Shown here in pieces: positions 1 to 64,000 of a stretch of 64,000 nucleotides of DNA. A program made the position numbers and the translations under genes. Numbering within the stretch: position 1 is the first letter of the stretch; every line of letters starts with the position of its first letter. The DNA is taken from contig NZ_JAUOQT010000002.1 in NCBI RefSeq assembly GCF_030547245.1, positions 310,001 to 374,000 of the forward strand, given 5' to 3'. This stretch comes from Oceanihabitans sp. 2_MG-2023 (GTDB lineage: Bacteria > Bacteroidota > Bacteroidia > Flavobacteriales > Flavobacteriaceae). The notes beneath the pieces are model-generated. The model ran no database searches. It saw only the letters and a program-made list of their open reading frames with translations, and was not told where the DNA came from.

Positions 1-338
1 ACTGCTTTAATGAGTTCGTCTATAGAAATTGGTTTCATTAAATAGTAGCTTGCGTGCGCATTTAAGGCATCTATTGCATAATGGTTATAGGCCGTTACAA
101 AAATAGTTTCGAAGGTTTTATCTCCTACTTTATCTAGCAAATCGAAAGCATTTCCGTAAGGCATTTCTACATCTAAAAAAACCAGCTCTAAGTCGTTATT
201 TCTAATTAGCACTAAGGCTTCTTCTACATTAGCAGCTTCCCCTAAAATATGCACATTAGGACAGTATTTATCTAGATAATTTTTTAATATATCTCTGCTT
301 GTTTTTTCGTCTTCTACGATGATGGCGTTTAGTTTCAT
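1..338 (-). CDS. LytTR-type response regulator, receiver domain (partial, cut by window edge)
   Basis: This is the first 112 codons of a response regulator. It reads minus strand from an ATG at 338 and runs off the window. The N-terminus has the receiver pattern: the acidic pair E9-D10 after the first beta strand, the phospho-acceptor Asp56 in LVFLDVEMP, the conserved Thr of FVTAY, and Lys in YLMKPIS. The output domain is outside the window. It is inferred to be a LytTR DNA-binding domain, because the sensor kinase 32 bp upstream is of the LytS/YehU class, which pairs with LytTR regulators. The two genes probably form one operon, with the kinase transcribed first. The receiver assignment is certain; the output domain is inferred. 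Confidence 0.85.
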   Translation of the reverse strand, partial: MKLNAIIVEDEKTSRDILKNYLDKYCPNVHILGEAANVEEALVLIRNNDLELVFLDVEMPYGNAFDLLDKVGDKTFETIFVTAYNHYAIDALNAHASYYLMKPISIDELIKA

Positions 339-370
339 GTTTTGGGCATTAGGAAAAGTTTTCTCTTTAA

Positions 371-2542
371 TTAATCTTTTTTAAGCGTTACAACTACTTT
401 GGTTCCTTTGTCTCCTTCGGTTTTAAAATCGTTAATAAAAACATCTACTTTATCTTTATACATTTCGTTTAAAATAGCAACACGCTTTTTAATGTTGTTC
501 ATGCCTTTAGAGTTTTGTTTTTTCTGATTTTCGGTTTTTAAGGCTTTGCTTTTTTCTCTTCCAATACCATCATCAATAATAGAAATGGTTAATTCGTCTG
601 TATTTTGTTGAGAAATGGTTATTTCTAATTTTCCTTTTTCTTCTTTATAGCGTAAGCCATGCCAAACGGCGTTTTCTATATATGGTTGCAATAACATTGG
701 TGGGATTTGAAATGCGTTAATTGCCACATTTTCATCTACATGAATTGTATAATCGAACTTCTCTTTAAATCTAAAATGTTCTAATTGTGTATAGAGTTCT
801 AAAAGTTCTACTTCTTTTTGAAGCGGAATAAAGTCTTGTTCGCTATTTTCTAAAACTGCTCGCATAAGCTGTGAAAAATCGGAAAGATATCTATTTGCTG
901 TTCGTTCGTCATTAGTAGCAATAAAACTATTTACAGAGTTTAATGCATTAAATATAAAATGCGGGTTCATTTGACTTCGCAACGATTTTAAAGCCAAAAG
1001 GTTATTGGCTAATTTTTGTTGCTTAATATATTTATACATTAAATATGCTGTTATTAGCAATAAAACTAATCCTCCAAAAAGTGAATAAATAATAAGTTTT
1101 TGTCTTTTACTTTGCTCTACAGAAAGTTGGTAATTACTTTGATTTAAAGCTCTATCGCTTTCTAAACTAGAAATTCTGTTTTGCTTTTCCGCAATACTTT
1201 TATTAAATCTTTTGGCTTGCGCAATTTCTTGATCCATTTTAACATAAAGCGTATCTACAGCTTCTTGATATGCTTTATAGGTTTCTAATGCTTTCGTGTA
1301 ATCTCCAGCATCTCTATAGGTTTCAGAAAGTTTCCGGATAGCATCTTTTTTTACCAGTAAATCTTCTTTACTATCGGCTTCTGCTATACTTTTTTCTAAA
1401 TAAGGAACTGCATTTGCATAATCTTTTTGTTGGTAATAGGCGTTTCCAATTTTATAGTTTTGTTTTTGTAATGTTAAAGCACTTTCATTATCGATTAAAG
1501 TATCGGTCTCTAATTCTGAAATTTCTTCTATAGCTTCTTTTCGCAATTGAATTTCATCTTCGTATGCCATGTTTTCATTTTGAAAATCGGCAACTTTCAC
1601 CTTCTCCGTTACTGCTCTTTTTTTGTTTTCTTGAGACGCTAAGTCTAACGCATTTTCAAAATAGGAATTTGCTTCATTTAGTTTACCACTTGCGTTATAT
1701 GCATCTCCTATTTTAGAGTTTAGATCTGTAATTTTGGGCTTAATTAAATGCTTCTCGGCTATCTCTAATGCTTTCTTATAATTAGTAATGGCAAGATCTA
1801 ATTGTACTATTTTCTTATACACATCTCCTAAACCTTCATGAAATTCTGTTTTCTGGTAGTTAGACAGAGTATTTACTTTTATACTTTTATATGTTTGTAG
1901 GCTTTCTTGATAATCGTTATTTTTAAAATAAGCATTTGCTAATTTTAGGATTACTTCGTTTAAGGTATTATTTTGAAGACTTATTTTGTAATTTGAAATT
2001 GCAAGATCATATTGTTTCCAATGTACATACACATCTGCAAGTATCTCATAAGCTTGCGCATTTTGTTTTCTAGAATTGCTTTGTGATAAAGCTTCGGTAA
2101 TAAACAGAATACTTTTTTCTGCATCTTTTTTTAGATAAACTGTTGCAGAATCTATAATGCTATTAAATGAATTTAGCGAATTTTTTCTTTTATATACGGC
2201 TTCTGTTTCTATTGCAGGTATTACTTCAACCGTGATACTTTCGTCATCTTTAATCGTATAATAAACCGTTTTAATGTCTTTATGAGCAAATGTTAATTCA
2301 TCTCCTTTTTTTACTTGTATTTTAAAATCTCCTGAAAGGCTTGTAGTGGTATACACTCCACCGTTTACAAAAACCTGTACATTGGTAATTGGTTTATGCG
2401 TTTCGCTTTCTAGAACAGAACCTCGAACAACAAAAAGCATTTCTTCTTTAGTAGAATTAGTTTTCGCGTTTTTCTGAGCAAGTAAATTACTCGTTAATAA
2501 TAGAAGGCTTAAGAGGATTATATATTTGAATATATGTTTCAT
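371..2542 (-). CDS. TPR-containing LytS/YehU-type sensor histidine kinase
   Basis: A 723-residue membrane sensor kinase. A signal peptide (1-22) is followed by a CarboxypepD_reg-like beta domain (~36-110), a long TPR array (~150-430), a short coiled coil and one membrane helix (~483-505). The cytoplasmic His_kinase domain carries QMNPHFIFNALNS with the phospho-acceptor His528. A HATPase domain follows, with N-box ENAVWHG and a DDGIGR glycine box. The TPR region would lie in the periplasm and the kinase in the cytoplasm. It is expected to phosphorylate the receiver encoded 32 bp downstream. This architecture is common in Bacteroidota; the stimulus cannot be read from the sequence. The ATG at 2542 begins a clean signal peptide, so the start is secure. 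Confidence 0.9.
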   Translation of the reverse strand: MKHIFKYIILLSLLLLTSNLLAQKNAKTNSTKEEMLFVVRGSVLESETHKPITNVQVFVNGGVYTTTSLSGDFKIQVKKGDELTFAHKDIKTVYYTIKDDESITVEVIPAIETEAVYKRKNSLNSFNSIIDSATVYLKKDAEKSILFITEALSQSNSRKQNAQAYEILADVYVHWKQYDLAISNYKISLQNNTLNEVILKLANAYFKNNDYQESLQTYKSIKVNTLSNYQKTEFHEGLGDVYKKIVQLDLAITNYKKALEIAEKHLIKPKITDLNSKIGDAYNASGKLNEANSYFENALDLASQENKKRAVTEKVKVADFQNENMAYEDEIQLRKEAIEEISELETDTLIDNESALTLQKQNYKIGNAYYQQKDYANAVPYLEKSIAEADSKEDLLVKKDAIRKLSETYRDAGDYTKALETYKAYQEAVDTLYVKMDQEIAQAKRFNKSIAEKQNRISSLESDRALNQSNYQLSVEQSKRQKLIIYSLFGGLVLLLITAYLMYKYIKQQKLANNLLALKSLRSQMNPHFIFNALNSVNSFIATNDERTANRYLSDFSQLMRAVLENSEQDFIPLQKEVELLELYTQLEHFRFKEKFDYTIHVDENVAINAFQIPPMLLQPYIENAVWHGLRYKEEKGKLEITISQQNTDELTISIIDDGIGREKSKALKTENQKKQNSKGMNNIKKRVAILNEMYKDKVDVFINDFKTEGDKGTKVVVTLKKD

Positions 2543-2747
2543 TTGTTCTCGTTACAAAGTATAAACTTACACACTTTAATTTACACTTAAAAACAACAAT
2601 ACGTCTCTTTTCTATTTTTAATGTTGTAAAAACCTACGTTCCCTAATTACAACTGCTATTTAACGCATGGAAGTGACAGCTTTACTCATTGTAGATTTTT
2701 AATTCTAAAGTTTGGTTATAGGTTTACTAAGAATTAAAAAACAACCC

Positions 2748-3761
2748 ATGAAAAAACTAATCTTTACTACTTTAATTATTCTTTATACTAGTTTCAATTT
2801 CGGACAAATTAAAGGGAATGCTATTTCTATTTCACGTCAAAACATAGCTACTAAGGACTTAGGAAATGGTTATGTATACGGAAATAACAGAAATCATTTT
2901 CAAACAAAAAACATAATACCAAATCCGACCATTTCTATAGATGTGAAAGCATTAAGCAACATCGTAGCGACATCGTATACTGCTGTTTTTAATATAACAC
3001 AGATAGGTGAAACTTCACAAGAAACCAATAATTTAATAAAACAACGTACACAAAAATTAAGAGAGGAACTCGTTACCAAAGGAATTTTGGCCAACGATTT
3101 TGTAATTGATGTTATTTCTTTCGTTCCAGTTTACGAAACTATTGTGGAAAAAAAACTATTCAGTAAAAAATATGTAGAAGTCCCAAAAGGGTTTGAATTA
3201 CAGCAAAATATTCATATTAAATTCACTAAAGTAGAGCAGTTTGAAAAGATTATAGCGGCTTGCGCAAATAACGAAATTTACAACCTTGTTAAAGTAGATT
3301 ACTTTATAGATAACCTACAAGAAATTTATAAAAAGCTTCGTATAGAAGTTTTAAAAGAATTAAAAGCAAAACAAGAATTTTATAACGACTTAGGTTTCGA
3401 TTTATCAGAATACAAACCAATAATAGCGAATAATAAGTATTGTTATTTTCCAAGAGATTTTTATAAAAACTACCAGGCTTTCAATAGTATTTCTATGGAA
3501 GCATTAAAGCAAAACAAAGGGATTTATCAAGTAAAAAAACAAACCTCCTATTACTATGAACCGATATCCTTTAGAGATTATGATGTAGTAATTAATCCTA
3601 CTATTGTAGAACCAGTAATACAAATTGGAATGGAAATTAAACTACAATATTCCCCTAAACCAAAAGAAGAAAAACCTATGGAAAAAGAAGTGATTAAAAA
3701 CAAATACTATATCATTTCGCCAGACGGAAGCATCGATATTAAAGAAATAAAAACAACTTAA
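2748..3761 (+). CDS. exported SIMPL-domain (DUF541-like) protein
   Basis: About 337 residues from ATG 2748, which begins the signal peptide MKKLIFTTLIILYTSFNFGQ. A longer reading from TTG 2712 only adds 12 residues in front of that signal. The region ~45-175 looks like the SIMPL/DUF541 fold: an alternating beta pattern in which odd- and even-length motifs flank an N..IKQRTQKLREEL helix. The molecular role of the family is not settled; it occurs in periplasmic and outer-membrane-associated proteins. The gene stands 19 bp ahead of a VWA-domain lipoprotein on the same strand, so the two are probably co-transcribed. The family call is by overall pattern, with moderate confidence. Confidence 0.6.
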   Translation: MKKLIFTTLIILYTSFNFGQIKGNAISISRQNIATKDLGNGYVYGNNRNHFQTKNIIPNPTISIDVKALSNIVATSYTAVFNITQIGETSQETNNLIKQRTQKLREELVTKGILANDFVIDVISFVPVYETIVEKKLFSKKYVEVPKGFELQQNIHIKFTKVEQFEKIIAACANNEIYNLVKVDYFIDNLQEIYKKLRIEVLKELKAKQEFYNDLGFDLSEYKPIIANNKYCYFPRDFYKNYQAFNSISMEALKQNKGIYQVKKQTSYYYEPISFRDYDVVINPTIVEPVIQIGMEIKLQYSPKPKEEKPMEKEVIKNKYYIISPDGSIDIKEIKTT

Positions 3762-3780
3762 TAATTTAAAAACAACAACT

Positions 3781-4953
3781 ATGAAAACAATATTTAAAAA
3801 GAGTGTTCTGGCATTATTTTTTATGAGCCTTATAGCATGTCAAGCAAAAGATAAAAAGCAAAAAAAAGCATTAGCGATTCATGAACCAACAACACATCAA
3901 CCTATAAAAGATAAACCAAGTAAGCAATTTATTAAAGTTGCTTTATTGTTAGACACTAGTAATAGTATGGATGGTTTAATAGACCAAGCAAAAGCACAAC
4001 TTTGGGAAATTGTAAATGAACTTTCGTATGCGAAATGTGAAGACACGAAACCAAACCTTGAAATTGCATTATACGAATATGGCAACGATAATTTAAATGG
4101 AGAAGAAGGCTATGTTCGTCAAGTATTAGCATTTAGTCAAGATTTAGATGAAATCTCTAAAGAATTATTTTCGTTAACTACAAGAGGTGGAAATGAATTT
4201 TGCGGCTATGTTATTAAAACTTCCATAGACCAATTGCAATGGGGAAATAATGCAGACGATTTAAAATTAATATTTATTGCTGGTAACGAACCTTTTACAC
4301 AAGGACGAGTAAACTATAAAGACGCCAGTAAGCTTGCACATAGTAAAGATGTTACCGTAAACACCATTTTTTGTGGCGATTACAATCAAGGTATTTCTAG
4401 CTACTGGAAAGATGGAGCAGATTTAACACATGGAAATTATATGGCAATAAACCATAACCATGCAACTGTACATGTAGCATCTCCATATGATGACACTATA
4501 TTACAATTAAATAAAAAACTAAATAAAACTTACGTTGCTTATGGTAGTAATGGAAGAAATAAAATAGCACTTCAAGCAGAGCAAGATGTAAATGCAAAAG
4601 GCTATAGTGAAGCAAATGCAGTAAGTAGAGCTGTTAGTAAAAGTTCCCATTTATATAAGAATTCTTCTTGGGATTTAATTGATGCTAGTGAAGACGAATC
4701 GTTTGCATATGAAGAATTAAAAGAAAGTGAATTACCAAAAGAGCTTCAAGGTAAAACGGAAGCAGAAATGAAAAACTATTTAGATACAAAAAGAAAAGAG
4801 CGTGAAGCAATACAAACGCAAATTCAAGATTTAAACGTCAAACGTAAGCAACATATAGCTAAACAACAAAAAGGTAAAAAGGAGAACTTAGAAAACGCCA
4901 TGCTTGGTGCAATTAAAACACAAGCAAAAAAGAAAAATTATGAATGGGAATAA
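3781..4953 (+). CDS. VWA-domain lipoprotein
   Basis: A 390-residue lipoprotein. The signal ends in a lipobox (LIAC) with the lipidated Cys at residue 20. A von Willebrand A domain (~50-235) starts with the MIDAS motif LLLDTSNSM, which fits DxSxS. Further metal-site elements probably lie in the TTRGGNE loop and near IFIAGNEP. The C-terminal ~100 residues are Lys/Glu/Gln-rich and probably a coiled coil. VWA domains bind divalent metal and mediate protein contacts. The partner is unknown, although the SIMPL protein encoded 19 bp upstream is a natural candidate. A bidirectional terminator follows at 5011. Confidence 0.75.
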   Translation: MKTIFKKSVLALFFMSLIACQAKDKKQKKALAIHEPTTHQPIKDKPSKQFIKVALLLDTSNSMDGLIDQAKAQLWEIVNELSYAKCEDTKPNLEIALYEYGNDNLNGEEGYVRQVLAFSQDLDEISKELFSLTTRGGNEFCGYVIKTSIDQLQWGNNADDLKLIFIAGNEPFTQGRVNYKDASKLAHSKDVTVNTIFCGDYNQGISSYWKDGADLTHGNYMAINHNHATVHVASPYDDTILQLNKKLNKTYVAYGSNGRNKIALQAEQDVNAKGYSEANAVSRAVSKSSHLYKNSSWDLIDASEDESFAYEELKESELPKELQGKTEAEMKNYLDTKRKEREAIQTQIQDLNVKRKQHIAKQQKGKKENLENAMLGAIKTQAKKKNYEWE

Positions 4954-5010
4954 TTTAAGATTCTAAAATAAAGAATACTAATAGATTAACTACTTAATTA
5001 ATCACAAATA

Positions 5011-5042
5011 AAAAAGCCTTCATAAATTATGAAGGCTTTTTT
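5011..5042. terminator. bidirectional intrinsic terminator
   Basis: A perfect 13-bp inverted repeat (5011-5023 with 5029-5041) has a 5-nt loop, an A-run on one side and a T-run on the other. It lies between the convergent VWA-lipoprotein and PorP/SprF genes and can serve both. Confidence 0.85.
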
Positions 5043-5058
5043 ATAGTATAATATATTA

Positions 5059-6060
5059 TTAATTAACTGCAGGACAGTTACAGTGATATTTTTCTTTTCT
5101 ACAATTAAAGTTTAAACCAAGTGTTATTTGATGGAAACCAGCATTATTAAACACCACAGAATTTGCTTGATATGCATAGGTATAAGCAAATACAAAATTA
5201 TTATAATCAATACCTAATATTGGCGAAATGTATTGTAATTTTTGGCTACTAATACTTGATCCATCAATATACTCTGCTCCATCTAAGCTACGTCTGTAAG
5301 ATAATCCTCCCCAGATTTTACCAAAATCCATTTTTTTATACGCTTTAACATTAAGATCGAAAGAAGCTTCTTTTGTACCATCTTTATATTGAAATAATAT
5401 AGAAGGCTCATAAGACCAATCGCTACCAAACTTACCGAAACCATAACCAGCAGAAAACAAATAACGTCTTAAGTTACTTGTAACATGTACATCATTATTA
5501 ACTCCCTTATTATTAAGCACATTCTTTACAGTTGCATGTGCGTAAAAATTATACAAGTTATAAGAAAAACCAAAATCCATATTAAAATTGGTAGAACTTT
5601 GCTCTATACCATATATTAAAGGATCAAAAGGCTCATTTAAAAAAGAAGTTTCATCTAATTTATATTGTATCATACCAACACTTAATCCAAATGAAAGTTG
5701 ATTTAAATCAATCTCATTTCTAGAAAACATTAGATGGTGTGCATAGGTTAAATAAATACCATTCTGCGAATGATATCCGTTCTTATCTGTGTAAACAATT
5801 GCTCCAATACCAGATTGTGTTTCACCAATTCTACTATTTACACTTATTGTCGCTAGTTGTGGCGCATCTTCTTGTCCAAACCATTGCTGTCTACCAGTTA
5901 CCCTTAACTTAGCACATGTAGCTGCTCCAGCCATTGAAGGATGAATTAGATAATAGTTATCTGTTAAATAATCGGTATAAATAGGAAGTCCTTCTTGAGA
6001 GTTTACAAACTGTGTAAAGAATACTACAACAGCTAAAAGGGATAACTTTTTTAAATTCAT
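5059..6060 (-). CDS. PorP/SprF family type IX secretion membrane protein
   Basis: About 333 residues from ATG 6060, which starts the signal peptide MNLKKLSLLAVVVFFTQFVNSQ. An in-frame TTG at 6075 would only prefix five residues. The mature N-terminus has the family hallmark of an early PIYTDYLTDNYYLIHPSMAG segment followed by a GRQQW motif. The rest alternates as an outer-membrane beta barrel and ends in an aromatic strand followed by a Cys-containing tail. PorP/SprF proteins work with type IX secretion and often pair with one secreted adhesin or with PorE-like partners. No such partner lies beside it here, so its cargo is unknown. It is not assigned to PorP itself, since flavobacteria carry several paralogs. 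Confidence 0.85.
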   Translation of the reverse strand: MNLKKLSLLAVVVFFTQFVNSQEGLPIYTDYLTDNYYLIHPSMAGAATCAKLRVTGRQQWFGQEDAPQLATISVNSRIGETQSGIGAIVYTDKNGYHSQNGIYLTYAHHLMFSRNEIDLNQLSFGLSVGMIQYKLDETSFLNEPFDPLIYGIEQSSTNFNMDFGFSYNLYNFYAHATVKNVLNNKGVNNDVHVTSNLRRYLFSAGYGFGKFGSDWSYEPSILFQYKDGTKEASFDLNVKAYKKMDFGKIWGGLSYRRSLDGAEYIDGSSISSQKLQYISPILGIDYNNFVFAYTYAYQANSVVFNNAGFHQITLGLNFNCRKEKYHCNCPAVN

Positions 6061-6301
6061 AGTTTTAGTTTTCAAGGCAGATTGGTTAAAAATGCACTTT
6101 CTTACATGTTTACAACTTAATATTTTCTATTAAATTATATTATTAGTCTCCAAATATATAAAATTTAGTCTTTATACATAATGTATAAAAGTTAAAGATT
6201 TAAGTTGTTTGTCGTAAATCCATAATAACCCACATAAGAAAAGCTAAATATATAGATAACTGTAGTGTTGTTTTAGTATTTTTGTAAAAAAATAATTTAC
6301 A

Positions 6302-7204
6302 ATGAATACGTTTAAAGTTTCCATACAAGAAACCAACAACCCTACTATAATTAAGTTTGAGTTAAACCAATTTATAACCAAACACCAAAGCTTTGAATTT
6401 AATAATATTGACGAAGCAAAAGCTTCTCCTTTAGCCCAACAATTATTCTATCTGCCTTTTGTAAAAAAAGTATATATAACCAGTAATTTTATTGCTGTAG
6501 AGCGTTTTAATATTGTAGAATGGCAAGATGTACAAACAGAAGTTTCGGAACAAATAGAAAGTTATTTAAATAATGGAGGAATTGTTGTTGAAGAGGCAGC
6601 TGCTCCTAAAAAAGTTCCTGTAACAGTTTATGCAGAAAGTACCCCTAACCCTTCGGTTTTAAAATTTGTAGCAAATAAGAAGTTAGTAGCTGCTACTTTT
6701 GAGTTTACTTCTATTGATGAAGCGAAAGCTTCGCCTTTAGCTACAGAGTTATTTCACTTTCCTTTTGTAAAAAGTATTTTTCTGGATGAGAATTACGTTT
6801 CTATTACAAAATATGAAGTTGCAGAATGGAATGACATTACCATGGAACTTCGTGAATTTATTAGAACATTTATCGAGAATGGTAAAGAAGTAGTAATTGC
6901 GAATGCACCAGAAGTTGTAAAAAAATCTACAGAAGCATTAGATGCGACTTATGAAAACCTGGACGATACCTCTAAAGAGATTATAAATATTTTAGAAGAA
7001 TATGTAAAACCAGCTGTTGCTAGTGATGGCGGAAACATTCAGTTTGAATCTTACGATGCTGCTACCAAAAAAGTGAAAGTTATCTTACAAGGAGCCTGTA
7101 GCGGTTGTCCTTCATCTACTTTTACTTTAAAAAATGGTATCGAAAATATGCTTAAAGAAATGATGAAAGGGAGAGTAGAAATAGTGGAGGCTATAAACGG
7201 TTAA
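6302..7204 (+). CDS. NifU-like Fe-S scaffold with duplicated Nfu N-domain
   Basis: A 300-residue cytoplasmic protein. Two Nfu N-terminal scaffold domains stand in tandem (~1-95 and ~105-190), each with the NP-x-x-xKF and DEAKASPLAxxLF patterns. The C-terminal NifU domain (~215-300) carries the Fe-S-ligating CxxC at residues 266 and 269 (GACSGCPSS). Proteins of this type receive an iron-sulfur cluster and pass it to target apoproteins. Likely clients in this window are QueG and ActB, both cluster-rich, though that is inference. The gene is monocistronic. A TATTTTTG box at 6277-6284 resembles the Bacteroidota -7 element. Confidence 0.9.
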   Translation: MNTFKVSIQETNNPTIIKFELNQFITKHQSFEFNNIDEAKASPLAQQLFYLPFVKKVYITSNFIAVERFNIVEWQDVQTEVSEQIESYLNNGGIVVEEAAAPKKVPVTVYAESTPNPSVLKFVANKKLVAATFEFTSIDEAKASPLATELFHFPFVKSIFLDENYVSITKYEVAEWNDITMELREFIRTFIENGKEVVIANAPEVVKKSTEALDATYENLDDTSKEIINILEEYVKPAVASDGGNIQFESYDAATKKVKVILQGACSGCPSSTFTLKNGIENMLKEMMKGRVEIVEAING

Positions 7205-7331
7205 TTACTTTCAGCTATTAAAATGGCATTTAATCTAATAGTTAAATCCTTTTATATTAGACTTTTCTTTTGCTGCAATTATTTGTAAATTTAGAATTCA
7301 AACAAATATTAACTTAAAATAAATAAATATT

Positions 7332-7532
7332 ATGGCGATAATGAAAGTAATTGAAGTAATGTCTAATTCAGACAAAAGTTGGGAAGATGCTACAAAAAAA
7401 GCAGTAAAACAAGCTTCAAAAAGTGTAAAAAACATTAAATCTGTTTTTGTACAATCGCAAAGTGCAGTTGTTAATGATGATGAAGTAACTGAATTTAGAG
7501 TAAATTTAAAATTAACTTTTGAAGTGAAATAA
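7332..7532 (+). CDS. dodecin family flavin-binding protein
   Basis: A 66-residue protein of typical dodecin length and layout: a beta strand (MKVIEVM), a short helix with SWEDATKKAVKQASKSVKN, then two strands ending EFRVNLKLTFEVK. Dodecins form dodecameric shells that store or buffer flavins; some bind CoA-type ligands. It is preceded by an AT-rich intergenic region and followed within 20 bp by an intrinsic terminator, so it is probably transcribed alone. Confidence 0.88.
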   Translation: MAIMKVIEVMSNSDKSWEDATKKAVKQASKSVKNIKSVFVQSQSAVVNDDEVTEFRVNLKLTFEVK

Positions 7533-7550
7533 ATTCAAAAAATAATCACA

Positions 7551-7583
7551 AAAAAGCGTTCTATAATAGAGCGCTTTTTTTAT
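7551..7583 (+). terminator. intrinsic terminator after the dodecin gene
   Basis: An A-run, a hairpin with a GCGTTCT/AGAGCGC stem (one G-T pair) and a seven-T tract lie 18 bp after the dodecin stop codon. Confidence 0.8.
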
Positions 7584-7634
7584 ACTTTAAATTTGCTAAC
7601 TTTGATTCTTACATTTAAAAAACAACTTATAGAT

Positions 7635-7994
7635 ATGGAAATATTAGCAACAGTACTTGTCGCTTTTGTAGCTTTTGAACATTTTTACTTTTTAGTATTA
7701 GAAATGTTTTTATGGACTACACCAAAAGTGATAAAAACATTTGGAATAGAAAGCGTAGCATTTGCCGAGAAAACGAAAGTATTAGCAGCCAATCAAGGTT
7801 TATACAATGGTTTTTTAGCTGCCGGTTTAGTTTTTAGCTTATTGTTTCAAAATGTAAGTATGACAAAATTCTTATTATGTTGTGTAATAATCGCAGGAAT
7901 TTATGGCGCATATTCGACAAAAAAAATTCGATTATTTTACTTTCAATCTGTTCCTGCAATACTTGCTATAATTAGTATTTTATTTTTAAACTAA
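7635..7994 (+). CDS. DUF1304-like small integral membrane protein
   Basis: 119 residues from ATG 7635. A longer in-frame reading from 7593 starts immediately after the upstream terminator and is less likely. Four hydrophobic segments are seen at ~1-25, 52-72, 75-92 and 97-118. Conserved features of the family include an early His-Phe-Tyr (FEHFYFLVLEMFLW) and the NQGLYNGFLAAGL segment. The molecular function of DUF1304 proteins is unknown. The gene stands alone between the dodecin terminator and mscS. Confidence 0.75.
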   Translation: MEILATVLVAFVAFEHFYFLVLEMFLWTTPKVIKTFGIESVAFAEKTKVLAANQGLYNGFLAAGLVFSLLFQNVSMTKFLLCCVIIAGIYGAYSTKKIRLFYFQSVPAILAIISILFLN

Positions 7995-8115
7995 TTACAT
8001 CGAAAAAATAAGGATTTTATAGATAAAAATTAAAATAATATTTGTTTAACATTATTTTCTAATTAAGTCATTAAATTCGCATAATCAACATATTAATTAA
8101 TTATAAATACAAATT

Positions 8116-8928
8116 ATGGAAGTACAAAATTGGATTGATAAAGGAGTGGAATTCCTTTCCACATATGGTTTAAAAGTTATTGGAGCTATTGCCATATGGA
8201 TTATTGGTTCTTGGGTTATTAAAAAAATAATGAAGACCATTTCTAAAGTAATGGCAAAAAGAAATTATGAAGAGAGTCTTCAAAAGTTTTTATTAAACTT
8301 AGTTGGCTGGGTTTTAAAAATACTTTTAATTGTTACTATATTAGGTAATTTAGGAGTAGAAACTACATCTTTTGCAGCAATATTAGCCGCCGCTGGTTTG
8401 GCTATTGGTATGGCCTTACAAGGATCTCTTGGTAATTTTGCAGGTGGTGTTTTGCTTATGATTTTCAAACCTTTTAAAATTGGTGACCTAATTGAAGCAC
8501 AAGGAGAGCTTGGTGTTGTAAAAGAAATTGAAATCTTTACTACAAAGGTTTTAACTCCAACTAACAAAGAGGTAATAATTCCAAATGGTATATTATCTAA
8601 TGGTAATATTACAAACTATTCTACTGAAGGGAAACTAAGAGTAGATTTAACTATAGGTGTAAGTTATGATGCAGACATTAAACAAACTAAAGATGTTTTA
8701 ATGAAAGTATTAACAGATAACCCTAAAGTATTAAGTGAACCTGCTCCAACAGTAAATGTTTCAGAACTAGCAGACAGCTCTGTTAACTTTGCAGTAAGAC
8801 CTTGGTCTTCTGTTGCAGATTATTGGGATGTTTACTTTGAAACCACAGAAAATGTAAAAGAAGCATTAGATGCTGCAGGAATAGAAATTCCTTACCCTCA
8901 CAGTGTTGAAATACATAAAGAAAACTAA
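8116..8928 (+). CDS. mscS: small-conductance mechanosensitive channel (MscS family)
   Basis: A 270-residue channel, close to the size of E. coli MscS. Three membrane helices are seen (~18-35, 58-80, 85-115). The third is the Gly/Ala-rich pore helix (ILAAAGLAIGMALQGSLGNF). The conserved MscS beta domain follows (FKIGDLIEAQGELGVVKEI ... VIIPNGILSNGNITN) and then the cytoplasmic alpha/beta cage. It opens under membrane tension to release solutes during hypo-osmotic shock. Its stop codon directly abuts the stop of the convergent tsaB gene, and its likely terminator lies inside tsaB. Confidence 0.92.
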   Translation: MEVQNWIDKGVEFLSTYGLKVIGAIAIWIIGSWVIKKIMKTISKVMAKRNYEESLQKFLLNLVGWVLKILLIVTILGNLGVETTSFAAILAAAGLAIGMALQGSLGNFAGGVLLMIFKPFKIGDLIEAQGELGVVKEIEIFTTKVLTPTNKEVIIPNGILSNGNITNYSTEGKLRVDLTIGVSYDADIKQTKDVLMKVLTDNPKVLSEPAPTVNVSELADSSVNFAVRPWSSVADYWDVYFETTENVKEALDAAGIEIPYPHSVEIHKEN

Positions 8929-9606
8929 TTAAAATTTAGGTTTTGGCTTTAAAGCAACAAAATCTTTTAAATAATAAGGTTCAAAATAAGCGACATTTTC
9001 TATGTCGCTTTTTTTGTACTTATTAAATGCAATTACCGACATTTCATTTGCAGAAGGCAATTTATCGTCAATAAAAACAGCGTTTTTATGTGTAATTAAC
9101 GTTTTTGTTTTTTCTACACCATTCCCTATAAAATATACTTTTCCTTTTTCTAAATAAGTAGCAAAAGAATTTTCATCTAAAATTTGCGCTTCAATTTTTC
9201 TAACAGCATTAAAAGTAGCATCAAAAACAGCAGAATACACTTCCATACGTCTTGCATCCAACATTGGCACTATAACACCTTCTTCTATTTTAACCTGTCT
9301 TGCTAATGCTTCTAAAGTAGAAGTAGAAAGCAATGGTTTATCTAAAGAAAAACATAACCCTTTTGCTGTAGAAACACCTATACGTAATCCTGTATAAGAA
9401 CCAGGTCCTTTACTTACAGCAATGGCGTCTATGTCGGTGGGCTTTATATTATTTTGCTTTAATAAATTGCCTATATACACATGTAAACGTTCTGCATGAG
9501 AATATTGTTTACTGTTATCTTCTTGTAAAGCAAAAGTCTCCCCTTCTTTAGAAAGAGAGACTGAGCAGTTTGTTGTTGCTGTTTCTATGTTTAATATTGT
9601 AGCCAA
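8929..9606 (-). CDS. tsaB: tRNA N6-adenosine threonylcarbamoyltransferase partner TsaB
   Basis: 225 residues. The N-terminus has the ASKHA-type pattern ILNIETATTNCSVSLS, and KGPGSYTGLRIGVSTAKG is the TsaB signature. TsaB dimerises with TsaD to make the t6A37 modification of ANN-decoding tRNAs. The length matches the family. It lies 14 bp after an HlyD-type adaptor gene on the same strand and is probably read through from the efflux operon. The 3' end abuts the convergent mscS stop with no intergenic base. Confidence 0.92.
   Translation of the reverse strand: MATILNIETATTNCSVSLSKEGETFALQEDNSKQYSHAERLHVYIGNLLKQNNIKPTDIDAIAVSKGPGSYTGLRIGVSTAKGLCFSLDKPLLSTSTLEALARQVKIEEGVIVPMLDARRMEVYSAVFDATFNAVRKIEAQILDENSFATYLEKGKVYFIGNGVEKTKTLITHKNAVFIDDKLPSANEMSVIAFNKYKKSDIENVAYFEPYYLKDFVALKPKPKF
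8988..9015 (+). terminator. mscS terminator embedded in the 3' coding end of tsaB
   Basis: A perfect 9-bp stem (8988-8996 with 9002-9010) has a 5-nt loop and is followed by seven T on the plus strand. That is the correct orientation for terminating mscS, 60 bp past its stop. On the minus strand the same bases are codons of tsaB. Confidence 0.65.
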
Positions 9607-9620
9607 AATATATGTTTGTC

Positions 9621-10907
9621 TTATTCGGTTTTATCCTTGGATACTTCTTCTTTTTTAATTTCTACAGCATCGCCATTTTTAAGTGATTTTGTTACCGTAT
9701 TATATGGCCCTGTAATAATTTCTTCATCTTCTAGTAAGCCTTCCAAAATTTCAATATTAGAATTGTCTTGTACACCAGTTTTTACAACTCGAAGTTTTGC
9801 TTTATCTCCATCTTTAATAAAAACGCATTCAAATTTTTCTTCGCTTTCACTTTCTATAGCATTTTTACTAGCTATTTTTTTTGTAGAAGATGTGTCTGTT
9901 TTAATTACAATTGCACTTATTGGTACGCCAACAACCTTTTCACGTTTATTGGTAATAATGTCTACAGTTGCTGTCATTCCAGGTCTAAAAGGCGAATAAT
10001 TTTCGTCTCTCCCTTTTAATAAATCTTTGTAAGACTCTTCAAGAATTCTAACTTTTACTTTAAAGTTTGTTACTTGATCGGCTGTTAATACACCATCGGC
10101 AGAGTTTGCAATTTCGGTTACTAAACCTTTAAATTGTTTTTTTAAATATGCATCTACCTCAACAATAGTAGAATCGCCAATATTAACTTTTACAATATCA
10201 TTTTCGTTTACATCTACCTCTACTTCCATATTGGTAAGATTAGCAACACGCATGATTTCTGTTCCTGCCATTTGCTGTGTACCTACCACACGTTCCCCTA
10301 GTTCTACATCTAATTTAGAAATTGTTCCAGACATTGGCGCATAAATATTGGTTCTGTTTAGGTTGTCTCTGGCTTCGTTTACGGTTGCAGCAGAACTTTG
10401 CACATTGTAATATGCAGATTGTTTGCCTGCTTGTGCAATTTCGTAAGATGAAATTACTTTATCCCAATCTGCTTTAGAGATAATCCCTTTATCATAAAGC
10501 TTTTGATTTCTATCATAATTTGCTTTGGCTTCTTTGAGTGAGGCTTCCGCTTGATTTAGACCAGAACGAACATTTTGTAATGCTGCTTGCGAACGGTTTA
10601 AACTAGATTGATAAATATCTGGGTTTACGCGAACTAACAAGTCTCCTTTTTTTACTTGTTGCCCTTCCACAATAGGAAGATCAATAACTTCACCAGAAAC
10701 TTCACTAGAAAGCTTAACTTCTATTTCTGGTTGAATTTTTCCTGTAGCAGAAACAGTTTCAACAATATCAATTTTAGCAATTTTTCTAGTTTCAACTTCT
10801 TTAAAATTACCTTGTTTACCAAACCATCCCGCTTTTTTTCCTCCAATTAAAAGGGCTAGTAATGCAATTACTACAATTACAATAATGGTTACTGTTTTCT
10901 TACTCAT
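9621..10907 (-). CDS. HlyD/RND-type periplasmic adaptor subunit (second adaptor of the operon)
   Basis: 428 residues with an N-terminal membrane anchor (~5-23). A lipoyl/barrel-sandwich half (SGEVIDLPIVEGQQVKKGD) is followed by a coiled-coil hairpin (~95-180, repeated Ala/Gln/Asn heptads), the second lipoyl half (IYAPMSGTISKLDVELGE) and beta-barrel domains. The C-terminus is Lys/Glu-rich. It would bridge the inner-membrane permease to the TolC-like channel encoded immediately upstream (5 bp gap). It is the second adaptor in this operon; the other is at 12381-13544. The transported substrate cannot be predicted. Confidence 0.88.
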   Translation of the reverse strand: MSKKTVTIIVIVVIALLALLIGGKKAGWFGKQGNFKEVETRKIAKIDIVETVSATGKIQPEIEVKLSSEVSGEVIDLPIVEGQQVKKGDLLVRVNPDIYQSSLNRSQAALQNVRSGLNQAEASLKEAKANYDRNQKLYDKGIISKADWDKVISSYEIAQAGKQSAYYNVQSSAATVNEARDNLNRTNIYAPMSGTISKLDVELGERVVGTQQMAGTEIMRVANLTNMEVEVDVNENDIVKVNIGDSTIVEVDAYLKKQFKGLVTEIANSADGVLTADQVTNFKVKVRILEESYKDLLKGRDENYSPFRPGMTATVDIITNKREKVVGVPISAIVIKTDTSSTKKIASKNAIESESEEKFECVFIKDGDKAKLRVVKTGVQDNSNIEILEGLLEDEEIITGPYNTVTKSLKNGDAVEIKKEEVSKDKTE

Positions 10908-10912
10908 GGTTG

Positions 10913-12241
10913 TTAGTTTAATGTTGTAATAGGAATTCCGAAATAGAATTCTAATACTTTAAGTTTAAATATATAATCGTATTTGGTTCTTATCACTTCG
11001 CTTTGTGCGTTTTCTAATCTATTTTTAGACTGACTAAAATCGAATGCATTTAGCATACCAACATTATATCTTTCTTGTGAATAATTAAAGGCTTCACTTC
11101 TTGCTGCTTCGGTTTTTACAGCAGCTTCATACGCTTTTAAAGCACCTTTAGCATCGTTATATGCTTGGTACACATTGGTTTCTAAATCTAGATTAGCTTG
11201 TTCTAATTGGTATTGTGTATTTAGAACATTTATTTCACTACGTTTAACATTATTTTTCACAGAAAATCCGTTAAAAATAGGGATGCTTAAACTTAGTGAA
11301 AATCCGTGACTTTTATTCTCAGAAACTTGATCTGTAAATTCTGGCGTATCAAATAATTGTGATTTAAAATAATTTGTCCCAAAACTATACGAACCTCTTA
11401 AAGAAGGTTGCAAAGCTCCTTTAGCAATTTTAAGATTATATTCGGCTATTTCACTATTGTTTTCGGCAATTTTAATATCGTATCTCGCTTCTTTTGCTTT
11501 TGTAATAATTGTTTTTGGTGATTCATTTAAAATAGACGTCGCAGGTACTTGATAATCGTTATCTACAATATCAAAAGTTTCATAATCTTCTAATAATAAC
11601 AATTGTGCTAAACTTATTTTAGATAAAGTAATCGCATTTTCTGCATTAACTACTTGTTGTTCTTGTGTTGCAATTGTAGCTTCAATTTCTAATAAATCTC
11701 CTCTTGGTAAAGATCCTGCATCTACCAAATCATTAGTACGTTGCAATTCTTCTTGCGTTATTAATTGTTGCGCTTCTAATACTTTTAGTTGTTCTTTATT
11801 AAATAAGATTTGAAGAAAAGCAGTTGCTATGTTTAGCGACATATTATCTTTTATATTATCTAATTGGTATTGGCTAGCTAATATTTCTAAATTTGAACGA
11901 CGTAATTGATTTACGTTTCTTAAACCATTATAAATATTTACACCAGAACTAACACCTCCACTAAGGTTTCTCGTTGTAGAGTTTACAGCATCGAAAGTAA
12001 CTGGGTCTTGATTTAATCCTATATTCCAAGAATGAGTTGCACTTGCATTAAGTGTTGGTAAAAAATTACCAAAAGCGTCTTTTTTATTAAGTTCCGAATT
12101 TTGTAAGTCTAACTCACTTTGTTTTACGGAAATATTATTATCTAGAGCATAGTTAACACACTCTTGAAGCGTCCATTTTTTTTCTTGGGCTTGCGTTGTA
12201 ATGCTGATAAAAGCAAAAAATATAAAAATAAGTTTTTTCAT
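10913..12241 (-). CDS. TolC-like outer-membrane efflux channel
   Basis: 442 residues with signal peptide MKKLIFIFFAFISITTQAQ. Two outer-membrane efflux protein repeats follow. Each begins with a long helix (WTLQECVNYALDNN near residue 24) and contains strand segments (NLSGGVSSGVNIYNGLRN, HGFSLSLSIPIFNGF). It forms the trimeric outer-membrane exit duct of a tripartite exporter. It sits between the two HlyD-type adaptors of the same operon. Confidence in the family is high; the substrate is unknown. Confidence 0.92.
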   Translation of the reverse strand: MKKLIFIFFAFISITTQAQEKKWTLQECVNYALDNNISVKQSELDLQNSELNKKDAFGNFLPTLNASATHSWNIGLNQDPVTFDAVNSTTRNLSGGVSSGVNIYNGLRNVNQLRRSNLEILASQYQLDNIKDNMSLNIATAFLQILFNKEQLKVLEAQQLITQEELQRTNDLVDAGSLPRGDLLEIEATIATQEQQVVNAENAITLSKISLAQLLLLEDYETFDIVDNDYQVPATSILNESPKTIITKAKEARYDIKIAENNSEIAEYNLKIAKGALQPSLRGSYSFGTNYFKSQLFDTPEFTDQVSENKSHGFSLSLSIPIFNGFSVKNNVKRSEINVLNTQYQLEQANLDLETNVYQAYNDAKGALKAYEAAVKTEAARSEAFNYSQERYNVGMLNAFDFSQSKNRLENAQSEVIRTKYDYIFKLKVLEFYFGIPITTLN

Positions 12242-12380
12242 GTATCTATTTTTATTAATTATTAACGGTTACATGTTTTTATTATATGTCTTCATCTTAA
12301 AGAAAAGCCTTTTTTACATGCTCGTTTCATAATTAAATGATAAGTCTTTATAAGTGTAAAAGTGTTACAATTATTTTTAA

Positions 12381-13544
12381 TTAATTCTCTTGTGCGTATT
12401 TTGGAATGCCTTGAACTTGGTTCCAAACCTTAATTTTATCGTCTTTAGTAATGCCACTTTTCACTTCCACAAAAATTCCATCACTTATACCAAGTTCTAC
12501 ATCTTTTCTTTCAAACTTCTGGTCTCCTGTCTCCATTTCTACAAAAGGTTTTTTAGTTTTTTCATCGTATTGTACTAAAGCTTCTTTAATTGCTAAAGTA
12601 TTTTCTACTTTATCTAAAATAATAGAAGCGTTTGCGCTTAAACCTGCTCTAATAAAAGTAGAATCTATTTTTTGAAGCGTTCCTTTTATTTCAAATTGAA
12701 TGGCTCCATTTTCTGCAACTCCTTTTGGTGCAATATAGTCTAAAACAGCATCGAATTTTTTATCTTCAATTGCACCTACTGTAATTTCTAAAGGTAAACC
12801 TTCTTTTATTTTCCCAACTTCAGATTCATCTACTTTACCTTCAAAAATCATTTTTTTAACGTCTGCTAAAGATGCTATCGATGTCCCTTCATTAAAATTA
12901 TTAGCTTCAATTACTTGATTTCCTTCTTTTACCGGAACATCTAAAACCATTCCTGAAACCGTAGCTCTTACTTGTGTTTGTGCAATATTACCTAAACCGC
13001 TTGTGGTACCTGTTTTTACAATATCGTAATTTTGTCTTGCTGTATTAACATTTATTCTAGCTTGCTCTACACTTTGTTTAGCTTGTAAATAGGTATTACT
13101 AACAGCTTCAAAATCATTAGCAGAAATAACACCTTTATCGAATAATGCTTTTTGACGATTATAACTTGCTTCTTGTGTTTGTAGATTAATTTGCGAGGTT
13201 TGTAATGCTGTTTGATTAGTAGCAATACTTCCTTTTGCATTGGTTAAAGAAGACACATTAGGAATTACTCTAATTTTTGCAATTAAATCTCCAGCTTTTA
13301 CGTACTCACCAGCTTCAATAAATATTTCTTCTACAACTCCAGAGATATTAGATTTAATTAAAACCTCGTCTTTTGGAACGATACTTCCGGTTGCAACTGT
13401 TTTTACTGTTATGGTTTGTTCGCTAGCAGAATCTGTTGTATAGGTTACAGGATCTTCTTGGTTTTTTTGCCATAAATAATATAATGCTGCACCAAACACA
13501 ACAACTATTAGTGTTAATACGATTATGGTTTTGGTTCTTTTCAT
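12381..13544 (-). CDS. HlyD/MacA-type periplasmic adaptor subunit (first adaptor of the operon)
   Basis: 387 residues. A membrane anchor (~5-24) is followed by a lipoyl half-motif (ISGVVEEIFIEAGEYVKAGD), a coiled-coil hairpin (~75-165), the second lipoyl half (VRATVSGMVLDVPVKEGNQV) and beta-barrel and membrane-proximal domains. It is MacA-like in layout and sits 121 bp downstream of two MacB/FtsX-type permeases, so it is the natural adaptor of that ABC exporter. The 139-bp gap before the TolC-like gene shows no terminator, so one transcript is likely. Confidence 0.88.
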   Translation of the reverse strand: MKRTKTIIVLTLIVVVFGAALYYLWQKNQEDPVTYTTDSASEQTITVKTVATGSIVPKDEVLIKSNISGVVEEIFIEAGEYVKAGDLIAKIRVIPNVSSLTNAKGSIATNQTALQTSQINLQTQEASYNRQKALFDKGVISANDFEAVSNTYLQAKQSVEQARINVNTARQNYDIVKTGTTSGLGNIAQTQVRATVSGMVLDVPVKEGNQVIEANNFNEGTSIASLADVKKMIFEGKVDESEVGKIKEGLPLEITVGAIEDKKFDAVLDYIAPKGVAENGAIQFEIKGTLQKIDSTFIRAGLSANASIILDKVENTLAIKEALVQYDEKTKKPFVEMETGDQKFERKDVELGISDGIFVEVKSGITKDDKIKVWNQVQGIPKYAQEN

Positions 13545-13665
13545 TTTTTTGTTGATTTATTGTTTTTTGATTGTTTATTTTCTAAAATATTATTTTCTCG
13601 TAATCTTATTATTTAATGCAAGCAGTTAGTTGCTGCTTACAAAATACTGTTTCCTAAAAAATAAA

Positions 13666-14922
13666 TCACTCGATACGTAAAGCATCTACAGGTTTCATTT
13701 TAGTTGCACTATTTGCAGGAATTAATCCTGCCAATAAGCCAGAAACTACTAATATAAATAGCGCTGTAAATATTACAGACATGCTCACACTTGGGTTAGC
13801 AAAATTATCTACAGGGCCACTTTGATCTAAAATATAATTCATTATAAAAATCACGAATGCTGCAAAAGAGATGCCTACCATTCCAGAGATGATGGTTAAT
13901 AATAAACTTTCTTGTAACACTTGTGATTTAATGGTCCAAGGGGAAGCCCCTAAGGCTCTTCGCACTCCAATTTCTTTTGTTCTTTCTTTCACAACAATTA
14001 GCATGATATTACTAATCCCTATGATTCCAGACATTAAAACTAAAGCTCCCACAAAATAACCAACAAAGGATAATATAGAAAACAAACCATTTACACGGCC
14101 AAATGCTTCCGACAAATCGAAATTACCAATAGCACGTTCATCTTCTGGGTGTACTTTATGGCTCTCCCTCATGAGTTCTAGAATTCTTGGTTTCAAAGCA
14201 GTTACTGTAGTATCATCATTAGCTGTTATTGCCATCCAACCTACATTATCTCCTCTATTAAATGCTTGACCAAAAGTTGTAAAAGGCATAAAAATAGTAT
14301 TAGCATCTTCTTCTTTATCACCACTATTAGCAGCTTTAAATGTTCCAATAACTAAAAAATTCACACCATTAACTTTAACATAAGAACCAAGAGGTTCTTC
14401 TTCTTTATCGTACATAGCTTTTACGACGTCTTCACCAATAACACAAACTTTCCTTTTAGTTTCAATGTCTGAATAACTTAAAAAACGGCCTTGAAGTATA
14501 TCCATAGGTTGCTGTTTAATAAACTCAGGATAGTCTCCGTATATAGTAAACGCACCCGTTTTTGTGCCTCTTATCACATTATTAGCACCATTATAACCTC
14601 CTAATTGATTTCTAGGTGACACGTATTTTAATTGAGGTAGTTCACGTTTAAGCGTTTCTACATCTTCTAATTTAAAATTAAAACGTCTTCCTTTTGGCAA
14701 GCCTTTATATGTTTTTGTAGTTCCTTGCGTCCACATAAACATTGAGTTTGTTGCAAAGTTTCCAAAATCGGCTGTAACCCCATTTTTTAACCCATTGGTT
14801 AATGCAAGGAGTAACACTAAAATAGTAATTCCCCAAAACACACCAAAAGCAGTCAAAAAAGTTCTAAACTTATTAGCTGTTAGTGCTTGTAATATTTCGT
14901 CCCAACGATCTCTACTAAACAT
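13666..14922 (-). CDS. ABC exporter permease, MacB/FtsX type (second)
   Basis: 418 residues. The first membrane helix (~21-43) is preceded by the amphipathic segment FSRDRWDEILQAL. A large periplasmic MacB_PCD domain (~50-270) and an FtsX domain with three C-terminal helices (~285-310, 335-360, 380-405) follow. The conserved VVKERTKEIGVRRALGA coupling motif is present. The gene starts 1 bp after the paralogous permease. Two different half-permeases with one ATPase suggest a heterodimeric MacB-like exporter. Such exporters act on periplasmic substrates by mechanotransmission rather than by moving cargo through the inner membrane. Confidence 0.9.
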   Translation of the reverse strand: MFSRDRWDEILQALTANKFRTFLTAFGVFWGITILVLLLALTNGLKNGVTADFGNFATNSMFMWTQGTTKTYKGLPKGRRFNFKLEDVETLKRELPQLKYVSPRNQLGGYNGANNVIRGTKTGAFTIYGDYPEFIKQQPMDILQGRFLSYSDIETKRKVCVIGEDVVKAMYDKEEEPLGSYVKVNGVNFLVIGTFKAANSGDKEEDANTIFMPFTTFGQAFNRGDNVGWMAITANDDTTVTALKPRILELMRESHKVHPEDERAIGNFDLSEAFGRVNGLFSILSFVGYFVGALVLMSGIIGISNIMLIVVKERTKEIGVRRALGASPWTIKSQVLQESLLLTIISGMVGISFAAFVIFIMNYILDQSGPVDNFANPSVSMSVIFTALFILVVSGLLAGLIPANSATKMKPVDALRIE

Positions 14923-14923
14923 A

Positions 14924-16168
14924 TTATTCGTCTCTTAATGCTACAATTGGTTTAATTTTGGCTGCTCTATATGCAGGAATAAATCCTGCTAAAGCTCCTG
15001 CAAAAACTAAAACAAAAACAGTGGTTAATGCGGTATTAAAATCTACTTGTGGATATTTAATAAAATCACTTTCTATTAGTGGCCCTACTAGCTCTAATAA
15101 ACCTAGACCTAGAATAAGTCCGAATAATCCTGAAATCATGGTTACAAAAACAGATTCTTGCAAAATCATACCAACAATAGACCAAGGTTGTGCTCCTAGT
15201 GCTTTACGTATACCTATTTCCTTTGTTCTTTCTTTTACTATAATTAGCATGATGTTTCCAACACCAACTACTCCAGCTATAATGGTACCAATACCTACAA
15301 ACCAAAATACAGCTGCAATCGTATCTACAAGTGAGTATATTTTTTTGGCTTCCTCAAGTGTGTTATACACGCGTACTGCATTTGTATCGTCTGGAGCAAC
15401 AGTTTGTCTTATTTTTAATTCGCTTTCTATTGCTGAAGAAATAGCTTGTGATTCTGCAACTGCTTCATCAAAATTATCTGCCATTTTTAATGTAAACATC
15501 ATATTACGAATATTATCTGCTCCATTAAATGCGAGTTGCGCAGTTGTTAAGGGTAGAAAAACTTTACTTTCATCACGTTCTCCTCCTGGATCGTAAAAAA
15601 CACCAACTACTTTAAAAGTAATACCATAAAGTGATATGTTCTTATTTATTGGGTCTTCTCCTTTAAATAAATCCTGACTTACTTTATTACCTATTACTGC
15701 TACTTTTTTGGTGCCATCGACATCTGCAATATTTATAAAACGTCCTTTACTTACATCAGCGTTTTCAATAAATTGATTCCCTGGCAAAATACCTTGAATT
15801 CTATAATTTCCAGATTCATTTTTGTAGTTTACTAATCCTCCCCAAATGGTATAGAAAGCGGATTCATTTTCTATATTATCAGCATATTTATTAGATACAG
15901 CATTAAAATCTCCATTTTTAAATTGAATTCTTCTTCCTGGGTTTAAACCTTTGTGTTCTTTGGTAGTAACACCAGACCAAATACTAACTAGATTTGTTGC
16001 ATCTCTTTGAAATTGAGAACGTACACCATTTTGTATTCCTGTACTAAATCCTAAAAGGATTACTAATATAAAAATACCAGAAGCTACAGAGAGTCCAGTT
16101 AAAAAAGCACGAAGCTTATTTTTACTTAAGGTTTCAAATATTTCTTGCCAGCGTTCTAAATCAAACAT
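14924..16168 (-). CDS. ABC exporter permease, MacB/FtsX type (first)
   Basis: 414 residues, collinear with the next permease: LERWQEIFETLSKNKLRAF at the N-terminus, membrane helix ~20-42, MacB_PCD domain, then three helices and the coupling motif VVKERTKEIGIRKALGA. Its start overlaps the 3' end of the ABC ATPase gene by 8 bp, which points to translational coupling. The two permeases are clearly paralogous but divergent, so the duplication is old. Confidence 0.9.
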   Translation of the reverse strand: MFDLERWQEIFETLSKNKLRAFLTGLSVASGIFILVILLGFSTGIQNGVRSQFQRDATNLVSIWSGVTTKEHKGLNPGRRIQFKNGDFNAVSNKYADNIENESAFYTIWGGLVNYKNESGNYRIQGILPGNQFIENADVSKGRFINIADVDGTKKVAVIGNKVSQDLFKGEDPINKNISLYGITFKVVGVFYDPGGERDESKVFLPLTTAQLAFNGADNIRNMMFTLKMADNFDEAVAESQAISSAIESELKIRQTVAPDDTNAVRVYNTLEEAKKIYSLVDTIAAVFWFVGIGTIIAGVVGVGNIMLIIVKERTKEIGIRKALGAQPWSIVGMILQESVFVTMISGLFGLILGLGLLELVGPLIESDFIKYPQVDFNTALTTVFVLVFAGALAGFIPAYRAAKIKPIVALRDE

Positions 16169-16862
16169 GTGCTAAAGCTCTTACTTGTTCGACCTTACTA
16201 TCATCTATAATTAAACCATCTTTAAGGTTTACGATACGCTTGGTCATTTGTGCAATATCTGGCTCATGTGTAACCACTAATATCGTTTTACCTTCGTCGT
16301 TTATTCCTTGAATAAGATCCATAACTTCATATGAGGTTTTTGTATCTAAAGCTCCTGTAGGTTCATCTGCTAATAAAACTTTAGGATCACTAGCTAAAGC
16401 TCTTGCTATGGCTACACGTTGTTTTTGACCTCCAGAAAGTTCGCTTGGCAAATGGTGAGACCATTGTGCTAAACCTACTTTTTCTAAATAATGCATTGCT
16501 TTTTCTGCTCTTTCTTTTCGTTTAACACCTTGATAATACAAAGGTAAAGCAACATTATCTAGTGCTGACTTATAGTTTATTAAATTGAAGGATTGAAAAA
16601 TAAATCCTAAAAACTTATTCCTATAATTAGCAGCAATTTTTTCGTTAAGATTTTTAATGGAAACATTGTCTAATGTATAAGACCCCTCGTCTGCTTCGTC
16701 TAACATACCTAAAATATTAAGCAAAGTAGATTTTCCAGAACCTGAAGAACCCATTATTGATACTAGTTCTCCTTCTTTAACACTAAAATTAATTCCTTTT
16801 AATACGTGAAGAGAATTACTTCCCATATGATAAGATTTATGTAAATCTTTGATTTCTATCAT
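16161..16862 (-). CDS. ABC exporter ATP-binding protein, MacB/LolD type
   Basis: 233 residues, a single nucleotide-binding domain. Walker A is GSSGSGKSTL, the Q-loop is in IFQSFNLI, the signature is LSGGQKQRVAIARAL, Walker B is VLLADEPTGALD and the switch His is in VTHEP. This places it with the MacB/LolD/FtsE subfamily that powers FtsX-type permeases. It is the first gene of the six-gene efflux operon that runs down to 9621. Six GATT-like tetranucleotide units directly precede its ATG. Confidence 0.93.
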   Translation of the reverse strand: MIEIKDLHKSYHMGSNSLHVLKGINFSVKEGELVSIMGSSGSGKSTLLNILGMLDEADEGSYTLDNVSIKNLNEKIAANYRNKFLGFIFQSFNLINYKSALDNVALPLYYQGVKRKERAEKAMHYLEKVGLAQWSHHLPSELSGGQKQRVAIARALASDPKVLLADEPTGALDTKTSYEVMDLIQGINDEGKTILVVTHEPDIAQMTKRIVNLKDGLIIDDSKVEQVRALAHV

Positions 16863-16886
16863 GATTAATTGATTGATTGATTGATT
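16863..16886. repeat. tetranucleotide tandem repeat (GATT)6, one unit variant
   Basis: Six consecutive GATT-type units (the second reads AATT) lie immediately upstream of the ABC ATPase start codon. No obvious purine-rich ribosome-binding site is seen between the repeat and the start. Confidence 0.8.
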
Positions 16887-16999
16887 AGCATGACAAATTA
16901 CATAAACCTTTAAACGATTTATACTAACAAAATGTTAAGAATTAATAATGCTATAGTAATAAGACTATTAAAGGAAAGAAATGTTACAGAAAATTGAAA

Positions 17000-17221
17000 T
17001 TATTCCGTTTTATTTTTAGAGAAGGTTTTATAAATAAAAAATGCTATTCCTCCTACCAAAAGATAAGGAACAGCCATAAGGTAAACTATACCATCGTTGA
17101 CACCTTCTGCTGTGGCTTGTCCTTCCTCACTCTCTAAGACTGCTCTACACATTGCGCATTGTGCATTTGTTTCTAGAAAGAAAAGAATGGAGAAAATTAA
17201 GAATAATATTTTTTGTTTCAT
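17000..17221 (-). CDS. small exported single-helix membrane protein with CxxC
   Basis: 73 residues. A signal peptide ends near TNAQ, then CAMCRAVLES gives a CxxC pair. One membrane helix (~46-66) and a short Lys-rich tail follow. It lies 41 bp downstream of the DUF420 gene in the oxidase-assembly cluster. Small proteins of this kind recur beside cytochrome oxidase genes in Bacteroidota, so a role in copper or thiol handling for oxidase assembly is possible, but this is inference from context. Confidence 0.6.
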   Translation of the reverse strand: MKQKILFLIFSILFFLETNAQCAMCRAVLESEEGQATAEGVNDGIVYLMAVPYLLVGGIAFFIYKTFSKNKTE

Positions 17222-17262
17222 TTTAATTTTTTTAACCCTTCCTTGATTAGGAAAGGATTAAT

Positions 17263-17790
17263 TTACGCATAATAAGGGGATATCATAAGATATACTACAA
17301 CTCCTGTTACTGCTACATATAACCATAAAGGAAATGTTATACGTGCTATTTTTTTGTGTCTTTCAAAATTTTTGGTAATTGCTCGTACATAGGTGATTAA
17401 CACAAAAGGGATAATTATTATGGACAATAATATATGTGTTATTAGTATAAAATAATATATATACTTAATGACTCCTTCTCCACCAAATTTAGTAGAATCG
17501 CTAGTCATATGATACGCTACATAAAGGATTAAAAATACAGCAGAACACATAACTGAAGTAGTCATTAGGTTTTCATGAAGCACAATATTTTTCTTTTTTA
17601 TAGCAAAAAAAGCAATTACCAAAAGAATAGCGGTTATTGCATTAATGGTTGCATAAATAGGAGGCAAAAAGGATAATGGTTCTACATTTGGTATTTTAAC
17701 ACCAAATAATATCGCTACAACAATAGGAACAGCAACAGATAAAATTACTATTAATTTGTTATATTTTTTTTCGTCTAGACTATTTTCCAT
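17263..17790 (-). CDS. DUF420 family membrane protein
   Basis: 175 residues with five hydrophobic helices (~12-30, 43-62, 73-91, 107-130, 148-170). Conserved His residues (H72 in LHENLMTT, the helix-four His of ITHILLS) and a His-Lys pair (RHKKIAR) are typical of DUF420. In other bacteria, members of the family act in maturation of aa3-type cytochrome oxidase. Its position between SCO and a small CxxC protein agrees with that. The family call is firm; the precise step is unknown. Confidence 0.82.
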   Translation of the reverse strand: MENSLDEKKYNKLIVILSVAVPIVVAILFGVKIPNVEPLSFLPPIYATINAITAILLVIAFFAIKKKNIVLHENLMTTSVMCSAVFLILYVAYHMTSDSTKFGGEGVIKYIYYFILITHILLSIIIIPFVLITYVRAITKNFERHKKIARITFPLWLYVAVTGVVVYLMISPYYA

Positions 17791-17851
17791 AATTTTTTAT
17801 CTATATAATTTCGTTCACTTCAAAATTACTTGAAGAGTTTACTTTTTTTAG

Positions 17852-18601
17852 TTATTCGTTTAATAGTTTATTAATATCTTGTTTCAACATGGTTATCTGT
17901 TGTTCTTGGCCATCGTCGTCTACTTTTTCTTCTTCAGAGATCATACCGTTGTAATAAATAATTGGATTTCCGTTTACTACTCTAGATCTTATAAAACCAT
18001 TTTTATCAATTAAGGCAAAGTTTCCAGAATGTTCAAAACCTCCTTCTACTTCTTCCTCTTCTGCAGTATATAAATTAAAACCTTTATTTGCTAAATCATA
18101 AATTACTTCTTGATCTCCTGTCATTAAATGCCAGTTTGGATTTGTGATTTTATATTTTTCAGCGTACGCTTTTAATACTTCGGAAGTATCATGAGCTGGG
18201 TTAATGGTAAAAGATGCTACACCAAAATTTCTATTCTCTGGAAATGTATTTTGTATTTCTACTAAATTGCGACTCATTCTAGGGCAAATAGTAGGACAGG
18301 TAGTAAAGAAAAATTCTATAACGTAAACTTTACCTAAATAATCTTCGTTGGTTATTATTTTACCATCTTGATTAGCAAAACTAAAGTTTGGTACTTTTTT
18401 CGCTTCGCCATTAATTTCAAGAAAAGCTAAATCTGAAGTTCTTATTGTTCTATCTTCATTCGATACACTTACACTTCTACTCTCTTCTCTTGTAACATCT
18501 TTATTTGTGATTCTATCTACTATTTTTGGTATAAAAATAATTCCGAATACTAAGATAGTTAATGCTATACCTATGTATGAATAGTTTGTTTTCTTGCTCA
18601 T
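17852..18601 (-). CDS. SCO family copper chaperone / thiol oxidoreductase
   Basis: 249 residues anchored by an N-terminal helix (~9-28). The thioredoxin-like domain carries the SCO motif CPTICP (CxxxC) in FFFTTCPTICPRM and the distal His in FEHSGNF that completes the Cu site. SCO proteins deliver copper to the CuA centre of oxidase subunit II or keep its cysteines reduced. The client is probably CtaC at 48782-49849. It lies 61 bp upstream of the DUF420 gene and 80 bp downstream of a Cys-less SCO-like gene, all on one strand. Confidence 0.92.
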   Translation of the reverse strand: MSKKTNYSYIGIALTILVFGIIFIPKIVDRITNKDVTREESRSVSVSNEDRTIRTSDLAFLEINGEAKKVPNFSFANQDGKIITNEDYLGKVYVIEFFFTTCPTICPRMSRNLVEIQNTFPENRNFGVASFTINPAHDTSEVLKAYAEKYKITNPNWHLMTGDQEVIYDLANKGFNLYTAEEEEVEGGFEHSGNFALIDKNGFIRSRVVNGNPIIYYNGMISEEEKVDDDGQEQQITMLKQDINKLLNE

Positions 18602-18681
18602 ATTATTTCTTTTAAGGCCATTTCGATAAGCTTAGTGAGATATGTTTTAAAAGAGTCTGTATTTTTTTATAACGACAAATA

Positions 18682-19398
18682 TTATTCTGTTACGTTTTGT
18701 AAATCGTTTGCTCTTCTGGTTTCCGAATTAAAATTCCCTTTTCGTTTTTGTCTGTATTCTGTAAATAGGATTCTTAGATCTTCACTCATTTTATTTTTAA
18801 GCTCAGCTACTTCTATACAATCGTAAGATTTCATTTGGTAAGCTGGTTTATTCTTTTGCTTTTCATTGTCTGATCTATCGTCTATTCTTCCTCTTAAATT
18901 TAATTCTTTATCAATAATTACAACATCGTCTGTTGCAAAATTTGCATCTAAATCACTAATTAAGTGAAGGCTTTTGTATAGTTTAAGAATTTCTTTATTT
19001 GAAGCGGAAACGTATTTCCAGTATTTTAACGGTTCGTATTTACTTAATTCACTCTTTAATAGCTGTACTTCTGTTTTTGTGCTATCTGGAACAACCATAA
19101 CGATTTGAAACTTTTTGAAGCCTTTAAACTTATCATACATTAACTCTTTTAAGTTAGACATTGCTGTAAGTTTATCTATTGGTTTTTTGCCTACAAAACC
19201 TAAAATGGTAATATGATCTTTTAGAAGGATCGTTTCGTTTTCTAAAGACGTAAAAGAAGTAATATCTAATACATTTTCTTCTAGTATATCTAAAGCAATA
19301 TAGTTGTGTTTTGCAGGATATAGAAACAATAGAAATAGTACTGGAAGGAAGAATAAAATTCCAAGAATTAGATTTCTTTTAAGACGCTTTTTGTTCAT
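18682..19398 (-). CDS. membrane-anchored SCO/thioredoxin-like protein lacking the cysteine motif
   Basis: 238 residues. A Lys/Arg-rich N-terminus and one membrane helix (~10-28) precede a domain that follows the SCO order: a strand ITILGFVG where SCO has the CxxxC loop, a helix, VVPDSTKTE, a KYWKYVSAS segment, then DDVVIIDKELNLRGRID, which matches the SCO strand 'ALIDKNGFIRSR'. The active-site cysteines are absent, with GKKPID in their place, so it cannot bind Cu in the SCO way. A structural or regulatory role in oxidase assembly is inferred. The tail is highly charged. Confidence 0.55.
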   Translation of the reverse strand: MNKKRLKRNLILGILFFLPVLFLLFLYPAKHNYIALDILEENVLDITSFTSLENETILLKDHITILGFVGKKPIDKLTAMSNLKELMYDKFKGFKKFQIVMVVPDSTKTEVQLLKSELSKYEPLKYWKYVSASNKEILKLYKSLHLISDLDANFATDDVVIIDKELNLRGRIDDRSDNEKQKNKPAYQMKSYDCIEVAELKNKMSEDLRILFTEYRQKRKGNFNSETRRANDLQNVTE

Positions 19399-19410
19399 GC
19401 TACAAAAATA

Positions 19411-19438
19411 AAAAAAGGTGGTTTAATAACCACCTTTT
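19411..19438 (-). terminator. intrinsic terminator after the COX IV gene
   Basis: An 11-bp perfect stem (19413-19423 with 19428-19438) has a 4-nt loop, with a T-run on the minus strand. It ends the ctaB-coxIII-coxIII-coxIV run and separates it from the SCO-like gene. Confidence 0.8.
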
Positions 19439-19466
19439 ATATCTATTTTAACTGAAAAGTTTTTAT

Positions 19467-19847
19467 TTAAAAATCACGTTTTACAAAACCTGAAGAGTAT
19501 ACAGTTTCAATATAACCACCTTCTTGTAAAAGAATGAATATTAGGTAAAGGATCAAGAAAACAGCTGTCCATACTACCATTCGTCTTAATGCTTTTACTT
19601 CATCACGCATGTGCATAAAATCCCAAGTAATGTAATAGGCTTTTACTATAGTTAATATAATGAATATCCAGTTTAAGATTTTCATTCCTAAAAACTTACT
19701 CATTAAAGCTTCTGGTTTTACAATACCTAATACAACTTCAATTATTGTTACAAAAGTTAAGAATGCTAATACACCCCAAATCTTTGCGGTATTGGATTTA
19801 AATTTCCATAATCCTCTGAAAATCTCTAATTTATGTTCGTGTGCCAT
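19467..19847 (-). CDS. cytochrome c oxidase subunit IV (prokaryotic type)
   Basis: 126 residues with three membrane helices (~24-44, 57-78, 90-110). The pattern TIVKAYYITWDFMHMRDE is characteristic of the COX4_pro family. It is an accessory membrane subunit of the heme-copper oxidase with no redox cofactor. It is 57 bp downstream of a subunit III gene and is followed by an intrinsic terminator. Confidence 0.85.
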   Translation of the reverse strand: MAHEHKLEIFRGLWKFKSNTAKIWGVLAFLTFVTIIEVVLGIVKPEALMSKFLGMKILNWIFIILTIVKAYYITWDFMHMRDEVKALRRMVVWTAVFLILYLIFILLQEGGYIETVYSSGFVKRDF

Positions 19848-19904
19848 TATATATGTTTTTTATATTCCCTCTTTCGAGGAAAGAAAAATAAATTTTTTAA
19901 TTAA

Positions 19905-20882
19905 TTAAACTAGGTAGAAGAATGTAAATACAAACACCCAAACTAAATCGACAAAGTGCCAATAAAGTCCAACTTTTTCAACCATTTCATAACTTTTACG
20001 TCTTTCGTAAGTTCCAAGAATAACATTAAAGAAAATAATGATATTAATAACAACTCCTGAGAAGACGTGAAAACCGTGAAAACCTGTAATAAAGAAAAAG
20101 AAATCAGCAAATAATGGTGAACCATATTCATTGACATGAAGGTTAGCTCCTTTTACAAATAACCTACCGTTTTCTTTTAGTTGTTTAATAGACTCTTCTC
20201 TTGATAAAACCGTCTTTTTTCCATCTGCATCAATAATTTGAGTTCTTACTAAAACATCTGGATGTGCTTCTAAACCTTTAGTAATCTCGGACATTGTATA
20301 AGTAGGAAGTTCACTTTCGTTAACAAACCACAAACCGTTTTTGCTTTCATGTTGTGTTCTGTCTCCAGCTTCTACTTTAGCAAAATCTGCAACAGCAACT
20401 CGATGTCCTTCGGTATCAACAAACTGTAAAATGTTTCCACCCTTTGTTTGTACAGCACCAAATTCTCCTTTAATAAAAGTATTCCATTCCCATGCTTGAG
20501 AACCAACAAATATTAAACCACCAATTACTGTTAAAAACATGTAAATAGTTACTTTCGCTTTATTCATATGGTGACCAGCATCTACCGCAAGCACCATCGT
20601 TACTGAAGACATAATAAGCACAAATGTCATGAAAGCAACATAATACATTGGTGCTTCTACACCATGTAAGAAAGGAAAGTGAGTAAACACTTCATCTGCA
20701 ATTGGCCAAGAATTTATAAACTTAAATCTTGAAAACCCATAGGCAGCTAAAAATGCTGAAAATGTTAATGCATCGGAAACGATGAAAAACCACATCATCA
20801 TTTTTCCATAACTTGCATGTAGAGGTTTGTTTCCTCCTCCCCAAGTTTTTCCTTCTGTTCCAGTAGCTACTGTAGTATTCAT
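19905..20882 (-). CDS. cytochrome c oxidase subunit III with soluble insertion
   Basis: 325 residues. Helices occur at ~28-50, 78-100 and 112-132, then a hydrophilic insertion of about 120 residues (~138-256), then three C-terminal helices. These include the family motifs FFFFITGFHGFHVFSGV and GLYWHFVDLVWVFVFTFFYL. The His/Trp WHFVD motif near the C-terminus is diagnostic for subunit III. The soluble insertion is not part of the classical fold and would project from the membrane. It probably shares a transcript with the second subunit III and ctaB upstream. Confidence 0.9.
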   Translation of the reverse strand: MNTTVATGTEGKTWGGGNKPLHASYGKMMMWFFIVSDALTFSAFLAAYGFSRFKFINSWPIADEVFTHFPFLHGVEAPMYYVAFMTFVLIMSSVTMVLAVDAGHHMNKAKVTIYMFLTVIGGLIFVGSQAWEWNTFIKGEFGAVQTKGGNILQFVDTEGHRVAVADFAKVEAGDRTQHESKNGLWFVNESELPTYTMSEITKGLEAHPDVLVRTQIIDADGKKTVLSREESIKQLKENGRLFVKGANLHVNEYGSPLFADFFFFITGFHGFHVFSGVVINIIIFFNVILGTYERRKSYEMVEKVGLYWHFVDLVWVFVFTFFYLV

Positions 20883-21020
20883 ATAATTGGTTTAGTTATT
20901 AAAAGTTGCACAAAAATAATCATTTTATTTTTCTAACGAAACATACAACACTAAATTTTAATAGACTCTAGATAAGCTTTAGCTAATACGCTAAAAAAGA
21001 ACCTTAAAAAAGCGTTAAAT

Positions 21021-21602
21021 TTATCTTACAAAATATAAAAACAAAAAGAGATATACCCAAAGTATATCTATAAAATGCCAAAAGGTTGCAGCTAGCTCTA
21101 AGCCTAGCATATTTGTCGCATTATACTTTTGTTTAAAATGATTATAAATTACTACTAACAAGCAAATCAAGCCAACAACAACATGTAAAATATGCACCAT
21201 TGCTATTAAATAAATATAAGACATGGTAACATTACTAGCTGCACCAGTAAAGTAATACCCTAAATCTATAATTTGCTGAAAGCCTTGAAATTGATTTATA
21301 ATAAAAACAACACCTAAAACTAAAGTAGCTAACAACCATATAGTAGTTTGTTGTCTATTGTTATTTTTTAAAGCACGTTTTGCTAAAATAAAGGTAATAC
21401 TACTTATAATAATTACTACAGTACTTATTATAAATGCATTTGGTAACACAAAGTCTTTTAACCAATCTGGTCTAGCACTACTTACCACAAAAGCACTAGT
21501 CCATCCGGCAAAAGACATTACTAATGATATTATCCCAAACCAAAGCATCATTTTTTTTGCTCTGCCGTGTTTTTCCTGTAAAGTACCCTGAGTTAAATCC
21601 AT
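21021..21602 (-). CDS. cytochrome c oxidase subunit III family protein (compact paralog)
   Basis: 193 residues with five predicted helices. The first begins near MLWFGIISLVMSFAGW and the last contains ATFWHFIDILWVYLFLFLYF, the subunit III signature. It lacks the soluble insertion of its neighbour and is two base pairs from ctaB (stop 21605). Flavobacteria commonly carry two such subunit III proteins side by side. Whether both sit in one oxidase is unknown. Confidence 0.9.
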   Translation of the reverse strand: MDLTQGTLQEKHGRAKKMMLWFGIISLVMSFAGWTSAFVVSSARPDWLKDFVLPNAFIISTVVIIISSITFILAKRALKNNNRQQTTIWLLATLVLGVVFIINQFQGFQQIIDLGYYFTGAASNVTMSYIYLIAMVHILHVVVGLICLLVVIYNHFKQKYNATNMLGLELAATFWHFIDILWVYLFLFLYFVR

Positions 21603-21604
21603 GA

Positions 21605-22498
21605 TTAACGTATAAATTTATCTAATACATATACTATTTGTAGCAATGTAATATAAGAAACACTAGCAATCATTAATGTTTTTGCTGCTTGTGTTGTCAT
21701 TTTTTTGAATAATTGAAGTGCAAAATAAAGTAAAACCAAACCTAAAAGGCCAACAATAACTGCCGAAATTGGTGTTATGTATAATTTTCCTGTAAAACCA
21801 AATGCTGGAATTAACGACGCTAAAACTGTCCATATGGTATATACAATGGTTTGTACAGCTGTACCTTTATCTTTTTTTCTGGTAGGTAACATAAAGAAAC
21901 CTCCTTTTTTATAGTCATCGAATAAAAACCAACCTATTGCCCAAAAATGTGGGAATTGCCAAAAAAATTGAATAGCAAATAAGGTGCCTGGTTCTATACC
22001 AAAATCGTTAGTAGCGGCAACCCAACCTAACATAAACGGTATTGCTCCGGGAATCGCTCCTACAAAAACAGATAATGGTGTTTTTGTTTTTAATGGTGTG
22101 TATACACAAGCATATAAAAATATGGAAATTGCTCCAAACATAGCTGTTTGCGGATTTATTACATATAAAATAACAAGTCCTAAAATGGTAAAAATAGTGG
22201 CAATTGCAAAAGCAGTATTTACAGACATTCTTTCCGCAGCAACTGGTCTATCTTTAGTTCTATCCATTAAAGCATCTAAATCTTTTTCTATAATTTGATT
22301 AAATGCATTAGATGCTCCAACCATAAAATAACCACCAAAAGCTAAAAGAGTAAGTGTGGTATAGTCTACAGTTTCTACTCCTAATAAATAACCTGCTACC
22401 GAAGAAAACACGACACTTAATGCCAAGCGCATTTTAGTAATTTCTTTAAAATCTGAAATTATGCTATGTTGTACTGAAGATGTAGCTGTTGTACTCAA
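21605..22498 (-). CDS. ctaB: protoheme IX farnesyltransferase (heme O synthase)
   Basis: A UbiA-family membrane prenyltransferase with eight or nine helices. The polyprenyl-diphosphate site is visible as NQIIEKDLDALMDRTKDRP near residue ~76-96, and a second acidic region is in FLFDDYKKGGF. It converts heme B to heme O for the oxidase. There is no ATG before the conserved region. TTG codons at 22498 (LSTTATSS) and 22525 are the plausible starts, giving 297 or 306 residues. The nearer one is chosen, with low certainty. No heme A synthase was found in the window. Confidence 0.9.
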   Translation of the reverse strand: MSTTATSSVQHSIISDFKEITKMRLALSVVFSSVAGYLLGVETVDYTTLTLLAFGGYFMVGASNAFNQIIEKDLDALMDRTKDRPVAAERMSVNTAFAIATIFTILGLVILYVINPQTAMFGAISIFLYACVYTPLKTKTPLSVFVGAIPGAIPFMLGWVAATNDFGIEPGTLFAIQFFWQFPHFWAIGWFLFDDYKKGGFFMLPTRKKDKGTAVQTIVYTIWTVLASLIPAFGFTGKLYITPISAVIVGLLGLVLLYFALQLFKKMTTQAAKTLMIASVSYITLLQIVYVLDKFIR

Positions 22499-22552
22499 AT
22501 AAAACGCTTTGTTTTGCGAGTGCAAAGATAGTTTATAAAAGCATATTTAAAA

Positions 22553-22587
22553 AGAAAAAACCACAAGGTTTTAGGTTGTGGTTTTTT
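22553..22587 (-). terminator. intrinsic terminator after the RemB-like gene
   Basis: A 12-bp perfect stem (22555-22566 with 22576-22587) has a 9-nt loop. On the minus strand it ends in a T-run. It separates the RemB-like gene from ctaB. Confidence 0.8.
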
Positions 22588-22760
22588 GTTCTTGTCTTTT
22601 ACATCAAAAAACAATTAAGCAAAACAACACACCATAAATTAATCTTAATTACATACTCCTCTGGTATTAATTACAATTGGTCAATAGAAATGAAATTGCA
22701 TTTCTTTACTAATAAAAATTTCGTCAAATTATATGAGATTCCTTCTTTCAAAGGAATTGT

Positions 22761-24848
22761 CTACAAATCAAAATACCAATTAAACAAGTCTGTACGTATA
22801 CCAAAATTAAACCAAACGGTATTATTTTTAAATGCAGTACTTGTTTGTGCTTCTGGATTAAAGTCTCTAATAGTTATATCTGCAAATATTTTCAGGTTGG
22901 TTGCTGGGTTTATTAAATAACCTGCTTGAAGGTTTGTGTAGAATGTTTTTGTCTTGTTTCCTTGTCCTACGGTAATTCCAGTGTCACTTGGTCTATTATT
23001 ATAGGTTTCGTAAATATTGTTTCCGTAACTAATATTATTATCAAAATCTAAACCTCTATTCCCTAGGTTTATTTTAGCATTTGCAAACCAGCGTTTATAA
23101 TGGTAACGACCAATTAAAACTAACTCACTAAAGTTTGCTCCCCAAAGATGTGCCATAGATTGGTTATTATGCCCATAATTTAAAAATGTCGTATTGTGCG
23201 AATAAGTATATGGCCTTACTCTATTATACTCCGCTTGCAACATCAAGTTATTCACTTTAAAAGCATTATAATATTTTAAACCTAATTGGTAACCAAATTT
23301 ATTTTTCCAACTTTTTTCTCCTCCTGTAATATCATTTAATGAAAATTCATCTAACACAAATTGACTATATGCATTTATATTGTCGTTCACTTTATATTTT
23401 GCAGATAAACCCATTATAGCATTACCTGCGTCTTGCCCAGTTTCGAACTCAATCGCTCTATAAAAAATAATTGGATTTAGGTAATTTACATCAAAACCTC
23501 TGTTTTGCGATTTTGCCCAAACTATAGATTCGAAAAAACCAATATTTAAACGTTTTGTAGCATTCCAGCTTAAAAAGTGCGTTGCCATGTATTTATTTAA
23601 ATAGGCGCCATCTTCGTCTGTTCCAGCAGGTGTAACATCCTTTAACCACATCCAAGTATTGGTATATTTAATTTTCCAGAACTTGGTGTTAATTTTTAAA
23701 AATGGAGAAGGGCTAGCAACATCACTTACAAATAAGGAACGATATCCGTCACCAATAAAATTCTTACCATGACCAAATTGCACGTTTAAAAAATTGGTAG
23801 GTGAATAAGACAAGTATGCTTCAGCAACCGGATAATCATAAGAGTCGGCTTTAAATCGTTTTGCAATTCCTCTTCCGGGAATTATTGCAACCTCATCAGA
23901 AGCTTTAATAGATTCGGCATATTGATTATAATATTGCGCAAAGCGTCCTTGACTTTCAAAAACCGAAGCATAGAAACTAAATTTCTTACCTAATCCTCCT
24001 TGAATATTAATTCCTCTTGTATTATTATAGGTAGAACTAAATTCGGCGTCGGTATCTTTACCAACTTCAAAATCAAAAATAGGATCTATAGTAAACCAAT
24101 AATTTTCGGCTTGGTAACGAACCATGTGTTCATTCCATAATTTTCTAGACACTAAAGTTTCTTTTCCTTTATGCAATGCTTCATTTTCGGCTTTAAAATC
24201 GTAATATTTGGAAACATCTTCATATATAAAAGGCTTAGATGCAGTATGGCTATTAGTACCTACTAGATTAATATTCCTATCAAATTTAGCATATGCACTA
24301 TGCGTAAAAGGTATATTTAACTGACTCGTATATTCTTTGTTTGTATAAGGAACAAGTTTTTTATTTACGCTATCGTATTCGGTTTTAACAGTCTCTTCTA
24401 TAGACAATTCCTCATCTACTTTTGTAATACTTCTTTTTTGAACTGCTTGATTTATAATAGGAATTTGAATGGGAATAGAATATTGCTTAAAGGTTGGTTT
24501 ACCATTATAGGTTCCTGGTTTAATCTTTGGTAATGCTTCAAAAACACGAGTAGCTTCTTTTTTTAACTCCTCGTACATTGCATCCACATAAACCACTTTA
24601 AAAGCACCTTCTTTATCTACTTCAAAAAGCACAACAACTTCGCCGCTATACTTTTCTTCGGAAACATTTTCTGGTGTTTTAAATGTATTATAAATATGAT
24701 TTAACACGTTAGCATCAAAACAATTTTGAAGGTTTTCAATTTCTGAAGCTTCACAATTTGGAAAAACGGGAGGTTTTTCGAAAAAGGAATCTTCTTGAGA
24801 AAAAGTAACATAAGGAAGAAGAAGAAGTAAAAGGATGAATTTCTTCAT
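22761..24848 (-). CDS. RemB-like outer-membrane protein with N-terminal TonB-C-like domain
   Basis: 695 residues. Signal peptide 1-17 is followed by a domain (~25-130) that opens with PPVFPNCEASE and ends KPTFKQYSIPIQIP. It matches the C-terminal domain of the two TonB-like proteins encoded upstream. A linker and a long beta-barrel-like region (~165-695) follow, with many aromatic alternating strands and a terminal aromatic residue pattern (TDLFNWYFDL). The barrel part resembles proteins annotated in flavobacteria as gliding protein RemB. That name is from memory of the family and is held with moderate confidence. It is terminated by the hairpin at 22553. Confidence 0.6.
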   Translation of the reverse strand: MKKFILLLLLLPYVTFSQEDSFFEKPPVFPNCEASEIENLQNCFDANVLNHIYNTFKTPENVSEEKYSGEVVVLFEVDKEGAFKVVYVDAMYEELKKEATRVFEALPKIKPGTYNGKPTFKQYSIPIQIPIINQAVQKRSITKVDEELSIEETVKTEYDSVNKKLVPYTNKEYTSQLNIPFTHSAYAKFDRNINLVGTNSHTASKPFIYEDVSKYYDFKAENEALHKGKETLVSRKLWNEHMVRYQAENYWFTIDPIFDFEVGKDTDAEFSSTYNNTRGINIQGGLGKKFSFYASVFESQGRFAQYYNQYAESIKASDEVAIIPGRGIAKRFKADSYDYPVAEAYLSYSPTNFLNVQFGHGKNFIGDGYRSLFVSDVASPSPFLKINTKFWKIKYTNTWMWLKDVTPAGTDEDGAYLNKYMATHFLSWNATKRLNIGFFESIVWAKSQNRGFDVNYLNPIIFYRAIEFETGQDAGNAIMGLSAKYKVNDNINAYSQFVLDEFSLNDITGGEKSWKNKFGYQLGLKYYNAFKVNNLMLQAEYNRVRPYTYSHNTTFLNYGHNNQSMAHLWGANFSELVLIGRYHYKRWFANAKINLGNRGLDFDNNISYGNNIYETYNNRPSDTGITVGQGNKTKTFYTNLQAGYLINPATNLKIFADITIRDFNPEAQTSTAFKNNTVWFNFGIRTDLFNWYFDL

Positions 24849-24911
24849 AATAGGTTTCGCTGTTTTTTTATAATGTGGTAAGATACTATTTTTTTAGAAT
24901 TTGATAGACCC

Positions 24912-24947
24912 AAAAAAATCGTTAACAACAACTTATTAACGATTTTT
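24912..24947 (-). terminator. intrinsic terminator after the second TonB-like gene
   Basis: A 12-bp perfect stem (24914-24925 with 24936-24947) has a 10-nt loop and an A/T-run on each side. It follows the stop at 24967 by about 20 bp. Confidence 0.7.
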
Positions 24948-24966
24948 ATAGAATTAATATGTTCAA

Positions 24967-25770
24967 TTAATTTTGAACACTAAATTTAATCGGTATTCCA
25001 TAAATAACGGAAACATTTTTATCTTTTTGTTTTCCTGGTGTCATTTTTGGTAAATCACCAATAACTTCTTTAGCTTCATCTTCAAGTTCTTTATGAGCAG
25101 ATCTAGCTTGTACACTGGTAACATTTCCGTTTCTATCTATTTTAAACATAACATTAATTTGTTGTATTCCTTCTAGGCCTAAATCGCTAGCAATGTCTGT
25201 ATCAAATTTTTTCTGAATATGTTTTCCTATTTTTTCAGACATGCAGGCTTTACGCTCTTCATTGGTTGTAGCACTTTCACATCCTGGAAAAACAGGTACA
25301 ATTTCAACAAAATCGAGAGGAATTTCTATTATTGGATCTGGCTCTTTTACATTGGGAACATCGACAATAGCAACTACAGGGTTATCTACTATTGGAGGAT
25401 CTTCTACAACCACTTCTGTAATAACAGCATCTGGCGTATCGTTTGCGACAGTAGTATACACATCTACCAACTTTGCTTTTTTCACCTTTTCTATTGGGAC
25501 TGGTTCTTTTATCACTAGAGGTTCCTCAATGACATAATTAATATCAATTAAATCATCATCGATATCTAAAGGAATGGCATAACCAACCTCTAAAGATTTT
25601 GTTTCAAACTGCATTTCTAAAAGGCCGTAGCTAAATAGTAAACATACAATTAAACCAACTTGAAAGTAAATGGTAGAGTTTTTTTGTAAATTTGCATCAT
25701 GCTTTTGTGATTTTTTTACGTTTTCCTCTTTTTGGTCATTGAGGTCGTAAGCATTTTTAAAATTTCTCAT
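24967..25770 (-). CDS. TonB-like energy-transducer protein
   Basis: 267 residues. An N-terminal cytoplasmic stretch of ~34 residues is followed by one membrane helix (~35-52), an acidic Pro/Val-rich periplasmic spacer (~60-155) and a TonB C-terminal domain (~158-267). The C-terminal domain contains VPVFPGCESA, INVMFKIDRNGNVTSV and PKMTPGKQKDKNVSV. It would link an ExbBD-type motor to outer-membrane transporters, although no exbBD is in this window. A paralog lies just upstream. The spacer is short of the usual Lys-Pro and Glu-Pro blocks. Confidence 0.82.
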   Translation of the reverse strand: MRNFKNAYDLNDQKEENVKKSQKHDANLQKNSTIYFQVGLIVCLLFSYGLLEMQFETKSLEVGYAIPLDIDDDLIDINYVIEEPLVIKEPVPIEKVKKAKLVDVYTTVANDTPDAVITEVVVEDPPIVDNPVVAIVDVPNVKEPDPIIEIPLDFVEIVPVFPGCESATTNEERKACMSEKIGKHIQKKFDTDIASDLGLEGIQQINVMFKIDRNGNVTSVQARSAHKELEDEAKEVIGDLPKMTPGKQKDKNVSVIYGIPIKFSVQN

Positions 25771-25822
25771 AATATTAAAGGTTTTAATGTTAATGTTATG
25801 ATAAAATCACAATAAGTATACC

Positions 25823-25860
25823 AAAAAAGAAATCCCGTTACAAATAATGTAACGGGATTT
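25823..25860 (-). terminator. intrinsic terminator after the first TonB-like gene
   Basis: A 12-bp perfect GC-containing stem (25830-25841 with 25849-25860) has a 7-nt loop and a T-run on the minus strand. It separates the two TonB-like genes into separate transcripts. Confidence 0.85.
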
Positions 25861-25886
25861 TAATTTATGTGGAAAAACGTATGGTA

Positions 25887-26615
25887 TTAGTCTTGCACTT
25901 GAAAAGAAATTGGAAATCCGTAAGGTACTGTTACCGATTTACCACGTTGCATACCTGGTTTCATTTTAGGCAATTGACTTACTACCTTTACAGCTTCTTG
26001 TTCTAATTTTGGATGTGGTGCTCTTGCACGTACACCAACTACATTTCCGTTTTTATCTACTTTAAACTGAATGCTTATTCTGTGCTTTCCAGCGTTTAAT
26101 CCTAAATCTTGTGCTAAATCTGTATTAAATTTTTTGTTTACAAACTTGCTGATTTTTTCAGACATACATTTTTTTCTTGCATTGTTGTTTGCTTCTTTTT
26201 CACAACCTGGAAAAACAGGAACGTTTTCAATAACAGCAAAAGGTACTTCTATATCTTCTTCTACTTCTTCAATTTCTTCTACTTCTTCTACTTCAACAAT
26301 TTCTTCTTCTTGACTAGTTTCTGTAGATTCAATTACTGTTTCTTCAACTTCAACTTCATCTTCAACAACTTCAATTACTTCTGGTGCTGCTGGAGGTGGT
26401 GGTGGAGGTGGAGGTGTTTGTAATTGCTCTGTAATTGGCACTTCTTCCTCTAACTCTTCATCTAGATTTAATTGTCCAATATCTATAATAGACTTATCGT
26501 ATGTTTTATAATTAATTGCAAAATTCGTTAAAAATAACATTAATGCTAGACCTACTAAAAAGTATAGGCCACTATTTCTACCAACGTTTGCTTTAGGATT
26601 TTTCTTAAGTTCCAT
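25887..26615 (-). CDS. TonB-like energy-transducer protein with polyproline spacer
   Basis: 242 residues. One membrane helix (~15-33) follows a basic N-terminus. The spacer has an eight-proline run (~69-76) and then a Glu/Val-rich acidic tract (~80-125). The TonB C-terminal domain is at ~128-242, with VPVFPGCEKEA, ISIQFKVDKNGNVVGV and PKMKPGMQRGKSV. It is the paralog of 24967-25770 and shares the VFPGCE..CMSEKI segment with it. It is terminated by its own hairpin. The polyproline-acidic spacer is typical of Bacteroidota TonB proteins. Confidence 0.88.
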   Translation of the reverse strand: MELKKNPKANVGRNSGLYFLVGLALMLFLTNFAINYKTYDKSIIDIGQLNLDEELEEEVPITEQLQTPPPPPPPPAAPEVIEVVEDEVEVEETVIESTETSQEEEIVEVEEVEEIEEVEEDIEVPFAVIENVPVFPGCEKEANNNARKKCMSEKISKFVNKKFNTDLAQDLGLNAGKHRISIQFKVDKNGNVVGVRARAPHPKLEQEAVKVVSQLPKMKPGMQRGKSVTVPYGFPISFQVQD

Positions 26616-26676
26616 GATTATATGTTTTTACTTGTTGCTAAAATAACCATTTATTTGGCAAATAAGCAAGGGTTTA

Positions 26677-27051
26677 TTATTTTTTAACTTTAGTTTTTTT
26701 TAGTAGTAATAAAAACACAATGGTTATACCTACTCCTAATGTATTGGCTAATATATCATTATTATCTGCTACTCGTGTATTGGTTAACATACCTTGTAAT
26801 GCTTCAATAAGTATACCAAAAATTACAGATACAATTGCTGCAACTACTAATGCTTTGTTAAAGGGCCAATTAAATTTAATATGAAATGTTTGAAACCAAA
26901 ACCAAGATAAAGCACTATAAGCGATAAAGTGCAATATCTTATCGGTATTAGAATAGTTTATATTTGGTATACCTGAAATATGAATAAGACTTGCTATTGT
27001 TAAAACAACAGTATAACATATCGTAATACCAAATGTAAATTTTTTAAGCAC
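26677..27051 (-). CDS. VanZ family membrane protein
   Basis: 124 residues with four helices (~7-28, 40-58, 66-88, 98-120). The VanZ-like motif is present: DKILHFIAYSALSWF and a Glu in the third helix (GILIEALQG) followed by R-x-x-D-x-x-D-x-x-A-N (RVADNNDILANTLG). The family includes the teicoplanin-resistance accessory VanZ, but most members are of unknown function. Its start overlaps the 3' end of gcvH by 8 bp, so the two are translationally coupled. Confidence 0.88.
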   Translation of the reverse strand: MLKKFTFGITICYTVVLTIASLIHISGIPNINYSNTDKILHFIAYSALSWFWFQTFHIKFNWPFNKALVVAAIVSVIFGILIEALQGMLTNTRVADNNDILANTLGVGITIVFLLLLKKTKVKK

Positions 27052-27424
27052 CTATAAGTGATTTATAGTCTTCGGCTGACATTAAATTTTCTACTTGAGA
27101 AAGATCGGAACATTTCATTTTTATCATCCATCCATCTCCATAAGGGTCTGAATTCACTTTTTCTGGCTCATCTTCAAGAGCTTCATTAAATGTTGTGATT
27201 TCTCCAGATAAAGGTAAAAACAAATCAGAAACTGTTTTTACAGCTTCTACTGTACCAAAGATTTCTTCTGCCTCTAGTGTTTCGTCTACAGTTTCTACTT
27301 CAACGTATACAATATCTCCTAATTCGCTTTGTGCAAAATCTGTAATACCTATAGTAGCTTCATCGCCTTCTAACTTAATCCACTCGTGATCTTTTGTATA
27401 TTTTAATTCTGATGGAATGTTCAT
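27044..27424 (-). CDS. gcvH: glycine cleavage system H protein
   Basis: 126 residues, the usual GcvH length. The lipoyl-attachment lysine is K63 in GTVEAVKTVSD, flanked by the family sequence EWIKLEGDEATIGITDFAQ. It shuttles the aminomethyl group between the P, T and L proteins; gcvP and gcvT are not in this window. It sits 60 bp downstream of sprA and overlaps vanZ. A gcvH-sprA-ruvA order is familiar in flavobacteria and appears to be retained for operon reasons rather than function. Confidence 0.95.
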   Translation of the reverse strand: MNIPSELKYTKDHEWIKLEGDEATIGITDFAQSELGDIVYVEVETVDETLEAEEIFGTVEAVKTVSDLFLPLSGEITTFNEALEDEPEKVNSDPYGDGWMIKMKCSDLSQVENLMSAEDYKSLIGA

Positions 27425-27484
27425 TTTATTTATTAAATTATTGTTATTGACAAATGTATTTAATTGTCTTTTAATTTTAAACTT

Positions 27485-30400
27485 TTAATTACCAAAATTA
27501 TATCTTAAAGTTATACCAGATCTAATTGTTGTTTGTGGGAACGCTGTAGATATCGCATACTCTGAAAAAGTATAATCAAAATAGAAAATTCCGGTTAGAT
27601 TTTTACTAAAGGCATAATCTGCAGTAAATTTACCGCTCCACAAAGATTGCCCTGAAGTGATTTGGTTATTTTCAAGGTCTAAATATCGGATGATGGTTTT
27701 ATTATCTCTAAAGGAAACATCTGCCTTAAGGTTTATATCACTAATGATGGTTTTGTTAGGCCCTGCAAGTTTAGATTTCATTCGTACATCTTTAATTCTG
27801 TATCCTAAACCTACTATGTACTCTTGACCTTGTATTTCTGTCATTAAATTATTATCGAAACTTAAAGATAGCATTCTATCTTTTTTCATTTCTAAAAGTA
27901 CTTTTATTGCGCTTTTAGATTCGAAATCGATACGAAACAGTGGGCTAAACATTTCTGTTAAGTTAATATTACTGTATAATTTTTCGTTTTTAAAGTCTCC
28001 GTTTTGATCTAATGCTTCAGTCGGTTGACTAGCATAGTCTACGGTTGAGTCTGGAGCGCTATAATCTAAATTTGTTCTAAATTGATTAATCGTATACGCA
28101 GAACGGTAACCATGAGATAAAGAGAAACGTTTAAATCGTTTTTTAAACCAATTCATCTTCATAAAACCAGTATATTTTAAATCCCAGTTTGGAATTGGAA
28201 TGTTTCGCAATGCGCTAGTTTTCGTTTTACTTGCATCTTGCCCATGGTAAGCAGATAAAAATGCAGGTAGCAATACAGATTGACTCGTTTTGCTAAATCC
28301 TTCTGGATAACCATCGGCATCTCTATTAAAAGTTGCACCACCATAAAATCTATTAGCTAATCGATTTGCAATTACTAATCGGTTGGTTCTAAAATCTTCA
28401 AAGGTTTTAGATTCATTTTCATCGCTTTTATTAAATGCCGTTTTAATTAAAGCTGTAGAAATCGTGAAATTCCCGTAAGTATTTGGAGTTAAGGACTGAT
28501 ATTCTAGATCACTATTTACGTTATAATTTTCGGTTAAATTTTCAGAATATATTCTATTTCCAACGATATCTACTTTAAGATCATTGAAAGGCTCTACATT
28601 AACAGCATAGTCAAACTGTTTTGCATGTGTTTCTGTATATTGTTGATTAAATTCTGGGTATTGTGTTAACCATCCATTTCTAGCTGCTAGGTATCTAATA
28701 TCGTTTTGACTTCCAAAGGTATAACCAAACGTAGGTTTTAAAGTTCCTGCAAAACCTGGTGTTTCTAAATATCCTGGAAGGTATGTTCCATTAGACTCGT
28801 TATAATTTAACTGAATACGTTTCACACTAGTTAGTAAGCCTATACCAAAATTAGCTAGTTTACCTGTTTTTTTAGCAGTTTTAGGCTTTTTTGTTTTATT
28901 ATCTTCACTAGGAGGTGTTGCTCTACTAGTTCTACTTATTTTACTGTTTTGTCTAGATCTTTTTTTAGATATACCAATATATTTATACAGCTTATTCATA
29001 TCTAAAGATGCATTAATATTATGTTGATTAGCGTTAGATATAGAGTTTCCTAAATCGTAAGTAACACCATCTAGTTCTAGGTCTCCAAATAAATCAGATC
29101 CTTTTTGCCATTGAAATTCGCCACTATATGAATAGGTAGCATCAATAAAGCTTAAGGTTGGTATTTTGTTTAATGGCAATTGATAGTTTATTCCCAATTG
29201 TTGGTATTGTCTGTTAGGATCTCCAAAGTCGAAGAAACCATCCCAAACGGTTAATTCAGAATCTTGTCTTCCATTTAAATCATCATCTATATAATAGTTT
29301 CTAACAATTTTATTACTAGAAGAAGTATAGTTTAAACTTAATGATTTTGTTAAATTATAGTTTATTGTATACTGAAAATCGTAAGTATAGTTTCTTTTGA
29401 ATAATTCTTCTAAACCAATATTATCTCCAGTTAAATCTACATCTCTAAATTTTTGTTTATTAAATTGTCTATTAAAACTAGAATTAACGGTGAAACTAGA
29501 AGGCAAAGGGTTAAAGTTAAAATCTTTCAATAATTTCCAATACTTACCAGTGAATAGCGAGTCATTCTTTTTAAAAGGCTCTATCGAAATTGGGGCAAAA
29601 TTATATGCATAATTTGCTCCTGTACTTACTTGTTGATCTAGGGATCGTTCTATTTCAAAATCACGATATTCTTCTTTATTATAGGAGTAATTTAATGTTA
29701 GGTTTTCTACATCATAAAATTTCGGTTTTTTATCTGTAGTTCTATTTTTTCGTACTCCAATAAAGTTAATACTTTTTCTTTTTGTGTAGGTTTCTGATTG
29801 TTCTAGAATGATATCTTTTTCTTCTTGAGTTTCTGCGGCATCAATTCTTGTTTGCAATTCTATATCTTCATATAATTGATCGTACTTTGGAGTGATACTT
29901 TCTTCTCCTTGCCCATAATTAAACGGTATTTGTACTCCCCATTCTTTTGGTAATAACTTGCCTACATTTACATTAGTAACTATATCATACTGCATTACAT
30001 CTTCTAGGCTACGTTCTTGTGGGCCTTGCTCTATTGTACCGAAACCAGAGGTGCTATACGCTCCTGTAGCTGTAATATTGGCAAAATCTGCTATGTTTGC
30101 ATCTGCACTTACTACTGTTGCCCAACCTCCTTCATTATCCATTTCCGCAAGACGAAGTTCATTAAACCAAACTTCACCACACCTATTACTACCCGTAGCA
30201 TTTTTAACACCAACCATTAAGCTTCTAATATCTCCAAAATTAGGGTTACCAAATATAGCAACACGCTCTTGACCGACTGTATATGTTGAAAACTCTGCCA
30301 CAGAGTTTTCGCTTACAACACCATCAATAACATCGTAAAATGTCGCTTCTGTAGCACTAAAATTATCTGCAATTGCTTTCGCTTTCAACTGTTGTAAAAT

Positions 30401-33400
30401 AGACAATTCTATGTCTAATTCGTTACTATCTGGCCAAAGATCGGATCTTGAAGTTCCAGTAGAGACTTCTAAAGGCACTTCTATTTGATAGTAGTTTTGA
30501 GAAAGGTCATTACCCATTCTTATAAAACCTACTAAATCACCATCAGACAAAGTAGACCTATCTTCACCTACTTCTGCGTGCATAAACATTTTTAAACGCT
30601 CATACTGCCTCATATCTACATTTATATTTTTGTAAACTGCTCTAGCATCATGAGACTCTAAGTCGCAAACATTAACCACTAAGGATTGTTCATTTTGTCT
30701 TATTACCGTATTGTTATTATACAACTCTTCTGCTTCTACCCCTGGAGGAGAATCGTAATCTCCGTCGTTTTCTAATGTACTAATTACCCCAATACTAAAA
30801 TCTGTATTATCATTATCTGGATCCCCAAGGTCTTCATCTAGAGTTTGCGTATACCTCCTCCATTCACTTCGTACTAAATCTAAAGAACCAAATCTAAATA
30901 CAGTTGCTTCTGTAAAGTCTTTAACATACATACGTGCAAAGCGTATAGAACGTAAGTCTGCGATACCCCCAACATCATTTGTAAAATCGGTAACTGGAAC
31001 TCTAAATTGATACCAAACAGGAACTACAGATTGCCCATTAGGCAACTGTCTTGATTCTGTATTTTTAATATCTACTATGTAAGCATTGTTAAGGTTCAAG
31101 GTTGAAGGTGTAATATCTAATTCATATTCAAAGTAACTATCAATGGTATTCATTGTGTTATCTCTATTAATATCTTCAACATCTGGTTGTGTTGTACTAC
31201 CTCTATTAGTATCACTAAATGTATCTGGAGAGTTACCTTCTACATTGTTATATTTTTTATAACGCTCAAATACATCCCCATCTGTATTTAAAAAATAAGC
31301 ATAGTTATCATTTGCAGGATCTTCCAAATTTTGATAATCTAATGATGTTGAAAGTTCTTTCTCTTCTCTATCATCAAAACCATCATAACCAACATCTTGG
31401 TTTGTACGGTCATCTCCTGTAGAATCAAATGCATAAATTAAAGATTGGTTTAACGGTACTACACTACCCCAATCTGTACGAGTAAAAACACTAACATCAC
31501 CATCGTCTGGCAAACCATTCTCATATAGTTTCCTACCATCTTTAATAATATCTTCTGAAATATTTCCAAGATTAAAAACTAATTTACCTCCTGGATTCGT
31601 AGCATTTTCTTGAAAAGGATCCTGTAGCCAAAACTCTATATATTCCACATTTGCTTGTTCAAAATCGGTAGAAGTAAGCTGACGAGAAATCCCTGCCCAA
31701 GAATCTTCAGGAGAATCTAAAACTCCTGTATGTGCTCCAGGTTGAAAATTATAAGGACCACGTTCTTCTGGGTAATATGCTAAATCTAATGTTGTTAAAA
31801 CTGTGGTTTGCCCTTGTGCAATATCTTGTTGAGGAAAAAGTTCATTAATAAATACCCTTGAAGTATATAAATCGGACATATCATCATCACTAATACCTCC
31901 TGGACGCTGGCTACTGTAGAAAATTGGATCGATATGATACCAGTTTAACATAGCCCTATTGTACCCATTTGTAATATTTTGCACATCATAAGTATCTGAA
32001 TCATCGACTCTAATTGGTCTACTTGATAAATACCAAGAACTAGCCGATTTTAAATCTATAGCACTTTGCGAACCTTCAAAATCATCTATATAGGAAGTTG
32101 CTTCACCATCAAAGTCTGTTCCGCTAGGTGAACCGGGTTTTAAAACTGCAACCTCACCTCTTACCGAAAGGTTTGATGGTACATCTGTATCTATATTTGG
32201 TAATTTATTTGCTAACCTAGTTAAAAACGGAACCTCTGTAGAGTAATTTACATTTAGTCCATAAATCTGATTATTTATTGGCTCGCTATTATAATTAGCC
32301 TTTTGTGTTACAGGTCTTTCCTTTAAACTAATATATGTTGCACCAAGAATAAAATTTTCGTTAAACTTATGCTCCACATTTACCCCAAAGAATCGTTTTG
32401 ATGTTTGTCCAAAAATAGAGTTGTTTTCTGTTGAGACCTGGATTGGTGTATTAGAAGCAGCTAAAGCTTCGTCTAAAATTTGTACGGTACCTAATTGATA
32501 ATTTACGGTATAATCAATACCTTCAACAAGTACTCGTCCTCCTGCTGTAACTACTACAGAACCTCTTGGCACATTAAATGCACCAATAGAAATACCTCCA
32601 CTACCAGAAGATGTGTAGCTACCTTTTATTTGGAATTTATTTTTTTCAACTTCTTCTAGAGCAGCTGTTTTTGTCTCTTTATACAAAACATCGTATACAT
32701 ATTTTGCTTGATTATCATTATATGAAGTTGTCATATCATAATCTTCTCCGCCTAAAGCTAAAACATCAAACAGATATTCTCCAAATGGCTCTACTTTAGT
32801 AAATACAATTTTACCATTATCTGGAAGAATAGTAATACTAGAAACATAATCGAAGAAACCATCTCCTCCAACTTGCGGATCATTATTGTAGTTTAATTTA
32901 TCTAAATGAAATAAACGTATTAATGGTGTTTCTGTAATTTCTGAGTCATCTGCAGTATTTGTTGTATTCGCATCAAAAGTTGGAAATGTTGTTCCTGAAA
33001 CTGGAGTAATAAAATTTACAGGAGAACCTTCGTTATAAAAAATATTTAATTTAAAATCTTCTTGACTTAATTGGTATGCTCCTGTATCGTAAATATTTTT
33101 CATCATTAAATCCCAAATAGGTTGCGAAGTTGATGTAATTGGACTTTTTAATAATTTTAATACTAAGTTATTATTGGTTACTGAGGTCACATCTCCATTA
33201 GCATCTGTTGTAACTCCTGTTGCATCTACACCGTCATTAGCAAACTCACCAACTTGATAAACTTGACCTGCAACGGTAAACTGAAAGGCCACTGCTAAGA
33301 CTTCGTCACTATTTAAACGTTGATTTAAAGAAATGTATCCTAATTGTGTATTTAAAGTATATTCTTGACTTTCTGTTAGTTTTCTTGCGTTTTCTAATTT

Positions 33401-34657
33401 TGCATAGTCTGCACCTTCTGTAACGCCTGCTACAGAAATACCAGATTGCACAGTGGCAATATCTCTAATTAAATCATTAAGTTGTGATCCTGCTCCTCCA
33501 ATGTTTGTTGGATCGAATGCATTATTATCATTATCTGGATATGCATTTGGCCCTCCACTTACAGAAACTGCAGATCCCACTCTAGCGGTTTCCCCTAAAT
33601 CTTGAAGTGCAACAATATTCCTAACATTTTCGGTTCTATTGGTTCTATTGGTAATCCAAGCTTCTATCCTAGTAATTTGTACTTGTGTATTAATAAAAGG
33701 GTAGTTATTTAATGCATTATCGTAGTTTTCTCTAAAGTAATGCGCTAAAAAGAAGTGTCGATTTTCGTCATAATCTCTAGCAAAAAAATCAAATTCTTCT
33801 AATGTTCCTCCACCTTGTGCTACCACTGTATTAGTATCGGATTTCTGTTCAGAAAAAACTGCAGTAACGGTAGTTTTTCCAAATTGCAGTTGGGTTTTTA
33901 CACCAAACAGACTTTGCGCTCCTGTAATTAAAGAACTATTAAGCGGCATACTTACGTTACCAACTTCTATTTTTTGAATAATATCGTCTTCGGTTGGCGT
34001 GTATTCTAATTTAACGAGGTTTTGAAAATCGAAGGTAGATTCTGTATCATAGTTTGCCGTAACTTGCAAACGTGTTCCCACCTTTCCTAATAGACTTAGG
34101 CTAATACGTTGATCAAAATCGAAAGTGAAATTGCTTCTATTTCTAGGTGAAAATGCTGGATTATCTTGTTTAGAAAACAACACTCCTAAATCCATTTCAA
34201 CAGATCCTTGTGGTACAACCTCAATGGTATTACTTCCAAAAATAGTTTCAAAAAGTCCAGAGTTTACATAAAATTCTGGCAATAGGTTTTTTTGTTCTTC
34301 TTCACTTCCTTCTTTTTTACCATCAAAAGCATCAATTTTTTGTTTATAGTAACTCCTTTGGTTTTCTTTTGCTACTAAAGTTTGATATTCTTCTGGTGAT
34401 AAAATTACTGGATAGTTAATATTGAATGTACCTACAGATTCTGTATAAATATATCTATCGGTAACAGGGTCGTAGGTATATTGTGAAACAATACTAGTAG
34501 GATTTGGCATTTGTAAATTACCAAGACTATAACCAGTACTTGTAGAATCTTGTGGTGTTGGCTCTTGTGACCAAGCTACTAAAGATAATAAAACTGCAAC
34601 AGTTGTAAAAAGTTGCTTTTTAATAGCGTTTGTTGATTTATAGTTAATTGTATTCAA
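27485..34657 (-). CDS. sprA: type IX secretion outer-membrane translocon SprA
   Basis: 2390 residues, the expected giant size of SprA/Sov. A signal peptide (~1-30, ending AWSQ) is followed by an N-terminal region with NIEVVPQGSVEMDLG-like strands. Thousands of residues of beta-barrel alternation follow, and the C-terminus ends in an aromatic strand (SGITLRYNFGN). SprA forms the very large barrel that passes folded T9SS cargo across the outer membrane and is needed for gliding in relatives. The start is a TTG at 34657: an in-frame TAA lies two codons upstream and the first in-frame ATG comes only after the signal peptide. It is 6 bp from the ruvA stop, so coupling is likely. Confidence 0.96.
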   Translation of the reverse strand: MNTINYKSTNAIKKQLFTTVAVLLSLVAWSQEPTPQDSTSTGYSLGNLQMPNPTSIVSQYTYDPVTDRYIYTESVGTFNINYPVILSPEEYQTLVAKENQRSYYKQKIDAFDGKKEGSEEEQKNLLPEFYVNSGLFETIFGSNTIEVVPQGSVEMDLGVLFSKQDNPAFSPRNRSNFTFDFDQRISLSLLGKVGTRLQVTANYDTESTFDFQNLVKLEYTPTEDDIIQKIEVGNVSMPLNSSLITGAQSLFGVKTQLQFGKTTVTAVFSEQKSDTNTVVAQGGGTLEEFDFFARDYDENRHFFLAHYFRENYDNALNNYPFINTQVQITRIEAWITNRTNRTENVRNIVALQDLGETARVGSAVSVSGGPNAYPDNDNNAFDPTNIGGAGSQLNDLIRDIATVQSGISVAGVTEGADYAKLENARKLTESQEYTLNTQLGYISLNQRLNSDEVLAVAFQFTVAGQVYQVGEFANDGVDATGVTTDANGDVTSVTNNNLVLKLLKSPITSTSQPIWDLMMKNIYDTGAYQLSQEDFKLNIFYNEGSPVNFITPVSGTTFPTFDANTTNTADDSEITETPLIRLFHLDKLNYNNDPQVGGDGFFDYVSSITILPDNGKIVFTKVEPFGEYLFDVLALGGEDYDMTTSYNDNQAKYVYDVLYKETKTAALEEVEKNKFQIKGSYTSSGSGGISIGAFNVPRGSVVVTAGGRVLVEGIDYTVNYQLGTVQILDEALAASNTPIQVSTENNSIFGQTSKRFFGVNVEHKFNENFILGATYISLKERPVTQKANYNSEPINNQIYGLNVNYSTEVPFLTRLANKLPNIDTDVPSNLSVRGEVAVLKPGSPSGTDFDGEATSYIDDFEGSQSAIDLKSASSWYLSSRPIRVDDSDTYDVQNITNGYNRAMLNWYHIDPIFYSSQRPGGISDDDMSDLYTSRVFINELFPQQDIAQGQTTVLTTLDLAYYPEERGPYNFQPGAHTGVLDSPEDSWAGISRQLTSTDFEQANVEYIEFWLQDPFQENATNPGGKLVFNLGNISEDIIKDGRKLYENGLPDDGDVSVFTRTDWGSVVPLNQSLIYAFDSTGDDRTNQDVGYDGFDDREEKELSTSLDYQNLEDPANDNYAYFLNTDGDVFERYKKYNNVEGNSPDTFSDTNRGSTTQPDVEDINRDNTMNTIDSYFEYELDITPSTLNLNNAYIVDIKNTESRQLPNGQSVVPVWYQFRVPVTDFTNDVGGIADLRSIRFARMYVKDFTEATVFRFGSLDLVRSEWRRYTQTLDEDLGDPDNDNTDFSIGVISTLENDGDYDSPPGVEAEELYNNNTVIRQNEQSLVVNVCDLESHDARAVYKNINVDMRQYERLKMFMHAEVGEDRSTLSDGDLVGFIRMGNDLSQNYYQIEVPLEVSTGTSRSDLWPDSNELDIELSILQQLKAKAIADNFSATEATFYDVIDGVVSENSVAEFSTYTVGQERVAIFGNPNFGDIRSLMVGVKNATGSNRCGEVWFNELRLAEMDNEGGWATVVSADANIADFANITATGAYSTSGFGTIEQGPQERSLEDVMQYDIVTNVNVGKLLPKEWGVQIPFNYGQGEESITPKYDQLYEDIELQTRIDAAETQEEKDIILEQSETYTKRKSINFIGVRKNRTTDKKPKFYDVENLTLNYSYNKEEYRDFEIERSLDQQVSTGANYAYNFAPISIEPFKKNDSLFTGKYWKLLKDFNFNPLPSSFTVNSSFNRQFNKQKFRDVDLTGDNIGLEELFKRNYTYDFQYTINYNLTKSLSLNYTSSSNKIVRNYYIDDDLNGRQDSELTVWDGFFDFGDPNRQYQQLGINYQLPLNKIPTLSFIDATYSYSGEFQWQKGSDLFGDLELDGVTYDLGNSISNANQHNINASLDMNKLYKYIGISKKRSRQNSKISRTSRATPPSEDNKTKKPKTAKKTGKLANFGIGLLTSVKRIQLNYNESNGTYLPGYLETPGFAGTLKPTFGYTFGSQNDIRYLAARNGWLTQYPEFNQQYTETHAKQFDYAVNVEPFNDLKVDIVGNRIYSENLTENYNVNSDLEYQSLTPNTYGNFTISTALIKTAFNKSDENESKTFEDFRTNRLVIANRLANRFYGGATFNRDADGYPEGFSKTSQSVLLPAFLSAYHGQDASKTKTSALRNIPIPNWDLKYTGFMKMNWFKKRFKRFSLSHGYRSAYTINQFRTNLDYSAPDSTVDYASQPTEALDQNGDFKNEKLYSNINLTEMFSPLFRIDFESKSAIKVLLEMKKDRMLSLSFDNNLMTEIQGQEYIVGLGYRIKDVRMKSKLAGPNKTIISDINLKADVSFRDNKTIIRYLDLENNQITSGQSLWSGKFTADYAFSKNLTGIFYFDYTFSEYAISTAFPQTTIRSGITLRYNFGN

Positions 34658-34663
34658 ATCTTA

Positions 34664-35245
34664 TTATAAATTTTTTAAAGCTTGCTTAATAATTACTTCT
34701 ACGTTAGCATCTGGCTGTACAGCTATCACTTTGTCTACTACACGTTCTGCCTGCTTTTTATTAAAACCAAGAACTTCTAAAGCAGATAACGCTTCATCTT
34801 TACTTGTATTGTTTTGAGATACGGAAACTTCATCAATATCATAAATCTTTAAAACTTTATCTTTTAAATCTAATATAACACGTTGTGCTGTTTTTGCTCC
34901 AATGCCTTTAATAGACTGAATTAAAGCCACATCACCAACAGCAATACCTTCTCTAACTTGTTTTGGCGTTAATGAAGAAAGCATGGTACGAGCTATACTT
35001 GCACCAATACCACTAACTGATATTAATAATTTAAACATTTCTCTTTCTGCTAAAGAAGAAAATCCAAAGAGGGTATGTGCATCTTCTTTAACTTGAAGAT
35101 GTGTATACAGTTTCAGGTTTTCTTGATCTGGAATTTGAGAATAGGTATGTAAGGAAATATGAATCATATAACCAACACCATTGCAGTCTATAACAACATC
35201 TGTTGGGTTTTTTTCTACTAATTTTCCTTGTATATGTGTTATCAT
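34664..35245 (-). CDS. ruvA: Holliday junction DNA helicase subunit RuvA
   Basis: 193 residues. An OB-fold N-terminal domain (MITHIQGKLVEKNPTDVVID) is followed by helix-hairpin-helix motifs (LISVSGIGASIARTMLS, IQSIKGIGAKTAQRVILDLKDK) and a small C-terminal domain that contacts RuvB. RuvA tetramers bind four-way junctions and load RuvB, encoded about 10.5 kb away at 45745. It lies between the malic enzyme gene (101 bp gap) and sprA (6 bp gap). Confidence 0.96.
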   Translation of the reverse strand: MITHIQGKLVEKNPTDVVIDCNGVGYMIHISLHTYSQIPDQENLKLYTHLQVKEDAHTLFGFSSLAEREMFKLLISVSGIGASIARTMLSSLTPKQVREGIAVGDVALIQSIKGIGAKTAQRVILDLKDKVLKIYDIDEVSVSQNNTSKDEALSALEVLGFNKKQAERVVDKVIAVQPDANVEVIIKQALKNL

Positions 35246-35346
35246 GTAAAAATTCGCATTAAACCTTCAAATGTAATAAAATTATTATGCAATACCATTG
35301 CGATATGTTAAATCATAATAAAATGTTAATTTAATCGGTAAAATAC

Positions 35347-37653
35347 TTACTTGTTACTTAACTTTTTACTTTGTTTTATTTCCCATTTTTCTTTTTCTTG
35401 AGCATCAATAACTGCAATCGCAGTCATATTTACAATTTCATCTACGCTTGCACCAAGTTGCAAAATATGAACAGGTTTACGCATTCCCATCATAATAGGA
35501 CCAATAGAATCTGCTTTGTTAAGTACCTTAAGAAGTTTGTAGGTTATATTTGCTGCATCCAGATTAGGAAAAATTAATGTGTTCACTTTTTTACCAGCTA
35601 ATTTTGAAAATGGAAAAATCTCTTTTATTTTTTCGCTATCTAAAGCAAAATCGGTTTGTAGTTCGCCATCTACAATTAGCTCTGGATAAGCTTTATGCAA
35701 CATAGAAACAGCTTCTCTAACTTTTGAAGCTTTTTCATTAGTTGAAGATCCAAAATTGGAATAACTAGTCATTGCCATTACAGGATCCATACCAAACATT
35801 TTCACTGTTCTTGCTGTCATTTGAGCAATTATAGCTAAATCTTTAGCTGTTGGATCAATATTAATTGCTGTATCACTTAAAAACAACGGACCTCTTTTAG
35901 TCATCATTAAATTAGTAGTTGCAAGACGAGTGGTTCCATGTGCCATTCCAATAAGTTCTAACATTGGTTTTACAACCGATGGATAACTTCTAGAATAACC
36001 AGAAATAACGGCATCTGCATCTCCTTGATTTACCATCATTGCTGCAAAATAATTACGCTCACGCATTATTTTTTGAGCAGAATACATGGTAACACCTCTA
36101 CGTTTACGTTGTTGCCAATATGCTTCTGCATATCTATTTTTACGTTCTAATTCTTCGTCAGACTTAGGATCAATAATTAGGACATCTGCTTCGAACTCGA
36201 TTTCTTCTTTAAGTCTTTCAATTTCATCTCTTCTTCCTAAAAGAATTGGGTGTGCAATACCTTCTTCGTAAACAATTTGTGCTGCTTTTAAAACATCCAA
36301 CTGGTCTGCTTCTGCAAACACAACACTTTTCGGATTTGTTTTTGCTCTGTTGAGTAAAAGTCTAACTATTTTATTATCACTTCCTAAACGCTCTAATAGT
36401 TCGTCTTCGTATTTTTGCCAATCTAATATTGGTTCTTTAGCAACACCGCTTTCCATTGCTGCTTTTGCAACAGCAGGAGGTACTGTTGCTATTAAACGAG
36501 GATCAAAAGGTTTCGGAATTATATATTCTTTACTAAAAGTTAATCTCGTTTCACCATAAGCAATGTTTACTTGCTCTGGAACTGGTTCTTTAGCTAATTC
36601 GGCCAACGCTTTAACTGCTGCCATTTTCATAGCTTCGTTAATTTTTGTAGCACGAACATCTAAAGCTCCTCTAAAAATAAATGGAAATCCAAGTACATTA
36701 TTTACTTGATTAGGATGGTCACTTCTACCAGTAGCCATAATAATATCGTCTCTAGTATCAATTGCTAATTGGTAACTTATTTCTGGATCTGGATTAGCCA
36801 TTGCAAAAACGATTGGATTTTTAGCCATGGTTTTTAACATTTCAGGAGATACAATATCGGAAGTAGATAAGCCAATAAAAACATCAGCATCTTGCATTGC
36901 TTCATACAGTGTGTCTATTTTTCTATGTGTTGCAAACTCCTCTTTTTGAGTTGTTAAATTATCTCTATCATCACGAATTACACCTTTACTATCTAGCATT
37001 ACAATGTTTTCTCGTTTTGCACCAAATGCTTGGTATAATCTGGTACAAGAAATCGCTGCTGCTCCTGCTCCACTTACCACAATTTGAACTTCTTCAATCT
37101 TCTTTTCGGAAAGTTCTAATGCATTTAACAATGCTGCTGCGGAAATAATTGCAGTACCATGTTGATCGTCATGCATGACCGGTATATCTAATTCTTCCTT
37201 TAATCGTCTTTCTATTTCGAAAGCTTCAGGAGCCTTGATATCTTCTAAATTAATTCCTCCAAAAGTTGGGGCTATATTTTTAACAGTAGCGATAAACTCT
37301 TCTATGTTTTCGGTATCTACTTCAATATCAAAAACATCTATTCCAGCAAAAATTTTAAACAGAAGTCCTTTTCCTTCCATTACTGGTTTTGAGGCTTCTG
37401 GACCTATATTACCTAAACCTAAAACTGCAGTTCCGTTAGATATTACAGCTACTAAGTTTCCTTTAGCAGTGTATTTATAGGCATTATTTTTATCTTTTTC
37501 AATTTCTAAACAAGGCTCTGCAACACCTGGTGAATATGCTAGAGACAAATCTCTTTGCGTCGCATATTTTTTTGTAGGTACTACTTCTATCTTTCCTGGA
37601 GTAGGCTTTGCATGATATACTAATGCCTCTCTACGTTTGCTTTGTTTACTCAT
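35347..37653 (-). CDS. maeB: NADP-dependent malic enzyme with phosphotransacetylase-like domain
   Basis: 768 residues from ATG 37653; an in-frame TTG at 37680 would add nine residues. The N-terminal malic-enzyme half (~1-430) shows YATQRDLSLAYSPGVAEPC, the metal/substrate segment MHDDQHGTAIISAAALLNA and the nucleotide-binding VVSGAGAAAISC. The C-terminal half (~440-768) is the phosphate acetyl/butyryltransferase-like domain found in MaeB, thought to be regulatory. The enzyme decarboxylates malate to pyruvate with NADP reduction. It is the first gene of the maeB-ruvA-sprA-gcvH-vanZ run. Confidence 0.95.
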   Translation of the reverse strand: MSKQSKRREALVYHAKPTPGKIEVVPTKKYATQRDLSLAYSPGVAEPCLEIEKDKNNAYKYTAKGNLVAVISNGTAVLGLGNIGPEASKPVMEGKGLLFKIFAGIDVFDIEVDTENIEEFIATVKNIAPTFGGINLEDIKAPEAFEIERRLKEELDIPVMHDDQHGTAIISAAALLNALELSEKKIEEVQIVVSGAGAAAISCTRLYQAFGAKRENIVMLDSKGVIRDDRDNLTTQKEEFATHRKIDTLYEAMQDADVFIGLSTSDIVSPEMLKTMAKNPIVFAMANPDPEISYQLAIDTRDDIIMATGRSDHPNQVNNVLGFPFIFRGALDVRATKINEAMKMAAVKALAELAKEPVPEQVNIAYGETRLTFSKEYIIPKPFDPRLIATVPPAVAKAAMESGVAKEPILDWQKYEDELLERLGSDNKIVRLLLNRAKTNPKSVVFAEADQLDVLKAAQIVYEEGIAHPILLGRRDEIERLKEEIEFEADVLIIDPKSDEELERKNRYAEAYWQQRKRRGVTMYSAQKIMRERNYFAAMMVNQGDADAVISGYSRSYPSVVKPMLELIGMAHGTTRLATTNLMMTKRGPLFLSDTAINIDPTAKDLAIIAQMTARTVKMFGMDPVMAMTSYSNFGSSTNEKASKVREAVSMLHKAYPELIVDGELQTDFALDSEKIKEIFPFSKLAGKKVNTLIFPNLDAANITYKLLKVLNKADSIGPIMMGMRKPVHILQLGASVDEIVNMTAIAVIDAQEKEKWEIKQSKKLSNK

Positions 37654-37832
37654 AAAAAATGATTTAACGATGACTTGCAAATGTAAATTTTTATGATGAA
37701 ATAGAATAGAAAAAAACCAGAAATAGCGTAATAAAAAAACGCTACTGTTTTAGGCAGAATATTCTTTTTCGGCTTTTATATTTTGAATTAAAAGCTTCAA
37801 CATTTTTTTAAATGAACTAATATTTTTAAGAA

Positions 37833-37873
37833 TAAAAAAGTCTTAGAAATCAAAAGATAATTTCTAAGACTTT
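37833..37873 (-). terminator. intrinsic terminator after the DUF6503-like lipoprotein gene
   Basis: A stem of about 14 bp (37837-37850 with 37860-37873) has a 9-nt loop, with a T-run on the minus strand. It lies 24 bp past the stop at 37897. Confidence 0.85.
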
Positions 37874-37896
37874 ACTTAAATTCAAAGCATTTAAAG

Positions 37897-38802
37897 CTAA
37901 TCCATTAACACCTTTGCTCCTTCTGGTTTAGAAAAGAAATTCTCCTCTACCGTTGGAGAAAAGCTAAGATCACTTACTTCAATTTTTGTAATATATTCAC
38001 CTAATCCATCTGTATCTTTAGTAGACCAATAGGTTTTAAAGCCAGTTGCAAAAACAATACCGTCTACGGTTGTTGTTTCTTGTAGTACTGTCGTTTTTTC
38101 TGGAGCATGCCCACCATTTGGAAAGTATTTAGGGTACGAAACTATATATTTAATTGCTGTTACCAAGTTGGTTTTTGCATTTATATAAAGAATATAATAA
38201 TCGTCTGGAGCAGAACCTACACCTGCATCATAAGTTGCTTTTATAACCTTTTGTGTTTCTTCTTGAAATTGTTGTTCTGGTAATAACTCAAGACGAACAC
38301 CTGCGCCATCCAAAACAAATGGATGACCAGAAAAATACAATGGAGTTAAAGCCCAAAATTTAGTATCGTAATTAAACGATGTACTATCCTTTGCTTTTAT
38401 CCAAGATTCTTTTCCATCCCAACCAAAAGTAGATGTTGTATCTGTAACACTATTGTGTCTTGCTTTATTACTCCAAGTATCAATAGTTTGATAAGAGTCT
38501 CTAATACCTTTACCATTTACTGGCAAATAATTAAAACGCATAGATAAATAACCATTAGAATACCATGTGTTTAAACCTCCGTGAGCTTCCATAGCATTCC
38601 ACAGGACTTTACCTGCTTCTGTAGTATTCAATCTTTTATTCGCTTTCCCTACTCTTTCTTTAATCCAAGAATCTGGAATATGATATTGTGTTTCAGACGT
38701 TTTCACTTCCACGCTAGTAGCCGCTTCCTTTTTTGTAGTTTCTTTACATGCTACAAGATTTAATACTAAAAATAGACCTAGAAGGTTAAAAGGTATTTTC
38801 AT
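37897..38802 (-). CDS. LolA-like (DUF6503-type) lipoprotein
   Basis: 301 residues. The lipobox is LVAC at the end of the signal, with the lipidated Cys at residue 19. The mature part has an AMEAHGGLNTWYSNG segment, a beta-rich body with TFGWDGKESWIK, and TNLVTAIKYIVSYPKYF. This resembles the LolA/LolB-like half-barrel of DUF6503-type proteins, which are common as lipoproteins in flavobacteria. Function unknown, perhaps hydrophobic-ligand binding. It is single-gene, with its own terminator. Confidence 0.6.
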   Translation of the reverse strand: MKIPFNLLGLFLVLNLVACKETTKKEAATSVEVKTSETQYHIPDSWIKERVGKANKRLNTTEAGKVLWNAMEAHGGLNTWYSNGYLSMRFNYLPVNGKGIRDSYQTIDTWSNKARHNSVTDTTSTFGWDGKESWIKAKDSTSFNYDTKFWALTPLYFSGHPFVLDGAGVRLELLPEQQFQEETQKVIKATYDAGVGSAPDDYYILYINAKTNLVTAIKYIVSYPKYFPNGGHAPEKTTVLQETTTVDGIVFATGFKTYWSTKDTDGLGEYITKIEVSDLSFSPTVEENFFSKPEGAKVLMD

Positions 38803-38976
38803 TTTTTATATTCTTTTTTATTAATTAATAAAACGTAGTCGAAATAATTCTTCGAACCTTTCAAAATTAAATAAATTTATTTTAAAATGATTCCTGGATG
38901 AAACCTATCACTTAATGATGCTGTAGTTTAATTACCTGAAACTTGATTAAATAATCTTCCTAATAAAAGAAAAAAA

Positions 38977-40140
38977 CTAATCGTATTCATTAATTCCGTA
39001 AAGGACTTGCTTCATTTTACTTCCATTAATTTCAACGGGTTTGTAGGCAGTATTAAACTTTTCAATACTGGTTTTTATATTTTCTTTTAAGGTTTTATAT
39101 TCTGTAGGTATTTTGCTTGCACATTGTTGTTCGTTTTCATAGCTGTTTAGCATAATACCAAATTTCTCATAAAACTTTGCTCCTTGGTTTATATGTGAAT
39201 TATATTGCGTTATAAATTGCAAAAGCCTATCAATAGGAAATTCTAGATTTATCTGCATTTTATGTGCTTTATAACGTTGTGTTTCGTCATTAATGACTTT
39301 GTTTAATTCTTCTAAAAACCCATTGAGACTTCCTCTTACAGCATCCCAATCATCTGCATTTCTACATTCTTTTAGTGGTGTTTTATATTGAATCGGTTTT
39401 GTAAAATCTACAAACAGTTGTTCTAACTCCTTAATAATATTATCATTACTTTTTTGCAAAAAGGCAGTTTCAAAATAAATGGTATTTAAATCATTATGCA
39501 TGCGTAAAGTAAAATCTAAAATGCATTCTACATCTTCTAAATTAGCTTCTTTTTCCGCTTTACTAGAACTAGTATTTGTAAATAGGGATACGATTGAATG
39601 TACCACAGAAGTATATATATTATCTCCTAAAATATTTGATAGATTAAAACCTTCTTTTTTATCTTGTTTACTACTAATGACATCTTTCATTTTAGCAAAC
39701 TCTGGATAATGATTAGGGTTACTTAAATTATTAATCTCGTTAAAAGTTGCTACACTAGAAAAATGATGATCTAAACTCAAGGTTTTTTCATATAAGATTT
39801 TAATAATCTGTAAGCCTTTTAAATAGCGTATTTTACTTATATCACTAGCTTCCGATAAAGCATTTAAATTCAACTGTTCTTTTAGTTGATCTTTTTGTAT
39901 TAAAAGAGCGACTTGCTGGTTTGCATTATTTGTTTTTGCAAGTTTTTTATTTAAAACGACAAGTCTTTTCTGTAAACCAATATTTTTAAAATCATAACGT
40001 GAAGTAACAGCCTTCGTTTCTTGTTCTAATTCGTTTAAAACAATAGCTATATTGTTTTCTGGTTTTACATGTGCAAAACCAGAATAGGATATAAACAACA
40101 AGAGTATTATTGCTATAAAATGTTTTATAAACTGTACCAT
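38977..40140 (-). CDS. exported alpha-helical protein of unknown function
   Basis: 387 residues with a signal peptide (~1-23, SYSGFAHV). The mature protein is largely helical and Gln/Lys/Asn-rich. It has a TNTSSSKAEKEANLEDVECILDF central region and a conserved-looking Cys pattern (C210-type ECILD, then KECRNADDW and QQCASKIP). No family is recognised. It starts one base after the stop of the next gene upstream (40142-40594), so the two are an operon of exported proteins and may work together. Confidence 0.6.
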   Translation of the reverse strand: MVQFIKHFIAIILLLFISYSGFAHVKPENNIAIVLNELEQETKAVTSRYDFKNIGLQKRLVVLNKKLAKTNNANQQVALLIQKDQLKEQLNLNALSEASDISKIRYLKGLQIIKILYEKTLSLDHHFSSVATFNEINNLSNPNHYPEFAKMKDVISSKQDKKEGFNLSNILGDNIYTSVVHSIVSLFTNTSSSKAEKEANLEDVECILDFTLRMHNDLNTIYFETAFLQKSNDNIIKELEQLFVDFTKPIQYKTPLKECRNADDWDAVRGSLNGFLEELNKVINDETQRYKAHKMQINLEFPIDRLLQFITQYNSHINQGAKFYEKFGIMLNSYENEQQCASKIPTEYKTLKENIKTSIEKFNTAYKPVEINGSKMKQVLYGINEYD

Positions 40141-40141
40141 A

Positions 40142-40594
40142 CTATTCTAATTTTAGCCTTATAGTAAATGTGTCTTTTGTTATTATTATTGGATAATTCC
40201 CCTTTGCTATTTTGGTTAGAGGTTTTGCTGTTTTCAAACCTATTTTGGTTTCTGCTTCTAGCGTTAAATCCTCTTCCATAATAAAGGTTAATTCATTTAC
40301 TTTAGAGGTTGTAGTAAGGTATTGCCCGACTATTTTATATTCTTCCTCTTTTGTAATTTTAGATCTATCTATAATTAAGGTTATGGTATTCTCTTTATTA
40401 TAGGTTACTTGTGTGTTTGCTTGTGCTTTAGTAGTACTTGTATTAAAACCACAAGCACCTCTACCACTACAATCTAATCCTAATCTCCCAAACGATAATT
40501 CTGTATTAATTGTTGTTTTCTCGGAAATATTTTTCACTTGAGAAAAGGCAATAGTGGTTAGGCATAGTAGCGCTATGTGAATAATTTTTTTCAT
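40142..40594 (-). CDS. small exported protein with DCSGRGACG motif
   Basis: 150 residues. Signal peptide MKKIIHIALLCLTTIAFSQ is followed by a beta-rich mature part of ~130 residues. The most distinctive stretch is RLGLDCSGRGACGFNTST (~37-54), with two closely spaced cysteines that could bind metal or form a disulfide. The rest alternates Thr/Ile/Lys strands. No family is recognised. It is coupled to the downstream helical exported protein (1 bp gap). Confidence 0.6.
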   Translation of the reverse strand: MKKIIHIALLCLTTIAFSQVKNISEKTTINTELSFGRLGLDCSGRGACGFNTSTTKAQANTQVTYNKENTITLIIDRSKITKEEEYKIVGQYLTTTSKVNELTFIMEEDLTLEAETKIGLKTAKPLTKIAKGNYPIIITKDTFTIRLKLE

Positions 40595-40652
40595 AGATAT
40601 TTTACATGAAAATTAACTACCTATTAAAAAATAGAAGCAGATAGTTAATAAA

Positions 40653-41159
40653 TTAATACTCAAAACCATTTAAAGCCCAAAGAACATGACATCTAAAACA
40701 AAAAAAACAACAACCATTAAACATTTTATTGTTATTATAGTTATCTAAATTATCCTCAATTATTATAATACCAAACAAACTTTGTTCTTTACTTATATCC
40801 TTTTTTAATTGTCCTGAATTATTCATATAATTTATTGCGTCATAAATCACTTTCCCTGAATCTTCTAATACAATATTCATTGATGTATTATTGGATAAAT
40901 AGTAAAACACTTTTTTTATTATTGCTTCTCCTTCTTTTGAAATTGGAGTTATTTTAGACGTACCATATAATTCCTTCTTAAAAACGATATAGCTATCTCC
41001 TTCCTTGTAATATGGTTTTGCTAATTCTAGCATAGAGTTTAAAGTTTCTGCTAATTCTTTTTGCATACCTTTAATGTCATTTGTAGATTTTGTTTGTGCT
41101 GATATATTTATGGTAAATGATACCATAACAATTATGTATATAAAGTGTAAATTTTTCAT
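40653..41159 (-). CDS. exported protein with Cys/aromatic-rich C-terminus
   Basis: 168 residues. A signal peptide ends near NISAQ. A helical body follows (AETLNSMLELAKPYYKEGD, EAIIKKVFYYLSNNTSMN). The tail is unusual: after NNNNKMF-type residues the protein ends GCCFFCFRCHVLWALNG plus four residues, with four Cys and a His in 8-10 positions. That could be a metal-binding or lipid-interacting tail. No family is recognised. The upstream region faintly resembles the duplicated leader described at 42838 and 44412. Confidence 0.5.
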   Translation of the reverse strand: MKNLHFIYIIVMVSFTINISAQTKSTNDIKGMQKELAETLNSMLELAKPYYKEGDSYIVFKKELYGTSKITPISKEGEAIIKKVFYYLSNNTSMNIVLEDSGKVIYDAINYMNNSGQLKKDISKEQSLFGIIIIEDNLDNYNNNKMFNGCCFFCFRCHVLWALNGFEY

Positions 41160-41262
41160 AATTTAAGTTTTTAATTCCCTACTCTTTTATTGCTTTTCGG
41201 GTTTCGCATTTTATTCATGTTTTATGAAAAAATAATATTGATATATAGTGTTTTTCTCCTAG

Positions 41263-42306
41263 CTACTTTAAAAATTCTATATTTAAAGTTGACCAATTAA
41301 TCTTGTTATTTAATAAATCGTTTAAATAACAAATATTCTTTTCTGTTACAATTATGTTATCTACTGAATTAATAACATTACCTAATTTATAAATTTCTGA
41401 TTGATTATTTGATTGATAAAAAATCAATTTATCATCTTGGATTATTGATCTATTCGTATTCTCAGTAATTTTATTATTTTTATTTTTTTTATAATAAACT
41501 TTACCTTCTGTATAGTCTAAAACCCAATTATAATTTTTCAAAAATTGTACCCCCATTAAATTTCTTTTAATATAATTATTTGATTTAACTATAAAATCAT
41601 TCTCCATTGATTTAAATCTAGAATTGAAAACAGTGTCTAGTTTGCCTCTATTCATAAAGTAAGAAGAATAAGTTTCTGTTTTAATCTTATTAAAATCCTC
41701 TTTTGTTAGTAAAAGTGAATATGGGTTTCCTGTATCTAGCTTAACATTCAAATATTGACCATTAACACTTAAAGAAATAATAAAATAATAACCATCAAAG
41801 TCTAAAACTTTAAGTTCTTTATAGTCTTTATTATTTTTTATAAATGATACAGGTAACTTTTGAATAATATTATTTTTAAAATCTAAACCTATAACTTCAT
41901 TATAGAATAACTCACACCCAATTAGTCCTAAATTATCATTACAAATAGTATTATTTGGTAAAACTCGAAATACTGCATTATTTACTTCAAAAAAATTATT
42001 TTTAATTAATTCAATAACTATTGATTTATTCTCAATTCGTTTTCCATTTGAATTAACTAATTCACCAATTTTTATCGAGTCTTTGATATTTAAACTTTTT
42101 AATTTTTCGCTATAAATAATATTTGGGGCTCCGATATCTAAAAAGAAATTAACACTATCTTTTAGAGAGATCCTATTATTTGATATTTCAAAAGGGATTA
42201 ATTGATTGCTAAATTTAATATCCTGATTATTAACTAACTTATTAAGCTTGATAAAGCTACAGCTACAAAACAAGCATATAATTCCAATAATATAAAGGTT
42301 CCTCAT
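41263..42306 (-). CDS. retropepsin-like aspartic protease family lipoprotein
   Basis: 347 residues. A short hydrophobic signal ends FCSC, a probable non-standard lipobox. Two protease-like halves are seen. The first has FFLDIGAPNIIYS (~57) in the place of the DTG loop. The second has VKLDTGNPYSLLL (~192) with a proper Asp-Thr-Gly. This is the arrangement of gag-polyprotein/PDZ-type aspartyl protease families in Bacteroidota, although the PDZ part is reduced or absent: the C-terminal ~80 residues end in NIIVTEKNICYLNDLLN, which looks like the tail of a PDZ domain. Activity is uncertain because the first motif has DIG in place of DTG. Confidence 0.65.
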   Translation of the reverse strand: MRNLYIIGIICLFCSCSFIKLNKLVNNQDIKFSNQLIPFEISNNRISLKDSVNFFLDIGAPNIIYSEKLKSLNIKDSIKIGELVNSNGKRIENKSIVIELIKNNFFEVNNAVFRVLPNNTICNDNLGLIGCELFYNEVIGLDFKNNIIQKLPVSFIKNNKDYKELKVLDFDGYYFIISLSVNGQYLNVKLDTGNPYSLLLTKEDFNKIKTETYSSYFMNRGKLDTVFNSRFKSMENDFIVKSNNYIKRNLMGVQFLKNYNWVLDYTEGKVYYKKNKNNKITENTNRSIIQDDKLIFYQSNNQSEIYKLGNVINSVDNIIVTEKNICYLNDLLNNKINWSTLNIEFLK

Positions 42307-42333
42307 TTTTTGTAATTTAAGTTAATACTAAAT

Positions 42334-42361
42334 AAGAGGTTGATCAATTAATCAACCTCTT
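42334..42361 (-). terminator. probable intrinsic terminator after the exported 155-aa protein gene
   Basis: An 11-bp perfect stem (42334-42344 with 42351-42361) has a 6-nt loop. The T-tract on the minus strand is weak. It lies 8 bp past the stop at 42370. Confidence 0.6.
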
Positions 42362-42369
42362 CAAAAAGC

Positions 42370-42837
42370 TTACACCCAAGTATCATCTAACCAATCAATA
42401 AACTTTCTTAACCAGTTAAACCATTTTGGTTTCTTTATCCTAGAAGCCTCTCTATCATACTTGACTTCATATTTTTTTAAGGCAATAGCAGTTTTTGCAA
42501 AGCTATTCCCATCTATATAATCGTAAACTTGATCTGGACTTAATTTCTTTGTGTGAAACACATAAATTTCTTCCATATAAGGTTTAAAAATATTTATTAA
42601 TTCTTTATCATCTACACAAGATGTTGTTGATTTAACAAACTCATCTTTAGTCATGCCGTTTTTATAGAATTCTTTTGTTTCTAAATACGTAATAACTGCA
42701 TGAAACTTTCCAACTAATTTTACGGAAGTTGGAATTTTATCATTTGTCTTAAAACTTTCTTGTGCTTTAGAACTAAAAGAAATCAATATCATAAAAACTA
42801 AAGTAATAACTGATATTACATTTTTTAAGTTTTTCAT
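42370..42837 (-). CDS. exported protein of unknown function, leader-element copy 1
   Basis: 155 residues. The signal peptide MKNLKNVISVITLVFMILIS ends SSKAQ. The mature helical protein has a single Cys pattern (STTSCVDDKEL) and a Trp/Lys-rich tail (KPKWFNWLRKFIDWLDDTWV). The first ~15 codons are nearly the same as those of the 218-aa protein at 43755-44411. That similarity comes from a duplicated block covering signal peptide, leader and queG 3' end; beyond the signal the two proteins are unrelated. No family is recognised. Confidence 0.6.
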   Translation of the reverse strand: MKNLKNVISVITLVFMILISFSSKAQESFKTNDKIPTSVKLVGKFHAVITYLETKEFYKNGMTKDEFVKSTTSCVDDKELINIFKPYMEEIYVFHTKKLSPDQVYDYIDGNSFAKTAIALKKYEVKYDREASRIKKPKWFNWLRKFIDWLDDTWV

Positions 42838-43168
42838 TTTAATAAGATTTAAATAAGATCAACTACTCTATACGTTTTTCGGTATACCCGGCTTTTTAAA
42901 GTGTGTAAGCTTTACACTCTTCAAAACAAACTTGCTTCTATCTTATTTAAATTTTTTGTATATATAAAAGATAAACACTGTTTATTTTGGTTTTAGCGAA
43001 CCTATGAGAGCCTTTACCTAGTAGAGTCTTTCTCTTTTTTTTAGTTATTTCCTTTCTGTTTCGTATTCCACTTTTAAGATTAATAATAATAACTAAATAT
43101 AGAATATTTTCTACATAAAACAAAATAATTTCACTGTAAAACACTAATTATCAGATAATAATACTGTT
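42838..43168 (-). promoter_or_regulatory. conserved promoter and long 5' leader, copy 1
   Basis: This fills the 5' part of a 583-bp gap without an intact gene. Bacteroidota-type promoter boxes are TTTG at 43124-43121 and TATATTTA at 43101-43094 (reading minus), with a 19-bp spacer. They predict a start near 43087 and a leader of ~250 nt. The leader holds an inverted repeat GTGTAA-N3-TTACAC (42903-42917), an 8-bp palindrome GGTATACC and a GAGA..TCTC-flanked purine/pyrimidine pair near 43005-43034. Confidence 0.5.
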
Positions 43169-43360
43169 TTAATCTTTAACAAAACCGAAATTAGGTTGCA
43201 AGCCAGAAAACTTGGTACACCTTACTACCAATTCCGGAAGCACTTTTAATCAACATTTCCAGTGTGATTTCTTCCCAAACCCTTTGATCCTTGTTAATAG
43301 TTCTGGATGTGGTTTAAAAAGCAGCTCTTTATGTGGTCTAAAGAATTTACACCAAGAGCA
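43169..43360 (-). pseudogene. queG 3'-end relic (63 codons plus stop)
   Basis: Read on the minus strand from 43360, 63 codons and a TAA align without gaps to the last 63 residues of QueG (44741-45673). By hand count 27 of 63 positions are identical, including PHPELL and TKFSGL. There is an in-frame TGA at codon 37 and the upstream 80% of the gene is missing, so it cannot be functional. It is the counterpart, in duplication copy 1, of the live queG 3' end in copy 2. The adjoining 43361-43420 does not match queG. Confidence 0.88.
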
Positions 43361-43420
43361 CATCTAGCCAATTCTCTTATTTCTTCTTGAATACGCTGTG
43401 CGAACTGTTTTAATTGATCC

Positions 43421-43690
43421 TTATTCGACACTGGTTTTTCTCTTTAAGTATAGAAAGGAAATCACAAATAATAACAAGTAAAACAACCAATATTTTAACT
43501 CTATAAAATTCATACCAACAATTTCTCCATTTAACCAAAACATACCATCATTAAACTTTAAATTAAATTCATTTCGCTTCTCCATTTGAATAAAACCAAC
43601 CAATAAGCTAATACAGTTTACTGTTAAAAGGATTATAATAGTGAGACCTGCAGATTTACTTATTAAAGTGAAATTTTCTTTATTTGTCAT
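43421..43690 (-). CDS. small membrane protein, two helices
   Basis: 89 residues. Helices at ~16-36 and ~63-83 (LKYWLFYLLLFVISFLYL) enclose a hydrophilic loop with NEFNLKFNDGMFWLNGEIVG. Its start is 64 bp downstream of the stop of the exported 218-aa protein on the same strand. No family is recognised. It is probably a real gene from its composition and its position in the cluster, but coding evidence is limited by its size. Confidence 0.5.
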   Translation of the reverse strand: MTNKENFTLISKSAGLTIIILLTVNCISLLVGFIQMEKRNEFNLKFNDGMFWLNGEIVGMNFIELKYWLFYLLLFVISFLYLKRKTSVE

Positions 43691-43754
43691 AAGATTTAAT
43701 TTGAATTCTGAAACTCAAGTTTTTATTAAACTTGAATTTCAGAAAATTTAATAA

Positions 43755-44411
43755 TTATTTTGAAAGATTTATAGATAAGTTTTTGCTATTTGAAAAATCT
43801 TCTGATTTTAATTTACGTTGATTTAATGGAATAAACTTCATACTTGTAACATCATATTTTTTTCCTTTAATTGTTATTTCATGACTTATAGGACCTTCTG
43901 TTTTACTGAAACAATCACAATCAAATCCTATTGAGGCATAATGTCCCTCATGTGTATAACCTATTTCGGCTTGAACACAACACATAACAATTGCTACAAC
44001 AATTTGCCACCAATCTTCTTTGGAATTCACATAAGTTATAATTGGTTCGTTTAATTTATTAAAACCATTAAAGTTATTATTTGGCCCTCCTTTGATATTT
44101 CCTGTATTAATATTATCGTCGTATGATGTGACCAATTTCTCCCCATTATATAATTCAATTCTTACTTCTTCAAAAGGAGTGTTTTCCAAATTAGGAAGTA
44201 TTGTTGTTTTCCCTAACTGGTCCTTTACTATATCAAGGCTAATTATTTTATAATTATTTGATTTATATTCTAAAGCTGTTTTATTAGAATTAATAGAAGA
44301 TAAGTCTATTAATTCAGATTTACTGAATTCTTTCTGCGCACTAACATCAAGACTAGTCAACATAACCAAAACTAGAGTAATAACCGACATTACATTTTTT
44401 AAGTTTTTCAT
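43755..44411 (-). CDS. exported protein of unknown function, leader-element copy 2
   Basis: 218 residues. Signal peptide MKNLKNVMSVITLVLVMLTS ends VSAQ. The mature part includes an Asn/Gly linker (GNIKGGPNNNFNGFNKL), then a Cys-containing hydrophobic stretch (VVAIVMCCVQAEIGYTHEG) and FDCDCFSKTEG. The four Cys and nearby His could form disulfides or a metal site. The tail is Ser/Lys/Asn-rich. No family is recognised. It shares promoter, leader and signal-peptide start with the 155-aa gene at 42370-42837. Confidence 0.6.
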   Translation of the reverse strand: MKNLKNVMSVITLVLVMLTSLDVSAQKEFSKSELIDLSSINSNKTALEYKSNNYKIISLDIVKDQLGKTTILPNLENTPFEEVRIELYNGEKLVTSYDDNINTGNIKGGPNNNFNGFNKLNEPIITYVNSKEDWWQIVVAIVMCCVQAEIGYTHEGHYASIGFDCDCFSKTEGPISHEITIKGKKYDVTSMKFIPLNQRKLKSEDFSNSKNLSINLSK

Positions 44412-44935
44412 TTTAATAAGATTTAAATAAGATCACCTACTCTATACGTTTTTCGGTATACCCGGCTTTTTAAAGTGTGTAAGCTTTACACTCTTCAAAA
44501 CAAACTTGCTTCTATCTTATTTAATTTTTTTGTATCTTTATAAAAGATAAACACTGTTTATTTTGGTTTTAGCGAACCTATGAGAGCCTTTACCTAGTAG
44601 AGGCTTTCTCTTTTTTAATTATTTCCTTTCTGTTTCGTATTCTACTTTTTATAATTAACAACAACTAAATATAGAATATTTTCTATATAAAACAAAATAA
44701 TTTTACTGTAAAACACTAATTATCAGACAATAAGTTGATTTTACTCTTTAAGAAAATGGATATTGCGTGTTAACCCAGAGAATTTGGTACGCTTTACTGC
44801 AGATTTTTGAAACACTTTTTGAAATACATCTTCTGTAATTTCTTCCCAATCCTTTTTGGTCATCGATAACAGTTCTGGGTGCGGGTTGAAAAGGGGCTCA
44901 TTATGGGCTTTAGAGAACTTGTTCCAAGGACAAAC
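44362..44935 (-). repeat. segmental duplication, copy 2 (signal-peptide start, leader, live queG 3' end)
   Basis: Partner of 42790-43363 at an offset of 1571-1574 bp. Here the queG part is intact and in frame with the full gene. Both copies run in the same direction, so the arrangement is a direct repeat that encloses the two-helix membrane protein and the 218-aa exported protein. Confidence 0.9.
44412..44740 (-). promoter_or_regulatory. conserved promoter and long 5' leader, copy 2
   Basis: This occupies the 329-bp gap between queG and the 218-aa exported gene. The boxes are TTTG at 44696-44693 and TATATTTA at 44673-44666 (minus), with a 19-bp spacer. The predicted start is near 44658, giving a ~247-nt leader. 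The same inverted repeats as in copy 1 are present, and here the GAGA-AA-GCC / GGC-TCTC pairing around 44581-44610 is better matched. No open reading frame of note is seen in the leader. Confidence 0.5.
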
Positions 44936-45673
44936 GTCTTGGCAAACATCGCAACCAAACATCCAATCGTCTAATTTGTCTTTAAATTCGGTTGGAATAT
45001 TTTCTTTTAACTCGATGGTAAAATAGGAAATACACTTACTGCCATCAACCACGTATGGCTCTGTTATGGCTTGTGTTGGACAAGCATCAACACATGCGGT
45101 ACAGGTACCACAGTGATCTGTTACTGGCGCATCGTATTCTAAATCTAAATCTATAATTAATTCTGCTATAAAATAGAACGACCCAACTTGTTGCGTTAGT
45201 AAATTACTGTGTTTACCAATCCAACCTAAACCCGATTTAGCTGCCCATGCTTTATCTAAAACAGGAGCAGAATCAACAAATGCGCGACCATGAACCTCGC
45301 CTATTTGATCTTGGATGAAATGGGTGAGTTCTTTTAATTTGGATTTAATGACATGATGATAATCATTTCCATAGGCATATTTGGATAGTTTATAGCTATT
45401 CGCTGTTTGTTCTTTACTCGGGTAATAATTTAGGAGTAAAGAAATTACAGATTTAGAATCTGCTACGAGTTTGGTGGGATCCAGACGTTTATCGAAATGG
45501 TTTTCCATATAACGCATTTCACCGTGACTATTATTTTTAAGCCACTTTTCTAATCGTGGTGCTTCTTCTTCTAGAAATGCTGCTTTACTAATACCACAAG
45601 ACAAAAAACCGAGGCGTTTGGCTTCGGATTTAATACTGCTACTATACTTTTGTTTTGTGTTCATTATTTGCAT
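44741..45673 (-). CDS. queG: epoxyqueuosine reductase QueG
   Basis: 310 residues. The cobalamin-binding N-terminal region contains the [16 protein letters not shown] segment and [23 protein letters not shown], a QueG hallmark. Two 4Fe-4S clusters are ligated by [12 protein letters not shown] (~190) and [10 protein letters not shown] (~240). It makes the last step of queuosine synthesis in tRNA (epoxyqueuosine to queuosine). Two in-frame ATGs, 45673 and 45664, are possible starts. A decayed copy of its last 63 codons lies ~1.6 kb downstream. The upstream neighbour is ruvB on the same strand. Confidence 0.95.
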
Positions 45674-45744
45674 TAACGATTGAGCAATTGTTGGAGCTCC
45701 TCGCAGAGAGCGACTTGCGAAAGCGTGACCTGTAAGGAAATGCC

Positions 45745-46767
45745 CTAAAACAATCCTCCTTGTATTGGTCCTTTTACCTTACCAAGGTGTTTGTATGCAA
45801 GTTCGGTAACTTCACGACCTCTTGGTGTACGTATAATGAAACCTTGCTGAATAAGAAAAGGTTCATAAACCTCTTCTATGGTTTCTGAATTTTCACTAAC
45901 TGCTGTTGCTAAAGTGGTAATACCTACAGGCCCTCCTTTAAACTTATCGATTAAAGTGGTTAAAATTTTATTATCCATTTCGTCTAATCCATGTGCATCT
46001 ACATGTAGCGCTTCTAAGGCATATCGTGCAATTTTTATGTCTATACTACCATTTCCTTTTATTTGTGCAAAATCTCTAACTCTACGTAATAATGCATTAG
46101 CAATTCTTGGTGTTCCTCTACTTCTGCCTGCGATTTCGATAGCTGCTTCCATAGATATAGGCACATTTAAAATTTCTGCACTACGTTGTACAATAGTCGT
46201 TAGTAAATCTGTTTTATAATATTGTAGTCTACTTTGAATACCAAAACGTGCTCGCATTGGAGCAGTTAATAAACCGGATCGTGTAGTTGCTCCAATTAGA
46301 GTAAATGGGTTTAGATTAATTTGAACCGTTCTTGCGTTTGGTCCAGACTCGATCATAATATCTATTTTGTAATCTTCCATTGCAGAATACAGGTATTCTT
46401 CTACAATTGGGCTAAGACGATGAATTTCATCTATAAATAAAACATCTCGTTCTTCTAGATTGGTAAGTAATCCTGCTAAGTCTCCTGGTTTATCTAAAAC
46501 TGGTCCTGAGGTTACTTTAATACCAACTTGTAATTCGTTGGCTAGTATATTTGCTAAAGTAGTTTTACCTAATCCTGGAGGTCCATGAAAAAGGGTATGA
46601 TCTAAAGCTTCTGCTCTACCATTTGCTGCTTGAACAAATATTTGTAAATTTTCTAATACTTGATCTTGACCAGTAAAATCGTCGAAGGATAATGGTCTTA
46701 ATTTTTTTTCTACGTCAAATTCTTCGGGTGAAAGATTTTGATCTGTTGGATCTAGGTTTTCGTTCAT
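45745..46767 (-). CDS. ruvB: Holliday junction DNA helicase subunit RuvB
   Basis: 340 residues from ATG 46767; a TTG five codons upstream falls within a small hairpin repeat and is unlikely. It is an AAA+ ATPase: Walker [10 protein letters not shown], Walker B LFIDEIHR, the sensor region IGATTRSG, the arginine-finger region APMRARFG, and a C-terminal winged helix ([19 protein letters not shown]). It drives branch migration together with RuvA. It sits between the coxBA terminator and queG (71 bp). Confidence 0.96.
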
Positions 46768-46772
46768 ATTCA

Positions 46773-46792
46773 CTTTTCGCAAAAGCGGAAAT
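46773..46792. repeat. short intergenic hairpin repeat, TTCGC-N4-GCGGAAA type
   Basis: A CGC/GCG-stemmed element of ~20 bp lies directly upstream of the ruvB ATG. The same core, inverted, occurs at 57561-57581 between actA and actB, and a looser version at ~45713-45726. Confidence 0.5.
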
Positions 46793-46879
46793 ATAATTTT
46801 AATAAATAAAGACTCTTCGACTGTGCCGCAGAGTGGCCAGTAAAATACTGAAACTAATTCAATACAAACAAATATAACG

Positions 46880-46913
46880 AAAAAGCCTTTCTGTTTTAAG
46901 AGAAAGGCTTTTT
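46880..46913 (-). terminator. intrinsic terminator of the act-cox operon
   Basis: A 13-bp perfect stem (46880-46892 with 46901-46913) has an 8-nt loop and a T-run on the minus strand. It lies 47 bp past the ctaD stop. Confidence 0.88.
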
Positions 46914-46959
46914 AAATATGTTATAGAATCTCAATTATGAGACCTCTATTTTAAAGGTT

Positions 46960-48753
46960 TTAATGTTGTAATTCTTCTTCGCCTTCTTTTAAAGGAACAT
47001 TTTGCATAACAAAATCGTCATCATGACCTGGTTTAGAATAGTCATAAGACCATCTATATACGTGAGGAATATCTCCTTCCCAGTTACCATGTATATGCTT
47101 TACTTCTGTAGTCCACTCTAAAGTAGTTGATCTCCATGGATTCTTTTCTGCTTTCTTACCAAAGAACATACTACTAAAGAAGTTATATAAGTAAATTAAT
47201 TGAACAGCTCCACCAATTAAAGCAAAAACAGTAATAATTACGTTTGTATTTGCTAAATCGTCAAATAATGGAAAGTTAGAATTTGTATAATAACGTCTTG
47301 GTAATCCTGCCATTCCTATAAAATGCATTGGAAAAAACACCCCATAAGCACAAATTGCAGTAATCCAGAAGTGAATATATCCAAGGTTTTTATTTAACAT
47401 TCTACCAAACATTTTTGGGTACCAATGGTAAATACCTGCGAACATTCCGTACAGGGCAGATATTCCCATAACTAAGTGGAAGTGTGCAATTACGAAGTAT
47501 GTATCGTGAACATTAATATCTAATGCAGAATCTCCAAGAATAATACCAGTTAAACCTCCAGTAATAAAAGTTGAAACAAATCCAATAGAAAACAGCATTG
47601 CTGGGTTCATTTGTATGTTTCCTTTCCATATGGTGGTTATCCAGTTAAATGCTTTTACAGCGGAAGGAATTGCAATTAATAATGTTGTAAATGTAAATAC
47701 AGAACCTAAGAAAGGATTCATACCTGATATAAACATATGGTGACCCCAAACGATAGTTGAAAGAAATGCAATTGCTAAAATAGAAGTAATCATGGCACGA
47801 TAACCAAAAATTGGTTTACGAGAATTAGTAGCCATAATTTCGGATACTAATCCCATTGCTGGTAAGATTACAATATATACTTCTGGGTGTCCAAGGAACC
47901 AAAATAGGTGTTCGAACAATACTGGTGAACCTCCTTGATAATGTAAAACCTCTCCTTGAATAAATATATCGGATAAGAAGAAGGATGTACCAAAACTTCT
48001 ATCCATTATTAGTAATAATGCTGCAGATAATAAAACTGGGAAAGATACGATACCAATGATAGCGGTTACAAAAAACGCCCAGATTGTTAATGGTAGTCTA
48101 GTCATAGACATTCCTTTAGTACGTAAATTAATAACAGTTACTACATAATTTAATGATCCTAATAAAGAGGATGCAATAAATATAGCCATAGAAACTAACC
48201 ATAAAGTCATACCCATTCCTGAACCACCAGATGCTAATGGCAATGCGGATAATGGAGGATAGATTGTCCAACCTGCTGCTGCTGGTCCTGCTTCAACAAA
48301 TAGTGAGATTAACATAATTACACTAGAAAGGAAGAATAACCAATATGACACCATGTTTAAGAAACCAGATGCCATATCACGTGCACCAATTTGCAACGGG
48401 ATTAACAGGTTACTAAACGTACCACTTAGTCCAGCAGTAAGAACAAAGAATACCATAATGGTACCGTGAATAGTTACTAATGCTAAATAAATATCTGCAT
48501 CCATAACTCCACCTGGAGCCCATTTTCCTAATAATGCTTCAAACAATACATTAGGTTCTTCTGGCCATGCAATTTGCATACGAAACATTAGAGACATAAT
48601 TACTCCAATTACTCCCATGATTGTACCAGTAATAAGATACTGTTTTGCAATCATTTTGTGATCTATACTAAATATGTATTTAGTTATAAAGGTTTCTTTA
48701 TGGTGATGCTCTTCGTGTGCTTCGTGATCGTGTGTATCTGCGTGTGCTGACAT
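46960..48753 (-). CDS. ctaD: cytochrome c oxidase subunit I
   Basis: 597 residues with twelve or more helices. The heme-copper signature is complete: WFLGHPEVYIVILP supplies the CuB His and the cross-linked Tyr of an A-type oxidase, WGHHMF the two further CuB ligands, and YFVIAHFHLVMG the heme His pair. The His-rich N-terminus (SAHADTHDHEAHEEHHHKE) may bind metal and is not part of the catalytic core. It reduces O2 with proton pumping at the inner membrane. It follows ctaC by 28 bp and ends the act-cox operon. Confidence 0.96.
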   Translation of the reverse strand: MSAHADTHDHEAHEEHHHKETFITKYIFSIDHKMIAKQYLITGTIMGVIGVIMSLMFRMQIAWPEEPNVLFEALLGKWAPGGVMDADIYLALVTIHGTIMVFFVLTAGLSGTFSNLLIPLQIGARDMASGFLNMVSYWLFFLSSVIMLISLFVEAGPAAAGWTIYPPLSALPLASGGSGMGMTLWLVSMAIFIASSLLGSLNYVVTVINLRTKGMSMTRLPLTIWAFFVTAIIGIVSFPVLLSAALLLIMDRSFGTSFFLSDIFIQGEVLHYQGGSPVLFEHLFWFLGHPEVYIVILPAMGLVSEIMATNSRKPIFGYRAMITSILAIAFLSTIVWGHHMFISGMNPFLGSVFTFTTLLIAIPSAVKAFNWITTIWKGNIQMNPAMLFSIGFVSTFITGGLTGIILGDSALDINVHDTYFVIAHFHLVMGISALYGMFAGIYHWYPKMFGRMLNKNLGYIHFWITAICAYGVFFPMHFIGMAGLPRRYYTNSNFPLFDDLANTNVIITVFALIGGAVQLIYLYNFFSSMFFGKKAEKNPWRSTTLEWTTEVKHIHGNWEGDIPHVYRWSYDYSKPGHDDDFVMQNVPLKEGEEELQH

Positions 48754-48781
48754 AATTTAATATTCTTTTGTCTTATTAAAT

Positions 48782-49849
48782 TTAGTTAATTAGTGAGTTT
48801 TTGAAAGCTTTTTGTTCTTTCATCCAAGCGTCATACTCTTCTTGAGTTTCAACAATGATTTTCATTTGCATATTGTAATGTGATTTTCCACAAATCTTAT
48901 TACATAATAATAAATAATCAAAATCGTATCTTTCTAGAGCTTCTTCTCCTTTAGCAATTAATTTTTCGCTTTTTTCAGCTCTAATACTGTTAATATTTGC
49001 CACTTTATCAATCATGTCTGGATTTTGGCGCATATCTGCAGTGGTAACTGTTGGTGTAAAACCAAATTGTGTAATCATACCTGGAACACAGTTCATTTGT
49101 GCTCTAAAATGAGGCATGTATGCTGAGTGTAAAACATCTTGAGAACGCATTTTAAATAATACAGTACGCCCAACTGGCAAATGCAGTTCTGAAGTTATAA
49201 CATCATCTTGTGCATTTGGATCAGCTTCATCTAGACCTAAAATATTAGCTCTATCGATATCGATTAAACGAACATTTGCTTTTCCTAATGTATTATCTGC
49301 TCCTCCATATCTAGCTTTCCAGTTAAACTGTTGTGCATATAATTCTACTATTAAAGGATCTTCATCTTCGTTAACATTCATTATTGCAGACCATGTGAAT
49401 AGTCCGTAGATAATTAAACCAGCTAAAACAATAACAGGAATGATTGTCCAAATAAACTCTAATGTGTTATTATCTGCAAAGAATAATGCTTGTTTTCCTT
49501 TTTCTCCTTTGTACTTGTATGCAAAGTAGTGTAAAAGAAATTGTGTAATGGTTTGCACTACAAAAATAAGTGCCATAGATATGATCATTAAGTTATCTAT
49601 TTCAGGACCATGTTCTGATGCTGAATTAGACATTAATGGTAAATCACCTAATTCTACAAAACTCCAAATTGTTATTAAATAGATGAAAGCTAAAAAGCCC
49701 ATCATTAAGTAACCGTTTAAAGTATTATCCTTATCTGTTGCAACTTGGCTATTAGATGTACCTACTTGAGCTAAATCGAATATTTTAACCATTTGCCAAA
49801 TGGCAATTGCTATAAATACTAAAACTAAAATTGTTAATAAAGCAGTCAT
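48782..49849 (-). CDS. ctaC: cytochrome c oxidase subunit II with CuA site
   Basis: 355 residues. Membrane helices (~4-20, 48-67, 90-112, 133-152) precede the cupredoxin domain. CuA ligands are visible: His in VLHSAYMPHF and the cluster CNKICGKSHYNM (CxxxCxxxHxxM). It accepts electrons from the cytochrome c domains of alternative complex III and passes them to subunit I. There is no fused cytochrome c domain, unlike the caa3 enzymes of some groups; ActE and ActA may serve as donor. It lies between actF and ctaD. Confidence 0.95.
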   Translation of the reverse strand: MTALLTILVLVFIAIAIWQMVKIFDLAQVGTSNSQVATDKDNTLNGYLMMGFLAFIYLITIWSFVELGDLPLMSNSASEHGPEIDNLMIISMALIFVVQTITQFLLHYFAYKYKGEKGKQALFFADNNTLEFIWTIIPVIVLAGLIIYGLFTWSAIMNVNEDEDPLIVELYAQQFNWKARYGGADNTLGKANVRLIDIDRANILGLDEADPNAQDDVITSELHLPVGRTVLFKMRSQDVLHSAYMPHFRAQMNCVPGMITQFGFTPTVTTADMRQNPDMIDKVANINSIRAEKSEKLIAKGEEALERYDFDYLLLCNKICGKSHYNMQMKIIVETQEEYDAWMKEQKAFKNSLIN

Positions 49850-49878
49850 TGTTGTCTATCGTCTTTATTTATATTTTA

Positions 49879-51255
49879 TTAATAATGAAAATTTTCGCTT
49901 TCTTTTACAAAAGGATTACGTTTTGCTAATAATGGTGCTTTTGTTAAAGCTGTAAATACCACAAATATGAATAGTCCTGCAAATAATAATAATGAACTTA
50001 TTTCTGGAATACCTATAAACCATCTATCTCCTACTGTTGCAGGCATAATCATATTGAAAACATCTACATAGTGACCAATTAAGATTACAATACCAGCCAT
50101 AACTACAAACCAAGGGATACGTTTATAATCGCTATTCATTAATACTAAGAAAGGGAATACTAAATTTAGTACTAACATACCAAAGAATGGTAATCTATAG
50201 TCATTTATTCTTGTTACAAAGTAAGTTACTTCTTCTGGTATATTAGCATACCAGATTAGCATGAATTGTGAGAACCATAAATAAGCCCAGAATATACTAA
50301 ACCCAAACATGAATTTTGCTAAATCATGTAAGTGGCTATCGTTTACTAATTCTAAATACCCTCTAGATTTTAAGTATAAAGAAATAAAAGCGATTACAGT
50401 AATACCGCAAACCATCATTCCTGCTAAAACATACCATCCAAACAAAGTAGAGAACCAGTGAGGGTCAACACTCATAATCCAATCCCATGACATCATAGAT
50501 TCTGTGTATAAAAAGAATACCAAAAATGCTGCTGAAATACGAAATGTCTTTTTAAAATTCTTATTATCGTCTGCATTATCTTGAGCGATAGAAAATTTAC
50601 GAGAAAATTGTCGATATAAAACCCATCCACCAATAAAAATTAAACCTCTAATAATGAAACCCCAAACATTTAGCCATCCAGATTTACCTTGAATAAGTTT
50701 ATCATGAGCAACTACTTCAGGATCCATCCAAACAAAAATATTGTTATGACCAATAAAGTGAGAAGCAGCAGCTATAGCAACTACTATTAAAGCACCTGGA
50801 AGTAGGTATGCAGTGATACCCTCCATTACTCTAAATAATACAGGAGACCATCCAGATTGGGATGCCCATTGTACTGCATAAAAAGCTAAAACACCTAGTG
50901 CAATCATCATAAAAAAGAATGCTGCTACATATAATGCAGCCCAAGGTCTATTTGCTATTTGATGTTGTACATGTTCTACATGTTTTTTGTGTTCATCTAC
51001 ATGTGCACCAGCTTCAGTACTATGAGAATCATCTGCATGCGCTTTTTCAGTAGCATGTGTATCGTGGCCATTTTCTGTTATTGCGTGTGCGGCTTCTTCG
51101 CCATGACCGCCACCATGGTGTGCTTCTTCAGCTAATAGGTTTTCAACGTCTTCAAAAGATTTATGAGAGGTCATAAAACCATATCCTACACCTAGTAATC
51201 CTAAAATTATTAGTGCAAAAGAAAATGTCTTTAATTTATTTGAGAATGTGTACAT
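49879..51255 (-). CDS. actF: alternative complex III subunit ActF
   Basis: 458 residues with about ten helices. It resembles a NrfD/ActC-like integral subunit but diverges from it. The N-terminal periplasmic-facing loop (~40-105) is His/Glu/Ala-rich (HHGGGHGEEAAHAITENGHD), which may bind metal. The core has SMMSWDWIMSVDPHWFSTLFGWY and FSIFWAYLWFSQFMLIWYANIPEE, segments usual for ActF. In the complex it forms the second large membrane subunit that contributes to quinol oxidation and proton routing. It is between actE and ctaC. Confidence 0.9.
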   Translation of the reverse strand: MYTFSNKLKTFSFALIILGLLGVGYGFMTSHKSFEDVENLLAEEAHHGGGHGEEAAHAITENGHDTHATEKAHADDSHSTEAGAHVDEHKKHVEHVQHQIANRPWAALYVAAFFFMMIALGVLAFYAVQWASQSGWSPVLFRVMEGITAYLLPGALIVVAIAAASHFIGHNNIFVWMDPEVVAHDKLIQGKSGWLNVWGFIIRGLIFIGGWVLYRQFSRKFSIAQDNADDNKNFKKTFRISAAFLVFFLYTESMMSWDWIMSVDPHWFSTLFGWYVLAGMMVCGITVIAFISLYLKSRGYLELVNDSHLHDLAKFMFGFSIFWAYLWFSQFMLIWYANIPEEVTYFVTRINDYRLPFFGMLVLNLVFPFLVLMNSDYKRIPWFVVMAGIVILIGHYVDVFNMIMPATVGDRWFIGIPEISSLLLFAGLFIFVVFTALTKAPLLAKRNPFVKESENFHY

Positions 51256-51280
51256 ATCTATATATAAACTTTATCTAATC

Positions 51281-51838
51281 TTATTTTTCTAAATCTGCTT
51301 TCAACTTTAAAACATAAGCAACAACTTGCCAACGTTCTTCTTCATTAAGTTGGTTTGCATAAGAACCCATTGCATTTTTACCATAATAAATAGTATGATA
51401 AATACTTCCTGCTGTGATAGCTCTTCCTGCATCGTCATAACTCGGTATACCTAATATTTTTTCACGTTTAACTAGGTTTCCTTGACCATTACCTTTATTA
51501 CCATGACAAATACCACAGTAAATATCATATAGCTCTTTAGCTTTAGTTTCATCATATTGCGAGGTAGCTAAAGGGCTTGTTAAACTTGCTTTCGCTAGTT
51601 CGTAGCCTGCTGTAGTATTCTCTATTTCAAAAGGAGAATATCCTCTTGGAATTGTTCCTTCTACAGGCAATTGTGCTTCTACTCCATTTTTAAAAGCAGT
51701 AGATTCGCCATACGCTTCATAAGGTACAGGTTCATACATATTAGGCATGAATTGATAGTTAGGTCTAGAATCTTTTTTACAAGATACTATTGAACTTACT
51801 ACAAGTACGAATACAAATATTTTTATTAAATGCTTCAT
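51281..51838 (-). CDS. actE: alternative complex III cytochrome c subunit ActE
   Basis: 185 residues from ATG 51838, which gives the lipoprotein signal MKHLIKIFVFVLVVSSIVSC. Longer in-frame starts at 51850 and 51862 overlap actD. The mature protein contains one heme c site, CGICHG (YDIYCGICHGNKGNGQG), and the Met ligand is probably in YGKNAMGSYANQL. It is a lipid-anchored monoheme cytochrome in the periplasm that carries electrons out of the complex. It starts one base after the actD stop. Confidence 0.92.
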   Translation of the reverse strand: MKHLIKIFVFVLVVSSIVSCKKDSRPNYQFMPNMYEPVPYEAYGESTAFKNGVEAQLPVEGTIPRGYSPFEIENTTAGYELAKASLTSPLATSQYDETKAKELYDIYCGICHGNKGNGQGNLVKREKILGIPSYDDAGRAITAGSIYHTIYYGKNAMGSYANQLNEEERWQVVAYVLKLKADLEK

Positions 51839-51839
51839 A

Positions 51840-52376
51840 TTAATGTTCATCTTCTTTATCAATAATATTTACTTCTACAGCACCTGTTTCTTTTAACAAG
51901 TTTGTTAATTCATTTTGGTTATCATGAACTGCAATTTCCATTAAAAAGTGGTCATCTGTCGTTCTTGGGTCTGGATTTTCTGCATTCTTAAATGGCCACA
52001 TTCTACTACGTAAGTAAAATGTTATTACCATTAAATGGGCTGCAAAGAATACGGTTAACTCAAACATGATTGGTACAAACGCAGGCATATTCTCGATATA
52101 GCTAAAACTAGGTTTACCACCAATATTTTGAGGCCAATCTTCAATCATAATGAAATTCATCATTAAAATTGCTACAGTTAAACCAACACATCCATACATA
52201 AATGATGTAATTGCTATTCTAGTTGGAGCTAATCCCATTGCCTTATCTAGTCCGTGAACTGGAAAAGGTGTATATATTTCTTCAATGTGATGCTTTTCGG
52301 CTTTAACCGTTTTTACAGCATTCATTAACACATCGTCGTCTGTATAAATAGCGTGAATTACTTTTGAAGCTTTCAT
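51840..52376 (-). CDS. actD: alternative complex III subunit ActD (DUF3341)
   Basis: 178 residues. An N-terminal cytoplasmic segment (VIHAIYTDDDVLMNAVKTV, EIYTPFPVHGLDKAMGLAPTR) matches DUF3341. Two helices follow (~58-80 and ~98-120, the second with ELTVFFAAHLMVITFYLRSR) and then a short soluble tail. ActD is a small membrane subunit of the complex with no cofactor. It lies 96 bp downstream of actC and overlaps the upstream in-frame starts of actE. Confidence 0.92.
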   Translation of the reverse strand: MKASKVIHAIYTDDDVLMNAVKTVKAEKHHIEEIYTPFPVHGLDKAMGLAPTRIAITSFMYGCVGLTVAILMMNFIMIEDWPQNIGGKPSFSYIENMPAFVPIMFELTVFFAAHLMVITFYLRSRMWPFKNAENPDPRTTDDHFLMEIAVHDNQNELTNLLKETGAVEVNIIDKEDEH

Positions 52377-52472
52377 CTGTTAATTCTTATTGTTTTTTTA
52401 TTGTCAGATGCAACCTCAAAACAGCATCATTATTTATATTAATTTTACTAGCTTGAGGTTTCATTTGCTATT

Positions 52473-54218
52473 TTAGTTTATTAATTTTTTAGCTTGTCCT
52501 GCCCAATCATCACGTTCTGCTCTTCCTGGGAAAGATTCAGTAATAGAATCTAACAAGTTATATTCATTATTTGTCATCTTACTTACTTGTAAGAAAGTAT
52601 ATATTCCAATACTATTTAATACTTCTTCCATTTTTGGACCAACACCATTAATCTTTTTAAGATCATCTGCTTGTTGTGTATTAGGATCGAAAGTTCCTAT
52701 GCTACCTAAAAGGTTACTTACTTTAGCCGAATTTTCTTCGGTAGAAACTGTTTCTACTTTTTCAACTTTAGGTGTTGAAGTTACAACAGCCTTTCCTGAT
52801 GTTCTTTCATCTGTTCCAGTACCAACTAAGCTATCTCCTCTTTCTCTAATCTTCTTGTAACGTTCACCTGAAGATTTTAAGATGGTTTTAACCTCTGCTT
52901 GTGCAATTACAGGGAAAGTTCTAGAATATAATAAGAATAATACAAAGAAGAATCCTATAGTACCAATGAATATTCCAATATCTACAAAAGTAGGAGAGAA
53001 CATTGTCCATGAGGATGGTAAGTAATCTCTATGTAATGAAGTTACAATAATTACAAAACGCTCGAACCACATTCCAATATTTACTATAATAGAGATGAAG
53101 AAAGAGAACATGATACTTGTTCTTAATTTCTTAAACCACATAAATTGTGGAGAAAATACGTTACATGTCATCATTGCCCAATATGCCCACCAGTATGGTC
53201 CAGTTGCTCTGTTTAAGAATGCAAATTGTTCATATTCTACACCAGAATACCATGCTATAAATAACTCTGTTATATATGCAACACCAACAATAGAACCTGT
53301 AATCATGATTACAATGTTCATTAATTCGATATGTTGTACTGTAATATAATCTTCAAGGTTACATACCTTTCTCATAATAATAAGAAGTGTATTTACCATT
53401 GCAAATCCTGAGAATACTGCTCCTGCAACAAAGTATGGAGGGAAAATGGTAGTATGCCAACCAGGAATAACTGATGTTGCGAAATCAAAAGATACAATTG
53501 TGTGTACAGAAAGTACTAAAGGAGTTGCTAATCCGGCAAGTACTAAAGATACTTCTTCAAAACGTTGCCAATCTTTTGCTCTACCAGACCAACCGAAACT
53601 TAACAATGCGTAAATTTTCTTTTGAAAAGGTTTCACTGCTCTATCTCTTAACATGGCAAAATCTGGTAATAAACCTGTCCACCAGAAAACTAGAGATACA
53701 GATAAGTACGTAGAAATTGCAAATACATCCCAAAGTAAAGGAGAGTTAAAATTTACCCATAGAGATCCAAATTGATTTGGGATTGGTAATACCCAATATC
53801 CTAACCAAGGTCTTCCCATGTGTATAATAGGGAATAAACCGGCTTGAACTACAGAGAAAATTGTCATTGCTTCTGCAGAACGGTTAATTGCCATTCTCCA
53901 TTTTTGACGGAAAAGTAAAAGTACTGCAGAAATTAATGTTCCTGCGTGACCAATACCAACCCACCAAACGAAGTTAGTAATATCCCAAGCCCAACCAACG
54001 GTCTTGTTTAAACCCCAAGTACCAATACCTGTAGATACTGTGTAAAGTATACATCCTATTCCCCAAAGAAAAGCTACTAATGCTATAGAAAATACTATCC
54101 ACCATTGCTTATTTGCTTTACCTTCTATAGGTCTTGCCACATCCACAGTAACATCGTGGTATGATTTTTCACCTGTAACTAAAGGTCTTCTAATAGGTGC
54201 TTCGTAATGAGACGCCAT
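52473..54218 (-). CDS. actC: alternative complex III subunit ActC (NrfD/PsrC type) with C-terminal HhH-like extension
   Basis: 581 residues. The NrfD/PsrC core (~40-470) has ten helices and the conserved WVGIGHAGTLISAVLLLFRQ and VLPIPNQFGSLWVNFNSPL segments, the quinol-binding membrane subunit. The last ~110 residues are extra: a Thr/Ser/Lys/Glu linker (~475-518) leads to DLKKINGVGPKMEEVLNSIG (519-538) and a further helical part. This is a helix-hairpin-helix-like unit of the type seen fused to NuoE and some ribosomal or structural proteins. The role of the extension is unknown. It lies 31 bp downstream of actB. Confidence 0.93.
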   Translation of the reverse strand: MASHYEAPIRRPLVTGEKSYHDVTVDVARPIEGKANKQWWIVFSIALVAFLWGIGCILYTVSTGIGTWGLNKTVGWAWDITNFVWWVGIGHAGTLISAVLLLFRQKWRMAINRSAEAMTIFSVVQAGLFPIIHMGRPWLGYWVLPIPNQFGSLWVNFNSPLLWDVFAISTYLSVSLVFWWTGLLPDFAMLRDRAVKPFQKKIYALLSFGWSGRAKDWQRFEEVSLVLAGLATPLVLSVHTIVSFDFATSVIPGWHTTIFPPYFVAGAVFSGFAMVNTLLIIMRKVCNLEDYITVQHIELMNIVIMITGSIVGVAYITELFIAWYSGVEYEQFAFLNRATGPYWWAYWAMMTCNVFSPQFMWFKKLRTSIMFSFFISIIVNIGMWFERFVIIVTSLHRDYLPSSWTMFSPTFVDIGIFIGTIGFFFVLFLLYSRTFPVIAQAEVKTILKSSGERYKKIRERGDSLVGTGTDERTSGKAVVTSTPKVEKVETVSTEENSAKVSNLLGSIGTFDPNTQQADDLKKINGVGPKMEEVLNSIGIYTFLQVSKMTNNEYNLLDSITESFPGRAERDDWAGQAKKLIN

Positions 54219-54249
54219 AATGCTTTATAATTGTTTCTTAATTAATTTT

Positions 54250-57200
54250 TTATGCTTCGGTTGTATTTCTCACTTTAGTATGGTACTGCACATTCGGCTT
54301 AGTACCAACACTTTCTAATAAGTGATACATACGGTTATCTTCTTTAAGTTCTGCAACTTTAGATTCTTTATCGTTAATGTCTCCAAAAACCATTGCTCCA
54401 CTACTACAAGCAGCTGAACAAGCGGTTTGGAATTCACCATCTTTAATTTCTCTTCCATCACGTTTTGCATCAAGAATTGTTTTTTGTGTCATTTGAATAC
54501 ACATAGAACATTTTTCCATAACTCCACGAGAACGAACTACAACATCTGGATTTAACACCATACGTCCTAAATCATCATTCATATGGTAATCAAACTCATC
54601 GTTACCATTATATAAGAACCAGTTGAAACGACGCACTTTATACGGACAGTTATTTGCACAGTATCTCGTACCTACACAACGGTTATATGCCATATGGTTT
54701 TGACCTTGACGACCATGAGAAGTTGCAGCAACTGGACAAACAGTTTCGCAAGGTGCATGGTTACAATGTTGACACATTACTGGTTGAAAAGCTACTTGAG
54801 GATTATCAGAAGCTTGTTCTAATTCCCCAAATTCACTTAATGAACTACTTAAACCAGAAATATTATCTTTCTTTTCATTATCTCCAGCGAAAGATTCTTC
54901 TGAAGAATAATATCTATCTATACGTAACCAGTGCATGTCACGACTACGTCTAATTTCTTCTTTACCTACAACTGGAACATTGTTTTCTGCATGACATGCA
55001 ATAACACATGATCCACATCCTGTACAGGCATTTAAATCAATCGATAAATTAAAGTGATGCCCTATTGAACGATCAAACTCATCCCAAAGATCTGCATCTT
55101 TAGAAGTTACAGGGATTTCATCATGATTATAAGAAACAACTGGCATTGTATTCCAATACTTTTTATCTTTAGTATTAAATACTTCTAATGTTGTTTCTTT
55201 TATTATGTCACCACGTCCCATTAATGTGTTGTGTAATTGTACACAAGCAAATTCATGTTCTCCTGGTATTACTTTTACTGAAACATTATTTTGAACCGTA
55301 TTAAAATCTTGATAAAATGGGAATGCATTCGTACCTGTTTGCATTTCTTCTTTTAATCCGTTTTTGCGTCCAAAACCAAAAGACATTCCTAAAGAACCAA
55401 CCGCTTGACCCGGTTGAATAATTACAGGAACTACCTCTGTAATACCATTTACAGTTAATTCTACTAAACTAGAATTTAAACCACCTGTAGCAACATGCCA
55501 GTTTTTAACACCAAGCTTTTCTGCATCATTAGCAGACATGGTTAGGTAGTTATCCCAAGTTGTTCTTGTAATAGGATCTGGAAACTCTTGTAACCAAGGG
55601 TTATTGGCTTGTTGCCCATCTCCCATTCCTGTTTTAGAATATAAGGTTAACTCTAATTCTGATGTTTTAGCTGAAGCTGCTAAAGCTCTAGCTGCATCTC
55701 CACCTGATTTAGCAGACACACCAGCAATAGACCCACTATTTGTAGTCGTAGTTGTTGAAGAAGAAGTAGTAGTTGTATACTCATCTTTATCTTCATCTTT
55801 AATACCAACTCCAACGGCAGCTTTATGAATAACACCACCAACCCAAGTTCTATCTTTTTTATCTTTTAATCCTGTAGTAGTTGTATGTGTTGTTTCAGAA
55901 GAACTTCCATTTGTTGCTCCTAAAGATACTCCTGAAACAAAAACACCATCATGCAATGCTTTGTTAAAAGATCCACCACCAACTATACTAGATTTCCATG
56001 TTTGCTTGATATAATCATGAAATGATTGCTCACTTCCTGTCCATTTTAATAAAGCATCTTGAAATTGTCTTGTGTCGAATAAAGGACGAATAGTTGGTTG
56101 CGTCAACGCGAATTGTCCTTTTTTCATTTCTACATCTCCCCAAGATTCTAAATAATGAGGTGCTGCTGCAATATATGTAGAAGCAGATGCAGTTTCATCA
56201 GCTTTCATAGAGAAAGTAACAGAAACTAAATCTTTATTTTTTAACCCTTCAGCAAAATCTGCTGCATTAGGTAATGTATATAATGGATTTACTCCACTCA
56301 TGATTAAAGCACCCACTTTACCTGCTTTCATATCAGCAACTAAAGCATCTACCGCTTTATCATTTCCTTGTCTTGTTTTTATTGGAGAAACAGTATCAAA
56401 AGCTTTAGAATTTAAAGCTTCGTTTATTTCTAAAACAACTGTTTGTGCATTTACATCTTGTAATCCAGTTACAACAACTCCATTTCTTCCAGCTTTTTTA
56501 AGCTGAGAAGCTGCTTGACGTACAGCTTTATCCATTGCTTCTGGCAATGTTCCTGAAACTGAACCTCCAACAACATAAGAATACAACTTAGCTAAAGCTA
56601 TTTTTTGTTGACTTGGTGTTAAAGGAATACGTTTATCTGCATTAGCTCCAGATAAGGACATATTAGATTCAAACTGAATATGACGAGACATTTTTCCATG
56701 ATTAGGAATTTTGTTCTTTGCATATCCGGAATCAAATCCTCCACCTTGCCAATCTCCTAAAAAGTCTGCACCAATAGAAACAATTGTCATGGCTTTAGAA
56801 AAATCGTAATTAGCTAAAGCACGCTCTCCGTATTTAGCTTGGTAAGCATCTAATGCAGCAGATTCTGAAACAGCATCATAAACTACATGACGAACATTAC
56901 CATATTTAGATTTAAACTCTGAAATTAATTTTGAAGTTGATGGACTTGCAAAAGTTTGTGTTAATAAAACAATGTCTTTACTAGAACCTTTAACAGCCTC
57001 TAGTTTCTGTTGCATTGCATTATCAAGTTCTGTCCAAGAGATAGCCTTTTCGCCATGCATTGGGCCTTGAACTCTTAAACTATCATACAATCCTAAAACC
57101 GAAGCATTTACTCTAGCATTAGCACTTCCGTTAGAAGGAGCCATGGTATTGTTTTCGATTTTAATAGGACGACCTTCGCGAGTTTTAACTAAAACAGATG

Positions 57201-57519
57201 CAAAATCAAATCCGTTTGCAATAGTAGTTGCGTAGTAGTTAGCAACACCAGGAATAATTTCTTGCGGTTGCACTACATAAGGAATAGATTTAATAACTGG
57301 TCCTTCGCAGGCAGCAAGTGATGCTGCAGCTGTACTAAAACCAACATATTTTAAGAAATCACGACGTGTAGTTGAAGAAGACTCTAGAGTCTCTTTGTCT
57401 CCTAAAAATTCGTCTGTAGGAATTTCTTCAACAAATTCGTTTTGTTTTAGCGTCTCAACAATAGAGCTATTTTCGTTTAGCTCCTCAACACTTTTCCAGT
57501 ATTTCTTGTTTGATGACAT
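54250..57519 (-). CDS. actB: alternative complex III Fe-S/molybdopterin-like subunit ActB
   Basis: 1089 residues. A twin-arginine-like signal (STTRRDFLKYVGFSTAAAS) ends at a lipobox-like LAAC (~70). A molybdopterin-oxidoreductase-like domain (~75-760) follows, then an Fe-S domain (~830-1080) with ferredoxin-type clusters: CTGCGSCVIACH, CQHCNHAPCETVC, CVGTRYCANNC and CSMCIQM with C..AC further on. It moves electrons from the quinol site toward ActA. A Thr/Ser-rich spacer (~577-595) interrupts the first domain. It lies between actA (73 bp) and actC (31 bp). Confidence 0.95.
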   Translation of the reverse strand: MSSNKKYWKSVEELNENSSIVETLKQNEFVEEIPTDEFLGDKETLESSSTTRRDFLKYVGFSTAAASLAACEGPVIKSIPYVVQPQEIIPGVANYYATTIANGFDFASVLVKTREGRPIKIENNTMAPSNGSANARVNASVLGLYDSLRVQGPMHGEKAISWTELDNAMQQKLEAVKGSSKDIVLLTQTFASPSTSKLISEFKSKYGNVRHVVYDAVSESAALDAYQAKYGERALANYDFSKAMTIVSIGADFLGDWQGGGFDSGYAKNKIPNHGKMSRHIQFESNMSLSGANADKRIPLTPSQQKIALAKLYSYVVGGSVSGTLPEAMDKAVRQAASQLKKAGRNGVVVTGLQDVNAQTVVLEINEALNSKAFDTVSPIKTRQGNDKAVDALVADMKAGKVGALIMSGVNPLYTLPNAADFAEGLKNKDLVSVTFSMKADETASASTYIAAAPHYLESWGDVEMKKGQFALTQPTIRPLFDTRQFQDALLKWTGSEQSFHDYIKQTWKSSIVGGGSFNKALHDGVFVSGVSLGATNGSSSETTHTTTTGLKDKKDRTWVGGVIHKAAVGVGIKDEDKDEYTTTTSSSTTTTTNSGSIAGVSAKSGGDAARALAASAKTSELELTLYSKTGMGDGQQANNPWLQEFPDPITRTTWDNYLTMSANDAEKLGVKNWHVATGGLNSSLVELTVNGITEVVPVIIQPGQAVGSLGMSFGFGRKNGLKEEMQTGTNAFPFYQDFNTVQNNVSVKVIPGEHEFACVQLHNTLMGRGDIIKETTLEVFNTKDKKYWNTMPVVSYNHDEIPVTSKDADLWDEFDRSIGHHFNLSIDLNACTGCGSCVIACHAENNVPVVGKEEIRRSRDMHWLRIDRYYSSEESFAGDNEKKDNISGLSSSLSEFGELEQASDNPQVAFQPVMCQHCNHAPCETVCPVAATSHGRQGQNHMAYNRCVGTRYCANNCPYKVRRFNWFLYNGNDEFDYHMNDDLGRMVLNPDVVVRSRGVMEKCSMCIQMTQKTILDAKRDGREIKDGEFQTACSAACSSGAMVFGDINDKESKVAELKEDNRMYHLLESVGTKPNVQYHTKVRNTTEA

Positions 57520-57560
57520 ATTATATAATTGAATTACTTCTTATTAATTATTTTTAAAAT

Positions 57561-57581
57561 TTTTCCGCGAAAGCGAAAGGG
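57561..57581. repeat. short intergenic hairpin repeat, CCGCG-AAA-GCG core
   Basis: A GC-rich element between actA and actB with the core TTTCCGCGAAAGCGAAA. Its reverse complement shares the TTCGC-N4-GCGGAAA layout of the element at 46773. Confidence 0.45.
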
Positions 57582-57592
57582 AAACTACTCTA

Positions 57593-58933
57593 TTAGTAGT
57601 GACATTTACCACATTCTAATCCACCCATTTGTGCTGCAGTTAACTGCTCAACTCCATATTTTTTAGATAGCTCTTCGTGAATTTTTGTATAGTATGCGTT
57701 GTCTTTTACTTTTACGTTTGTTTCTCTGTGACAATTAATACACCAACCCATAGTTAATGGCGCATGCTGGTACATTATTTCCATTTCTTCAACAGGACCA
57801 TGACATGTTTGACATTCTAATCCTGCAACAGTTACGTGTTGTGAGTGATTAAAATATGCAAAATCAGGCAAATTATGAATACGTATCCACTTCACTGGTT
57901 GTGGATTTCCTGAATATTTTTGATCAGCATCACTCCATCCTGCAGCTGCATATAACTTTTGAATTTCACCATCGTAGAATTCTTTTGTGTATTCTGCTGA
58001 TGTTTCTCCTGTATATTCGTATACCGACTTATGACAGTTCATACAAACATTCAATGAAGGAATCCCTGAAGTCTTGCTTACTCTAGCAGAAGAATGACAG
58101 TATTTACAATCTACACCATTATCTCCAGCATGTATTTTATGTGAAAAATGTATTGGCTGTACTGGCTGATAGCCTTGATCTACACCAACTTGAGATAAGT
58201 AACCATATACAAAATAAGCACTAGCTAATAAAAAGAATATTGCGGTTACTAATACTAAGAATTGATTTTGTGCAAAGGCCTTCCATATTGGCAAGCTTTT
58301 ATCTTCAGTATCAATCTCAACTCCTTTAGCATCTGCAAATCTGCGTAATGTTTTATTCACCAACACTAATGCTAATGCTAACAACCCAAACAACACAGCA
58401 AGAGCCCCTAAAATCAATTTATTAGAAACGCTATCCCCATCTCCTGCTGCTGGAGTCACTCCAACTTGAGTAGCAGTATTAGCAGCTGGCGCTTTTGCTT
58501 CTTCGGCAGTATATGCTAAAATATTATTAATATCATCATCTGATAATTGCGGGAAAGCAGTCATTGCAGCTCCGCCATACTCATTATAAATTTTGTTTGC
58601 GTAAGCATCTCCTGACTTAATTACTCCTGAACTATTACGAATCCAAGCAGAAAGCCATGCTCTATCTAAACCTTCATCGTCTGACAAACGTTGCTCTACA
58701 TTACGTAAAGCAGGACCTGTCATTTTCTTATCTAGTTTATGACAAGCAGCACAATTTGCATTAAATAAAGATTTACCCTTTGCTGGATCACCTTCTTGAG
58801 CAGAAAGCGCCATGGAAAACGTTAGTAAAATAATTAAGCTTAAACGAAGAATAGTTGCACTTAATTTACGGTGAATCACCTGTTTCATATTATTGGTTGA
58901 ATTAACTTCTAAACTTTGGTATGGTTTTTTCAT
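57593..58933 (-). CDS. actA: alternative complex III multiheme cytochrome c subunit ActA with N-terminal monoheme domain
   Basis: 446 residues from ATG 58933, or 431 from ATG 58888, which begins a more standard signal (MKQVIHRKLSATILRLSLI). Six heme c sites are present: CAACH near residue 60 in a monoheme cytochrome domain, then after a membrane helix (~172-192) and another (~215-240) five more: CKYCH, CMNCH, CQTCH, CINCH and the C-terminal CGKCH. ActA takes electrons from ActB and passes them to ActE or the oxidase. It is the first gene of the actABCDEF-ctaCD operon. Confidence 0.93.
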   Translation of the reverse strand: MKKPYQSLEVNSTNNMKQVIHRKLSATILRLSLIILLTFSMALSAQEGDPAKGKSLFNANCAACHKLDKKMTGPALRNVEQRLSDDEGLDRAWLSAWIRNSSGVIKSGDAYANKIYNEYGGAAMTAFPQLSDDDINNILAYTAEEAKAPAANTATQVGVTPAAGDGDSVSNKLILGALAVLFGLLALALVLVNKTLRRFADAKGVEIDTEDKSLPIWKAFAQNQFLVLVTAIFFLLASAYFVYGYLSQVGVDQGYQPVQPIHFSHKIHAGDNGVDCKYCHSSARVSKTSGIPSLNVCMNCHKSVYEYTGETSAEYTKEFYDGEIQKLYAAAGWSDADQKYSGNPQPVKWIRIHNLPDFAYFNHSQHVTVAGLECQTCHGPVEEMEIMYQHAPLTMGWCINCHRETNVKVKDNAYYTKIHEELSKKYGVEQLTAAQMGGLECGKCHY

Positions 58934-59101
58934 TTAATAAAAGAAAAAATACAGTTATAAAATCTCAAGCAAAAGTAATATTAAAAGTCGATTTTAGAAA
59001 TGTTAGGGAACTGTTAATTGCTAATTTAGAGAAATTCTAAATAATAAATCACCTAACTATTTAGTTTATAACATTTACATTTGCATTAAATATTGTTAAA
59101 A

Positions 59102-59500
59102 ATGAAATTATTAAAAACAAAATACATTATTACCTCTCTCTTTTTAACTTTTACATTTACAGCCATTTGCAATGCGCAACAAGGCACTGTAACAGTAAAT
59201 CAGGACAAAGAAATTACAGCTTTATTAAAGCTAAAAAAAGAAATTAACACGAATGAAGATACAAGTGACAGATATAAAATTCAGATATTTTCTGGAAGAA
59301 GGGGTATCGCAGAAACAAAACAAACTGATTTTAAAGGTGCTTATGCGCAATGGTCCAGTAAGTTAGTTTACGAAACACCCAATTATAAAGTTTGGGTTGG
59401 CAGTTTTAGAAATAGATTAGAAGCAGAAAGAGCTTTATTGAAAGTGAAAAATAAATTCCCTAATGCTTTTCTTTTTAAACCAAAAAAGAAGCAAGAATAA
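59102..59500 (+). CDS. exported SPOR-domain protein
   Basis: 132 residues from ATG 59102; a TTG at 59093 is in frame but unneeded. A signal peptide ends CNAQQ. A SPOR domain (~55-128) follows, with DRYKIQIFSGRRG at its first strand and NYKVWVGSFRNRLEAERALLKVK at its second repeat. SPOR domains bind denuded glycan strands of peptidoglycan, usually at septa. The gene is divergent from actA and monocistronic with its own terminator. The specific role is unknown. Confidence 0.85.
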   Translation: MKLLKTKYIITSLFLTFTFTAICNAQQGTVTVNQDKEITALLKLKKEINTNEDTSDRYKIQIFSGRRGIAETKQTDFKGAYAQWSSKLVYETPNYKVWVGSFRNRLEAERALLKVKNKFPNAFLFKPKKKQE

Positions 59501-59509
59501 TAATGAAAC

Positions 59510-59538
59510 AAAAAAAGCGACCAATTGTCGCTTTTTTT
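59510..59538 (+). terminator. intrinsic terminator after the SPOR gene
   Basis: An 11-bp perfect stem (59511-59521 with 59527-59537) has a 5-nt loop and a T-run. It is close in sequence to the infB terminator at 61054. The following 59539-59771 holds no recognisable gene. Confidence 0.85.
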
Positions 59539-59771
59539 AATCTAAAAATTTATCTAGTATCTTTTTAATAGCTTAGGTAGTTAATTCTATCTCTTCAGTA
59601 TAACTTTTTAAACAAATAAACTTGCACTAACTCAATCCTAAACACCATTATTAGAAGGGGGTAGAGATTTAAGATTTCTACTTTTGTCCAAAAATATATC
59701 GAATTATAAAGAGTAGAATTACAATATAAATTATATCTCTTATTTCTAGGCCTTTAATTTATTGGACACCT

Positions 59772-60365
59772 TTAATCTCTGGAAGGATAATACCCATTTA
59801 AACATATAATATAATTAACCGCTTTATAAGGCGCTATATTAGTATGAGGCAAAGAACCACCTGTGTTTGCAAGTTGCACTGCTGTTGGAGACATTTGCGT
59901 ATTGCCCGTAGTCCCATACCCTTCTCCTTGCGCCCAGACTGCAGCATTGGGTATATCTGTTTCGAGTCCGCTATCTACTGGTGCAGTCGCATTTACTTGT
60001 GTTGTATGCGCATGGCTAGGTATTTGATTTGGCGATAATGTAACAGATTCCACTCCGCCGTTTTGTCCAAGGCTATACGGACTTAATCCTGGACCCGACC
60101 CAGGATGAATTACTACTCTACCCCTTAAATCTGGTAGTCCAAAAGTGGTTCTTCCATCGCCACCATAGGTGGTTCCCAGGATAGAAAATAAAGCTGTATT
60201 ATCAGAAATCAAAAGTAATTGACCATTGCAAAATGCCCAATTTCGAGGTGCAAAATTACCTGCAAACATTTGTACTTCACCAATTAAACCGTCTGTCTGT
60301 GCTTGACTTGTATTTATAAAGCTTAGGCATATAACCAAACTTAAAATAGTTATTATTTTTTTCAT
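59772..60365 (-). CDS. secreted phage-tail-collar-domain protein, paralog A
   Basis: 197 residues from ATG 60365, which starts the signal peptide MKKIITILSLVICLSFINTSQAQ. The mature protein begins LIGEVQMFAGNFAPRNWAFC, the tail-collar hallmark, then DGRTTFGLPDLRGRV, SYSLGQNGGVESVTL and NQIPSHAHT, and it ends in AVNYIICLNGYYPSRD. This is the microcystin-dependent-protein layout known from tail fibres and from secreted bacterial proteins. The signal peptide argues for secretion rather than a virion. It is a tandem paralog of the next gene upstream. Confidence 0.88.
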   Translation of the reverse strand: MKKIITILSLVICLSFINTSQAQTDGLIGEVQMFAGNFAPRNWAFCNGQLLLISDNTALFSILGTTYGGDGRTTFGLPDLRGRVVIHPGSGPGLSPYSLGQNGGVESVTLSPNQIPSHAHTTQVNATAPVDSGLETDIPNAAVWAQGEGYGTTGNTQMSPTAVQLANTGGSLPHTNIAPYKAVNYIICLNGYYPSRD

Positions 60366-60399
60366 CTTATTACTTATTAAATTAATATTTAACTTTAAA

Positions 60400-60993
60400 T
60401 TAATTTCTTGAAGGGTAAGTTCCTTGCAAAGCAATAATATAATTTATTGTGGTGTATGGTTGTCTATTTTCATGCCCTTGACTGCCTCCTGTAGGTACTA
60501 CAATTACAGCATTGGTAGACATGGTTGTATTAGACGTAGGAGCATAACTACCTCCTTCTGCCCAAAAGTTATTAGTGGGATCATCAGAATTTTGGCCACG
60601 CCCAATTGGAGATGTTGCATTAACCTGTGTAGTATGCGAATGACTTGGCAATTGATTTGTAGTTAAGTATACTTGCTCTACGCCTCCACCTTGTCCTAAA
60701 CTATAATTGGACAAACCTGGTCCTTGCCCCGCATGAATAGGAGCTCTACCTCTTAAATCTGGTAAAGCAAAAGTTGTTCTACCGTCACCACCATAAATAG
60801 TTCCTAATAAAGAAAATAAAGCTTGGTTAGAGTTAATGGGAAGTAATGTCCCATCACAGAAAGCCCATCCTCGAGGTGCGAAATTACCGGCAAACATACT
60901 AATTTGCCCTAAGTAAGGGTCGGATTGCGCATTAGTAGTATTACTAAAACTGAAACATAGCAAAAGGCATAAAATTGAAATGGTTTTTTTCAT
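60400..60993 (-). CDS. secreted phage-tail-collar-domain protein, paralog B
   Basis: 197 residues, the same length as its neighbour. Signal peptide MKKTISILCLLLCFSFSNTTNAQ is followed by YLGQISMFAGNFAPRGWAFC, DGRTTFALPDLRGRAPIHAG, NYSLGQGGGVEQVYL and NQLPSHSHT, and the protein ends YIIALQGTYPSRN. The two genes are 34 bp apart and probably co-transcribed. Identity is concentrated in the collar core, while the variable middle (~135-175) differs, as expected if the exposed tip varies. No other phage genes are nearby. Confidence 0.88.
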   Translation of the reverse strand: MKKTISILCLLLCFSFSNTTNAQSDPYLGQISMFAGNFAPRGWAFCDGTLLPINSNQALFSLLGTIYGGDGRTTFALPDLRGRAPIHAGQGPGLSNYSLGQGGGVEQVYLTTNQLPSHSHTTQVNATSPIGRGQNSDDPTNNFWAEGGSYAPTSNTTMSTNAVIVVPTGGSQGHENRQPYTTINYIIALQGTYPSRN

Positions 60994-61053
60994 GATTAAA
61001 ATATTTTAAATTGTTAATAGCTTTAATCAAAGAACGTTATTTTTTTTTTAATC

Positions 61054-61083
61054 ATAAAAAAAAGCGACCAAATGGTCGCTTTT
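61054..61083 (-). terminator. intrinsic terminator after infB
   Basis: A 10-bp perfect stem (61060-61069 with 61074-61083) has a 4-nt loop. On the minus strand a long T-run follows. It lies 28 bp past the infB stop and isolates the tail-collar genes. Confidence 0.85.
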
Positions 61084-61110
61084 CAGGTATTTATACGTGT
61101 AAAAAATATA

Positions 61111-63933
61111 CTATTTAAGTTTCTTTTTTACTTCTACTTCATGGAATGCTTCAATAACATCTAATTCTTTAATGTCGTTGTAGTTTTTAATTTGTGTACC
61201 AAAATCGTATCCTTTAGAAACTTCTTTAACATCGTCTTTAAAACGTTTTAATGAAGCTAATTCTCCAGTGTAAATTACAACTCCATCACGTATTAGACGT
61301 ATTCCTGAGTTTCTCATAATTTTACCTGTCAATGCCATACAACCTGCAATACTTCCAATTTTAGAAACCTTGAATATTTCTCTAATTTCTGCGGTACCAG
61401 TAATTTCTTCTTTAAGCTCTGGAGATAACATACCTTCCATTGCGTCTTTAAGATCATTAATAGCATCGTAAATAATGGAGTACATTCGGATATCGATTTC
61501 TTCGTTATCTGCAATTTGTCTTGCATTACCCATTGGACGAACATTAAATCCTATAATAATAGCATCTGAAGCAGTTGCTAATAATACATCACTTTCTGTA
61601 ATTGGTCCAACCCCTTTATGTATAATATTTATTTGAATTTCTTCAGTAGATAATTTCTGGAAAGAATCTGTTAAAGCTTCCACAGAACCATCCACATCAC
61701 CTTTTAGTATAATGTTTAATTCTTGGAAATCACCAAGTGCAATACGACGTCCTATTTCATCTAGTGTTATATGACGTTGTGTACGTACAGATTGCTCACG
61801 TTGTAATTGTGTACGTTTTGTTGCAATTTGTTTTGCTTCTCTTTCATCTTCAAAAACATTAAACTTATCTCCTGCTTGTGGTGCGCCATCTAAACCAAGA
61901 ATAGATACTGGAGTAGATGGTCCAGCTTCTTTAATCTCGTTACCACGTTCATCATGCATTGCTTTTATTTTTCCACTGTTTTTACCAGCTAACACATAAT
62001 CTCCAATACGTAATGTACCTGCTTGCACTAAGATTGTAGACACATATCCACGACCTTTATCTAAGAATGCTTCTACCACTGTACCTTGCGCTAATTTATC
62101 TGGGTTTGCAGTTAACTCTAAAAGCTCTGCTTCTAAAAGTACTTTTTCTAAAAGTTCTTTTACACCTGTTCCCATTTTAGCAGAAATATCATGGGATTGA
62201 ATTTTACCTCCCCAATCTTCTACTAGTAAGTTCATTTGCGCTAAACCACTTTTAATATTTTCTGGGTTTGCATCTGGTTTATCTATTTTATTAATTGCGA
62301 AAACTATTGGCACTCCCGCTGCCTGTGCATGCGAAATTGCTTCTTTTGTTTGTGGCATGATATCATCATCTGCTGCTGCAACAATAATAGCGATATCTGT
62401 TACTTGCGCTCCACGCGCACGCATTGCTGTAAAGGCTTCGTGACCTGGAGTATCTAAAAACGCTATTTTTTGCCCGTTATCTAAGGTTACACCATAAGCA
62501 CCAATATGCTGTGTAATTCCTCCAGATTCACCAGCGATTACATTTTCTTTACGAATATAATCTAGAAGTGATGTTTTACCGTGATCAACGTGACCCATTA
62601 CAGTTACAATTGGTGCACGTGGTTTTAAATCTTCTGGTTTATCGACAACTTCTTCAATAGACTCTTCGATATCTGCAGTAATAAATTCTACTTGATAACC
62701 AAATTCGTCTGCAACTATAGAAAGTGTTTCGGCATCTAAACGTTGGTTCATAGTTACCATCATACCAAGTGACATACATGCTGATATAATTTGTGTAACT
62801 TGAACATCCATCATGGTTGCTACTTCATTTGCAGTTACAAATTCGGTTACTTTAAGAATTTTGTTTTCTGCAGCTTCTATTTGTTGATCAATCTCCGTTT
62901 GTTCTCTGTGTTGATCTCTTTTATCTCTTCTATATTTAGCACCTTTACCTTTATTAGATTTACCTTGTAGTTTTTCTAAGGTTTCACGTACTTGTTTTTT
63001 AACGTCTTCTTCACTTGGCTCTTCTTTAACAATATTTCTTCTTCCTTTGCCTTGCCCTGGTTTGTTTCCTTTAAATCTGTTGTTACCACCAGTATTTCCT
63101 CCAGATCTATTATCTCCTGGTTTAGAAATTCTACGACGTTTACGTTTATTATCTGAAGATTTATCGTCTTTCTTATTGTCTTCTTTTTTCTTTTTAGGTT
63201 TATTAAATTGGCTTAAATCAATTTTAGTACCTGAAATTTTAGGACCAGTAAGTTTTTGATATTTTGTTTCTACCTTTTCTTCCAGAATTGGTTGATCTTC
63301 TGTTTTGGTTTTTTCGGTTTTAGCTTCTTCTTTTTTTGTAGTTATTGGTTTTTCAACTTTATCTACTATTTCAGCTTTTTTAACTTTATCGACCTGAACT
63401 GGAGTTTCTACCTTTTCAACTTTAGCAGGCTTTTCTACTTCTGTTTGTTTGGTTTCCTTAGGTTTTTCTACTTCTATAGGTGTTGGAGCTACTTCTTCTT
63501 TAACCGTTTTTTCTTGCTTAACTTTTTCGGTCTTAGGTTTTGGTTCCTCTACAGCTTTTTTAGCTTTTGGATCTAAATCTATTTTACCAACTTGCTTTGG
63601 TCCAGACAGAGTAGATTTTGCTTTAACAATTTCTTGTTGTTTGGCTTCTTCTCGTTTGGTTTCAGCTTTTTGTTTTTCTTCTAATTCTTTCTCACGTTGA
63701 ACACGTAAAGCCTCTTTTTCTTTGAGTTTTGCTTCACTAACTTCTTGTGATGCCATTCTTTTGGTAGCATCTGTTTGAAATTCGTTTGAAAGAATTTGAT
63801 AAACTTCTTCTGAAATTTTTGTAGTAGGACGCTTCTCTATTTCGATGCTTTTAGATTCTAAAAAATCTACTGCACGATCGATAGAGATGTTAAGCTCGCG
63901 TAATACTTTATTTAATCTTACTGTTCCAGCCAT
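61111..63933 (-). CDS. infB: translation initiation factor IF-2
   Basis: 940 residues. The N-terminal ~400 residues are a long Lys/Glu/Pro/Val-rich linker and an Arg/Gly-rich patch ([18 protein letters not shown]). The IF2_N helix is at ~370-415. The GTPase domain has G1 [10 protein letters not shown]3 DTPGHEAF and G4 NKID, followed by the EF-Tu-like domains II-IV. The factor brings initiator tRNA to the small ribosomal subunit. It is 29 bp downstream of the nusA end, in the usual nusA-infB order, and is followed by a terminator. Confidence 0.97.
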
Positions 63934-63962
63934 AAATTGCTTGTAATATAACCTAAAATGTG

Positions 63963-64000
63963 TTAGTCTTCAAATTCTGCTTTAAGAATTCTAACAACTT
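63963..64000 (-). CDS. nusA: transcription factor NusA, C-terminal codons (partial)
   Basis: The last 11 codons of an ORF reading minus, [11 protein letters not shown] and a TAA, lie 29 bp ahead of infB. The ending and the position fit NusA in the conserved nusA-infB operon. The rest is outside the window, so the name rests mainly on order. Confidence 0.7.

Follow-up and report, generated by a model that had tools for sequence, protein, structure and literature searches.

Organisation of the queG locus

The window is a stretch of 64,000 nucleotides from Oceanihabitans sp. 2_MG-2023 (contig NZ_JAUOQT010000002.1, positions 310,001 to 374,000). Behind queG, its genes are ordered as a cassette array, in which a leader is followed by a variable exported protein and its matched partner, and the array is closed by conserved genes for 150 and 387 aa proteins (Table 1). 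The 168 aa gene of the third cassette lacks the usual TraB-like partner and has the 150 aa gene next to it. Neither tail gene has a Pfam family above cut-off. Models of the 387 aa protein (pLDDT 78) and of the 155 aa protein (pLDDT 80), the latter predicted to be all-helical, had no fold match in the PDB at E<=0.001, and the profiles of these two proteins gave no convincing PDB sequence match (none up to 0.1 for one, four at E 0.48-0.57 for the other).

Table 1. Features of the queG locus in the window (R1, leader model)
Feature	Position	Strand	Remarks
queG, intact, 310 aa, locus anchor	44741..45673	-	Pfam Fer4_16 and QueG_DUF1730 above cut-off
Leader copy 2	44412..44740	-	92-93% identical in G001, G002 and G004; R1 match 44414-44619
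218 aa exported protein, cassette A, family cCCVQ	43755..44411	-	Signal peptide ~44334-44411
89 aa small membrane protein, cassette A partner	43421..43690	-	47% identical to L158 partner
Decayed queG 3' relic, 64 codons, one TGA, compensating indels	43172..43363	-	QueG search and alignments
Leader copy 1	42838..43171	-	98% identical to copy 2 over last 200 nt; R1 match 42840-43043
155 aa exported protein, cassette B, family cDWLDD	42370..42837	-	Signal peptide ~42760-42837
347 aa aspartyl-protease-like lipoprotein, cassette B partner	41263..42306	-	29% identical to L191 homologue
DUF805b RNA (RF02914), leader of 168 aa gene	41176..41210	-	45 bits, gathering 35.6
168 aa exported protein, third cassette, family cWCHL	40653..41159	-	32-34% identical to G002/G004 leader proteins
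150 aa exported protein, conserved tail gene 1	40142..40594	-	Homologue in 57/84 loci clustered
387 aa exported helical protein, conserved tail gene 2	38977..40140	-	80 loci kept of 82

A direct repeat with a decayed end of queG

Two same-strand copies, at 42783-43363 and 44357-44935, each consist of a queG 3' end, a leader and a signal peptide, bearing out the direct duplication that an earlier note on this DNA had placed at 42790-43363 and 44362-44935. The direct-repeat pairs (42783-42978 and 44357-44552, 92% identity; 42952-43040 and 44528-44616, 94%; 43079-43247 and 44651-44819, 80%) have a spacing of 1572-1576, and a local alignment of the two blocks, the check that the note had proposed, reaches from the queG portion into signal-peptide sequence with a score of 724. 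Identity between the copies is graded, with 135/202 (67%) in the queG part, 121/142 (85%) over the next 142 columns, 194/198 (98%) in the 200 nt before the start codon and 57/75 (76%) in the signal-peptide DNA.

Searching the genome with its own QueG recovers the relic at E 6.1e-8, with 42% identity over residues 247-310. The relic scores 124 against QueG, compared to a mean of 27 and a maximum of 54 for 1000 shuffles of the relic; a match no better than chance had been named in the note as a point of refutation, and the identification as a true queG 3' scar holds. Its description needs amending, as we count 64 codons instead of 63 and, numbering from the first residue in the alignment, the TGA is codon 38 instead of 37. 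The relic had also been described as free of frameshifts, but the DNA alignment requires small compensating gaps mid-relic, so that part of it is out of frame with queG while the net frame is kept. The relic is no nearer to the resident queG (67%) than to queG of the congeners G001, G002 or G004 (66-68%), and its similarity therefore singles out no donor.

A second queG relic was found in Lacinutrix himadriensis, covering queG nt 841-925 of 927 (E 1.5e-7, with queG of G001 and G002). It ends at the start of the distal leader, and the queG-proximal leader in this species is decayed (62-63% over 140 columns, with a best local stretch of 77% over 134).

The leader

Leader copy 2 contains a 5' dyad, a promoter-like stretch, a hairpin and a DUF805b-like 3' hairpin. 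The leader is conserved above queG: in the comparison with G001, identity is 77.8% for queG DNA and 92.1% for the leader, with 191/200 in its last 200 nt. With strict filters, the leader was found in 18 of 397 family genomes (22 matches) by model R1, of which both window copies are seeds. In a separate set of 80 loci fetched by the 387 aa profile, the 22 leader matches (in 20 loci, including the model seeds L140, L141 and L152) all lie upstream of the 387 aa gene on the same strand. G005 and G006 have empty sites without a leader match, and short shared words occur upstream of cargo genes of the Flavobacterium type.

The 3' end of the leader resembles DUF805b RNA (RF02914) and, as in that type, the leader lies upstream of a same-strand gene. 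The two window copies fall short of the gathering score of 35.6 (22.9 bits for copy 2 and 15.4 bits for copy 1), while L088 reaches it with 44.1 bits. Unlike DUF805b RNA, the conserved unit here spans approximately 200 nt, with the 5' dyad outside the Rfam model, and no Rfam family convincingly covers the 5' portion. On the opposite strand of the leader, a match to the trpB motif was discarded as no better than chance (29.1 bits, cut-off 59, E 1.2). No match to the leader was found in phage records, and three plasmid records have matches covering 11-29% of it (E 2e-3 to 7e-3), so that neither a phage nor a plasmid is indicated as carrier.

In the 5' dyad helix, 6 of 11 pairs change on both sides and none has a one-sided (G-U) change among 22 sequences, in an alignment that was fitted to the model and is thus biased toward structure. 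Against 500 shuffles, the count of further pair types lies below all, and the other four measures above all. The absent G-U pairs fit a hairpin and a DNA operator alike. Of 7 large neighbours scanned, 6 have an AraC-type HTH_18 domain above cut-off; no AraC-type regulator adjoins the window locus. The leader would be the common switch of a competition regulon, perhaps as an operator for large AraC-type regulators combined with a 5' UTR ending in the DUF805b-like hairpin.

Cargo proteins and their partners in other genera

Cargo families were defined by Louvain clustering on the mature parts, which replaced a single-linkage clustering that lumped cargo with tail genes; clusters 4+16, 27+34, 28+35, 3+26 and 11+18 were merged by hand afterwards. 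Cluster 5 had been taken for a thioredoxin ("Trx") family, which lacks Pfam support, and is termed a lipoprotein family only.

The families to which the window's mature proteins and partners belong are also present in other genera, with other signal peptides. The 218 aa protein and its L158 homologue are 54% identical in the mature part, and all four members of family cCCVQ have an 86/89 aa membrane protein next downstream, with the window partner approximately 30% identical to the 86 aa proteins of L132 and L133. Likewise, the mature part of the 155 aa protein is 46-49% identical to L191, L194 and L196, and an aspartyl-protease-like gene follows in 4/4 loci (the window and these three). In this partner family, L191 and L171 are above the PF13650 cut-off and the window copy is below, with a PADLOC match to PEPT_D at E 1e-4.

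The association of protein and partner holds more widely. Each cargo type usually precedes its own partner family, and the 150 and 387 aa tail genes stand behind most loci. The 84 loci contain 49 adjacent protein-partner pairs, of which 48 obey one family rule (mean 23.5 and maximum 31 in 5000 shuffles), a comparison that is not a blind test, since the naming of families and the merging of some clusters came after the listing had been viewed and since the loci are related; 21 of 70 cargo genes lack a named partner directly downstream.

These pairings bear on the history offered in the earlier note, in which the queG 3' end, leader and signal peptide were duplicated in tandem within the genome and the mature proteins then diverged rapidly. 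The duplicated segment behind queG stands, and the two leader copies share 12 site patterns, as such a history would have it. The divergence of downstream orphan genes does not stand: both mature proteins and both partners occur with the same pairing in other genera, from which it follows that the genes did not arise by divergence after duplication. Homologues of both cassettes outside the genus are the observation that would refute divergence, and they were found; this bears on that step and not on the duplication. Moreover, forcing a global alignment of the two mature parts gives 36/121 identical positions, and local matching does not extend past the first 38 residues. We regard this history as very improbable. 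Nor do the data support the suggestion that new exported genes were founded on a ready promoter and signal peptide; we find older cassette families with their own partners instead, joined to a leader and signal peptide that are the only local elements.

Origin of the repeat

The window and its congeners have in common a leader and signal peptide that head mature proteins of different kinds. G001, G002 and G004 have nearly the same leader and signal peptide with mature proteins unlike those of the window, G002 and G004 sharing one type. Leader or leader-plus-signal repeats also precede different cargo in Myroides (L182), L154 and L155. The expectation that relatives would have repeated leader units with different mature proteins behind queG is thus borne out in part, by the congeners, L. 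himadriensis, L182 and L154/L155.

We consider it probable that the repeat marks the junction where one cassette of a polymorphic secreted-protein locus was stacked onto another, within an overall explanation by antagonism and immunity. An incoming cassette (queG 3' end, leader and cargo) would have entered the resident locus by homologous recombination at queG, supplying the present queG 3' end and moving the previous 3' end, with its leader and cassette, further downstream. The displaced queG scrap would have decayed, with the leader kept under selection. Stacking would let the strain retain immunity of the old type while gaining the new one.

The same scar would result if the leader unit had been duplicated in place and the mature part and partner then replaced by recombination at the signal peptide. 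Of the 2-against-3 sites among five leaders, 12 group copy 1 with copy 2 (next-best pair 5), placing both leaders on the window lineage; only these site patterns are cited, as a leader tree with support of 36-70 around the window copies was set aside. The derived sites common to the two copies count in favour of duplication followed by replacement, and so does the signal peptide, which tracks the locus: that of the 155 aa protein is identical at 17/26 positions to that of the 218 aa protein and at 7/21 to that of L191. A signal-peptide swap is less clear for the 218 aa protein, with 11/26 identical positions to L158. This route needs two events per cassette, however, and we judge it rather unlikely compared to stacking by queG recombination.

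It is known that genomic islands may replace the 3' end of a housekeeping gene. As in such islands, a displaced host-gene 3' end is left on the far side of the insert here; unlike them, there is no integrase in or beside it among the 10 window ORFs scanned (37.9-46.8 kb), and homologous recombination suffices.

Putative function of the cassettes

We read the variable exported proteins as candidate bacteriocin-like antagonists, probably exported by Sec, and the partners as putative immunity-type proteins that may confer immunity or process the peptide. At least two cysteines are present within the last 60 residues of 44/69 cargo proteins versus 0/55 tail proteins. Against this reading, a Cys pair or hydrophobic tail occurs in 0/4 members of the 155 aa family; in family cBETA, 0/8 have a Cys pair and 1/8 is more hydrophobic at the end. 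None of 14 cargo proteins scanned was above cut-off for the Pfam/NCBIfam class II bacteriocin models (best PF10439, E 0.31, L087).

The partner families comprise small membrane proteins and CPBP, aspartyl-protease-like, TraB-like and RDD proteins. The exported proteins could alternatively be signals, adhesins or envelope factors, with maturation proteases or receptors as partners, which would account for the protease-like partners (Rce1-like and Asp_protease_2 above cut-off; the TraB and C92 assignments below Pfam cut-offs). TraB/PrgY relatives act on peptide pheromones, and this too speaks for signals. Against it, Gly/Ala-rich and Cys-hydrophobic tails, small membrane partners and the position of the leader near a lanthipeptide cluster (in G016, near a lantibiotic dehydratase and a C39 ABC exporter) are a better fit to bacteriocins, making signals, adhesins or envelope factors an unlikely identity.

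Comparison with known systems

SitA/SitI/SitB of myxobacteria are an example of polymorphic toxin systems (PMC5562445). They have in common with this locus an N-terminal secretion signal, a variable C-terminal part, an adjacent family-specific gene and several different cassettes per genome. The constant N-terminal trafficking part is evident from the leader and signal peptide common within Lacinutrix and is weaker in Flavobacterium (median 38%); the family-specific gene directly downstream is that of the 48/49 pairs, with the 21/70 exceptions given above. Unlike those systems, the locus encodes mostly 130-290 aa proteins, with no nuclease domain in those scanned, and has a common cis leader and the 150/387 aa tail genes.

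Bacteroidetocins are likewise Bacteroidota peptides with Cys pairs. They have a double-glycine leader of 15-16 aa, a double-glycine-peptidase exporter and no obvious immunity gene, and the mature peptide measures 42 aa in the two studied (PMC6671954). The proteins here are long (155-218 aa in the window), with signal peptides and adjacent partners, and no exporter is among the 10 window ORFs scanned. Among the open-licence literature matches listed, no paper deals with these cassette families and none has the word DUF805b.

Implications

It is a quite possible, if still tentative, proposal that Flavobacteriaceae carry an undescribed, family-wide set of interchangeable antagonism cassettes. These would comprise six to eight exported bacteriocin-like families, most with an immunity partner, using a common leader and a locus-bound signal peptide as recombination handle and stacking behind a host gene, with a displaced 3' scar for each addition. 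If so, the 150 and 387 aa tail genes would be common delivery or processing parts. A searchable leader, the 387 aa marker gene and the strong pairing rule would allow candidate bacteriocins and immunity genes to be listed directly in a family that is among the common aquatic bacteria. In two species, queG scars illustrate the way in which a locus of this kind may add a weapon and keep the old antidote, which is usually only inferred.

A repeat with a queG relic, and a second scar in a congener

The repeat search confirmed that the two blocks of the earlier note are direct repeats, and their minus-strand alignment spans the queG 3' end, the leader and the signal peptide. The relic in the first block is 42% identical to QueG residues 247-310 and scores 124 against QueG, above the maximum of 54 in 1000 shuffles, so that its reading as a queG 3' relic holds. 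The earlier note was also right about the single TGA, but the length given there (63 codons) is one too short, and its statement that there is no frameshift is wrong: several small gaps are needed in the middle of the DNA alignment, and these indels cancel. Decay between the copies is graded, with identities of 135/202 in the queG portion, 121/142 in the next 142 columns, 194/198 in the 200 nt preceding the start codon and 57/75 in the signal-peptide DNA. A palindromic stretch like ATAGAAAATATTCTATAT, also behind queG, recurs elsewhere in the genome and in relatives (L003, L004, L020, L021, L023, L025, L027, L028 and L030-L034) and is perhaps a separate operator or terminator.

Coordinates of the features discussed
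Feature	Location	Strand	Remark
queG relic	window 43172-43363	minus	64 codons, one TGA
Palindromic stretch	window about 44666-44713
Second queG scar (G004)	L065:13694-13614		last 85 nt of queG
Myroides protein pair	L182:6640-8557		common signal peptide and leader
Cys-rich ORF	L135:12049-12264		71 aa, near leader locus
DUF805b RNA	L006 C23:270828
DUF805b RNA	L007 C28:36615

Leader copy 2 of the window is 92.1% identical to that of the congener G001, compared to 77.8% for queG DNA, which makes it better conserved than its neighbour queG. As the difference is seen between species, recent copying is not its sole cause; the two window copies may have undergone gene conversion. The leader is present at 92-93% identity in G001, G002 and G004 (Lacinutrix himadriensis, assigned to the window's genus by the comparison tool), where the first gene encodes a protein of 239, 211 and 194 aa, respectively. 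G002 and G004 have one common type of cargo (the variable exported protein); past the signal peptide, this type, the G001 cargo and the window 218 aa protein are all different from one another. The comparison of queG 3' flanks proposed earlier came out partly in favour of a leader and signal peptide heading differing mature proteins. The insert is absent from G005 and G006, where queG is followed by a 301 aa gene or a malic enzyme gene and the leader search gave no match; in the fragmented G003 assembly, the QueG search gave none.

In G004, the end of queG is repeated at 72-73% identity, with E values of 1.5e-7 for the G001 and G002 genes and 2.9e-6 for its own. This scar is invisible to tblastn, and queG of G005, G006, G012 and G023 does not match it at E 0.01; similarity is gone upstream of the 85 nt and is approximately 50% across the whole 205 columns. 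The distal leader stands at the expected distance after the scar. The leader adjoining intact queG has decayed, with 62-63% identity over 140 columns, and between the two leaders lie a truncated TraB-like gene and a CPBP gene, without cargo. Because the window leaders group together in their site patterns (12 sites, against 5 for the next pair) and the distal G004 leader shares only 2 sites with window copy 1, the two duplications would most simply be separate events; a single old duplication combined with conversion is a possible alternative.

Elsewhere, direct repeats occur in the cassette region of 25 of 75 loci scanned. Clear cases of a leader, or leader plus signal peptide, repeated before different cargo are L182 of Myroides indicus (80% over 150 nt) and L154/L155 (68-74% over 128-129 columns). 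In L190 and L192 the repeat is shorter and stands before two members of one family, and in many other loci the repeats lie within or between related genes. One protein of the L182 pair has a Gly-rich stretch towards the C-terminus and the other has one at the N-terminus, as if permuted.

Origin of the mature proteins

The idea that the downstream genes diverged in place was not borne out, as mature parts and partners match those at other loci. The 155 aa protein belongs to the family cDWLDD, its mature part being 46-49% identical to L191, L194 and L196, and an aspartyl-protease-like gene is next in all four loci (29% identity between the window and L191 partners). L158 encodes a homologue of the 218 aa protein (54% identity) with a partner that shares 47% identity with the 89 aa protein. 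The signal peptide tracks the locus: in it, the two window proteins agree at 17/26 positions and the 155 aa protein agrees with L191 at 7/21, although the 218 aa protein agrees with L158 at 11/26. Among the 35 signal peptides, of 71, whose loci had been assigned a genus, median identity is 65% for different cargo in Lacinutrix (22 pairs), 31% for the same cargo in different genera (22 pairs) and 38% for different cargo in Flavobacterium (184 pairs); for the same cargo within a genus, identity is 42% over all genera (95 pairs). Lacinutrix shows the locus-bound effect clearly, Flavobacterium weakly. Since homologues and partners exist elsewhere and the signal peptide is tied to the locus, the mature parts were most likely imported rather than evolved in place.

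The leader and its surroundings across Flavobacteriaceae

A profile search with the conserved 387 aa gene found 82 loci, 80 of which were kept. With the leader model, 20 of these yielded 22 matches in all, every one upstream of the 387 aa gene on the same strand, with the proviso that three of the 20 (L140, L141, L152) are identical to seeds of the model and that 387 aa loci supplied 7 of its 11 seeds. No match at E 0.05 was obtained in the remaining 60, including those of Flavobacterium. Of 397 family genomes, 18 have the leader (22 matches; the filters lose weak ones), and six of the named loci with a leader (L144, L151, L154, L155, L157 and L188) are on contigs of these genomes. Read by hand, 13 matches precede a 387 aa locus and 9 precede other genes; by eye, the first gene starts with a signal peptide or lipobox in 22/22. 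The cluster around one of the nine, in G016, encodes lantibiotic dehydratase domains as well as a C39 ABC exporter. The ORF near the L135 leader resembles a class I lanthipeptide precursor by eye, without a Pfam or NCBIfam match.

AraC-type HTH_18 domains score above cut-off in six of seven large neighbour genes scanned (L089, L094, L129, L130, L135, L136), and TPR repeats do so in L094 and L136 only; the seventh (L087) has a CHAT domain. In five of the six, this gene is the divergent neighbour of the leader, and in L094 two genes intervene. No AraC-type regulator adjoins the window locus. Histidine-kinase-like and response-regulator genes, named by eye (clusters 8 and 6), lie upstream of cargo in L165, L173, L177, L180, L181, L184 and L187, and a response regulator without kinase in L185 and L206. 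The pair is frequent in loci without leader, where it perhaps substitutes for the AraC-type regulator.

Cargo and partners

For 84 loci (the 80, the window, G001, G322 and G099), the ORFs that precede the 387 aa gene on its strand were clustered. Among the 70 cargo genes of named families, 49 have a named partner family immediately downstream, and 48 of the 49 obey one rule: cWCHL with a TraB-like protein (15, one exception), cNP and cDWLDD with an aspartyl-protease-like protein (19), cCCVQ with an 86/89 aa membrane protein (4), cGCK with CPBP (4), cBETA with a lipoprotein family (4) and cGLY with a C92-like protein (2). In 5000 shuffles, the mean was 23.5 and the maximum 31 concordant pairs; the count is not a probability, because families were named after the listing had been viewed, clusters were merged by hand and some loci are near-identical (e.g., L154/L155, L168/L208). 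For the remaining 21, the following gene is another cargo (10), an unnamed ORF (9) or the tail gene (2). L164 and L171 are contigs of MAGs labelled Bifidobacterium breve with the 387 aa gene, L171 also with a Flavobacterium-type cassette; these bins are probably misnamed or contaminated.

CPBP, RDD, PLDc_N and Asp_protease_2 exceed Pfam cut-offs in at least one member; the TraB and C92 assignments do not reach them. At least two Cys are found in the last 60 residues of 44/69 cargo proteins (cWCHL 16/16, cNP 15/19, cCCVQ 4/4, cGCK 4/4, cAVV 3/6, cGLY 2/8, cDWLDD 0/4, cBETA 0/8), compared to 0/55 tail-gene, 2/23 aspartyl-protease-like and 0/17 TraB-like proteins. Some cGLY proteins have Gly/Ala-rich C-terminal ends (L142, L159, L167, L173, L202). 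The genome's other two above-cut-off DUF805b RNAs, L006 and L007, precede exported proteins, by eye a 233 aa signal-peptide protein and a 238 aa lipoprotein, as if DUF805b marked secreted genes. The portions seen of PMC6671954 (bacteroidetocins), PMC5562445 (SitA) and PMC7440613 (Flavobacteriaceae gene clusters) contain no account of this cassette family, nor do titles and abstract openings from the literature search name it. We infer that the set comprises exported antagonists together with immunity or processing partners.
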